Source: a virus | Reading direction: 5' to 3' (one strand) | Length of the DNA stretch: 37,186 bases | IMG/VR virus record: IMGVR_UViG_3300035180_002513 | Span: 1 to 37,186 of that record | Shown: positions 1 through 37,186 of the stretch, piece by piece | Numbering within the stretch: position 1 is the first letter of the stretch | Layout of the letters: the number at the start of each line of letters is the position of its first letter | Made by a program: the position numbers and the translations under genes | Notes under the pieces: generated by a model | What the model was told of the DNA's origin: nothing | Databases searched by the model: none | The model's input: only the letters and a program-made list of their open reading frames with translations

Positions 1-3000
1 GAGATGGTCAACATGCTCATGCTGGGCGGGTTGGCTAAAGGCGGCAAAGCGAGCTTGGATGCCATAGGCCAGCTGTCGGCCAAACCCGCGGCTAAGCCTG
101 CCCCAACAAAGCCAGGGGTGGAAGCAGTGCTTGATCGCCACCAAAGCGATCCCGCTGCCCCAACTTCTTCGGCAACCCCCAAATCAAGCGCAAGTTACGG
201 CGCCAAAGGTTCTGGCGACCCGGCAGTCCAAGAGCGTGTGGTCGAGGCTCACATCAACGACCTGGCAGAACAGATCCGCTCCGCACAAGACCCTCGCACA
301 GCGATGGCGGCTTTGTACGAGAAAGCTCCAACGCTGGCGGCGGAAGTCCAAAAGAAACTCGGCGGCGTCTCTGGGTTTGATCCTGACAATATAGCGACGG
401 CGCGCCGGGCGGAACGAACTGGTTCCCGCGATGCGACAGAGACTGAGTCATCGGCCGACTCCGCTATCAGGAAATTGCGCGCCGGACAATCTTGGGACAT
501 GACCGCGGAAGAGCGTGTGGCGCTCCGCGACGTCACCGGCTCGAGGAAGGCCGGCTTTACAACTGAGGCGGGGAAGGCCCTCGCCGCCGCCGGTCTGGCA
601 TTCGGGGCGTACGAGCTTGCGCAAAATGAAGCGTCTGACAAGGCCCTCGCCGGCGGGGCGGTAACGATCGGCGCGCTGCTTGCCGGCGGGAAGTACGGAC
701 TGAAAACGCTTGACCGCTTGCCGCAAGGTCGGGAAGCTTTCTCGAAGGCATCAGTGCGGGAGCAACTACAACGGCCCGACATTACAAAAGCAGAAAAGGA
801 AGTTCTGCAAGCCGTGCTGGACGCGCATCCGGGAGAAGAAATCTCCGCAGTGGCTCTGGTGAAGGGAGTCAAAGAAAGAACAGGCAACTTTGTTTTGAAG
901 CGTGCTGATGACTTGGCTTATGCCGAGTATGGGCTGGAGCGGATTGACCGAAGCACCGAGTCGATGCGCGATCCAGACGAATGGAGGGACGCGCCTCCAG
1001 AAGAAGCGGCGGCGGCAGCAGCGGGGGAAGTTCCGGCACTCACTCACATCTGGCGGCTGCCAGAATGGCTTGACGTTGGGCAAGCAAATCACTTTAATGA
1101 CCCACAATACTTTGGGCATACAAGGGTGTTTGAAGAGAACGGCATCCGCCACGTTGTAGAGATTCAAAGCGACCTTGCGCAGAAGGCGGGGAAGACGCTG
1201 ACGGAAGAAGAACGAACTCGCTTAATGGGGGAGCGTGATCGGGCTCAAGCTCGTATTGAAGCAGCGCTTGATCCAGCAAATCCTGACCGCGCTTCGCAAG
1301 CGACTCGCGAAGCAGTCCGTTCGTACAGGACTGTGCAGGCAGAAGCCAATGCTAAGCTAATGGCGCGCGGCGACGTTGAGCTCGTCCGCCCCCTCCTGAA
1401 AGACTGGCACAAGCGCCTCATTAGGGAAGAACTCGCCGACGCTGCCCGAAAGGGAGAAGCGAGCGTTCGGTTCGCTACGGCGGATACCGTGGCGAAGGTA
1501 GAAGGGTGGCCAGATCAGCGCTACGGGGCGGAACAACGAACCGGCGCTCCCACTTACCGCCCCGAGCATCAAGGCATCTACGATCGCTATGCAGGTGATG
1601 TTGAGAAGTTTCTCCGCCAACTTGGTGCCAAGACCCACCGCGACTCTGCTGGCCACACCTGGCTTGAGGTCCCTGTCGAAGGCTCCAAGCAGATGCCGGC
1701 TGGCCCACGCGTCTCCATGTTCGGCGGGACGGATTATAAACAGCTCGCAACCCTCGCCGGAGTGCTGGGCGGCGCTGTCCTGGCCAATCGCCTGTCCGAG
1801 GACCACGCGATCCTCGACACGCTCGTAGGGGCTGGCGCTGGTGCGTTCTTCGCTCGGTCACCCCGCCTCCTCGCGCACGTCTACGAAGACGTTAAGGCTA
1901 CAGTCGCTGCCGGAAAGTCCCCCCTCTCCGCGGGCTCCCTCAAGAACGCAGCAGGCGTTGCTGTTGTCGGTGGGGTGGTTGGCCTAACGCAGCACGACCC
2001 GGTAATGGGAGCGGCTATCGCCATACTGTACGGCGGGGCCAGGCTTCTTCCGAAGGCTGTCGATCGGGCTTTTGCTGGCGGCCTCACAGTCGCGCAACTC
2101 GGGAATACTCTTCGCGGAGCCATTGCCTCGCAAAACCGGGTGACCGCCGTCCTCTCTCGCGCCGTCCGCGAAGCTGTCCCAGACGCAGCTCGTCGTGCTG
2201 ACATCTCCCTCGCAATCGACAAGGGAGACCTCTCTCACCTCAGCCTCACTTCTATCGAGCAGAAGGCGGTAAACGCCTACAAGACTTGGACGAAGACGTG
2301 GGGAGAAATGGCGAAGGACGCTGGCTTGTTTCGTGACATGCTGGACAACTACGTCACCCACATCGTGGAGAAAGAAGGCCTTCCGCAAACCGAGGCACAA
2401 AAAGTTATTGCGGCAATCTTGGGCGAGGGGACTGGCGGCTCCGGCGGACTCGGGCAGAACAGCCCCTTTGCAAAGGCGCGGAAGTACGAGACGTTTGCCG
2501 ATCTCCAAAAGGCCCTCGAAGCGAAAAACCTTCGAATCAAGACCCTTGATCTTGCGGACATCATCGACATCTACGGGAAGTCCATGGCCAAGGCCGTGAA
2601 CAACCGGAAGTTCGTGACGGCGCTTGAAGGGGCGAAGACCGGCGACATGCCTATGATCCAAGATCGAGGCCGTGCTCCGCAGAACTACGTTTCCGTCAAC
2701 ACTCCGTCCCTTCGGAACAAGTTGGTTCACCCCGACCTCGCTCCAACCCTCCGGTTCATCATGGAGGCCCGCACAGACAACGCAATGATCAACGGTGCTC
2801 TGGCGATGTCGCAAGGCATCAAGCGGCTTGCCGTCGGCTACTCTTTCTTCCACGCCTGGAACCTGGGGGTGGCTGGCGTTGGTGCCGGGATGGCAGGGGC
2901 GCTTGCCAAGGAAGTCGGCGGCGCCCTTCTCAACCCAGTCATGACAAAGCTTGGCGGGAAAGATTTTGCCATCAACCGCCCAATTTCTGACGCGCTGGAG

Positions 3001-4056
3001 CAACTCCGTCGTGGTGGACTGGGAGATACGCTGGACGAAGGCCTGAAGAACGGCTTGCAACTTGAAATCCCTCATGACGTCGACGCCGCTGCGCTGATGA
3101 AAGTTGGGACGCTGATTGACAATGGCGTCGGAAAGATTTTTGGCAACACCCCTCGTATCGGGGAAAAAATCCTCGGGTCGATGGAGAAAGTTCAGACGCA
3201 ACTGTTCGACAAAGTTACTTGGGACTTCATGCACACCGGCCTCAAAGCCCTGACGTTTACGAAGGAGTTTGAGAAGGCCGTTGCGAAAGAAAAAGGCGAA
3301 CTGACGGACGCTCGTCGAAGTCAGATTGCTTCCGAAGTTGCTGCTTTCACGAATGACACCTTCGGCGGAATCGACTGGTTTCGGGTGGCGCAAGAGGCTG
3401 AGTCTAACCTCGGCCGCAACTTTGCGATGTCGGCTTTCTCTCCGAATGGGCGCATGGCAATGCAAGCAGCAATGTTTGCTCCCGACTGGACAATGTCAAC
3501 CTTTCGCGCGATGGCCAAGGCAATCCCAGGAAAGACGGATACCCCGCTCAACAAATCGCTTCACCAGGCTTACACTCTGCGCACAGCGCTCATGTACTTC
3601 ACTCTCATGGACGGCGTCAACTACCAGCTGAGTGGCCACCACATCTGGGAGAACAAGGACAAGATGATGCTGGAGTTTAAAGATGGCACAAAGATGCAAG
3701 CGTTTAAGCACGCTGCGGAAGGCCCTGAGTGGATCATCGACCCGTTGAAGACAGTGACTAACAAACTGGCTTATCCTTTGAAAGAGCCTTTCTCGCAGCT
3801 GGCGAAGCAGGAGTGGTTGGGCGGGCCAAAGATGAAAGGCGGCCGGCTCGAGCACGCTGCTGCGGGGCTAGCTCCTTTTCCTGCTAAGCCGTTCCTTGAC
3901 CCAGACCTCAGCGCAGGAGAGGCCGCCAAGAAGTCTATCAGCGGCTCTCTTGGCATGCAGACCTACGGGTCAAGTGACGACACGAAGGAGCGTCGCAAGG
4001 AACGCCTCGCTCGTGAAAAAGAACTTAAGAAGCGCAAGGAGGAAAACACGCCATGA
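1..4056 (+). CDS. Giant internal virion / DNA-ejection-type protein with a polyvalent-protein domain (5' end outside window)
   Basis: The frame is open from base 1, so the true start probably lies upstream; from the first ATG (position 4) it gives 1350 residues. Around residues 340-560 lies a pattern known from large polyvalent proteins of phages and mobile elements: HFNDPQYFGHTRV, then VEIQSDLAQ, a long charged helix, then LLKDWHKRLIREEL and a Y-D-R-Y-x8-FLRQLGAK segment. The rest is rich in Gly/Ala hydrophobic stretches (near residues 190-240, 575-620, 635-675, 945-970) that could insert into membranes. Size, these stretches and the position upstream of the tailspike fit a podovirus ejection protein that leaves the capsid with the DNA; this role is inference. 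The C-terminus is strongly charged (Lys/Arg/Glu). The stop overlaps the next start (ATGA), implying translational coupling. Confidence 0.7.
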   Translation, partial: EMVNMLMLGGLAKGGKASLDAIGQLSAKPAAKPAPTKPGVEAVLDRHQSDPAAPTSSATPKSSASYGAKGSGDPAVQERVVEAHINDLAEQIRSAQDPRTAMAALYEKAPTLAAEVQKKLGGVSGFDPDNIATARRAERTGSRDATETESSADSAIRKLRAGQSWDMTAEERVALRDVTGSRKAGFTTEAGKALAAAGLAFGAYELAQNEASDKALAGGAVTIGALLAGGKYGLKTLDRLPQGREAFSKASVREQLQRPDITKAEKEVLQAVLDAHPGEEISAVALVKGVKERTGNFVLKRADDLAYAEYGLERIDRSTESMRDPDEWRDAPPEEAAAAAAGEVPALTHIWRLPEWLDVGQANHFNDPQYFGHTRVFEENGIRHVVEIQSDLAQKAGKTLTEEERTRLMGERDRAQARIEAALDPANPDRASQATREAVRSYRTVQAEANAKLMARGDVELVRPLLKDWHKRLIREELADAARKGEASVRFATADTVAKVEGWPDQRYGAEQRTGAPTYRPEHQGIYDRYAGDVEKFLRQLGAKTHRDSAGHTWLEVPVEGSKQMPAGPRVSMFGGTDYKQLATLAGVLGGAVLANRLSEDHAILDTLVGAGAGAFFARSPRLLAHVYEDVKATVAAGKSPLSAGSLKNAAGVAVVGGVVGLTQHDPVMGAAIAILYGGARLLPKAVDRAFAGGLTVAQLGNTLRGAIASQNRVTAVLSRAVREAVPDAARRADISLAIDKGDLSHLSLTSIEQKAVNAYKTWTKTWGEMAKDAGLFRDMLDNYVTHIVEKEGLPQTEAQKVIAAILGEGTGGSGGLGQNSPFAKARKYETFADLQKALEAKNLRIKTLDLADIIDIYGKSMAKAVNNRKFVTALEGAKTGDMPMIQDRGRAPQNYVSVNTPSLRNKLVHPDLAPTLRFIMEARTDNAMINGALAMSQGIKRLAVGYSFFHAWNLGVAGVGAGMAGALAKEVGGALLNPVMTKLGGKDFAINRPISDALEQLRRGGLGDTLDEGLKNGLQLEIPHDVDAAALMKVGTLIDNGVGKIFGNTPRIGEKILGSMEKVQTQLFDKVTWDFMHTGLKALTFTKEFEKAVAKEKGELTDARRSQIASEVAAFTNDTFGGIDWFRVAQEAESNLGRNFAMSAFSPNGRMAMQAAMFAPDWTMSTFRAMAKAIPGKTDTPLNKSLHQAYTLRTALMYFTLMDGVNYQLSGHHIWENKDKMMLEFKDGTKMQAFKHAAEGPEWIIDPLKTVTNKLAYPLKEPFSQLAKQEWLGGPKMKGGRLEHAAAGLAPFPAKPFLDPDLSAGEAAKKSISGSLGMQTYGSSDDTKERRKERLAREKELKKRKEENTP

Positions 4057-5363
4057 ACATTCTTCTGATTGACAAGGGCGGGTATTTCCTCGACTTTGCC
4101 CTTCGCTGTCAGGCCGCTGGCCACTCCGTCCGCTGGTATCTTGGCAAAATGAAGGGGGGAGATCGCAACCCTCAAGGCGACGGAATGGGCATTTCGAAGA
4201 TCAACGACTGGACCACTTCCATGCGGTGGGCCGACTTGATCGTCCTTCCTGACAACTCGGTCTACATGAAGGAGCTGGGTCCCTACCACCGCAAGGGGTT
4301 TCCGATCTTTGGCCCGAACGAAGAGGCGGCGTCGTGGGAGCTTGACCGAGAGATTGGCCTTGATCGGCTGGAGGCAGCAGGAGTAGACCTCATCCCCGCG
4401 CACACCTTTCGCCGGATTGCCGAAGCCAAAGCTTTCCTCGCCTCAAACCCGCGGCGATTTGTCTCCAAACTGAACGCGGACAACGACACGAAGGCGATGA
4501 GTTACGTCTCCAAATCGGCTCGCGACATGATGTTCATGCTGGAGAAGTGGGAGAAGCTCGGCGCAATGAAGGGCGAGTTTATTTTCCAGGAGTTTGTCCC
4601 CGGCGTCGAGGTTGCCGTCGGCGGCTGGTTTGGGAAGGGAGGATTTTCCTCCTGGTTCCTGGAGAACTTTGAGCACAAAAAGCTTATGAATGATGACGTT
4701 GGGGTGAACACGGGGGAGATGGGTACGGTGATGAAGTACACCGAAAACAGCCCACTCGCAGAGTACCTCTTGCGTCCACTCGAAGGCGACTTGTATCGCA
4801 TGGGTTATGTTGGCTACATTGACGTAGCAGTGATGATTGGGAAGGACGGCACGCCATACCCTCTTGAGTTCACCACGCGCCCTGGCTGGCCTCTCTTTGA
4901 AATCCAACAGTCGCTTCACCCCGAGCCGGTCGAGTGGATGAAAGACCTTCTTGACGGGAAAGACTCGTTCAAGCCGAAGACAGACATAGCTCTCGGCGTC
5001 GTCATCGCCATCCCTGACTTTCCGTTCTGCGCCGCTCCGCACAAAGAAAAGTGCGGTTACCCCCTTTATGATTGGGAGAAGATTTCCGAAAGAAACTTCC
5101 ACCCGACGCAGGTCATGATGGGAGAAGCGCCGGACGAAAACCTTCGTACCAAGCCAGTCCTTGTCACAGCTGGCGATTGCGTCTGCACGATCTCGGGGAA
5201 TGGGCCGACGGTGATGGCTGCGCATAAGCACGCCTACGCCAACGTAAAGAAGCTCGAATTGCCCAACTCCCCGATGTATCGAACTGACATTGGAATGCGC
5301 GTTGGCCCGGCGCTCGATGCAGTGAAAAAGTACAAGTGGCTTTCTGACTGGAGATTCGAATGA
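4053..5363 (+). CDS. PurD-like ATP-grasp enzyme (phosphoribosylamine-glycine ligase family homologue)
   Basis: 436 residues, close to PurD length. Segments align by eye with PurD: an N-terminal LLIDKGGYFLDFAL nucleotide-fold strand, FGPNEEAASWELDR (PurD FGP-x-AA), IFQEFVPGVEVAVGGWF (ATP-grasp strand), VNTGEMGT (PurD NTGGMG) and PYPLEFTTRPGWP (PurD LEFNARFGDP). The ATP-grasp Glu and Arg of the last motif are kept while the usual Asn is Thr, so substrate use may differ. ATP-grasp enzymes join a carboxylate to an amine with ATP; PurD does this in purine synthesis. Its place inside a late structural operon, coupled by ATGA to the ejection protein and to the next gene, is unexpected for a purine gene and leaves open a role in modifying a virion protein, DNA base or small molecule. 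A strong AAGGAGG site precedes the start. Confidence 0.8.
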   Translation: MNILLIDKGGYFLDFALRCQAAGHSVRWYLGKMKGGDRNPQGDGMGISKINDWTTSMRWADLIVLPDNSVYMKELGPYHRKGFPIFGPNEEAASWELDREIGLDRLEAAGVDLIPAHTFRRIAEAKAFLASNPRRFVSKLNADNDTKAMSYVSKSARDMMFMLEKWEKLGAMKGEFIFQEFVPGVEVAVGGWFGKGGFSSWFLENFEHKKLMNDDVGVNTGEMGTVMKYTENSPLAEYLLRPLEGDLYRMGYVGYIDVAVMIGKDGTPYPLEFTTRPGWPLFEIQQSLHPEPVEWMKDLLDGKDSFKPKTDIALGVVIAIPDFPFCAAPHKEKCGYPLYDWEKISERNFHPTQVMMGEAPDENLRTKPVLVTAGDCVCTISGNGPTVMAAHKHAYANVKKLELPNSPMYRTDIGMRVGPALDAVKKYKWLSDWRFE

Positions 5364-5686
5364 GCCTGCAAGGATTCCTTTCCGGCGATTGGAACGCCGC
5401 TTGTTTTCGCTGCGGGCAGAAGCGCAAAGCGTCTGAGCTGCGGAAAGAATGGCAAGGGTACTATGTTTGCCCCGAGCATTGGGAACCCCGCCACCCACAA
5501 GATTTTGTCAAGGGAGTGCCGGATGACTCTTCTGTTCCCTGGTCGCAGCCAGAGGAATGGAACTACGTCGGGCCTCAGGCGCCAGTCAACACATGCACGA
5601 TCGATGGCCGTTTCTCCGTCGCTGGCCTTGCCACAGCAGGTTGCATGGTTGCTGGCACTTACCAGAACAATCCCACTCTCTCATAA
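5360..5686 (+). CDS. Small zinc-ribbon protein of the late operon
   Basis: 108 residues starting by ATGA overlap with the ATP-grasp gene. The N-terminal half has C15-x2-C18 followed by C37-x2-H40 (ACFRCGQ and YVCPEHW), a typical zinc-ribbon spacing. The middle is Trp/Pro rich and the C-terminus is Thr/Gly/Ala rich. Location between the ATP-grasp enzyme and the tailspike suggests co-expression with late proteins; it could be a minor virion component or a partner of the ATP-grasp enzyme. No named family recognised. Confidence 0.75.
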   Translation: MSLQGFLSGDWNAACFRCGQKRKASELRKEWQGYYVCPEHWEPRHPQDFVKGVPDDSSVPWSQPEEWNYVGPQAPVNTCTIDGRFSVAGLATAGCMVAGTYQNNPTLS

Positions 5687-5695
5687 GGAGCCATT

Positions 5696-7228
5696 GTGGC
5701 CGACACCGTTTTTTCTGACTATCAGACCATCGTCCCAGCCGTATGGCTCAACGACATCAACAACTTGCGTTACGGCGCAAGCAGTTCTGTGCGGGGGGCG
5801 GCGCTTCTTCAGTTCATGCAAACAACTCAGGCAGCCGGAGCGGCTGTTCGGGACTCGCAGAGCAAGATGCGGGAAGTTGTTTCGATCACTGACTTTGTCG
5901 GAGCTGACGCGACGGGAGCGACCAAGTCTACTGCTGCGATGGACAAGGCCATCACGTACCTCAGTGCGACGGGCGGTGAGATTGTTTTGCCACCCGGCAA
6001 CTGGCGGATTGACCCGCTGGCGTACAGCGGCATCAATGGCCTGAAGATTCGGGGATCGTCTTTCGGCTCATCGCTGCTGACTGTGTGCTCGACTGGCGTG
6101 GGACTGAAACTCTCCAACTGCCAAAAGTTCGAGCTGGACAACCTGACCGTTCAGTCTGAAGGCACTGCACAAGCGATTGCCAACTGCACTGGCATTCAGC
6201 TGGACACGGGATCAGGCAATTCTTTGATCACTGGCGTCTGGTTCCAAGGGTTTTCGCTCAATGGGTTGTCTCTCATCGGGACAGCGGGCGTGCCTTTGTC
6301 CGGGCACAAAGTGTTTCACTGCTACGGCCTCGGCAATGGGCAGTTCCAGTTTTACCTCTACTACACCAATGACTTCATGATCGGCTTCAACCAGGCTGGT
6401 TTCCTGGGGGCGGCGGCTCATGCGCAAGCGGGTTATCGGCTGGAGAATTCCCAAGCGGGCAAGATGGTCGGCAACTTTGCCTGGAACAACGCGATGGGCT
6501 GCCAAAATTTGAGCAGCAACTACAACGACATCACTGCCAATCGGTTTGAAGAGAGCGACCAGTACGGGTACTACCAGAGTGGCGGGGCGCGCACCCAATT
6601 CCTCGGGAACACCGTTCACACCAACTCGCAGAGCGGCACTGGCGTTTACGATGGCGCCTACTTTACTGCGGTAACTGGCGTCTTGATCGATGGGATGAAC
6701 ACTTTTTCGTTCAACGGCACCAAGCACGCGAACGACATCAACATCGACGCAGGATGCTCGCAAATCACGATCGGCCAGAACGACCTGAACAACTGGACGG
6801 CGTCGCCTGTGCGAATCTCCGGTGGGGCCGTGAGCACTTCTACCGCGACGCCCATGTCGGACTGCTTCAACAGTGCTGGTCAAGTTGCCGCCGGGACTAC
6901 CACTTACCTTGGCGTCAACGGCGCGAAGGCGAATGAGCTGGACACGCGAAAATTAGTTCGCGGTGGGAGGCTGCTTGAAGCCCGGATGTATGCCGAAACT
7001 GACGTCGCTCCTATCGGGGCGGAGACTTTCACATACGCCCTGATGAAGAATGGGGCAGCAACTTCCTGTACTTTCTCCATTACCGGCGCAAGCACGGTCA
7101 ACGCAACTTCTACGCAGAACCCGGCTGTGGTATACTCTCCGGACGACAAGTACTCAATCCGGTTGATGACGAGTGCGGGAGCGGCGCTGGCGCGACACAA
7201 TGTGTCGGTTGACTGGATTCCTTACTGA
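5696..7228 (+). CDS. Tailspike / tail fibre with pectate-lyase-like beta-helix
   Basis: 510 residues with a GTG start, chosen because AAGGAG sits just upstream and the reading frame begins MADTVFS. The N-terminal part (PAVWLNDINNLRYG) resembles head-binding or linker segments of podovirus tailspikes. From about residue 60 the sequence VVSITDFVGADATGATKST and then GGEIVLPPGNWRI is the classic entry to a pectate-lyase-3 right-handed beta-helix, followed by Asn/Gly-rich coils (about residues 110-380). The C-terminal 120 residues look like a beta-sandwich trimerisation or binding domain. Such proteins bind and often cut host surface polysaccharide; catalytic residues cannot be assigned by eye. 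The gene ends the late plus-strand operon and overlaps the 3' end of the convergent minus-strand gene by 7 nt. Confidence 0.85.
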   Translation: MADTVFSDYQTIVPAVWLNDINNLRYGASSSVRGAALLQFMQTTQAAGAAVRDSQSKMREVVSITDFVGADATGATKSTAAMDKAITYLSATGGEIVLPPGNWRIDPLAYSGINGLKIRGSSFGSSLLTVCSTGVGLKLSNCQKFELDNLTVQSEGTAQAIANCTGIQLDTGSGNSLITGVWFQGFSLNGLSLIGTAGVPLSGHKVFHCYGLGNGQFQFYLYYTNDFMIGFNQAGFLGAAAHAQAGYRLENSQAGKMVGNFAWNNAMGCQNLSSNYNDITANRFEESDQYGYYQSGGARTQFLGNTVHTNSQSGTGVYDGAYFTAVTGVLIDGMNTFSFNGTKHANDINIDAGCSQITIGQNDLNNWTASPVRISGGAVSTSTATPMSDCFNSAGQVAAGTTTYLGVNGAKANELDTRKLVRGGRLLEARMYAETDVAPIGAETFTYALMKNGAATSCTFSITGASTVNATSTQNPAVVYSPDDKYSIRLMTSAGAALARHNVSVDWIPY

Positions 7229-7467
7229 TTAAAAGCTTTCTTGCGGAGGTTGCCCTCCAAAGTAACCTTCGCGTGCAAGCAGGTCGCGCAGTTCTTGCAG
7301 GTCTCTTCGCCAGACCGAACTTCCGCTTTGATGTAGCGGACAGCTCTTTCCGTCACCCCCAGACGCGCCGCAATCAGTCCCGTCTTTCGGAAGTGCTTGA
7401 AAAAGAACCAAGGGCAGCAGTATCCTAGGTCTTTGACGACCATCAGTTTGATACTTAGTTTTGGCAT
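7222..7467 (-). CDS. Small helix-turn-helix protein with Cys cluster, last gene of the minus block
   Basis: 81 residues from ATG at 7467, preferred over an upstream in-frame TTG (7494) because GAAGG lies 6 nt before it. Residues around GLIAARLGVTERAVRYIKAEV form a probable helix-turn-helix, followed by CKNCATC, which with the upstream CC pair could bind metal. It is the most distal gene of the minus-strand block, separated from the helicase-like gene by about 70 nt that carry one of the 28-bp dyads. It may be a small regulator; the function is not recognised. Confidence 0.6.
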   Translation of the reverse strand: MPKLSIKLMVVKDLGYCCPWFFFKHFRKTGLIAARLGVTERAVRYIKAEVRSGEETCKNCATCLHAKVTLEGNLRKKAFNQ

Positions 7468-7516
7468 CGTAGCCTTCGTGGGTTCGAGGGTCAATCATGG
7501 GAGTGATTCCTTGTGC

Positions 7517-7544
7517 GATCGGATTACCCGCGGGTTATGCGATC
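7517..7544. repeat. 28-bp GATC-bounded dyad, copy A
   Basis: Starts and ends with GATC at a distance of 28 bp, with ATTACC in the left arm and GGTTAT in the right arm (the most diverged right arm of the set). It overlaps the stop codon of the helicase-like gene (7535-7537) and lies 50 nt upstream of the small HTH gene at 7467. Probable protein-binding site by analogy with the other copies. Confidence 0.6.
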
Positions 7545-8740
7545 GGACCCGTGTAGACGAGCCGCGCTTTCCCTGGGTCACTGCTCTCGCTCATGTCAAG
7601 CTTGATCATGCCGCTGCGCATCAGCCCAGCCAAGATGCCTTCGAATGCTCGGGCATCGGGGAAGTGATCGTGGACGTAGCGATACGCCGTAGTGTATTCT
7701 ACTTTCCCGTACTTCTTAATGAAGTCAAGTAGTCGTTCTGCTTGGAGTGAATCCTCAGAACGGCCAATCCGGGAGAAGACGTGCGATGAAGTCGCTTCGG
7801 CCTCACCCAGCATGATTTCGGCCAGCTGCATGTGCCGGTCAGTGATCTGCATGGCGTCACTCTCACTGATCGAAAGGACAAGGGCGAGCTTGACCAAGTG
7901 ACCTTGCTTGCGAGCCAGATAGCCTTGGACTTGAGAGTCGCTCGATTCTTTAACAGTTTGCGTCCAGAGTTTTTCATACCACTTCCTTCCCCATTCGCGG
8001 GCTTCTGCAGTGAGAGTCATTGGACCGACAAGATTGACTGAGATGTACTCCAAGTCGGCAACAAGGCGCGCTTGCAAGTCATCGTGATCTTTTCGGACGT
8101 GCTCGTCGGGCCAGGCGATCAGCGTCCTTTTCTGATCGCCGTAAACGAAGATGCAGCGGGAGGTAAACCCGCCGCCGATCATACTCTGCGGGAAGTTGTC
8201 TGCGATCCAGTGCGGCGTGGTGCAGCCGATCATGTTAATCCAGGGCGCATTGATCGTATCGTTCCCTGACATTTTCGTCTCTTTCTCGAAGCCAGCTCGG
8301 CCGTCCCAGAGAGAGATGTAGAGGTTCACCATATCCTTGTCGATCGGATTGATCAGATTTCCAAGTTCTCCGCTCGCCAAGTTGAGGGCGGACATGGGAA
8401 GCCACTCTTCGCCGTACTGGAACATTTCCCCCGCCTCCGCGAATTTCTTCACAAGCGCTTGCCAGGTGATGACGTCTGGGCCGAAGTGAATGCCCGGCAC
8501 CTTCTTCAGTAAATCCATCCCATAGTCCATCGTCGTCGTCTTCGAGATGATACCGGGCGGAGCTACGAGGATAATGTAGAAGTTTGGTATCCACTTGAAC
8601 CGACGCATGTCAACCCAGACGCGTCGACGAAGCACTCCTGAAAGGGTAGACACTCCCGCGAAGAAGTGCATCATCTTTGGCGCCTCGGTCCCGTCCGTGT
8701 ACTCCATGTAGGACTTGAGCCAATCGCCTGCTTGGCGCAT
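7535..8740 (-). CDS. DUF3987-type helicase/primase-like ATPase
   Basis: 401 residues. The ATG at 8740 shares one base with the polymerase stop (TGATG), so it is preferred over the upstream TTG. Signatures of the DUF3987 (YfjI-like) family are visible: a P-loop position reading VAPPGIISKTTT (residues 59-70), SALNLASGELGNLI, and INMIGCTTPHWIADN...GGGFTSRCIFVYG. The P-loop is degenerate (Ser where Gly is usual before Lys), which is common in this family but leaves ATP hydrolysis unproven. A winged-helix-like C-terminus (YGKVEYTTAYRYVHDHF) may contact DNA. Directly downstream of the polymerase in phage replication modules, such proteins are thought to act as replicative helicases; the exact role is inference. 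Confidence 0.75.
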   Translation of the reverse strand: MRQAGDWLKSYMEYTDGTEAPKMMHFFAGVSTLSGVLRRRVWVDMRRFKWIPNFYIILVAPPGIISKTTTMDYGMDLLKKVPGIHFGPDVITWQALVKKFAEAGEMFQYGEEWLPMSALNLASGELGNLINPIDKDMVNLYISLWDGRAGFEKETKMSGNDTINAPWINMIGCTTPHWIADNFPQSMIGGGFTSRCIFVYGDQKRTLIAWPDEHVRKDHDDLQARLVADLEYISVNLVGPMTLTAEAREWGRKWYEKLWTQTVKESSDSQVQGYLARKQGHLVKLALVLSISESDAMQITDRHMQLAEIMLGEAEATSSHVFSRIGRSEDSLQAERLLDFIKKYGKVEYTTAYRYVHDHFPDARAFEGILAGLMRSGMIKLDMSESSDPGKARLVYTGPIA

Positions 8741-11142
8741 CAGCAATCTCCCCAGGACTTCTCGCTCGTCTTCACTCCGACGGGGATGATGAGTGGCTCG
8801 TCATAAGGCAGCTCAATCTTTGAAACTTCAGCCATTTCATTCAAAGCCTGTTGCCCGCGGAAAGTCGGAAACTGACCAACCAGCGAGTCGTGAACTTGAA
8901 GAAGAATCTGGATGTGCGGAAGCTGCTCATAAATCCGCATCCAGATCCGATTGATGTAGAGCGCAACTGTGGATTGGGGAATCCAAGCAATCGCCTCCCT
9001 GAACATGGCTTCGTCAGGGCGGTCGAAGTAATACCGCCTGTAGCCGAAAATGTTCTCGACAAACCGCCTCGAAGCTACTTTCTTTTTGTGCTCTTCTTGC
9101 CAGCGCTTGATCGCGGGATACTTCCCGAGGTACCAGGCCTGGGTCCGGGTCGCTTCGTGGATGGTGAGGCCAAGGCGCTGACTAAGGCCAGCCGGAGTTC
9201 CGAGGTAATGCGTACCGTGGGCGAACGACTTGAAGATACGGTACTTCGGGTTTTCGCTGCCGTCGGCGCGAGTTTTGTTGATTGTCGGGTCACGATAAAA
9301 CTCCCGTGCGGTTTCGACGTAAGGGTCGCGGCCCTCCGCCAGCATGGCTTTCATCTCGCGCTCGTCGCTCTCCCACACAACGATGCGAAGGTCGGCTTTG
9401 CTCAGGTCGGTGTCGAAGATTGTGTAGCCTGGGTCGGGGATGAAGATTTTTCGGACGTTGGGAAGGCGGAGGTCCGAATCGTCATCTTCACCTCCCTTGG
9501 GGATGTTTTGGAGGTTGGTCCCTGACCCAAAGGCGTTTTCCGAGCTTGAGAAGCGGAATGTTTCAGTTCCGCAGATGTTATAGCTCGTCCGCATTCTTCC
9601 ATCAATGTCCAGAGGGGCAAGGACGAAAGTACTGAGAAAGACACTGAGAGATCGGTATTCGCTGATCGCACGGATAAGAGGCCGGAGGACTGGCTCTTCG
9701 AGCGCGATTTTGTGGAGAGCTTTGTCGTCACAGGTCAAACTCCTTGGCATCCCTGGCTTGGGCTTGCCGTAGTTGGGTTTTTGCTTCAGGTCGCCGTAAA
9801 ACAACTCGCACATCTGTTTTGGTGAGCGCGGGTTGAGCTGGTGACCCAGGATGCGGCGAAAATACGCTTCGCGCTCGGACATCTCGTCCTGCAGCTCAAG
9901 TGCGAACTGCGCACGAACCTTCTTGTCCACAGCAACGCCGCGCTGCATACACTGAAGAACAGGCCAAAAGAACTTTTGCTGGAAAGCGTCGACCGATTCC
10001 AACTTGTATGCGCCGATTGTGTAGTCGAGGGCTTCCCCGACCTCCCGCGTCCTTACGCAGTCAACACAGTTGTACCGCCACAACTGATCCTCCGACATCT
10101 CCTTCGTCCAAGTCTTTCCGTCGTCCTTCCAGTAAACGTAGTGGTCACAGTACATTGAGGCTTGGAAAGCCAGGGACTTGGGCAGACCGCAGAACACTGA
10201 ATGGTGGGCGATCATCGTATCTTGGATGACGTTCGGAACGAAGTGCCAATGGCGATAAGTGTATTGCGCGTCGTAAAGAAGGTTCTGACCACGCACCTTG
10301 GCGTTGGGATGAGTCAGCAGGAGGTAGAGACGGTAGATGATCGCACTTTCCGCTTCCGCAAGCCAATAGCCTTCCCGATCCTCCACGCACATAAGCGGGA
10401 TGCACAGTGCTTTATCAAGGGCCCATGAAATTCCTGCACAAGCAATGTGGCCAGCTCGTGTCTCAAGGTCGAAGTCCAACCACATGGGCGCTGTTTCGAC
10501 TTGCGCTCGCAGGTCATCAAGCGTTCGTAGTACTTCATCCAGCGTCGGACGGACACTAAACGACCAGATGGGCTCATTGCTGTACTCCTTCGTCTCGCGC
10601 TCCTTCGCAGCCCGCTTCAAGTCGAGAATAGCCGCCGGCCTCTGCGACCACTCCCGCAGCACGGCCGAGGGATGCAACATTGGAATGACTTTGATCTTGG
10701 GCAGCTCCGGGGCCGTGGAGTAGATCTGACTCCCCCGCCACTTGAGTATACCCGTAGCGCCAGTCAAAGCCCACATAGCGGAGTTCCCGGCCGCGACGAT
10801 AATGTTGGGCTTGACAAGCTTGATCTCTGCAACCATCTGGTCGTACCCCTGGCGGACAATCGGGTCCACATAGAGGTTGCGGATCAGCTGCATCCCCGGC
10901 CGAATGTCCTTCTTTTTTCGAGCGATCCATTGATTGAGATCTCCGTAAGGTGGCCTGGCGTTGACGAGGTTGGTGACGAAACATTCGGAGCGGAGAATGC
11001 CCGCTTCGTGCAACATGCGGTTCATCTCCTCCCCTGCAGGGCCCATGAAGGGGGCGAGCTTTTGCTCTTCATACGCCCCCCAGCACTCTCCGATCACCAT
11101 GATCTTCGAGGAGGGAGGACCTTCACCCCTGCCGAGCGTCAT
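8740..11142 (-). CDS. Uracil-DNA-glycosylase-like domain fused to family A DNA polymerase
   Basis: 800 residues. Residues 1-190 resemble family 4/5 uracil-DNA glycosylases: GECWG (18-22), PFMGPAG (31-37), TNLVNARPP (57-65) and the HPS loop (157-159). Residues 215-400 are a 3'-5' exonuclease: D225-x-E227, N287-x3-D291 and Y357-x3-D361 (DEDDy). Residues 420-795 are a Pol I-type polymerase: motif A D579-LSKADLR, motif B with K638, and motif C H751-D752-S753. There is no 5'-3' exonuclease domain. Compared with E. coli Pol I, the steric-gate Glu of motif A is Asp, the Arg754 position is Tyr, the Phe762 position is His642, and the Glu after the catalytic Asp of motif C is Ser. Likely the replicative polymerase. 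It overlaps the Nmad1 gene upstream and the helicase-like gene downstream. Confidence 0.9.
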   Translation of the reverse strand: MTLGRGEGPPSSKIMVIGECWGAYEEQKLAPFMGPAGEEMNRMLHEAGILRSECFVTNLVNARPPYGDLNQWIARKKKDIRPGMQLIRNLYVDPIVRQGYDQMVAEIKLVKPNIIVAAGNSAMWALTGATGILKWRGSQIYSTAPELPKIKVIPMLHPSAVLREWSQRPAAILDLKRAAKERETKEYSNEPIWSFSVRPTLDEVLRTLDDLRAQVETAPMWLDFDLETRAGHIACAGISWALDKALCIPLMCVEDREGYWLAEAESAIIYRLYLLLTHPNAKVRGQNLLYDAQYTYRHWHFVPNVIQDTMIAHHSVFCGLPKSLAFQASMYCDHYVYWKDDGKTWTKEMSEDQLWRYNCVDCVRTREVGEALDYTIGAYKLESVDAFQQKFFWPVLQCMQRGVAVDKKVRAQFALELQDEMSEREAYFRRILGHQLNPRSPKQMCELFYGDLKQKPNYGKPKPGMPRSLTCDDKALHKIALEEPVLRPLIRAISEYRSLSVFLSTFVLAPLDIDGRMRTSYNICGTETFRFSSSENAFGSGTNLQNIPKGGEDDDSDLRLPNVRKIFIPDPGYTIFDTDLSKADLRIVVWESDEREMKAMLAEGRDPYVETAREFYRDPTINKTRADGSENPKYRIFKSFAHGTHYLGTPAGLSQRLGLTIHEATRTQAWYLGKYPAIKRWQEEHKKKVASRRFVENIFGYRRYYFDRPDEAMFREAIAWIPQSTVALYINRIWMRIYEQLPHIQILLQVHDSLVGQFPTFRGQQALNEMAEVSKIELPYDEPLIIPVGVKTSEKSWGDC

Positions 11143-11458
11143 CGCGAGTCTCCCTCACAAGCCCCTTCATCAAGAGGCAGTAATTCATCAGGTCGTTGAG
11201 CCGACCCTCGATGGACTCGGAACGGATGCGCTCAGTCCCGGCGGCGTCGTCTCGCACAAAAGTGGCAATGGCGTCGTAGTGCTTGGAGGCGTAAATGAAA
11301 GCAACTTGAAGAGGAGTGCAGCCGGTAAGGGCAGCGCCACGCTTGAAATTAGCAAGTCGATCTTCAGGCCCTGCATACTCGCCCCCTTTGACAACAAGGA
11401 GCTCCCGCATTTCTTGAAGCGTTTCTTGGACCAGCTCTGTAAAGGCGCCGCCGTCCAT
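11123..11458 (-). CDS. DUF1599 / nucleotide modification associated domain 1 (Nmad1) protein
   Basis: 111 residues from ATG at 11458, which overlaps the exonuclease stop as TGATG; an upstream GTG is less likely. The sequence VKGGEYAGPEDRLANFKR, then TPLQVAFIYASKHYDAI and IEGRLNDLMNYCLLMKGL follows the DUF1599 pattern, a family named for its frequent association with phage nucleotide-modification genes. The protein is all-helical with conserved acidic and His residues reminiscent of MazG-like folds. It sits between the exonuclease and the polymerase, overlapping the polymerase start by 20 nt. Its presence hints at handling of non-standard nucleotides, but no base-modifying synthase is visible in the window. 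Confidence 0.75.
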   Translation of the reverse strand: MDGGAFTELVQETLQEMRELLVVKGGEYAGPEDRLANFKRGAALTGCTPLQVAFIYASKHYDAIATFVRDDAAGTERIRSESIEGRLNDLMNYCLLMKGLVRETRDDARQG

Positions 11459-12126
11459 CACAGCAACCTCGCGCGACGCAGCGCTTCAATCAGATATGGG
11501 TCCGGATCAGGCTGCTTCTGATACCAGTTCGCATAGCCTCGGTCAGCACGAGAGATCGGTTCGCCCTTGAACTTACCGAAGGTCCAGCGCGTTGGGACGC
11601 GGGCGGCTTCGGAGTAGACAAACATCTTCTCGTAATCCTCCTTGTCGATGCCTGCGCAGCGGCAGCACTTGTCGTACAGCAACGCGCAGAGACCGATGTC
11701 TTCCAACGCCGAGTGAGCGCCTTGCACCAGCAAGCGAGTGTTCGGGTTTGCCCCTTTGATGTGGTAGATCATCGCAGTCAGGGTGTGTGAGTCCAGGTCC
11801 GGGAACAGGGCTCTCGACATCGCCAGCGTGCAAATGCGCTTCATCCCGGCCGGCTGGCCAAGCGCCTTCCAGTCAAAGTCAATGTTGTGGCCGATCCAGT
11901 ACTTGGCTGCCGGCACACGTTTGAGGGCTTCTACCGCTGACGGCTTGCCGGCGAGGTCGCTCAGCAAGATGTGGTGAACCGCCATCGCCCCGAGCTTGAT
12001 CTGACCTTCAGGCCAAAAACGGAAAACAGCGCCTTCGAAGCCATTGGCCGATTGCCAGGCCAGTTCGATCACCTCGAGTGGGGGATCTTTGTCGGTCGTC
12101 TCGGTGTCCAGAATGATCGCGTCCAT
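11458..12126 (-). CDS. ExoX-like DEDDh 3'-5' exonuclease
   Basis: 222 residues, almost exactly the length of E. coli exodeoxyribonuclease X. ATG at 12126 overlaps the methyltransferase stop (TGATG). DnaQ-fold motifs: D7-T-E9 (ILDTETTD), HNIDFDWKAL with its Asp, and GAHSALEDIGLC giving His and Asp of the DEDDh class. As in ExoX, a short C-terminal module follows: FGKFKGEPISRADRGYANWYQKQ, the DUF3820-type pattern. The family degrades 3' ends of single- or double-stranded DNA. In this operon it probably supports replication or recombination; the polymerase has its own proofreading domain, so this is a second exonuclease. Confidence 0.87.
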   Translation of the reverse strand: MDAIILDTETTDKDPPLEVIELAWQSANGFEGAVFRFWPEGQIKLGAMAVHHILLSDLAGKPSAVEALKRVPAAKYWIGHNIDFDWKALGQPAGMKRICTLAMSRALFPDLDSHTLTAMIYHIKGANPNTRLLVQGAHSALEDIGLCALLYDKCCRCAGIDKEDYEKMFVYSEAARVPTRWTFGKFKGEPISRADRGYANWYQKQPDPDPYLIEALRRARLL

Positions 12127-13463
12127 CAAAAAAGTCCTTCGTCAAATTCAGACATGGCTTTGAGCCGCTTCGCCGCAATCCCGTAGGACCCTGGGTCGAT
12201 CTCTTGCCCCACGCAAGTCAGCTTCAGCTCGTTGCAGGCTTCGAGGGTTGAGCCGGAGCCCGCGAATGGGTCCCACACTTTGTCGCCGGGGGCGGCCGAA
12301 CGGCGGAGCAGGTCAACCAGGAGAGGGACAGGCTTTTGAGCGGGGTGGCCGAGTGCTGCGTCTTTTGCGTATGTCAGCACGTCGCCTACAACTGCGTTGA
12401 CTTTCTTCATACCCTTCACTGCAAAGAGAATGCACTCGTATTTCCGCTGGGGGCCTTGCGCTGGCCACGGAGCGCGGAAGCCGTTTGGGTTGTGCCAGAT
12501 CAGCGGGGTGCGAAACACTTTCCAGCCGGCGACTTCCGCAGCACCTTTAAACTCAGCAAAATTGCCCAAGTCGCAAAATGCGTACAAGTGCGCATCGGGC
12601 TTAGCCACGCGCCAAGCTTGCTCCGCAAATTTCCGGATGATGTGCTGCCAAGTCGCATAGCTGTCGTCGTAGAAATGAGCGACTGCCCCGGCGGCGCCAG
12701 TGCCGGAATCGCCGAACTGATCTGCTCCCATGCCGTAGGGCGGATCGGTCAGGATGATGTCAAAAGACTCGGGCATACAGCCTTCTGCCCAGACGAGCGA
12801 ATCTTCGTTGGTGAGCTGGTGGTTGGTCGACTTGAACGAACGCCCAATTACAGCGGCAAACTCGACGTTCTTCTTCTGTTCTTCTTTCTTCTTGACGATT
12901 TTGAAGGCCTCGTCAATCGAAGTCGCCTTAGCAACTTCTGGGTCTTTTGCGTGCTTCGCAATGATGATCTCACGCCGAGTGCGCTCTTGCGAGTTGCCGG
13001 CAGAAGACCCGCGAACTTCTTGCGCAATAGCCGCCACTGTGACGGGAAGCTCTCCTTTTGCCCCGGCCTGCGCGTTGCGAAGGTCAAAAAGCGCCGCAGT
13101 TGCCTGAGCGCGTTCCATCATCGTGAGGTCTTTTCGCCGGACGTTTTCCTCCAGCTCGGCCTCCATCGCATCGACGACAGAGAGCTCGCCGAGTGTCGTG
13201 TAGGGGACTTGGCCGGGGGGGACAACTTCCCCGTCGTGCTTGAACGTGCCGCCCAAGTCGTAAATGTCGGAGATGGCTCGCAGCCGCCGCTCGCCCGCGA
13301 CAAGAACAAACTTGTCTTGTTCCTCGCGGAGAACGATCGGATGCAGCAGGCCGTGCGCAGATTCACTGATCGAGGTGACCAGTTCTTGCAGGACTTCGGG
13401 ATCAAACTCTCGTCGTTGGCGATTGCTGGCCACTACGACAGAAGAGAGGGGAATGAGTTTCAT
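12126..13463 (-). CDS. ParB-like N-terminal domain fused to DNA methyltransferase
   Basis: 445 residues. Residues 1-130 form a ParB/Srx-type domain: VLREEQDKFVLVAGERRLRAI with GERR at 57-60 and ENVRR at 106-110. Residues 200-445 are an amino-methyltransferase with the catalytic motif DPPYGMG (240-246) before the SAM-binding motif DPFAGSGST (398-406), the order of the beta class; DPPY most often means N6-adenine. GHPAQKPVPL is the usual segment before motif I. A GGAG ribosome site precedes the ATG. Orphan phage methyltransferases of this kind protect DNA from restriction or mark it for replication or packaging; no cognate restriction enzyme is visible. The target sequence is unknown. Confidence 0.9.
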   Translation of the reverse strand: MKLIPLSSVVVASNRQRREFDPEVLQELVTSISESAHGLLHPIVLREEQDKFVLVAGERRLRAISDIYDLGGTFKHDGEVVPPGQVPYTTLGELSVVDAMEAELEENVRRKDLTMMERAQATAALFDLRNAQAGAKGELPVTVAAIAQEVRGSSAGNSQERTRREIIIAKHAKDPEVAKATSIDEAFKIVKKKEEQKKNVEFAAVIGRSFKSTNHQLTNEDSLVWAEGCMPESFDIILTDPPYGMGADQFGDSGTGAAGAVAHFYDDSYATWQHIIRKFAEQAWRVAKPDAHLYAFCDLGNFAEFKGAAEVAGWKVFRTPLIWHNPNGFRAPWPAQGPQRKYECILFAVKGMKKVNAVVGDVLTYAKDAALGHPAQKPVPLLVDLLRRSAAPGDKVWDPFAGSGSTLEACNELKLTCVGQEIDPGSYGIAAKRLKAMSEFDEGLF

Positions 13464-13475
13464 TGACTCTCCAGA

Positions 13476-13508
13476 AAAAAGGGAGGAGAAGCCCCGAAGG
13501 GCTTCTCA
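13476..13508 (-). terminator. UUCG-capped hairpin with nearby T run
   Basis: On the minus strand GAGAAGCCC, a TTCG loop and GGGCTTCTC form a perfect 9-bp stem (13487-13508). A CTCCC spacer and then TTTTTT (13481-13476) follow. It lies between the small acidic gene (stop 13517) and the methyltransferase gene. The spacer before the T run makes it an imperfect intrinsic terminator, so partial termination or mRNA-end protection is as likely. Confidence 0.55.
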
Positions 13509-13516
13509 GGGTCACA

Positions 13517-13747
13517 TCAGCCGCGGCTCATGACTCTGTCGAGCACCGAGACGCTATTACCCTGGCCGCAGACCACAGCGGAGAAGGTGCGCAACGCTTC
13601 GCTCACGAGAGCGTCGTTGGCGCCGGCCTGCTTCGATGCGATCACGATGCCGGCGATCTGCTCTGCCAGCGCAGCGGTGTCCGGCAGAGCCGGGGCGAGC
13701 GGTGCGTCACTCCGCTCGATCTGGATGTGTTCGTAGCCGCCGCTCAT
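13517..13747 (-). CDS. Small hypothetical protein
   Basis: 76 residues, ATG overlapping the upstream stop as ATGA. The middle reads as one or two Ala-rich helices (TAALAEQIAGIVIASKQAGANDALVSEAL). No family recognised. It is followed by a UUCG hairpin before the methyltransferase gene, suggesting it ends a transcription sub-unit with the 13744-14232 gene and the RecA-fold ATPase. Confidence 0.6.
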   Translation of the reverse strand: MSGGYEHIQIERSDAPLAPALPDTAALAEQIAGIVIASKQAGANDALVSEALRTFSAVVCGQGNSVSVLDRVMSRG

Positions 13748-14232
13748 GAGGCCCTCGCCAGGGCGCCGATGCGCTCGACAATGGCGCCGTCCGGCAGCGT
13801 GTCATGAGTCACGCGCACCTTCAGGGCCCGGCCGATCATGGCCCGCGGGCGGAACGCTTCGCCCGCCTTGTTCATGTCCAGAGCTTCGCGGTACTGGCGC
13901 AGACGCGAATTCTGGCCAGGGCCCGTGGCGTAGCCGCCGCCCGGCTGCATGTCCACCATGATGCCGTCTTTGACGGTCAGCGAAGCCGACTTCAGGCTCA
14001 GCATCTCGACGATGCTCTGGGGGATGTCCAGCGTGATCTGCACGTCAAACACGAGCCCGCTTTTGAGCTGGCCGTTCTCGTCGTACTTGTCCTTGGACTG
14101 CCACTGCCGCGGCTCCAGGTCCTTGATGGTGGCGATGTAGTCAGTCGCCGGAATGGGTGCGCGCTTTTCGAGCGGCACTTCCATGGGCAGGTCCAGAAAC
14201 GCTTGGGGGTCAAAAGGCATACCGGGTTGCAT
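13744..14232 (-). CDS. Hypothetical protein downstream of RecA-fold ATPase; possible recombination or ssDNA-binding partner
   Basis: 162 residues with AAGGAC 5 nt before the ATG. The core looks beta-rich: YIATIKDLEPRQWQ, GLVFDVQITLDI, ASLTVKDGIMVDM, then GRALKVRVTHDTL. This beta-barrel-like pattern, together with position just after a RecA-fold ATPase, resembles phage genes encoding ssDNA-binding or recombination accessory proteins, but no diagnostic motif is visible. The function is a guess from context. Confidence 0.6.
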   Translation of the reverse strand: MQPGMPFDPQAFLDLPMEVPLEKRAPIPATDYIATIKDLEPRQWQSKDKYDENGQLKSGLVFDVQITLDIPQSIVEMLSLKSASLTVKDGIMVDMQPGGGYATGPGQNSRLRQYREALDMNKAGEAFRPRAMIGRALKVRVTHDTLPDGAIVERIGALARAS

Positions 14233-14304
14233 AGAAAGTCCTTACGGGGTTGAGTTGAAGAAAGCAGGCGTTTCGGAAGAGGTGGCCTGCCAGCACCTCG
14301 TAGT

Positions 14305-15183
14305 TCAGACAGCGGCTCGTTTGAGCCACTTGTCCATGATGGTGCCAAAGTTCGCGGGGATCTTTGAGGCGATCGGAAGGTAACGAGTCTTTGTCACAAC
14401 TCCCATGGCGGCGGTGTCCCAGACCCATTCCGCCCCTTCTTTCCTGGCATAAAGGACCTCGGAGAAGAGTTGGGGAATGTCATCGGCCATCGCCTTGCCG
14501 ATTGCCTTCGTTGTCAGGACCATGCCGCCAGTCAGCTCGTTCACTTGTTTCTGCAGGTGAGCTGTCATGACGAGAGTCGGCTGAAAGCCCTGCGTAAAGA
14601 AGCGAAGCAGGTTGAGCAAGTTGTTTTGCGCCACGCCGTAGTCAGGCAAGGCAGCAGTCGGCTTGTTCCCGATCACCATTTTCATGCAGGCGTTGGCCAG
14701 TTCGCTGAGCGAGTCGATGGCAAGAATTCTGCTGCTGTTCCAGACGCCGATGTTGCCGAATGTCTCCCCGGTGCGATCGTCCGGGAAGTCGGCCAAGACT
14801 TTCAGGATCTTTTCGTAGGGATTGTTCAGGGCGCGATTCGGGTCGACTGACTCAGAAAGGGCCTTGTACGAGAGGAGACCGACTTTGAACGCCGCTTCCG
14901 TGAGCGACTTGAGGTCGATCGCTGGGGACGGAACGACATGCCAGCGTAGGTTCGGAGGAACAGCTCTCACCGACTTCCCCGCTGGCGGATCGTTCCAGTA
15001 GCCCAAGAGCGCTTCCAGTCCATTTTCTGTGAAAAGACAGAAGACTTCGCGCGGAGGGGTTTGCGCGGCAGCCCAATCGACAAGAGTGCCCAGAGAATAG
15101 GTTTTCCCCGAGCCCGAGTCGCCTTGAAGAAGAATCTTAGGGCCGGCGAGGGCGTTGCCGCCTCGGGTGTCAGCGACTGTCAT
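14305..15183 (-). CDS. RecA-fold / AAA_24-type ATPase, Sak4-like recombinase
   Basis: 292 residues. Walker A is GDSGSGKT (21-28), a Walker B-like strand is RILAIDSLSELANAC (around 162-175), and TLVMTAHLQKQ matches the sensor strand of the AAA_24 / Sak4 group. Phage Sak4-like proteins are single-strand-annealing or RecA-like recombinases; several others in this fold are generic NTPases, so the subfamily is not certain. ATG overlaps the MazG stop (ATGA). Neighbouring exonuclease, Fe-S nuclease and polymerase genes support a recombination/replication role. Confidence 0.75.
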   Translation of the reverse strand: MTVADTRGGNALAGPKILLQGDSGSGKTYSLGTLVDWAAAQTPPREVFCLFTENGLEALLGYWNDPPAGKSVRAVPPNLRWHVVPSPAIDLKSLTEAAFKVGLLSYKALSESVDPNRALNNPYEKILKVLADFPDDRTGETFGNIGVWNSSRILAIDSLSELANACMKMVIGNKPTAALPDYGVAQNNLLNLLRFFTQGFQPTLVMTAHLQKQVNELTGGMVLTTKAIGKAMADDIPQLFSEVLYARKEGAEWVWDTAAMGVVTKTRYLPIASKIPANFGTIMDKWLKRAAV

Positions 15184-15752
15184 GACGCTTCCGTCCCAAG
15201 GCCGCTTTTGTCAAGACGAGCTTCCGCCAACTCCGCCGTGAATTTGTCTGGGTAGCGGAGGCGCAGCTTGGCGATGTTCTGGCCGCACAGTTGCAAAATC
15301 GAGCTACCAAGAAAATTTCCGACGCTGCCCGCACCAGCAATGATGCGTCCGTAGGCCTGGGTGATTGCTTCTATCGACTTCGGCGTGAAGCCGCTAATGC
15401 AGGCTTCGGCGGTCACGAAGTCGTTGAGATGGCCCAGACCCGCAACCATTTCACGAGTGGCTTCGACCAGTGACATGGCCCTGAATTCGGCCGCCCAGAA
15501 GGCATTTTCGAATTTCAGGCCGACCACTTGCATCCCGAGTGGGATGTACCAAAGAATATCGCCCACTTCTTCTTTCATGTTGGCCAGCATGGCCTCATCA
15601 GCAACCTTGCCGTAGATCACCATGCGCTTGATGTTTGTGACCAGCTCTCCAATTTCGGTTGTCAGCCCGAGGATGGAGTGCTCCATGTTGAACTGATTTC
15701 CTCTCAGAACAGCTGTTCGCATAGCGGCAATTTGGTACTCTTTTGGGTTCAT
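15180..15752 (-). CDS. MazG-like nucleotide pyrophosphohydrolase
   Basis: 190 residues. The metal-binding signature of the all-alpha NTP pyrophosphatase family is clear: E33-x2-E36 in TTEIGELVTNIKR and E62-x2-D65 in KEEVGDILWYI. About 90 further residues follow the usual catalytic core and are not recognised. MazG enzymes cleave (d)NTPs to monophosphates and pyrophosphate, cleansing unwanted nucleotides or lowering ppGpp. In phages they are often found beside nucleotide-modification genes; here the Nmad1 gene is about 4 kb downstream in the same block. Translation is coupled to the recombinase gene by ATGA. Confidence 0.85.
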   Translation of the reverse strand: MNPKEYQIAAMRTAVLRGNQFNMEHSILGLTTEIGELVTNIKRMVIYGKVADEAMLANMKEEVGDILWYIPLGMQVVGLKFENAFWAAEFRAMSLVEATREMVAGLGHLNDFVTAEACISGFTPKSIEAITQAYGRIIAGAGSVGNFLGSSILQLCGQNIAKLRLRYPDKFTAELAEARLDKSGLGTEAS

Positions 15753-15761
15753 AGAACTTCC

Positions 15762-16142
15762 TCAGTTGTGCCCATCAATATCTTTCTGGGCGTTAGCGAC
15801 GTGAATCGCAAATTCTCTTTCAAGAAGTTTTCTTGGAAGATTCTTTAATAAGAGTGGGGAGCCGGCCGCTGCCTCGATTGCGCCAAGATAGACGGCGGGA
15901 ATCAAACTCCCCGGCGGCTGCCCATACGTAAAGATATTGTAGTTGTTGTGCTTCTCGCAGGCATTTTGGAAAAGGTCACTGTCTCGGCAATCTTCCACGG
16001 AGACGACAGCCCATAAAGCAGCGCATTCCCGGCAAAAGAACGCAGCGGACTTGCTTTGTCCGTGGACAAGACTTTTTCCAAAATACTGCGACCCAACAAA
16101 ATAATGCGCTGTTTTGCTGGGAAGTGTCGGCCAATCGCTCAT
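15762..16142 (-). CDS. Hypothetical protein with Cys/His cluster
   Basis: 126 residues from ATG at 16142, chosen because GGAG lies 6 nt before it and an upstream in-frame start would read through the T11 element. C-x2-C in FFCRECAAL and a later CRDS...ACEKHN could form a zinc site. The rest is mixed alpha/beta with no recognised family. It is the first gene after the structured element at 16153-16243, so its expression may depend on read-through. Confidence 0.6.
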   Translation of the reverse strand: MSDWPTLPSKTAHYFVGSQYFGKSLVHGQSKSAAFFCRECAALWAVVSVEDCRDSDLFQNACEKHNNYNIFTYGQPPGSLIPAVYLGAIEAAAGSPLLLKNLPRKLLEREFAIHVANAQKDIDGHN

Positions 16143-16152
16143 CGAGCACTCC

Positions 16153-16243
16153 AAAAAAAAAAACGGGGGTTCCAGGACGTAACTCCTGGCTATTGCGGGC
16201 AACTGCTCGTCGTGCTTCGCTCACCGGACTTCCGGAGACCCCC
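16153..16243 (-). ncRNA. Cloverleaf-like structured element ending in T11 (terminator, attenuator or small RNA)
   Basis: Read on the minus strand, GGGGGT (16243-16238) pairs with ACCCCC (16170-16165). These enclose CCGG-AAGT-CCGG, a short TTGC/GCAA stem and CCAGGA-GTTACG-TCCTGG. One base after the closing stem comes an uninterrupted run of 11 T, then the ribosome site and ATG of the next gene. A tRNA is excluded: no TTC in the loop of the last arm, no anticodon arm, no CCA. It could be an intrinsic terminator with a branched stem, an attenuator, or the 3' end of a small RNA. Confidence 0.5.
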
Positions 16244-16290
16244 AAAACCGCCGACCTACCATGTCGCTTAGCCGGCGGGGAGGAGCCAAT

Positions 16291-16590
16291 TCACCAAGTG
16301 TTGTCGGAGCCGCCACCACCAAAATCACCCCCACCGCCGGACTCGAATGGCGCTGGTGCCGGAGTTGGGGGTTCGTAGGCTGGGACAGGAGAAGGCTCAG
16401 CCGCAAAAGAAGGTGCCGGGCCTTGCGCCCAGTCAACTGATCTCGGTGCGTCTGGCGCCGGCTCGGAGACTGCCAGCCGATTTACCGGCTTGCCGCAGGC
16501 AAAACAGCCCGGATTGCGCAATTCGCGGTAAGTCAGCTCGCGCGGATACTCGCTTCGGTGCCCACTTGCGCAGATGTAAGTAGTGCTCAT
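16291..16590 (-). CDS. Zinc-finger protein with Pro-rich linker and Gly-rich tail
   Basis: 99 residues. The N-terminal 40 residues hold C-x3-H (ICASGHRSE) and CFACGKP, a compact zinc-ribbon pattern. A Pro/Ala-rich disordered linker and a Gly-rich end (GGGGDFGGGGSDNTW) follow. It begins one base after the stop of the Fe-S nuclease gene, so the two are probably coupled. Function unknown; the disordered Gly-rich tail suggests an interaction tether. Confidence 0.7.
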   Translation of the reverse strand: MSTTYICASGHRSEYPRELTYRELRNPGCFACGKPVNRLAVSEPAPDAPRSVDWAQGPAPSFAAEPSPVPAYEPPTPAPAPFESGGGGDFGGGGSDNTW

Positions 16591-16591
16591 G

Positions 16592-17533
16592 TCATCCCTC
16601 CCTTGTCACAACACCGTCGTCCAGCCGCGTTTCCGTCCGGGCGACCGGGTCCCACTTGCGCTGCTCGTAGCCCGTCCTAAGCCAGTCGATCCGATTCGTC
16701 GGCTCGCTCAGGCAAACCTGCCGATACCCGCAGCCGCCGAAATCGTTGCAGGCGTGATCGAGAGAAGCGCCCCACTTGCCGGACTCCCACATCTGAATCA
16801 TCTGCGGCAGGTCGCGTGTAATGAGCTGCTCGTACCACTCATCAATCATCCACTGAGGGCGGTACGTAATTGCCTGGGCTGTTTCGTACTTCGTCTTCAA
16901 GATGGAGATGCCGCGGACAAGGAAGCCGGCGAGTTTGATCCCGCCTTGATCTGCGCCCCAACAGTACCCGGTGAATTGGCTGCGCAAGTCCCATTGCCGA
17001 GGCCAGGAAGCCCCGAGCTGACTTGTCGTCTTGTCGTCTTCGCCGAAACGGGCTCCGTTCCAGTCAGCCACCATGTCCAAGCGGCCGACGTAGATCAGTG
17101 GATCGCCTGTTTCTGGGTGATTGACTGGGAGTGGCTCAGCAAACGAAAATTCGATGCCACGTCGGCCTGACGGGAGGGTGATCGGAACAGCTCGGTCGCT
17201 CGAAAGCGGGTAAGCGGCGAAGTAGTACTCATACGCCCCGGCCATGCGTTGGAGTGATTTCGCCGAATCCGCCGGACAGGCGAAGTCTCCGTAAGAGACC
17301 AGCAAAGCGTTGAGTCCCAGCGCGATGCTGTCTGCCTCACTGCGGCCGTTCAGGAAGAATTCAGTCCGCGCGATTTCCAGGCCGCGGGCAAAGCTCGCTC
17401 CGGCGTGGAGGTGAACAGACGGCGTTTTTGGCTTCCAATGCTCGAAAAAGTCGAAGTAAGCCTTGCGTGGACAAGAACGGAAGGCGGCGATCATCGACGA
17501 GTCGATGACGTGGGGGAAAGACGGGCGGCTCAT
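16592..17533 (-). CDS. Cas4-like PD-(D/E)XK nuclease with probable Fe-S cluster
   Basis: 313 residues from ATG at 17533 (ATGA overlap with the upstream stop). Nuclease motifs: D153 in YVGRLDMVADW and D166-x-K168 in FGEDDKTTSQ, followed by a Gln/Arg helix. Cys21 (RSCPRKA) and a C-terminal trio C262, C268, C274 (CNDFGGCGYRQVC) match the one-plus-three arrangement that binds a 4Fe-4S cluster in Cas4, AddB and related nucleases. Such enzymes resect DNA ends; phage versions commonly sit near RecA-like recombinases, as here. No CRISPR array or cas1/cas2 is present, so a CRISPR function is unlikely. Confidence 0.85.
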   Translation of the reverse strand: MSRPSFPHVIDSSMIAAFRSCPRKAYFDFFEHWKPKTPSVHLHAGASFARGLEIARTEFFLNGRSEADSIALGLNALLVSYGDFACPADSAKSLQRMAGAYEYYFAAYPLSSDRAVPITLPSGRRGIEFSFAEPLPVNHPETGDPLIYVGRLDMVADWNGARFGEDDKTTSQLGASWPRQWDLRSQFTGYCWGADQGGIKLAGFLVRGISILKTKYETAQAITYRPQWMIDEWYEQLITRDLPQMIQMWESGKWGASLDHACNDFGGCGYRQVCLSEPTNRIDWLRTGYEQRKWDPVARTETRLDDGVVTREG

Positions 17534-17808
17534 GACTTGTCCCACCCAAGCGCAGAAAGCTTGCTGATGCGTTCTTCGTAGTTCTGATTGGTCGTCGCTT
17601 GCTCAAGTCGCATCAGTCGAATTGCTTCGACCGTCAACGCCTCTGGCGACGCGAACTCGGGCTGCAGATTCAGGGCGCAGATCTTGACCATGCCGCCCAG
17701 CTCGTACCCCCCTTTTTCGGGCTGAAAAGAGCAGGTGTACGCTGGCGGGACTTCCCCTCGGGCAAGGCTTTCTAACGCTGACGCACTTCCGTACAGGATT
17801 ACTTTCAT
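17530..17808 (-). CDS. Small hypothetical protein
   Basis: 92 residues. ALESLARGEVPPAYTCSFQPEKGGYELGGMVKICALNL resembles a small alpha/beta domain; the C-terminal third is helical. The stop overlaps the start of the Fe-S nuclease gene (ATGA), which suggests coupled translation. No family recognised. Confidence 0.6.
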   Translation of the reverse strand: MKVILYGSASALESLARGEVPPAYTCSFQPEKGGYELGGMVKICALNLQPEFASPEALTVEAIRLMRLEQATTNQNYEERISKLSALGWDKS

Positions 17809-17832
17809 TTTTTGACTCGGTTGGGTTGAAGA

Positions 17833-18063
17833 TCAGTGCTCGACAAGCAGCTTCGGCGCGCTCTGCCACTGCAAGCACCATTGATTTGCCTGCATCGCAG
17901 GTCGAGCCGTATAGTTCTGCGGTTGCAGCTCTTGTTGGGCCCTGGCCAGACTCGCCACTGGGACGAGGACGACGCTGGCCGCGCCTGGGTTCAGGCAGCA
18001 GACCCCTTGTCGTGGGTCCATCGGGTCGTAAGCGGCGCAGTTGCCGCAGATTTTCGTTCTCAT
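17833..18063 (-). CDS. Small Cys-rich, probably zinc-binding protein
   Basis: 76 residues; ATG at 18063 shares a base with the upstream stop (TGATG). The pattern CGNCAAYDPMDPRQGVCCLNP, with a later WC, looks like a zinc-knuckle module seen in many small phage proteins. Function unknown. Confidence 0.65.
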   Translation of the reverse strand: MRTKICGNCAAYDPMDPRQGVCCLNPGAASVVLVPVASLARAQQELQPQNYTARPAMQANQWCLQWQSAPKLLVEH

Positions 18064-18278
18064 CAAAGTCCTCCAAGCTCGTCGAGCAAAGCGTCGGCCG
18101 AGGGGATCTCGACGATCGCTTTCTTCTTCCGAGAAGTCTCCGACGCGACGGAAGCGCCAACGCGACCAGCCCTCAACTCAAGTACGGCCTGCGCCATTTC
18201 CGCTTCCGTCAGCGTATTTTCCAGTGCCTTCATTCGCCACAGCGAAATCTTCGCCGCCAGTTCTGGCGTCATTGCCAT
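18063..18278 (-). CDS. Small helical hypothetical protein
   Basis: 71 residues from ATG at 18278, sharing a base with the upstream stop (TGATG). Nearly all helix-forming (TPELAAKISLWRMKALENTLTEAEMAQAVLEL), with a basic stretch SRKKK and an acidic C-terminus. Tight coupling on both sides indicates it belongs to the same transcript as its neighbours. Function unknown. Confidence 0.65.
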   Translation of the reverse strand: MAMTPELAAKISLWRMKALENTLTEAEMAQAVLELRAGRVGASVASETSRKKKAIVEIPSADALLDELGGL

Positions 18279-18556
18279 CACACTCTCCTTTCAAACGCCG
18301 CGACCAACCGCAGCACAGTTGCTTCATTCGCCCGGACAACGCATTCTCCCGGCAGGCTCCCCACATAAGGGGCAAGGTCCACCTCTTTTGTCTCGAAAAA
18401 CCAAGACAGAAGGCGGGAGAAAAAGCGTTGATACGCGCCTTTTGGGACGCGATTCTCCGCTTTAGAGAAGAGAACGAGGTCCACTTTGGCGAGAAGGCGT
18501 TCGTCCAGTGCTGTGTGGAGAAGGCGAGTGGGCGAAACATTGCGAGGTGGACTCAT
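18278..18556 (-). CDS. Conserved-looking small phage protein
   Basis: 92 residues; ATGA overlap with the tiny membrane protein gene upstream. The segment LFSKAENRVPKGAYQRFFSRLLSWFF resembles a short protein often seen in phage early regions, with a basic/aromatic DNA- or protein-contact surface. No function known. Confidence 0.65.
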   Translation of the reverse strand: MSPPRNVSPTRLLHTALDERLLAKVDLVLFSKAENRVPKGAYQRFFSRLLSWFFETKEVDLAPYVGSLPGECVVRANEATVLRLVAAFERRV

Positions 18557-18693
18557 GGTCTTTCCCTGAAAAGTAAGAAGATGGTAACAAAGGCGCAGAT
18601 AAGTGCGATGGCGGTGTTTCCTTGGAGAGCTTTAAGAACGCCAACTCCACTGAAAATCAAGATGAGGGTTCGATTGAGTCCCACAGAAATCAC
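18553..18693 (-). CDS. Tiny membrane protein (46 aa), two predicted TM segments
   Basis: Short reading frame fitting the operon exactly. It starts GTG at 18693, overlapping the LuxR-type gene stop as GTGA, and ends TGA at 18553, overlapping the next ATG as ATGA. The product begins MISVGLNRTL, has hydrophobic segments ILIFSGVGVL and TAIALICAFVTIFLLF, and ends RERP with a positive C-terminus. Two helices with a short KALQGN turn suggest a hairpin in the inner membrane. The fit at both ends is strong evidence for a real gene. Possible roles include host takeover, superinfection exclusion or lysis timing; none is shown by sequence. Confidence 0.65.
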   Translation of the reverse strand: MISVGLNRTLILIFSGVGVLKALQGNTAIALICAFVTIFLLFRERP

Positions 18694-18908
18694 ACGATGA
18701 TCTGCGAACGAAGGCCCTTAGCCACGGCCGCTTGCTGCGAGTGAACGCGCAGCTTGGTGAAGATGGCCTTCATGTGATCATTCAGCGTGCCGATCGAGAC
18801 GCTTTTCCTCTCGGCAATCTGCTTGCGAACAAACCCGTCGGCGAGGTCTTGGAGAATCTCCAACTGGCGTGGGGAAAGCGCAGTGCCTGGGTTTGTGGAC
18901 TTACTCAT
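18690..18908 (-). CDS. Standalone LuxR/GerE-type HTH regulator
   Basis: 72 residues consisting almost only of a GerE domain: LSPRQLEILQDLADGFVRKQIAERKSVSIGTLNDHMKAIFTKLRVHSQQAAVAKG. The typical LSxRxxEIL start, the recognition helix around SIGTLNDHMKAI and the KLxVxxxxxAV end are present; there is no signal-sensing domain. Such proteins bind DNA dyads as dimers. Copy B of the 28-bp dyad ends on the base next to the ATG, and its GGGGAA may act as the ribosome site, so autoregulation is plausible. It is the first gene of a sub-operon running to the Fe-S nuclease. Confidence 0.8.
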   Translation of the reverse strand: MSKSTNPGTALSPRQLEILQDLADGFVRKQIAERKSVSIGTLNDHMKAIFTKLRVHSQQAAVAKGLRSQIIV

Positions 18909-18936
18909 GATCGTATTCCCCGAAAGTAATGTGATC
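18909..18936. repeat. 28-bp GATC-bounded dyad, copy B
   Basis: Directly adjacent to the ATG of the LuxR-type gene. On the minus strand the left arm is GATCACATTACT and the right arm GGGAATACGATC with TTCG between. GGGGAA within it is the only plausible ribosome site, so a bound protein could block both transcription and translation. Confidence 0.7.
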
Positions 18937-18956
18937 GGACCAAAACAAGGTTCAGG

Positions 18957-18976
18957 AAAAGGGAACCGAAGTTCCC
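18957..18976 (-). terminator. UUCG-capped intrinsic terminator
   Basis: On the minus strand GGGAAC, TTCG, GTTCCC (18976-18961) is followed at once by TTTT (18960-18957), downstream of the 18998-19630 gene. It separates that gene from the LuxR-type gene. Confidence 0.65.
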
Positions 18977-18997
18977 CTTGGTCTGAGCCCTTCTCAG

Positions 18998-19630
18998 TCA
19001 GGCCGTGAGCTCGTTCACCAGATCGTCGGCGTTGACGGCCGAATTCTTGCTGGCGCGCTCGTCCTCCAGCCGACGGATGATGGCGCCGACCTTGCTGGTC
19101 GGATTGCGGAAGCTCGTGTACAAGGCCTGGCGCGTGAGCTTCTGCCCGGCCGCTTCGGCGACGGCGATCTTCTTGTCCAGGAAAGCCTTGACTTCTTCGG
19201 CCGACTTGGAAGAGGCTTCCATGATGGCCTTGATGACAATGCTGGCGCCGGCCTGGGAGTCACCGCTTTCACGCGCCGTGGCCCAGTCACCCTTCAGCAG
19301 GCGGCCGATGATGTCGTCAGCGGTGATCACGATGTCTTCCACTTCCTTCACGCCGGACCACTCGTCGCCGACTTTCTGCAGCAAGCCGTGACAAGCCGAG
19401 TAGGTCACCAGACCAGCGGCCAGATCGGCCAGCAGCACCTTTCGGGTTTCGCCGTTGCGAAAGTCGAACTGCACGCCGATCGGGGTGTTCGCGTCGTCAA
19501 ACAGCACGTCCTTGGAGACCTTGCGGTCACCGGCAAACTTGACGGTGCGGCCGTCGCTCAGCGGGACCTCCGTGTAGATTGTGGCGGCCTTCTTCGTGGG
19601 GGCCTTTTCGGCCATGAGAACTTCGCTCAT
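18998..19630 (-). CDS. Hypothetical early protein, paralogue of the 22667-23248 product
   Basis: 210 residues with its own sigma70-like promoter upstream and a UUCG terminator downstream, suggesting a strongly expressed monocistronic unit. The N-terminus is Lys/Ala rich, followed by a beta-rich part (GRTVKFAGDRKV, IGVQFDFRNGETRKV) and then ACHGLLQKVGD. The C-terminus is helical: IIRRLEDERASKNSAVNADDLVNELTA. The second protein at 22667-23248 shares the order of these parts (GKLVFDFGAVGKV, MLHGFKQRIID, IRLIEDERAAER, NPDDMLNEI). The function is unknown; an abundant DNA-associated protein is one possibility. Confidence 0.7.
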   Translation of the reverse strand: MSEVLMAEKAPTKKAATIYTEVPLSDGRTVKFAGDRKVSKDVLFDDANTPIGVQFDFRNGETRKVLLADLAAGLVTYSACHGLLQKVGDEWSGVKEVEDIVITADDIIGRLLKGDWATARESGDSQAGASIVIKAIMEASSKSAEEVKAFLDKKIAVAEAAGQKLTRQALYTSFRNPTSKVGAIIRRLEDERASKNSAVNADDLVNELTA

Positions 19631-19692
19631 TGGAGCTTCCTTTGATAAGCTGAGGCGTTTGGACCTGGTACGCCCCTTGACCAGTAATCACA

Positions 19693-19721
19693 ATGATACG
19701 CGTGATCGGATCGCATGTCAA
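19693..19721 (-). promoter_or_regulatory. Sigma70-like promoter TTGACA-N17-TATCAT
   Basis: -35 TTGACA (19721-19716), 17-bp spacer, -10 TATCAT (19698-19693) on the minus strand, about 60 nt before the start at 19630. The spacer holds GATCCGATC, and ATCAC/GTGAT inverted repeats overlap the -10, so an operator here is possible. Confidence 0.7.
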
Positions 19722-19752
19722 TAAAGCCATGCCCCCGAATCGCAAAGCTTTG

Positions 19753-19938
19753 TCACACTTCGTCAACCTCCACGAAGTTGACCAGCTCCAGGAGCTCAGC
19801 CGCTGGCATCACCCGGCCGGAGCATTCGGGGCAGATGGGCTCCGTCGTGGGCAGCTCGTCAACCACAGCCGCACAGCCGACACAGACCCAGCCGTCCCAG
19901 AAGGCGATTGCTTCAAGGCTTTTTCGGGAGATGGTCAT
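19753..19938 (-). CDS. Small zinc-ribbon protein
   Basis: 61 residues; ATGA overlap with the upstream gene. Two pairs C-x2-C (WVCVGCAAV and PICPECSGR) about 14 residues apart form a rubredoxin-type zinc ribbon. The C-terminus is acidic and hydrophobic. Last gene of the sub-operon running from about 22269. Function unknown. Confidence 0.7.
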   Translation of the reverse strand: MTISRKSLEAIAFWDGWVCVGCAAVVDELPTTEPICPECSGRVMPAAELLELVNFVEVDEV

Positions 19939-20189
19939 TTGTCGCCTCCTTCTTCGTCAGCTGCTTCTTCTTCCAGCAATTCCACCAGCCGGTCGTAGGC
20001 CATATCGACCACGACTTCGTCTCCGAAGACATCGACAATGATGTCCCAAATATCAAGGTCAGCGCCCTGCACGCGGAGTTCTTTCACTTCGAGGTCATCA
20101 ACCTCGGCCTGGCGCGGCGTGAATTCGCAATGAGCGTCGAGGGTGTGCCCTCCCAGTTCGATGTCAACAATCTTTTTTGTCTTGCTCAT
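19935..20189 (-). CDS. Acidic small hypothetical protein
   Basis: 84 residues, very acidic (C-terminal run LLEEEAADEEGGDK). An N-terminal basic start (KTKK) precedes a beta-rich section. Start chosen at ATG with AAGGAAA before it; it overlaps the upstream gene by 26 nt. Acidic early phage proteins can mimic DNA, but nothing here proves that. Confidence 0.65.
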   Translation of the reverse strand: MSKTKKIVDIELGGHTLDAHCEFTPRQAEVDDLEVKELRVQGADLDIWDIIVDVFGDEVVVDMAYDRLVELLEEEAADEEGGDK

Positions 20190-20364
20190 GTCGGTTTTCC
20201 TTCAAGTTTTTCAGGGTTGAGGTGAGACGCTTCAGTTCCGCCTTTGCATAGTAGAACCGAATCAAGGCATCAATGCGTTGTTTTTCCAACTCCGCAATCT
20301 GCCTAGCTTTGTACTTGCCAACGCCCGGCAAGTCTGGGTAAAACATCTGAGTAAGCCATTTCAT
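20164..20364 (-). CDS. Small basic coiled-coil-like protein
   Basis: 66 residues; ATGA overlap with the upstream stop. Long helix with heptad-like spacing (AELEKQRIDALIRFYYAKAELKRLTSTLKNLKEN) and a positively charged end. No family recognised. Confidence 0.6.
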   Translation of the reverse strand: MKWLTQMFYPDLPGVGKYKARQIAELEKQRIDALIRFYYAKAELKRLTSTLKNLKENRHEQDKKDC

Positions 20365-20744
20365 TGGACGACTTCTTCACTGGGAAGCATCAACATCGCG
20401 CGCTCGATTGCGGTGTCGAGGAACTCCATCACAAGTCGGTGGCCGCCGACATCATTCAGCCGGGCCAACGAGCAGGACGCTGGGAGGCTTCTGCTGACCT
20501 GCGCAACAGCAGTGAGCAATCCGCCGCCTTCTTTTACCGCTTCCAAACGCAGGGCTCCGTCAAGTGACCACGAGACGGCGGTGCTGCAGTCAAATGCCAC
20601 AGCAAATCCACGCAAGTTGCGCGCACCTGCCCCGCTGGTCCATTGGCCTGGGGCAGTGAGGCGTCTCTTCGTCGCCGTCAAAACGCGGATGGCCTTCCCT
20701 AACGCCTTGATGCGGTCGCTTGAAAGCTCGAATCTGGCATCCAT
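20361..20744 (-). CDS. Hypothetical protein
   Basis: 127 residues from ATG at 20744 (shares a base with the upstream TAA stop, TAATG); an upstream in-frame start would lie inside the preceding gene. The product alternates helices and strands (SSDRIKALGKAIRVLTATKRRL, FAVAFDCSTAVSWSL, RLVMEFLDTAIERAML). No family recognised. Confidence 0.65.
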   Translation of the reverse strand: MDARFELSSDRIKALGKAIRVLTATKRRLTAPGQWTSGAGARNLRGFAVAFDCSTAVSWSLDGALRLEAVKEGGGLLTAVAQVSRSLPASCSLARLNDVGGHRLVMEFLDTAIERAMLMLPSEEVVQ

Positions 20745-21019
20745 TAAGCCACCTCCCAACGGGGGGCCTTCGCCCAGACAATGGAGATGCCGCCTTGTGT
20801 CAGCCCCTTGACCTTACGCATCGTGTGGATTTCGACGGCCAGCGATTTCTTCCCGAAACGGCCGTCAAAGATCTTTACTTCCTCGTGCAAGCCGACAGCG
20901 ATCTTGACGACGGCCGATCGGATTGCGCCTTGAATCGTGACGGAGTGTCCAATTCGATCAGCCACCCCTCCCGAGTACTCACTCGTGACGAGTCGAGGAT
21001 TTTTTGCGGCGGCCTTCAC
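20744..21019 (-). CDS. Hypothetical protein
   Basis: 91 residues; ATGA overlap with the upstream gene. Beta-rich centre (SVTIQGAIRSAVVKIAVGLHEEVKIF) and a basic character, suggesting a small barrel. No family recognised. Confidence 0.6.
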   Translation of the reverse strand: MKAAAKNPRLVTSEYSGGVADRIGHSVTIQGAIRSAVVKIAVGLHEEVKIFDGRFGKKSLAVEIHTMRKVKGLTQGGISIVWAKAPRWEVA

Positions 21020-21285
21020 GAACGGGCCTCCGCAACTTCACGGGCTTGCGCCAACGCTTCGGCTTGCTGGCGCCGGAAGCGCTTCACGAACTTCTTGGCT
21101 TGCCTGGCCCCGCGATCGGCCTTGAGCTGTTTCCATTCGGCCTTCCGCGGGTTCGTCACTTGACCAAGCCAAGCCCCGCCTTTTTGCACCGTCGGCCGCG
21201 CTTTTTTGTGGCCTTCTTCGTGATACCGGCCAGGACCGCGCTTCGTCGCGCTGGGCTGTCGATCTCCATTACTAAGTCGCTTCAA
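21016..21285 (-). CDS. Highly basic small protein (TTG start)
   Basis: 89 residues. The only sensible start is TTG at 21285, with GGAGG 5 nt upstream; no in-frame ATG follows early enough. The protein is strongly basic (TKRGPGRYHEEGHKKARP, then KKFVKRFRRQQAEAL), consistent with nucleic acid binding. Dyad copy C lies 30 nt upstream of the start. Function unknown. Confidence 0.6.
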   Translation of the reverse strand: MKRLSNGDRQPSATKRGPGRYHEEGHKKARPTVQKGGAWLGQVTNPRKAEWKQLKADRGARQAKKFVKRFRRQQAEALAQAREVAEARS

Positions 21286-21314
21286 AATAACCTCCGTTGG
21301 GCCTTGGCCCGTGC

Positions 21315-21342
21315 GATCACATTACCATCGGGGAATCCGATC
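21315..21342. repeat. 28-bp GATC-bounded dyad, copy C
   Basis: On the plus strand left arm GATCACATTACC, spacer ATCG, right arm GGGAATCCGATC: the cleanest copy. Located upstream of the basic protein gene at 21285, in the gap after the HTH gene. Confidence 0.7.
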
Positions 21343-21430
21343 GGAACGTCGCAGCAAAGACCCATTCGAGACCTTTGCGGGCGAAGCTCGTCTTGAACGA
21401 GTTGACCTTGCGGGGATTACCCCCGTCCAT
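21317..21430 (-). CDS. Possible 37-aa ORF or frameshifted tail of the HTH gene
   Basis: An open frame directly follows and overlaps the end of the 21417-21800 gene in another frame. From ATG at 21430 it reads MDGGNPRKVNSFKTSF then ARKGLEWVFAATFRSD and ends inside dyad copy C. The composition looks protein-like. There is no good ribosome site, and a run of five G spans the junction (GACGGGGGTAA), so either a small gene, a frameshift product or chance is possible. Confidence 0.25.
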   Translation of the reverse strand: MDGGNPRKVNSFKTSFARKGLEWVFAATFRSDSPMVM

Positions 21431-21800
21431 TCGATTTTGGTCCGAAGCCCAACTCCTCGAGCAGTCTGTCCGGGTCTCTCGCTTTTTCCTCTTCGATTGC
21501 GGTGGAAAGCCGACTAAGCGATGCCGCAGCTTCGTCATCGGGGAGATCCTCACGCGTGGGTGTGCGCTCGCGCGGATCTTTAGTCAGTGTGGTGGGAGGC
21601 GCGTTGCCTTGGCCGACATTCCCGTAAGTGTCACCTCGAAGCATCTTCCTCACCGAGTCAACCGACATTCCCCAGGCTGTTGAAAGGCTCTTCGGCGACT
21701 GGCTGCCTCGCTCGACGGCCTGCCTTGCCCAGACCACCTCTTCCGGGGAAAGTCGCCTGTTTTTTTCGCTTGAGACGTAACCTCGGCCGTCAGCTTGCAT
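21417..21800 (-). CDS. HTH protein with disordered acidic tail
   Basis: 127 residues from the ATG at 21800 with AAAGGAG 6 nt upstream (the ATG at 21803 is closer than ideal). The N-terminal half has a helix-turn-helix of the kind found repeatedly in phages: LSPEEVVWARQAVERGSQSPKSLSTAWGMSVDSVRKMLRGDTYGNV. The C-terminal half is charged and Pro/Thr rich (TKDPRERTPTREDLPDDE). Likely a DNA-binding regulator or accessory protein. It overlaps the tiny membrane protein gene by 11 nt. Confidence 0.7.
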   Translation of the reverse strand: MQADGRGYVSSEKNRRLSPEEVVWARQAVERGSQSPKSLSTAWGMSVDSVRKMLRGDTYGNVGQGNAPPTTLTKDPRERTPTREDLPDDEAAASLSRLSTAIEEEKARDPDRLLEELGFGPKSNGRG

Positions 21801-21906
21801 CATCGTCTCCTTTGCTCACTTCCCCCAGCACGATACTCGTAACCAGCGCCACCACGGCGATCAGCGCCGGAACCCAGAAAGGCCAGTCGTCCAACATTTC
21901 ACGCAT
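21790..21906 (-). CDS. Tiny single-TM membrane protein (38 aa)
   Basis: Short frame with AAGGAG 7 nt before ATG at 21906. It overlaps the upstream gene's stop by 8 nt and the next gene's start by 11 nt. The product starts MREMLDDWPF, has one hydrophobic helix (WVPALIAVVALVTSIVLG) and ends EVSKGDDDAS with an acidic tail. The strong ribosome site and exact fit between two genes support it. An ATG at 21897 is a weaker alternative start. Function unknown. Confidence 0.6.
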   Translation of the reverse strand: MREMLDDWPFWVPALIAVVALVTSIVLGEVSKGDDDAS

Positions 21907-22105
21907 GGCCTTGCTCCTTCTTAATCGCCTTCATCGCGTCGGAGATCATCTCTCGCGCACTTTCCTTCCCGACAAGCTCCACAAGATCTCTCGTCGCCAT
22001 TTCGGCTGCCTCTTCTGCCCTTCCCCTCTCTGCCACGCATGAGGGTGAAAGGGAAGTGAGAATGGCTTGCCCGGCTTGGTGGGCCAACGCGGCTGCGTCT
22101 TTCAT
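21899..22105 (-). CDS. Small helical hypothetical protein
   Basis: 68 residues; ATGA overlap with the gene upstream. Predicted all-helical with alternating acidic and basic patches (AEEAAEMATRDLVELVGKESAREMISDAMKAIKKEQ). Part of the early sub-operon driven by the promoter near 22345. Function unknown. Confidence 0.65.
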   Translation of the reverse strand: MKDAAALAHQAGQAILTSLSPSCVAERGRAEEAAEMATRDLVELVGKESAREMISDAMKAIKKEQGHA

Positions 22106-22269
22106 TCTTCGTCTCCTTCTTGTTCAAGGCCCGCGATCGCGCGGACCAGTTCCGTGTAGTTGCAGGTACACCTCCCCATGACTTCTTCTGCTCTGGCGAG
22201 CCTTTCCGTCGCGCTGCGCGGAAGCATGATGTACTCCGCGTCATCCAGCTCGTTTGCAACTTCGTTCAT
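22102..22269 (-). CDS. Small hypothetical protein, first gene of an early sub-operon
   Basis: 55 residues from ATG at 22269 with AGAGG 6 nt before it; a longer frame upstream would cross the promoter at 22331-22358 and is rejected. The product is acidic and helical with CTCNYTELVRAIAGLEQE near the C-terminus. First gene after the TTGACT/TATGAT promoter, hence probably an early protein. Confidence 0.6.
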   Translation of the reverse strand: MNEVANELDDAEYIMLPRSATERLARAEEVMGRCTCNYTELVRAIAGLEQEGDEE

Positions 22270-22330
22270 TTTGGCCTCTTTCCCCCAGCTTCCCCTGGGA
22301 AGGGTCGGCCCACCTTGGGCCACAATCATC

Positions 22331-22358
22331 ATCATACACCATTCCCCGCGTGAGTCAA
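22331..22358 (-). promoter_or_regulatory. Sigma70-like promoter TTGACT-N16-TATGAT
   Basis: -35 TTGACT (22358-22353), 16-bp spacer containing GGGGAAT, -10 TATGAT (22336-22331) on the minus strand, about 60 nt upstream of the 22269 start. Immediately upstream lies a dyad bounded by CCAAGC and GCTTGG (22359-22389). Confidence 0.7.
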
Positions 22359-22389
22359 CCAAGCTTTACCCCTACGGGTAACGGCTTGG
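22359..22389. promoter_or_regulatory. Dyad next to early promoter, degenerate relative of the 28-bp repeat
   Basis: CCAAGC and GCTTGG bound a core TTACCC-CTAC-GGGTAA (22366-22381). The core matches the inner arms of the 28-bp dyads but the GATC ends are replaced. It abuts the -35 box, a typical activator or operator position. Confidence 0.45.
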
Positions 22390-22410
22390 CGTTGTCCGAT
22401 CTTATGCGCG

Positions 22411-22612
22411 ATGATGATGTGGATGATGATGTATGACGATGGTCATGGGTGAGGCTCAAAAACGATTTCTCCTCCCGATATATTCTCCTTAGCTCCTTCT
22501 TCTCTTAGTATAAAAAAAAAATTAATAAGAAGAAAGGGACAAGAGAAGTGAGTCCCTTAGAATCATTTTGAGAGGGGGGCATCACCATCGTCATACATCA
22601 TCATCATCATCC
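22411..22612. other. Candidate origin: GAT/ATG-repeat inverted repeat around AT-rich core
   Basis: Two 22-nt arms, 22422-22443 and 22584-22605, are perfect inverted copies, each made of tandem GAT/ATC triplets followed by TGTATGACGATGG or its complement. Between them lie 140 nt with an AT-rich centre (TATA followed by A10 and ATTAATAAG) and a GGGAC/GTCCC hairpin. The surroundings are otherwise GC-rich. No gene fits. Position between the divergent blocks and structure fit a replication origin or a regulatory hub; function is inferred. Confidence 0.4.
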
Positions 22613-22631
22613 CTACTGTAAAGTCCTTCGA

Positions 22632-22650
22632 CACCCTCGGATTGTCCCCC
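22632..22650. repeat. 19-bp inverted repeat, left arm
   Basis: CACCCTCGGATTGTCCCCC pairs, with one mismatch, with the arm at 23329-23347. The two arms bracket the 22667-23248 gene. Confidence 0.6.
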
Positions 22651-22666
22651 AGAAGCCCGTGGCCCC

Positions 22667-23248
22667 TTAAATCTCGTTCAGCATGTCGTCCGGGTTCAGG
22701 GTCGGATTGGCCTTGATCCGCTCGGCCGCCCGCTCATCCTCAATAAGCCGGATGCCGTCCCTCACGACCTGCGCAGTTGCGAGGAAGTCCCGGGCCTTCT
22801 TCATTTCCCCGCCGAACTTGGTATCGGCAACGGACTTAACCCAGGTGTTGGCCGCAACGACATCGGCGAACTTGCCGATTTTTACCAGAGCTTGGGAGAC
22901 GAGGCTCGATGCCCCGACACCTTCGCCCGTTGCCTTCACATTCCACTCACTCGACCCGGACATGAGGTGATCCGCGACGCGCGCCATTTCGGCGAACTTC
23001 GCAACCACGTCCACCTTGCCGTCGGCTCCGGCCTCGAGCGCCCCGGCGTCGATGATGCGTTGCTTGAACCCGTGCAGCATGGCACGAGCCCGATTTTCCG
23101 CGCTCGCCTTCTCCGGGTCAAAGGCAACCTTGCCGACAGCCCCGAAGTCGAAGACCAGCTTTCCGTCCACCTTGGAAAAAGCGTAGGCTGAATTAGCCCG
23201 GCGTTTTGTAGCTTCGACAACGACGGTCGTATCTGTAACTTGGTTCAT
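22667..23248 (-). CDS. Hypothetical early protein, paralogue of the 18998-19630 product
   Basis: 193 residues, first gene of the minus block nearest the divergence region. N-terminal Thr/Val strand, then KRRANSAYAFSKVDGKLVFDF, MLHGFKQRIIDAGAL, a helical middle with ADHLMSGSSEW, and the C-terminal IRLIEDERAAER...NPDDMLNEI. The order of these parts and the C-terminal motif recur in the 18998-19630 protein. The family is common in phages but has no function I can name. A hairpin (GAACCCC/GGGGTTC, 23269-23293) lies in its leader, and 19-bp inverted repeats flank the gene. Confidence 0.7.
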   Translation of the reverse strand: MNQVTDTTVVVEATKRRANSAYAFSKVDGKLVFDFGAVGKVAFDPEKASAENRARAMLHGFKQRIIDAGALEAGADGKVDVVAKFAEMARVADHLMSGSSEWNVKATGEGVGASSLVSQALVKIGKFADVVAANTWVKSVADTKFGGEMKKARDFLATAQVVRDGIRLIEDERAAERIKANPTLNPDDMLNEI

Positions 23249-23268
23249 AATTGCACCCCATCAGAAAT

Positions 23269-23347
23269 GAACCCCGATTGTGGGCTGGGGTTCGGATCGC
23301 CCTCCCTATCACCGAGGCGCGATGATAGGGGGGACAATCCGAAGGTG
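23269..23347. other. Leader hairpins and right arm of the 19-bp inverted repeat
   Basis: GAACCCC (23269-23275) pairs with GGGGTTC (23287-23293), and CCCTATC (23304-23310) with GATAGGG (23324-23330). The right arm of the inverted repeat is 23329-23347. GATTGT or its complement occurs repeatedly here. No promoter could be assigned. Confidence 0.4.
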
Positions 23348-23478
23348 CGTTATCCAATTGTTAATGATCGTCCAGCGCCCCAGGCGGCGTGGCCTGGGTG
23401 GATTGTCGGGTTGCCATGCGGCCCATCGACGCTGGGTATATTGCACGCGGTGTGCCTGATCCCACAATCCCTAACAAA

Positions 23479-23619
23479 ATCAACGGGTTACGAAACGGCG
23501 TCTGGCCGGCGGTGCCGTCGATGTAAACCCAGCCGACACCACTGCAAACGATATCCTCAATGTAATCAATCGGTTAGGCGATGTAAGCCCAGCCGACACC
23601 TGTAAACCGAACCGACATC
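23479..23619. repeat. Iterated short direct repeats
   Basis: A 22-bp unit at 23519-23540 recurs with one change at 23579-23600 (period 60), and a degenerate third copy begins at 23601. Interleaved are ATCAACGGGTTACG (23479-23492) and ATCAATCGGTTAGG (23565-23578). Such iterons are typical of initiator- or terminase-binding sites. Confidence 0.55.
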
Positions 23620-23683
23620 CCCTTTTCCCTATCTGACGCGCGTCGATTCGCGTTGTCGCGCCTGACGTGTGTGTCGCCTGCGT

Positions 23684-23758
23684 GGGGGGCCCTGGACCCG
23701 ATACCCCAGGGGGCGGGGGGCAAATCGCTCGCAAAAGAATTTCAATCCAATGCCCCCC
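23684..23758. other. G/C-run palindromes upstream of the terminase genes
   Basis: CCCTGG (23690-23695) and CCAGGG (23706-23711) form a dyad between two G-runs, and GGGGGGCA (23715-23722) pairs with TGCCCCCC (23751-23758). No ORF is supported. Proximity to the small terminase gene suggests a packaging initiation site (cos or pac), unproven. Confidence 0.35.
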
Positions 23759-23785
23759 TCTATTATCCCTCTCCTTGGGATATAC

Positions 23786-23813
23786 GATCGTATTCCCCCA
23801 CGGTAATTAGATC
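23786..23813. repeat. 28-bp GATC-bounded dyad, copy E
   Basis: On the minus strand arms GATCTAATTACC and GGGAATACGATC with spacer GTGG. It lies 32 bp upstream of the -35 box of the late promoter, an activator-like position. Confidence 0.7.
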
Positions 23814-23844
23814 GGATCACACAGACATGCTTCCGCATTCCCCC

Positions 23845-23873
23845 TTGACGCCAATGCAAGCTTCGTGCATAAT
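23845..23873 (+). promoter_or_regulatory. Late sigma70-like promoter TTGACG-N17-CATAAT
   Basis: -35 TTGACG (23845-23850), 17-bp spacer, -10 CATAAT (23868-23873), about 48 nt before the small terminase start. Probably drives the packaging and head operon. Confidence 0.7.
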
Positions 23874-23920
23874 TCGTGAGATCCCCCGAAGAGACGGCCC
23901 AGCGAATCTAGGAGTGCCAG

Positions 23921-24448
23921 ATGACCCAGCAAGGAGACACGTTGCTTCAAGAGTTCCTGGAGGCGCCGACCGAAGCCAGAGGGGCCAGGCCGCAACTGGC
24001 CAAGATTCGCTACACGCACGAAGACTGCGTGAATTGCATTCTGGCGAATCCGGGGATTTCGCAAAATGAGCTCGCAACCAGGTATGGATACTCTCCCGCC
24101 TGGATGTCGGTCATGATCAACACAGACGTCTTCCAAGGAAGGCTGGCCGCTCGGCGAAGCGAGTTGATTGACCCGATTCTGCAAGCGACGTTGAATGAAC
24201 GCTTCAAAGCGCTGACCGTTCGTTCACTCACTGTCTTGCAAGAAAAGCTCGAGCGCGACTCGTCTATGGTTCCAGACCGCCTGGCGTTGGACGCCGCCGC
24301 GCTCGGAGCCAAAGCGCTCGGCCTTGGAGGGAATGCCCCACAGCAAGTTCTTGTGGCGAGCGAAGAACGGATTGCCAGCTTGGCCCATCGGCTGCAAGCA
24401 CTTCAAGGCGGTCTCGTCGTGGACGTTGAGAGCCGCGAGGTCCATTGA
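23921..24448 (+). CDS. terS: Terminase small subunit
   Basis: 175 residues with AGGAG 8 nt before the ATG. The N-terminal third contains a helix-turn-helix (NCILANPGISQNELATRYGYSPAWMSVMINTDVF), followed by a helical central part and ALGLGGNAPQQVLVASEERIASL, typical of small terminase oligomerisation and large-subunit contact regions. TerS recognises the packaging site and recruits the large subunit. It directly follows the late promoter, and its stop overlaps the large subunit start (TTGA). Confidence 0.8.
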   Translation: MTQQGDTLLQEFLEAPTEARGARPQLAKIRYTHEDCVNCILANPGISQNELATRYGYSPAWMSVMINTDVFQGRLAARRSELIDPILQATLNERFKALTVRSLTVLQEKLERDSSMVPDRLALDAAALGAKALGLGGNAPQQVLVASEERIASLAHRLQALQGGLVVDVESREVH

Positions 24449-25911
24449 CCAAGTTCGCCATCCCCTTCAATGCAAGAGTCGTTGAGGCTTTTGCGGGAGT
24501 GTTCCTTTCTCCGATGTACGACAACCCGGCTCCGACGCCGGCCTTCCACCGCGAGGGGTGGGAGTTGTACTGCAGCGACGCGCCGCTCGCAGGGATCGCG
24601 GCTCCGCGGGGCCACGCCAAGTCAACCGCGTTCACCCATGACTTCGGCCTAGCCGCCGCCCTCTTCCGACACGAGTCTCACATTCTGATCGTGTCCGCAA
24701 CAGAAGAGCTTTCGATGTCTCACCTCACAGACATCGCAAAAGAACTTCGGGAAAACGAAGACATCCGCGTCGAGTTTGGCATCTCCAAATTTTTGGTCGA
24801 CTCCAAAGGAGAGATCGTTGTCAAGTGCAACGACGGGTACGAGTTCCGCTTCCTCGCCCGCGGCGCAGGACAAAAGCTGCGGGGCCTCAAGTGGAATGGC
24901 CGGCGCCCCGGACTCATCATCTGCGACGACATGGAAGAAGACGAACAGGTCGCTTCCCTCGATCGACGCCAGAAGTTTTCTCGCTGGGTTCTTCGCGCTC
25001 TTCTGCCGATCGGCAGGCGAGGGGCAAAAATTCGTTGGCACGGAACGATCCTGCACGTCGACTCCTTCCTGGCCCACATCATGAAGTCGCTCAGCTGGAA
25101 AACGCTTTTTTACAAGGCGCACGCCGGCTTCGACGACTTCGAAAACATCCTTTGGCCAGAAGCTTTCAACCAGACAGAGCTGCGTCGGGTCCGTCAAGTT
25201 TTTGTGGATCGTCAAGACGCCGCAGGGTATTCGCAAGAGTATCTGAACGATCCGTTGGACAACTCCGAAGCGTACCTCCAGCGCGCCTGGTTCATTGCGA
25301 TGAACGACAGCCACCGAGAAGCGCACAAGACGATCGCAGCTGCAGCCGACTTCGCCATCTCCAAGAAAGACCGGGCCAACCGCACTTCCTTCACAGTCGG
25401 AGGGATGACAACAGAGAACCTTCTTTGCTTCCTCGACCAGCGAGTGGGTCGTTGGGACTCCCTCGAGATTGTGGACGAAATTTGGGCTGTCTGGGAGCAG
25501 TGGAAACCCGACGTCTTCTTTGTTGAGCACGGACAAATTTGGCTAGCCCTTTGGCCGCAGATTCAAAAACGAATGCTGCGCGAAGGTCGGTATATCAACT
25601 TTGTTGAGCGCAAGTCGATCACAGACAAGGCCTCTCGAGGCCGCTCTTTGCAAGCTCGTATGCGGGCCTCCGCCACCAGGTGGGAGCACGAAGCGCACTG
25701 GTTCGAGGGCATGCAAGACGAGATGCTGCGATTCACTGGCCACTCGGACGCAACCCTCGACGATCAGTTTGACAGCGCGGCTCTTCTCTCCCTCGGATTT
25801 GACGACATGCCTGATAGTGAAGAAGACGACTTCGACACAGAAGAAGAAATCGCCTTTCAGAGAGCAGACCCCCGGCTGTCCTCTGGTCGCAACTCAACCA
25901 CCGGGTACTGA
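24445..25911 (+). CDS. terL: Terminase large subunit
   Basis: 488 residues, TTG start overlapping the small subunit stop, with GAGG 5 nt upstream. ATPase motifs: Walker A-like APRGHAKST and Walker B LIICDDMEEDE followed by a long helix with RRQKFSRW; WHGTILHVDS follows as the coupling motif. The C-terminal part has the RNase H-like nuclease acids (ADFAISKKDRANRTSF, VFFVEHG, TLDDQFDSAAL). TerL cuts concatemeric DNA and pumps it through the portal. An acidic tail (DSEEDDFDTEEE) ends the protein. Confidence 0.92.
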   Translation: MTKFAIPFNARVVEAFAGVFLSPMYDNPAPTPAFHREGWELYCSDAPLAGIAAPRGHAKSTAFTHDFGLAAALFRHESHILIVSATEELSMSHLTDIAKELRENEDIRVEFGISKFLVDSKGEIVVKCNDGYEFRFLARGAGQKLRGLKWNGRRPGLIICDDMEEDEQVASLDRRQKFSRWVLRALLPIGRRGAKIRWHGTILHVDSFLAHIMKSLSWKTLFYKAHAGFDDFENILWPEAFNQTELRRVRQVFVDRQDAAGYSQEYLNDPLDNSEAYLQRAWFIAMNDSHREAHKTIAAAADFAISKKDRANRTSFTVGGMTTENLLCFLDQRVGRWDSLEIVDEIWAVWEQWKPDVFFVEHGQIWLALWPQIQKRMLREGRYINFVERKSITDKASRGRSLQARMRASATRWEHEAHWFEGMQDEMLRFTGHSDATLDDQFDSAALLSLGFDDMPDSEEDDFDTEEEIAFQRADPRLSSGRNSTTGY

Positions 25912-25922
25912 GGAAACACTCT

Positions 25923-26135
25923 ATGTCCTTCCGTTCTTTTCTGGCCTCGTTTGCCGCCGCCCTCGTCAACCGCAACAACCAAGAAGCGATTGACGTGGCG
26001 ACAGAAGAACTTCACGGCGCACTCGTCAAGCACGTCGACGAGACCACTTCCACTCTGGTGGCCGCTTTGGTGGCCGCTGAATTGGAGAAGCGCTTTCCTG
26101 CCAAAGCGCCGCTCGCGGCTCCTGCGGCAAAATGA
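25923..26135 (+). CDS. Small helical protein after terminase
   Basis: 70 residues. Amphipathic helices (FRSFLASFAAALVNRNNQEAIDVATEELHGALVKHVDE) and an Ala/Pro-rich C-terminus. Stop overlaps the next small ORF (ATGA). Small genes between terminase and portal are often packaging accessory or unknown proteins; no family recognised. Confidence 0.65.
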   Translation: MSFRSFLASFAAALVNRNNQEAIDVATEELHGALVKHVDETTSTLVAALVAAELEKRFPAKAPLAAPAAK

Positions 26136-26236
26136 AGAAGCCCACCAAACCCCCCGTGAAGGGCGACCACGGCCAGAAGCCGCCCACTCCCGCAACTCCC
26201 ATCACGCAGCGAAAGCAAATCGCTGGCTGCTGCTGA
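26132..26236 (+). CDS. Tiny Pro/Lys-rich protein (34 aa)
   Basis: ATG overlaps the preceding stop as ATGA. The product reads MKKPTKPPVKGDHGQKPP and ends QRKQIAGCC: basic, Pro-rich and disordered with a Cys-Cys end. Close packing with the next gene (starts at 26247) supports it. Function unknown. Confidence 0.45.
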   Translation: MKKPTKPPVKGDHGQKPPTPATPITQRKQIAGCC

Positions 26237-26246
26237 AAGGTCCGTC

Positions 26247-26441
26247 ATGGCACACGTTTCTCCCACCCGCAAATCCGAGTCCGGCCGCCTGAACGCAGGC
26301 AACCATGCCGTCAAGGTCGTGTCAAAGCATCGCTTGGCCGAAGGCAGCTACTCCACTGTGTTCCCGCAAGACGACGGCCTCAAGGCGCCACGCAACGGGC
26401 ACCTCGGCAGCCACAGCGTCAAGCCAACTCTGACCAAGTAA
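26247..26441 (+). CDS. Small basic hypothetical protein
   Basis: 64 residues with AAAGG 8 nt upstream of ATG. Basic and low in hydrophobic residues (SPTRKSESGRLNAGNHAVKVVSKHRL), probably partly disordered. Position before the portal suggests a head-related or packaging accessory role; no family recognised. Confidence 0.6.
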   Translation: MAHVSPTRKSESGRLNAGNHAVKVVSKHRLAEGSYSTVFPQDDGLKAPRNGHLGSHSVKPTLTK

Positions 26442-26447
26442 GCCGGC

Positions 26448-26759
26448 GTGCTGACCGTCCAGGCGTACCCCAAGACCGTGCTTGAGAGCCGGTTGGAGCG
26501 GATTGACCTTTCGTCTTATCGGCAGGTCAATCAGAGCTACGGCACGCCTGTCGCAACCATCTCCGTCTACAGCGGAGTTGATGCGTCTCCTTCTTCTGTT
26601 TTGGGCACGCCGATCGTGAGTTCGGACACACTGCAGGTTCCGGAGTCAGGTGGCGTGGCCGGGACGATCTACCAGATCAACGTCTCCGTCCCTTTGACCA
26701 GTCCGTCAGAGACTCTTTCCATCGTCTACTTTTTGGCCGTCGTGCCTAACCAGCAATGA
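26448..26759 (+). CDS. Beta-rich small structural-type protein (GTG start)
   Basis: 103 residues from a GTG at 26448, the start giving a continuous fold and short spacing after the preceding gene. Strand-rich Ser/Thr/Val sequence (VATISVYSGVD, TIYQINVSVPLTS, LSIVYFLAVVP) looks like an immunoglobulin-like domain of a virion decoration or fibre protein. The stop overlaps the portal start (ATGA). Confidence 0.6.
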   Translation: MLTVQAYPKTVLESRLERIDLSSYRQVNQSYGTPVATISVYSGVDASPSSVLGTPIVSSDTLQVPESGGVAGTIYQINVSVPLTSPSETLSIVYFLAVVPNQQ

Positions 26760-28903
26760 GCCAAGACGTCACGATCACCCTCAGCGAAGAGTTCATCAAC
26801 GCAGCAAACGCTGCGGAGTTCTTCTCTGGCGAAGAACTTGTTTCGATCGGCCTCAGCGTCAAACAAGGTTACGAAGAAGACGACAAGTCTCGTGACGCCT
26901 GGAAGCGTCGCACCGAGGCTGCGTTTGATTTGGCGCTCCAAGTTCAGAAGGCCAAGTCGTTTCCTTGGGCCGGCGCCTCGAACGTCAAATTCCCCTTGGT
27001 CACCATCGCCGCTTTGCAGTGGCACGCACGCGCTTATCCGCTCCTGATCCAAGGGCCGGAGATCGTGAAGATGCGTGTTGTTGGCGCCGACCCCGAAGGG
27101 AAGCTTCGCCAGTCTGCCGACCGAGTCGCCAAGTACATGAGCTACCAGCTTTTGGAAGAGTCCGACTCCTGGGAGGAGGAAACGGATCGGGCATTGCTGC
27201 AAGTTCCCATTGTTGGCTGCGCCTTCAAGAAGATTTACCGCAACGGCTCGAAACAACAAAACATTTCCGAGTTGGTTCCGGCGAAACACTTTGTCGTGAA
27301 CTACTGGGCAAAGTCGGTTGACGACGCCCCAAGGCGGACTCACGTCCTTCCGCTCACCAGGAACGACATCCACACCCGCTGGAAGACTGGTCTGTTCCGG
27401 GACCCTTCCGGCGAAAGCTGGTTTGACGCAGGTCCTTCTACTTCGAGCGGTCCCGACACCTCGCGGCGGGACAAACGCCTTGGACAGGTGAGGCCAGCTC
27501 GACCAGACGACGTGACGCCGTTCCATTTCCTGGAACAGATGGTCAGCCTCGACTTAGACGGCGATGGGTACGAAGAACCCTACATCATCACCGTCGAGCG
27601 GGAAAGCGGCTGGGTTGCGCGCATCGTCGCCAACTTCCTTCCGCGGGATATCGTCTGGGACGGCGCTCCCTTCACCTCTGACATCGTGCGGATCGAAGAA
27701 GATCGCTTCTGGGTCAAGATCCCCTTCATCCCGCAGCCGGATGGCGGCGTCTACGACATGGGCTTCGGCGTCTTGTTGGGGCCTCTGAACGAGTCGATCG
27801 ACACGATCATCAACCAGCTGATCGACGCCGGAACCCTGCAAACAACTGCAGGCGGTTTTCTTGCTCGTGGCGTCAAGATCCGCGGCGGGCAGCAATCCTT
27901 CTCTCCCTTCCAGTGGAACAGGGTTGACTCGATCGGAGAAGATCTGCAGAAGGGGATTGTTCCTTTCCCTGTGCGAGAACCCAGCGGCACACTCTTCCAG
28001 CTCTTAGGCCTGCTCGTCGACTACACAAACCGGATCTCTGGCTCAACCGACATCATGGTCGGGGAAAACCCAGGCCAGAACACTCCCGCAGAGACCTCTC
28101 GCTTGATGGCGGAGCAGGGAATGAAAATCAACTCGGCCATTTTCAAGCGAGTTTGGCGTGCGTTCAAGCAAGAGTTTCAGCTGATGTACTTGCTGAATCG
28201 CCGCCACGTCCCCCTTTCTGTTACGAAGTACGGCGAGTCGAACGGCTGGATCAGCCGCGAAGATTTCCAGCTCCCAGAGGAGTCGGTGCGGCCTGCCGCC
28301 GATCCGAACCTCTCTTCAGATGGCCAGCGAGTTCAGCAGGCTTCCATGGTGAAGCAGTCAGCGGCCACAACTCCTGGCTACGACAAAGACGAAGTTGAGA
28401 TGAACTGGCTTCGCGCCCTCCGCGTGGAGAATGTGGAGCGCATGTTCCTCGGGTCGAAGAAAGTTCCTCCCGCACCGCACCCCAAGGTCATGCTGGAGCA
28501 ACTCCGACAAGAAGGCGGCCTCAAAAAGGTCATGGCCCAGATGCAGGCCCGCCAGCAAGAAAAGATCATGGACATCATCGCCTCGCGCGAACAGGTCCAG
28601 GCAGAAATCGAGTTGCTCAAAGCGCAATGCGTTGAGATCCTCTCGGCAGTGGGAGCCGCGCAAGCGGCCCACGAATTGAAGGCGTTTGAAGCTCAAATCA
28701 AGGTCTTGCAGTCCGTTGACGAGAGCCACCGCGCCTATCTTGAGTTGATGCTAGGAGCAAAGAAAGATGGAGCCAAAGCACCTGACGCCGGAGGCCTTCC
28801 AGGAATGGCGGCACCATCCGGTAACGCAGGCGGTCCTGCTGGTCCTGGATCTCCAGGTCAAGCAGGCCCAGGAGACATGGGCGCGGGGGGAGTACCGACG
28901 TGA
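26756..28903 (+). CDS. Portal protein (P22-size)
   Basis: 715 residues, close to the 725 of P22 portal. Features seen: long N-terminal helical region with WKRRTEAAFDLALQV and SFPWAGASNVKFPLVT, a segment PVREPSGTLFQLLGLLVDYTNRISGSTDIMVGENPGQNTPAETSRLMAEQG typical of podovirus portals (given here in parts: LLGLLVDYTNRISG and NTPAETSRLM), and a C-terminal helical barrel region followed by a Gly/Pro-rich end. The dodecameric portal forms the DNA channel at one capsid vertex. The last 137 nt also encode the start of the next gene in another frame, which may explain the odd Gly/Pro-rich tail. Confidence 0.9.
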   Translation: MSQDVTITLSEEFINAANAAEFFSGEELVSIGLSVKQGYEEDDKSRDAWKRRTEAAFDLALQVQKAKSFPWAGASNVKFPLVTIAALQWHARAYPLLIQGPEIVKMRVVGADPEGKLRQSADRVAKYMSYQLLEESDSWEEETDRALLQVPIVGCAFKKIYRNGSKQQNISELVPAKHFVVNYWAKSVDDAPRRTHVLPLTRNDIHTRWKTGLFRDPSGESWFDAGPSTSSGPDTSRRDKRLGQVRPARPDDVTPFHFLEQMVSLDLDGDGYEEPYIITVERESGWVARIVANFLPRDIVWDGAPFTSDIVRIEEDRFWVKIPFIPQPDGGVYDMGFGVLLGPLNESIDTIINQLIDAGTLQTTAGGFLARGVKIRGGQQSFSPFQWNRVDSIGEDLQKGIVPFPVREPSGTLFQLLGLLVDYTNRISGSTDIMVGENPGQNTPAETSRLMAEQGMKINSAIFKRVWRAFKQEFQLMYLLNRRHVPLSVTKYGESNGWISREDFQLPEESVRPAADPNLSSDGQRVQQASMVKQSAATTPGYDKDEVEMNWLRALRVENVERMFLGSKKVPPAPHPKVMLEQLRQEGGLKKVMAQMQARQQEKIMDIIASREQVQAEIELLKAQCVEILSAVGAAQAAHELKAFEAQIKVLQSVDESHRAYLELMLGAKKDGAKAPDAGGLPGMAAPSGNAGGPAGPGSPGQAGPGDMGAGGVPT

Positions 28904-29003
28904 CAAAGAGCTTGAGCTCGGAGTCCTCGGAAAAATCTCCGCGTACCGTGCCATTGATGAACTGAACTACGAGCAACTAATTTCGGAGCTGACCAATGAG
29001 TGA
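28767..29003 (+). CDS. Small helical protein nested in the portal 3' end
   Basis: 78 residues. The start overlaps the portal gene by 137 nt in a different frame, with AGGAG upstream of the ATG. The product reads as a normal globular helical protein (LTPEAFQEWRHHPVTQAVLLVLDLQVKQAQETWARGEY, shown in short: LTPEAFQEWRHHP and LDLQVKQAQETW), in contrast to the low-complexity portal tail over the same bases. Short helical genes after the portal are common in related phages. The stop overlaps the GroES-like gene start by 8 nt. Confidence 0.7.
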   Translation: MEPKHLTPEAFQEWRHHPVTQAVLLVLDLQVKQAQETWARGEYRRDKELELGVLGKISAYRAIDELNYEQLISELTNE

Positions 29004-29337
29004 ACCCACTACCAACACCTCAGGCGTGACCCCTCGTGGACGCGCTGTGCTGGTGCGTCCCTACGCCGTCGAAGAGAGGACGGCTGCTGGCATCATCCTC
29101 GCCAACGAGACAATCAAGAAAGACCAACTGGCAGAGCAACGCGCCATCGTTATTTCCGTCGGGCCAGAAGCTTGGCGGCAAGAATCCGAGCCACGCGCCT
29201 TGCCGGGAGACCGCGTCCTCTTTTCAAAGTGGGCCGGCTACTCCTTGACAGGCCCTGCCGATGACCAGCAGTATCGGGTCGTAAATGACTCCGACATCTT
29301 CATGGTCATCACGAAGGAGAAGAGTGATGGACACTGA
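28996..29337 (+). CDS. GroES-like co-chaperonin
   Basis: 113 residues. The pattern PRGRAVLVRPYAVEERTAAGIIL matches GroES (core strand plus mobile loop), then AEQRAIVISVGPEAW and PGDRVLFSKWAGYSL, ending YRVVNDSDIFMVI, all in GroES order; about 15 residues longer than bacterial GroES. Phage co-chaperonins (such as T4 gp31) partner with host GroEL to fold the capsid protein. Its position between portal and scaffold/capsid genes supports a capsid folding role; partner is inference. Confidence 0.85.
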   Translation: MSEPTTNTSGVTPRGRAVLVRPYAVEERTAAGIILANETIKKDQLAEQRAIVISVGPEAWRQESEPRALPGDRVLFSKWAGYSLTGPADDQQYRVVNDSDIFMVITKEKSDGH

Positions 29338-30133
29338 AACCAAGGCAAAGGAAATGGGCTGGGCGCCCCTCGACCAGTGGCGCGGCGACCCGGACAAGTG
29401 GGTTTCCGCCGAAACTTTCGTCGATCGCGGCGAGACGGTCATGCCCATCCTGCGCAAGAACAACGAGCGCTTGCTGGGGCAGATCGAAGCCCTCAAAGGC
29501 GAAGTGACGCAAATCACCGGGTCTTTGAAAGAAGCTCAAGAGTCGATGGCGGAGTTTCGCAAGTACCACGACGAAGTCTCTCAACGCGCCTATGAGAAGG
29601 CCGTGAAGGACTTGAAGGACCAGCGGCGAGAAGCTCTGAAAGAGGGCGACGGCGAGCGCGTGGTTGTGCTGGAAGATGCGCTTGAGACCTTGGCGGCCGA
29701 CGCGCCGACAGGCCTCGGGAAGCAGCCCACCACGCCCGCGCCTTCGCCGTCACCCGCGCCTGCGGGAGCCCCTGCCGACCCCGTTCTTCGTTCTTGGCTG
29801 GACGACAACGCCACTTGGTTGAAGGACCCAGAGAAACAAGCCTATGCCACCGGCATTTCCCAGTACCTGCGCGCTACGACGAAAGTCGTGGGTCGCGAGT
29901 TCTTGGATCTGGTGACCAAGGAAGTTGAGAAGAAGTTCTCTGGTCCGACTCGTGGGGTTGAGGGCGGGACACGTCAGACCAGCCGGTCTGGTGGCAAGTC
30001 CTACGCCGACCTTCCAGCTGACGCCAAAGCTGCCTGTGACCGTTTCGCTTCCAAGCTGGCGGGAACTGGCAAGCCCTTCAAGACCGTTGCGGAGTATCGC
30101 AGCGACTACGTGAGCAAGTACGACTGGACCTGA
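29327..30133 (+). CDS. Scaffold-like protein
   Basis: 268 residues from ATG at 29327, overlapping the GroES-like gene; an earlier frame-open start lies inside that gene and is rejected. A long coiled-coil-like helix (RKNNERLLGQIEALKGEVTQITG and later DLKDQRREALKEGD) is followed by a Pro/Ala-rich linker (PTTPAPSPSPAPAG) and a C-terminal globular part. Charge, coiled coil and place just before the capsid genes fit an assembly scaffold, as in many podoviruses. The function is inferred. Confidence 0.7.
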   Translation: MDTETKAKEMGWAPLDQWRGDPDKWVSAETFVDRGETVMPILRKNNERLLGQIEALKGEVTQITGSLKEAQESMAEFRKYHDEVSQRAYEKAVKDLKDQRREALKEGDGERVVVLEDALETLAADAPTGLGKQPTTPAPSPSPAPAGAPADPVLRSWLDDNATWLKDPEKQAYATGISQYLRATTKVVGREFLDLVTKEVEKKFSGPTRGVEGGTRQTSRSGGKSYADLPADAKAACDRFASKLAGTGKPFKTVAEYRSDYVSKYDWT

Positions 30134-30134
30134 A

Positions 30135-30689
30135 ATGAGCAACCCCCCATCATTCGGCGCTCGCGCCTCAGCCATCCTCGAATCCGAGGCGAACAAATCT
30201 GCTGCCATCAACCCGGCGAACTCTGCCGAAGACAAGTTGGCCGAAGCAGGTGAAGCCCGCTCCCGCATTCCGATGTCAGTGCCTCGGGCAAAACTGGCTA
30301 CGCCAGAACTTCCGGGTATGCACAGCCACTGGATCAACGACTACCCCGGCCGCATCATGCAGGCGCAGCAAGCCGGGTATGAGTTCGTGTCTCAAGAAGA
30401 AGCTCTGATCACCATGCCCGATCTGGCCGGCTCTGCTCTGGGCCAAGGTACGGACCTGGGGTCTCGCGTCTCTGTGGTTGTCGGGGCCAACGCAGACGGG
30501 TCGCCGCTCCGTGCGTTCCTGATGAAGCTGCGCAACGAGTGGTTTTTGGCTGACCAAGCGTCGTCAGCACAACGAGTCGATGCACTTGACGAAGCGATGC
30601 GTCAAGGCAAGCAAGCTACCGGCGGTGACGACCGTCATCGCTACGTCAAGTCCGTCAGCATGAAATCCACCTACTCACGAAAGGGTTAA
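30135..30689 (+). CDS. Head-associated hypothetical protein
   Basis: 184 residues. N-terminal helical part rich in Ala/Ser, then MHSHWINDYPGRIMQAQQAGYEFVSQEEA and a beta-rich core with RVSVVVGANADGSPLRAFLMKLRNEWF, ending in a basic helix. Such a protein between scaffold and capsid genes occurs in related phages without known role; a head completion or DNA-binding role is possible. Confidence 0.6.
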   Translation: MSNPPSFGARASAILESEANKSAAINPANSAEDKLAEAGEARSRIPMSVPRAKLATPELPGMHSHWINDYPGRIMQAQQAGYEFVSQEEALITMPDLAGSALGQGTDLGSRVSVVVGANADGSPLRAFLMKLRNEWFLADQASSAQRVDALDEAMRQGKQATGGDDRHRYVKSVSMKSTYSRKG

Positions 30690-30695
30690 CCAATC

Positions 30696-31325
30696 ATGGC
30701 AAACCTGAACGCACCCAGTGGCCTGACTCCGGTGATGTACCGGAACGGGAATTACTGGAACGGCCAAGCCCGTCTCTACGGCATCACAGCGACTGACACC
30801 AACGCCTTTTACGTCGGCGATCCGGTGAAGATCGACGCCACCAACTTCGCGGACACCGGCGGCTTGCCTTACGTCACGCGAGCCACTACCGGCGCAAGCT
30901 GTCGTGGCGTCGTCGTCGGCGTCATGCTGGCAGCTCCTGGGCAAGTCTACCAGGGCGGCCCCTACATCAACGCCAACGACCTGACCAAGACCTTCCGGCC
31001 TTCTGGCGCTCAGACTTCGAACTACTACGTCGCCGTCATTGACGACCCTGATGTGGTGTTCGAGATCCAGGAAGACACGACCGGCACTGTGGGCGCGGCA
31101 GCGCAGATCACGAAGAACGCCAACTTCAAGTTCAACGCGATCCCCACCGGCGTCTTCGTCTCGCAGGTGACGCTGGACTCGTCCTCCTATGCCGTGACCG
31201 CCACGCTGAATCTGAAAGTTCTGCAGGCGGTTCAACGGCCGGACAACGCCAACTACACCAGCTACCAGCGCCTGCTGGTGACCCTCAACAACCACGACTT
31301 CAGCGGCGGCATTGTCGGCTACTGA
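30696..31325 (+). CDS. Probable capsid decoration/stabilisation protein
   Basis: 209 residues, beta-rich with Gly/Thr/Asn, beginning MANLNAPSGLTPVMYRNGNYWNG, a start often seen in phage decoration or head proteins next to the major capsid gene. Contains NFADTGGLPYVTRATTGASCRGVVVGVML and repeated short strands. No catalytic motif. Position just before the capsid gene supports decoration; inference. Confidence 0.6.
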   Translation: MANLNAPSGLTPVMYRNGNYWNGQARLYGITATDTNAFYVGDPVKIDATNFADTGGLPYVTRATTGASCRGVVVGVMLAAPGQVYQGGPYINANDLTKTFRPSGAQTSNYYVAVIDDPDVVFEIQEDTTGTVGAAAQITKNANFKFNAIPTGVFVSQVTLDSSSYAVTATLNLKVLQAVQRPDNANYTSYQRLLVTLNNHDFSGGIVGY

Positions 31326-31352
31326 TTTCGAAACGACACAAGGAGCACTGAT

Positions 31353-32273
31353 ATGGCAGCTGGTGGCATCATCACCACGGGTTCACACCCCAAGGCACTC
31401 TGGCCAGGCGTCCACGCCTTCTGGGGCCAGGTCTTCAACGAACACCCGCCGGAGTACCCGGATCTGTTCGACATCGACGAGTCGGATCAGGCGTACGAAG
31501 AAGACGTGCAGATCACGGGCTTCGGTTTGGCGCAGGTCAAGCCAGAAGGTTCGCCGATCGCGTACGACTCAGAAGTGCAAGGCCCGGTCACTCGGTACGT
31601 GCACATCGCTTACGCGCTGGGCTACGTCGTCACGTACGAAGAACTGCGCGACAACTTGTACGAAGCGGTGTCCATGCGCCGGGCGAAGGCCAACGCCTTC
31701 TCCATGGTGCAGACGCTCGAGAACATCGCAGCCGGGTTCTACAACCGCGCCTTCAACACGTCCTACGCGTTGGCCGATGGGCAGCCGCTGATCTCGACGG
31801 CGCATCCCTTCACCACCGGCGGCTCTTTCAGCAACGCCCTGTCTCCGGCGGCGGACCTGAGCGAAGCGAGCTTGGAAGACGTGTGCATTCAGCTGATGGG
31901 CTTCACCACGGACCGCGGTCTGCTGGTGAACTTCATGCCCATGTCGCTGCACGTGCCGCGTCAGGAGTGGTACAACGCCAACCGCATCCTGAAATCGGTC
32001 CTTCAGAACGACACGACGAACAACGCCCTGAACGTGCTGAAAGCAACCAATGCCTTCCCCAAGGGCATCCGCATGAACCACTACTTCTCGGCGCCGCACG
32101 CCTGGTTCGTCCGCACCAACGCGATGAACGGCCTGCAGTTCTTCTGGCGCGACCAGCCGATGTTTGACCAAGACAACGACTTCGACACGAAGAACGCGAA
32201 GGCCGCGACCTACATGCGGTTCTCGTTGGGGTGCACTGACCCCCGCGCGATCATCGGCAGCAACGGGCCGTAA
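31353..32273 (+). CDS. Major capsid protein
   Basis: 306 residues preceded by AAGGAG 8 nt from the ATG. N-terminal arm (GIITTGSHPKALWPGVHAFWGQ), then a long helix AFSMVQTLENIAAGFYNRAFN and a beta-rich domain ending WFVRTNAMNGLQFFWRDQPMF. Length, composition and place after scaffold and decoration genes fit a HK97-fold major capsid protein that builds the icosahedral head. The fold assignment is by context rather than a diagnostic motif. Confidence 0.8.
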   Translation: MAAGGIITTGSHPKALWPGVHAFWGQVFNEHPPEYPDLFDIDESDQAYEEDVQITGFGLAQVKPEGSPIAYDSEVQGPVTRYVHIAYALGYVVTYEELRDNLYEAVSMRRAKANAFSMVQTLENIAAGFYNRAFNTSYALADGQPLISTAHPFTTGGSFSNALSPAADLSEASLEDVCIQLMGFTTDRGLLVNFMPMSLHVPRQEWYNANRILKSVLQNDTTNNALNVLKATNAFPKGIRMNHYFSAPHAWFVRTNAMNGLQFFWRDQPMFDQDNDFDTKNAKAATYMRFSLGCTDPRAIIGSNGP

Positions 32274-32276
32274 CCC

Positions 32277-32304
32277 GATCGCATTACATCGGGGGAACCC
32301 GATC
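32277..32304. repeat. 28-bp GATC-bounded dyad, copy F
   Basis: Arms GATCGCATTACA and GGGAACCCGATC with TCGG between, located just after the capsid gene stop and 58 nt before the next gene. The only copy in the late operon. Confidence 0.65.
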
Positions 32305-32314
32305 ACACCAACCC

Positions 32315-32350
32315 AGGGCGAGGCTAATTACCTCGCTTCCCAAGCGCCCT
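32315..32350 (+). promoter_or_regulatory. Hairpin between capsid gene and downstream structural gene
   Basis: GCGAGG, loop CTAATTA, CCTCGC (32318-32336) forms a stable stem; AGGGCG (32315-32320) and CGCCCT (32345-32350) offer an alternative pairing. No T run follows, so it is more likely an mRNA processing or stability element than a terminator. Confidence 0.5.
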
Positions 32351-32361
32351 AGGAGTTCGAC

Positions 32362-33528
32362 ATGCCCTCACGTCCCGCACGCTTCCCGCAAAGTGTTTCC
32401 ACTTTCCCCCAGAAGCACATCCTCAACACCTTCCCGACGGCGCCTGCGCCTTCGCAAATCACGATCAACGAGGACTTCATTCCCTACCGCGCGTCCGACT
32501 ACACGCTGACCACTGCCGTCGCTGGCACGGTGGCCTCCTTTGCTCAGGTCGGCGGCTCGGTCAAGATGGCCACCAGCGCCAGCGCAACGGACACCATGTT
32601 CCTGGCGCGCGGCGGCAACGGCTTTCAGGCCATGCTCCAGAATCAGTTGTGGTGCGATACGCGCCTGGCCTACCCGCGCACCGTCCAGAACGCGAACGAC
32701 ACCAACATCTATTGGGGTCTGTACGACACGGTCTCCCCGTTGACGGCCGCCAACGGCATCTACTTCATCAAGCCAGCGGGCGGCACTGCCGTTCACTTCG
32801 TGATCAAGAAAGCGGGCGTCACGACCACGTTCCAAAACATTGGCGACTTGGCTCTTCCGTCTGGCCTGTTCAACGACACGAACAGCGTGAATGCCACTGT
32901 CAGCGCCACTGTGGCAGGCAACGTCTTTACGGCCCTGTCGGTCGCCACTCCAGGCGCTGGGTACGAATGGCAGCCGCTCATCTTGTCCACGGCAACGTCG
33001 GGTCAAGCAGGCTTCAACATCGGTAATTGCATGCTGGGCAGCACGGCCAACTCCCAAGGCAACCCCTCGGTGCCGATTCAGTCAACGGGCCTGCCCTACG
33101 CTTCTTTGGCGGGCATCACGGCGACCAACCCGGCGGCGGCGTCCTTCACCAACGGCGGTCCGGTCCTGACTTATGTCGAAGTTGAACCACTGCTGAACTT
33201 CCAGTTCTGGTACAACGGCAAAGACACTTTGTACGTCGGTGTCAATGGCAGGGCAGTCATGTCGATCGTCGGCGGCCCAGCAGGAAACTTGGGCGTGGTC
33301 GGCGTCACGGCTGGCGCGACTGTCAACGTGACGACGCAGTCTTCGCCGTCGTTCTACTCGACCGTGCAGCTGGCTGCGGGCTTGGCCACTTTCCAGCCGC
33401 CCATCGGCAACCCGATCAACATGCTCCCGCTGGTCCCGTTGGGCTACGTGGCAGGGTTTGCCAACACCACGGTCAACGTCCGCTCGCTGTACCTCGACGA
33501 GTTCACGGTCGGCTGCGAAATCAACTAA
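32362..33528 (+). CDS. Structural protein, probably head fibre or decoration
   Basis: 388 residues with AGGAG 7 nt before ATG. Almost entirely beta, with many short Ser/Thr/Asn/Gly repeats (ATVSATVAGNVFTALSVATPGAGYEW, given as fragments; FQFWYNGKDTLYVGVNGRAVM). No enzyme motif. Its composition fits a virion surface or minor capsid protein; the position after the capsid gene supports head fibre or decoration. Confidence 0.6.
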   Translation: MPSRPARFPQSVSTFPQKHILNTFPTAPAPSQITINEDFIPYRASDYTLTTAVAGTVASFAQVGGSVKMATSASATDTMFLARGGNGFQAMLQNQLWCDTRLAYPRTVQNANDTNIYWGLYDTVSPLTAANGIYFIKPAGGTAVHFVIKKAGVTTTFQNIGDLALPSGLFNDTNSVNATVSATVAGNVFTALSVATPGAGYEWQPLILSTATSGQAGFNIGNCMLGSTANSQGNPSVPIQSTGLPYASLAGITATNPAAASFTNGGPVLTYVEVEPLLNFQFWYNGKDTLYVGVNGRAVMSIVGGPAGNLGVVGVTAGATVNVTTQSSPSFYSTVQLAAGLATFQPPIGNPINMLPLVPLGYVAGFANTTVNVRSLYLDEFTVGCEIN

Positions 33529-33537
33529 GGCGCGGCC

Positions 33538-33903
33538 ATGGGACTTCACACTCTCGTCACCCACGACGGCCCGAAGAACTGTGCCCTTCAGCTGACTGGC
33601 TATGCGCCTTTCAGTTGGGTGGAGATCCTCGACGCCGCAAAGCTGCAGCACCGCGTTGAGTACCTTGTTGTTGATGCCGCTTACTGGGCGGTGCAAGACA
33701 AGACCGAAGTGCTACTGGGGTGGGGTGGGATTGAAGCTCCGTGGCCTTTTCTTCCATTGGCAGGCAGAAGCCGCATCGACTTCTCGGAAGTGAAGGGTCT
33801 GCAAGCTCCTTCCAAAGAAGCCGGTGCGCACCTCTGTCTCGAGGCTTTCGGTGAAGGTCTTTTCACTGTTGTCCTTGATCTGTCGAAACACGTGAGGTCA
33901 TGA
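33538..33903 (+). CDS. Hypothetical structural-region protein
   Basis: 121 residues with AAGG before the ATG. Mixed alpha/beta, starting MGLHTLVTHDGPKNCALQLTGYAPFSW. The stop overlaps the next start (ATGA). No family recognised; virion or assembly role is inferred from context. Confidence 0.6.
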   Translation: MGLHTLVTHDGPKNCALQLTGYAPFSWVEILDAAKLQHRVEYLVVDAAYWAVQDKTEVLLGWGGIEAPWPFLPLAGRSRIDFSEVKGLQAPSKEAGAHLCLEAFGEGLFTVVLDLSKHVRS

Positions 33904-34544
33904 CCATGGGATCATCCCAAGCAATGTATTTGAAAGCCGGCGAGCAGCCGCGTTTCTTTGGCTGGGCCACCGGGGCCGTCAATGCGAGCAATGCGCCGAC
34001 GAGCTACATCAACCCTGCCAACAACATTTTCTCTCTCCCCATTTACAAGGAAGCAATTTACTCCGCTTTCCAGGCCGTCCTTCTCGGTGCCGCTGCCGTC
34101 ACGGGCACGCTGGTTATTCAGGGTTCGATGGACGACAACACCGGACGAGGGTTCATCTTCAGTGGCAACAACCAGGCGCCTGGCCTCAGCATCGGCACCA
34201 CAAACGCCAGCGCGACGATCACGGCGCCCGCCGGATCTTTGCTTGCTATTCACGTCGGAGCTTTGGTTGTTGGCCCCGGCATTCCGCTGGGCACTACGTT
34301 GAGTGCTCGGGCAGCTGACGGCAGCTCCGGTACGCTGAGCGTTGCGGCTACGGCCACCGCCCAAGTGCAGTCCAACTTCTACGCGCAGAACTGGAACGCA
34401 ACAGTTCTGTTGACGTTGAGCTTGACTGGCACTGCGCTTGCGGTCGACGGCGGGCTTGTCATTTCGCCCTGGCGTTACGTCCGAGCGGGCTTGACTGCTT
34501 CGACGGGCTCGCCGACCAGCCTCCAAGTAATCATGGGGGTGTGA
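33900..34544 (+). CDS. Ala/Gly/Thr-rich structural-type protein
   Basis: 214 residues starting at the ATGA overlap. Many beta strands rich in Thr/Ala/Gly (TTNASATITAPAGSLLAIHVG, GTTLSARAADGSSGTLSV), typical of phage decoration or fibre proteins. The stop shares one base with the next start (TGATG). Confidence 0.6.
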   Translation: MTMGSSQAMYLKAGEQPRFFGWATGAVNASNAPTSYINPANNIFSLPIYKEAIYSAFQAVLLGAAAVTGTLVIQGSMDDNTGRGFIFSGNNQAPGLSIGTTNASATITAPAGSLLAIHVGALVVGPGIPLGTTLSARAADGSSGTLSVAATATAQVQSNFYAQNWNATVLLTLSLTGTALAVDGGLVISPWRYVRAGLTASTGSPTSLQVIMGV

Positions 34545-34759
34545 TGAGCGACACCGCCACAACGCACGACGCGCCTCATTCCTTGGTGCATCCAATCCTG
34601 GCCTGGGGAGCCGTCACTGTGTCAAAGTTACTTGAGACCTTCGGCATCCATGCGTGGAGCGATGTTGCCGCCATGCTGGCTTCTGTCTACTCTCTCTTCC
34701 TGATCGCTGACTGGCTGTACAAGCGCTGGAAGCAGTACCGTATGGGAGAGCTTGAGTGA
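34544..34759 (+). CDS. Holin-like or membrane protein
   Basis: 71 residues from ATG at 34544 (TGATG with the preceding stop; an upstream GTG is less likely). A hydrophobic helix around residues 42-58 (AAMLASVYSLFLIADWLY), a less hydrophobic one near residues 16-30 (HPILAWGAVTVSKLL) and the basic end KRWKQYRMGELE resemble class II holins in podoviruses. No lysis enzyme lies in the window, so the call is tentative. Confidence 0.5.
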   Translation: MSDTATTHDAPHSLVHPILAWGAVTVSKLLETFGIHAWSDVAAMLASVYSLFLIADWLYKRWKQYRMGELE

Positions 34760-35481
34760 CCACCCCCACCTACCTCAACTCGGTCGGAAGACTGATTCAA
34801 GAAGCCTACACCGAGGCGGGGCTGGTGGCGGCTGGGCAACAGCTCAACTCTTTTCAGTACGCCAACGGGCTGAACCGTCTGACGACGCTGGTCAACTTCC
34901 AGCAAACGCGAGGGCTCAAGCTTTTTACGAATGCTGACGTTGTGCTGACCCTTACGGCAGGAAGTTACGCGTACACTCTTGGCCCGGCGGCAGTCGCTGG
35001 CGCAGGCATCGCAATGGTCAAGCCGTTGCGGGTTCTGTTGGCCTACTACTTGGACGCTTCTGGTAACGTCGTTCCGATGTTCCCTGTTTCGTGGCAAGAG
35101 TGGGTAAGCCTCCAAAAGGCAAACAACACGGGCACGCCGCTGAATTTTTTCGTTGACAAGCAGTCGTTGGCATTGAACGTCAACCTCTGGCCGGTACCTG
35201 ACGCCAACGCAGCGCTGGGCAGCGTTCACCTCGTGCTGCAGCAACAGATTGCGCAGGCCGTGTCGCTGACAGACACCATCTCTTTTCCGCCCGAGTGGTA
35301 CCTCGGCCTGATGTGGGGGCTGGCGTTTGAGATCGGCACCGGCCAGCCGCAAGAGATCATCGCCAAGTGCATGGCGCAGAAAAAGACTTACCTGGACGAG
35401 TTAGAGAATTGGGACGTGGAAGACGGTCCTGTCTACTTCATTGCCGACTCCCGACTGAGCAGCAACAACGGATTCGTCTGA
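34756..35481 (+). CDS. P22 gp4-like head-to-tail adaptor
   Basis: 241 residues with a GTG start overlapping the preceding stop (GTGA). An N-terminal helical bundle (SVGRLIQEAYTEAGLVAAGQQ, ANGLNRLTTLVNFQQTRGL), then a beta-rich segment and WEVEDG-like end fit tail accessory factors that bind the portal and close the head. It is longer than P22 gp4. The neighbouring gp10-like gene supports the assignment. Confidence 0.75.
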   Translation: MTTPTYLNSVGRLIQEAYTEAGLVAAGQQLNSFQYANGLNRLTTLVNFQQTRGLKLFTNADVVLTLTAGSYAYTLGPAAVAGAGIAMVKPLRVLLAYYLDASGNVVPMFPVSWQEWVSLQKANNTGTPLNFFVDKQSLALNVNLWPVPDANAALGSVHLVLQQQIAQAVSLTDTISFPPEWYLGLMWGLAFEIGTGQPQEIIAKCMAQKKTYLDELENWDVEDGPVYFIADSRLSSNNGFV

Positions 35482-35482
35482 G

Positions 35483-36988
35483 ATGCCTGCCCCCAAAGAA
35501 ATGCCTTGGCCTCCGGTCACCGAGCCCGTGCTGTACGACTACACCAAGGGTCCGTACATGTACAACTGTTACGCTGAGAAAGACTCCATCGGCGGCGTGT
35601 CTGCGGTCAAACGGCAAGGGTGGGCGCAGCGGTTTTCTACTTCCGGTGCGGCGAACTATCACGGCCAAGGGTTTTTCATTCGCAAAGATGGAACTCGTGT
35701 CACAATCACGGAGCAAGGCGCATTTGCAAATGAAGTGCCCGTAGTGGGGAGCTTCCCAGTCTCCGTCGTCGGTCAGATGTATTGGTTTGATGAGACCAAT
35801 GGGACTCCCAGTTTCACTTACGCGAGCAACGGAACTGCGGGATATACCTACTCTTCGGCTGGCGCTTGGGCGCAGATCACGGCAGCCAATTACGTCGCCA
35901 TAGGGACGACAGTGCCCGGCAGCGCTTACCTCGACGGCACGCTCTACGTGATGGATGCTCAGTGCCGTATCTACGGCAGTGCGATCAATGACTTGACGAC
36001 TTGGTCTGCCCTCAACCTGATTCAGGCGCAGGATTCTCCTGGAACAGGAGTGGCGCTTGCGAAGCATCTCTCGTTTGTTGTTGCTCTGAAAGATCGCGCG
36101 ATCGAGTTCTTTTACGACGCGGCCAACCCCACAGGGTCTCCGCTTCTCCCGGTCCCCAACTCCAAGCTGAACATCGGCTGTCGTTACCCACACAGCGTGA
36201 GGCGCTCAGGAAACGATCTTCTGTGGGTTGCCTGGTCTACCGAAGGTGGGCCGAGCGTGGTTCGCTTGCAGGGCATGAAGCTGCAATCTCTTTCCAATCC
36301 CTACATTGACAGGTGGTTGTTGGCGCAGGCAACGGTGGGGAATGGCGCGCTCCCAGACCTCGTGGGGTTTGTCTACTCCATGGCGGGGCACGTCTTCTAC
36401 CAGTTGACTTACGTCACGACCGCGGTCGGAGCATTCGGCAACATCCTTGTTCCAGCGACGGACTGGCGCACAGGACTCGTGTACCCAAGCCTCGTTGTCG
36501 ATGTCGAATCTGGCTCGTGGTCGTTCTTCCAGCAAGCTCCCTTTCTTCTCGCTTCTTGCCAGACACCAGGCGGGGTCGATCGCTTGCTGGATTTCACGTA
36601 CTCTGGGCAGTGGAGTCTTCTTCCTTACGGGCAGTGGGTGATCGACAGCAACCCTATCTACTCGATCCCTGCGACGGGCGTGGCAATCTCCGCAATTCTC
36701 CAGACCGCCCCGCTTGACTTCGGCTCGCAGTTGACAAAAGTGCTCCAGCGCCTTTACCTCAACATTGACAAGTCAGATCCGTCGTCTGCGGGGTCGATCC
36801 AGATTTCTTGGTCTGACGACAACTACAGGTCTTGGACTCCGTGGGTCACAGTGGACACTTCTCAGCCGAAGTCTTTTGTTGCCCAGCTAGGTTCATTCGT
36901 GAAAAGAGCTTTCCGTTTTCAGCACACTGCGCAAGCAACGCTGCGGTTCGACGCCCCCCAACTCGACCTCTTGGTCGGAACCATTTAA
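35483..36988 (+). CDS. P22 gp10-like tail knob / DNA stabilisation protein
   Basis: 501 residues, near the 472 of P22 gp10. Beta-propeller-like repeats of short strands with Trp/Gly/Asn loops (YWFDETNGTPSFTY, AYLDGTLYVMDAQC, LLWVAWSTEGGPSVVRL) and a beta-rich C-terminal domain. Gp10 proteins plug and stabilise packaged DNA at the tail. The gene directly follows the gp4-like gene, as in P22-like phages. Confidence 0.8.
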   Translation: MPAPKEMPWPPVTEPVLYDYTKGPYMYNCYAEKDSIGGVSAVKRQGWAQRFSTSGAANYHGQGFFIRKDGTRVTITEQGAFANEVPVVGSFPVSVVGQMYWFDETNGTPSFTYASNGTAGYTYSSAGAWAQITAANYVAIGTTVPGSAYLDGTLYVMDAQCRIYGSAINDLTTWSALNLIQAQDSPGTGVALAKHLSFVVALKDRAIEFFYDAANPTGSPLLPVPNSKLNIGCRYPHSVRRSGNDLLWVAWSTEGGPSVVRLQGMKLQSLSNPYIDRWLLAQATVGNGALPDLVGFVYSMAGHVFYQLTYVTTAVGAFGNILVPATDWRTGLVYPSLVVDVESGSWSFFQQAPFLLASCQTPGGVDRLLDFTYSGQWSLLPYGQWVIDSNPIYSIPATGVAISAILQTAPLDFGSQLTKVLQRLYLNIDKSDPSSAGSIQISWSDDNYRSWTPWVTVDTSQPKSFVAQLGSFVKRAFRFQHTAQATLRFDAPQLDLLVGTI

Positions 36989-36995
36989 GGTATTT

Positions 36996-37186
36996 ATGGC
37001 TACACCCACTCCCCCCGTTGTTGACAATCTTCCGCTGCCACAAGCCACTGCCCCGGACCGGCAAGCCGCCGCTGCAGAAAAGCTGGCCATTGCTGCCGAC
37101 CTGCAGGCGCGAGCTTTTGCTGCTACGACTGGTTTCAGCGGCAACGCACTTCGCGACGAGTTCAAGGATCTGCTTGTGGCTGCCAT
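36996..37186 (+). CDS. Partial hypothetical protein at the right edge
   Basis: AAGG lies 7 nt before the ATG at 36996; the frame stays open to the window end (63 codons). The start reads MATPTPPVVDNLPLPQ and continues as an Ala-rich helix (APDRQAAAEKLAIAADLQAR). Likely a tail or ejection protein gene that continues outside the window; no family can be called. Confidence 0.5.
   Translation, partial: MATPTPPVVDNLPLPQATAPDRQAAAAEKLAIAADLQARAFAATTGFSGNALRDEFKDLLVAA

Follow-up and report, generated by a model that had tools for sequence, protein, structure and literature searches.

The PurD-like gene and its neighbours

The window analyzed here, a 37,186-bp virus record, carries on its plus strand an intact 436-aa open reading frame (4053-5363) that begins with ATG and encodes a protein resembling PurD, the GAR synthetase. 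Five genes define its setting:

4..4056, plus strand: large internal/ejection-type protein, 1350 aa, with a 4-bp overlap with the PurD-like gene (assigned from size and position)
4053..5363, plus strand: PurD-like ATP-grasp protein, 436 aa, comprising an N-domain, an ATP-grasp domain and a GARS C-domain (open reading frame, Pfam, TIGR00877, predicted structure)
5360..5686, plus strand: Cys-rich (CxxC) protein, 108 aa, with a 4-bp overlap with the PurD-like gene (a cluster of 50, with homologues across many related loci)
5696..7228, plus strand: probable beta-helix tailspike, 510 aa (PF13229, 2.2e-5, just below the cut-off)
35483..36988, plus strand: tail nozzle/head-closure-like protein (PHROG 578)

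The start of the PurD-like gene shares ATGA with the stop of the preceding frame and has GGAGG upstream of the ATG, and its own end overlaps the start codon (ATG) of the frame that follows, at 5360. These overlaps and the structural-gene setting bear out much of a prior sequence-only reading, which had placed the gene between an ejection protein and a tailspike, although "ejection" is a matter of size and position and "tailspike" of a beta-helix match below the cut-off. A PHROG search with the product of the upstream frame gave no match, and Pfam found nothing in three large proteins encoded upstream in related loci. The window is probably a fragment, because no exact end repeat was found in it and it is missing the genes that relatives carry between the nozzle and the large internal protein.

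The same reading had considered a purine-synthesis homologue out of place here, a view that the related loci contradict, since the position is conserved across a large phage group. In 50/50 loci in which the nozzle-like and PurD-like genes are both visible on the plus strand, the former lies 4.1-7.1 kb before the latter and a small internal protein is encoded in the interval. The PurD-like gene is preceded, directly or across one or two small ORFs, by a large ORF of mostly 600-1,500 codons; the 4-bp overlap recurs in roughly one-quarter of 80 loci, and lysis or tail-fibre type genes follow downstream. Between the nozzle and PurD-like genes, 15 of the 50 loci encode a GNAT protein and 11 an Asp/Asn-hydroxylase-like protein (both in 4, either in 22, neither in 28). 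PF05118 and PF00583 score above cut-off in several related loci, and one BLAST cluster (cluster 9) mixes cupin-like with hydroxylase-like proteins. With 28 loci devoid of both, the idea of an obligatory partner set is unsupported; both are also missing from 18 nozzle relatives that have no PurD-like gene, in phages too divergent for a test of association. In Paraburkholderia loci, the hydroxylase-like gene overlaps the GNAT-family gene upstream of internal/ejection-type genes (L042:4254-5311 and L043:4534-5576).

Elsewhere in the window, a GroES-like co-chaperonin gene directly follows the portal gene (28996-29337, plus strand). The minus strand encodes an N6/N4 DNA methyltransferase fused to a ParB-like N-terminal domain (12126-13463) and a family A DNA polymerase with an N-terminal uracil-DNA-glycosylase (UDG) superfamily domain (8740-11142; PF03167, 72 bits). 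A MazG gene is also present, and the replication genes lie on the strand opposite the PurD-like gene.

Fold and active site of the PurD-like protein

Domain searches and structure prediction confirm that the frame encodes a PurD-like ATP-grasp protein, as the sequence-only reading had proposed. The protein matched GARS_A (PF01071) at 2.4e-7, with 31.2 bits against a gathering score of 27, and this score and the conserved Mg-ATP residues place it in the ATP-grasp superfamily; the Pfam match to GARS_C (3.6e-5) was below the cut-off. The TIGR00877 purD equivalog model matched at 2.3e-21, with 76.1 bits, far under its 288-bit cut-off; the protein has the three-domain fold of PurD at a score outside the curated equivalog. 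A PHROGs search with the protein returned nothing at E 0.1. The structural model, built with 46 aligned family members, had a mean pLDDT of 94.8 across all domains and a pTM of 0.92. The best 15 Foldseek rows from the PDB were all GAR synthetases, and VIA-align gave Z scores of 31.3-35.8 for 13 PurD entries (the top one 35.8, to 2YW2 over 392 residues) before falling to ~24 for PurK and PurT; the fold is therefore that of PurD, more than that of ATP-grasp proteins in general. Against a viral structure library, the best TM was 0.44, with no PurD-like entry among the matches listed.

Like PurD/GAR synthetase (TIGR00877; PDB 2YW2, 2XCL, 1GSO), the phage protein has the PurD domain order, most ATP/Mg residues, the HK..TG-MG loop, E-x-x-x-R and a C-terminal R-x-D-I-G, but it is only ~20% identical to PurD entries in the PDB, reads LEFT for LEFN and is encoded within a phage structural gene block. 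PurK and PurT are ATP-grasp ligases too and also carry a small residue (A/S) in place of the N, but they have lower Z scores, other substrates and another C-domain, and served as the outgroup of our tree. Five features within the gene carry the comparison:

4053..4370, plus strand: N-domain, residues 1 to ~106, without the canonical GGREHA and GPEAPL (alignment)
4461..4472, plus strand: VSKL, residues 137-140; K139 corresponds to the ATP-contacting Lys143 of Aquifex PurD, in 46/46 sequences (alignment)
4668..4724, plus strand: FEHKKLMNDDVGVNTGEMG, residues 206-224, the PurD-diagnostic loop; E207 (=D212), K209 (=K214) and TGE are invariant (alignment)
4863..4892, plus strand: LEFTTRPGWP, residues 271-280, with LEFTTR at 271-276 (alignment)
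5277..5297, plus strand: YRTDIGM, residues 409-415, keeping the R-x-D-I-G signature of the PurD C-domain (alignment)

Substrate-contacting residues of Aquifex PurD have been named from a QM/MM (computed) model (PMC8880213). In our alignment, K143, E192, K214, E100 and R287 of that enzyme are identical in 46/46 phage sequences, and D212 is replaced by E in every one. K139, E186, K209, E96, E272 and R276 of the phage protein are invariant throughout the 46. Three further changes are equally fixed: K103 to R and E185 to Q (Aquifex numbering), and N285 of the LEFN motif to T, the last of these also in 3/3 cellular paralogues. Within LEFTTRPGWP, E272 and R276 are thus retained, N is replaced by T at 274 and D by W at 279, and the following L281 stands in place of the glycine-contacting Glu292, a replacement by L found in 39/46 phage sequences. 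GGREHA, GPEAPL and the D and E of GDPE are all lost in the family, and the combined PurD motif (GGREHA with LEFNxRxGDPE) is accordingly absent. Taking as invariant the columns constant in 12 full-length canonical PurDs, and as kept those conserved in ≥90% of phage sequences, the family keeps 2/21 invariants in the N-domain, 16/39 in the ATP-grasp domain and 6/11 in the C-domain.

The pattern thus appears to be one of retained ATP machinery with both substrate sides altered. The sequence-only reading had pointed to the active site as the place to look, and prediction and alignment agree there on a PurD fold with ATP/Mg residues mostly kept and the glycine contact lost. It had also taken the N-to-T change as the sign of a new substrate. 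The altered substrate-side residues fit that suggestion, but N-to-T by itself is a weak argument, being fixed family-wide and shared with cellular paralogues, and it is neither inactivating nor uniquely telling, because the same column holds A in E. coli PurK and S in E. coli PurT. A new substrate is suggested instead by the acceptor-side and glycine-side changes (GGREHA, GPEAPL, the D/E of GDPE, and E292). Because the manner in which phosphoribosylamine binds PurD is still unsettled (PMC8880213), we infer the loss of this acceptor site from the residue changes.

Distribution and phylogeny

Relatives of the PurD-like protein are very numerous at 35-66% identity, which excludes chance as an explanation for the reading frame. 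One sequence query retrieved 37 related viral loci, and an IMG/VR profile query gave at least 538 confirmed matches to the family. MW202796, a phage from Manatee Spring, has a 45% identical gene within an unannotated stretch. At L029:10001-11322, a frameshift splits the gene, possibly through sequencing error. A search of 84,980 genomes returned only five loci, two in Paraburkholderia with phage gene order and three on MAG contigs, and a 398-genome sample of the same phylum contained no further member; two genome hits at ~123 bits were ruled out as canonical LEFN PurDs. Where Paraburkholderia and Sphingomonas genomes contain a phage-type copy (G001-G003), they also keep a canonical purD of their own. 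Our literature search found no paper describing this phage family, and the thaumarchaeal "purD" of PMC6563490 is merely an integration site.

The gene is under purifying selection, with a median dN/dS of 0.069 over 97 pairs. In three contigs, an insert of ~320 residues that begins with Cys and ends with GN stands exactly before TGEMGT; both a solved intein (6e-6) and a homing-endonuclease intein (0.005) match it. The catalytic loop of these genes is thus interrupted by an intein that is in part LAGLIDADG-endonuclease-like (L033:6161-8452, L034:490-2781, L035:3993-6284).

In a tree rooted on PurK and PurT, in which the Thermus PurD is partial, the phage sequences are monophyletic (support 98) and join three cellular proteins, from Halarchaeum, Roseomonas and Sphingomonas, in a clade with support 100. 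Canonical PurD is itself monophyletic (support 98 with 9 sequences, 79 with 13), and the phage/cellular clade is its sister. The phage protein therefore falls outside canonical PurD, and this placement, with the low identity, rules out recent acquisition from a host; a position inside host PurD was what the sequence-only reading had named as its refutation.

We call this clade LEFT-type, as the N position is T and the NTGGMG loop contains TGE in 46/46 phage sequences, and T with TGEMGT occurs in 3/3 cellular ones. The Halarchaeum (WP_123078225.1) and Sphingomonas (WP_187715999.1) proteins are annotated "phosphoribosylglycinamide synthetase C domain-containing protein" and that of Roseomonas (WP_207415351.1) "hypothetical protein". 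These paralogues share LEF-T-x-R-F-G and TGEMGT with the phage family but are only ~30% identical to it and are stand-alone plasmid genes with no common neighbourhood. On the Roseomonas plasmid, the gene lies between type III polyketide synthase and aminotransferase genes on the opposite strand (L112:6574-10383). Phage-encoded ATP-grasp genes are also found in podoviruses such as Pa11virus (PMC6209634), but there the genomes also encode amidoligases and amidotransferases.

Candidate functions

Our results favour, with reasonable but far from full confidence, a model in which the phage protein is an active carboxylate-amine ligase of the PurD lineage, belonging to an old paralogous clade distinct from canonical GAR synthetase, acting late and on a substrate other than that of PurD. 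Catalytic activity and a changed substrate are suggested by the residue pattern, and late action by the gene order. Such an enzyme would most likely bind Mg-ATP as PurD does, phosphorylate a carboxylate to an acyl-phosphate and hand the acyl group on to an amine; the carboxylate donor would not be free glycine, nor the amine acceptor phosphoribosylamine. It would probably be produced late, alongside the internal virion proteins, and its substrate during assembly or lysis may be part of the virion, part of the envelope or a small molecule. More tentatively, this widespread family, derived from a PurD paralogue and residing in a virion/ejection module, could couple a small acid, carboxylic or amino, either to part of the virion or to a molecule of the host envelope.

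Modification of virion proteins or peptides is one particular form of the favoured ligase model, and as a specific proposal we consider it unlikely: internal or tail proteins would be decorated by the ligase, either alone or with help from the operon's GNAT and Asp/Asn-hydroxylase-like proteins. The gene directly follows that for the large internal protein, GNAT and/or hydroxylase-like genes occupy the preceding interval in 22 of the 50 loci, and the replacement of E292 by L hints that the donor has no free alpha-amino group at this site. However, neither partner is found in the majority of these loci and both in only 4, and we know of no PurD-type ligase with a protein substrate.

Slightly less probable still is that the protein is a true, if divergent, GAR synthetase, whose gene would serve as an auxiliary metabolic gene raising host purine synthesis during infection. 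Surveys place virus-borne purD/GART among the auxiliary metabolic genes of purine metabolism (PMC11360552, PMC11097641), the phage protein has the complete-domain PurD fold with R-x-D-I-G and the HK..TG-MG loop, and the N position tolerates a small residue in PurT and PurK. Against this stand the loss of GGREHA, GPEAPL, the GDPE acidic residues and the glycine contact, the score far below the equivalog cut-off and the place of the gene among virion genes. In addition, no linked purine pathway was found: AIRS_C (PurM/PurL) had no match among 20 long phage records, PurF had a single partial one (40.5 bits against a 350-bit cut-off), and E. coli PurK, E, T, F, M, N, L and H probes matched nothing at 1e-4 in 107 phage loci. 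The PurF match lies in a 467-residue open frame (G413, the record of L065, 19112-19735, minus strand), perhaps that of another glutamine-amidotransferase-type protein. A plain purine role appears less likely because PurM/PurL and full-length PurF are missing from these 20 records, an absence that argues against a simple purine boost without singling out one alternative.

We regard a catalytically dead structural or scaffold virion protein as very improbable. Virion genes adjoin the gene, and K103R, E185Q and N285T fall at the ATP/Mg site, which may make activity weak; yet six active-site residues are invariant, dN/dS is very low, and the intein sits at the catalytic loop, where inteins are commonly placed in active enzymes. 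Least probable of all is a precursor enzyme for DNA-base or nucleotide modification, for which the recruitment of another purine enzyme, PurZ, to phage base modification and the MazG and UDG-polymerase genes in the window could be cited, but the gene has a structural position, the replication genes lie on the opposite strand and no base-modification partner gene was seen nearby. The evidence does not separate virion-protein ligation, base modification and metabolism, the three roles offered by the sequence-only reading, although a plain purine role is the less likely.

If the family is not a GAR synthetase, counts of viral "purD" auxiliary genes in metagenomes would be partly wrong, and a large phage group would carry an unassigned enzyme among its virion genes. 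Because the gene is single and compact, with a high-confidence predicted structure and close cellular paralogues, the chemistry of this enzyme is directly testable.
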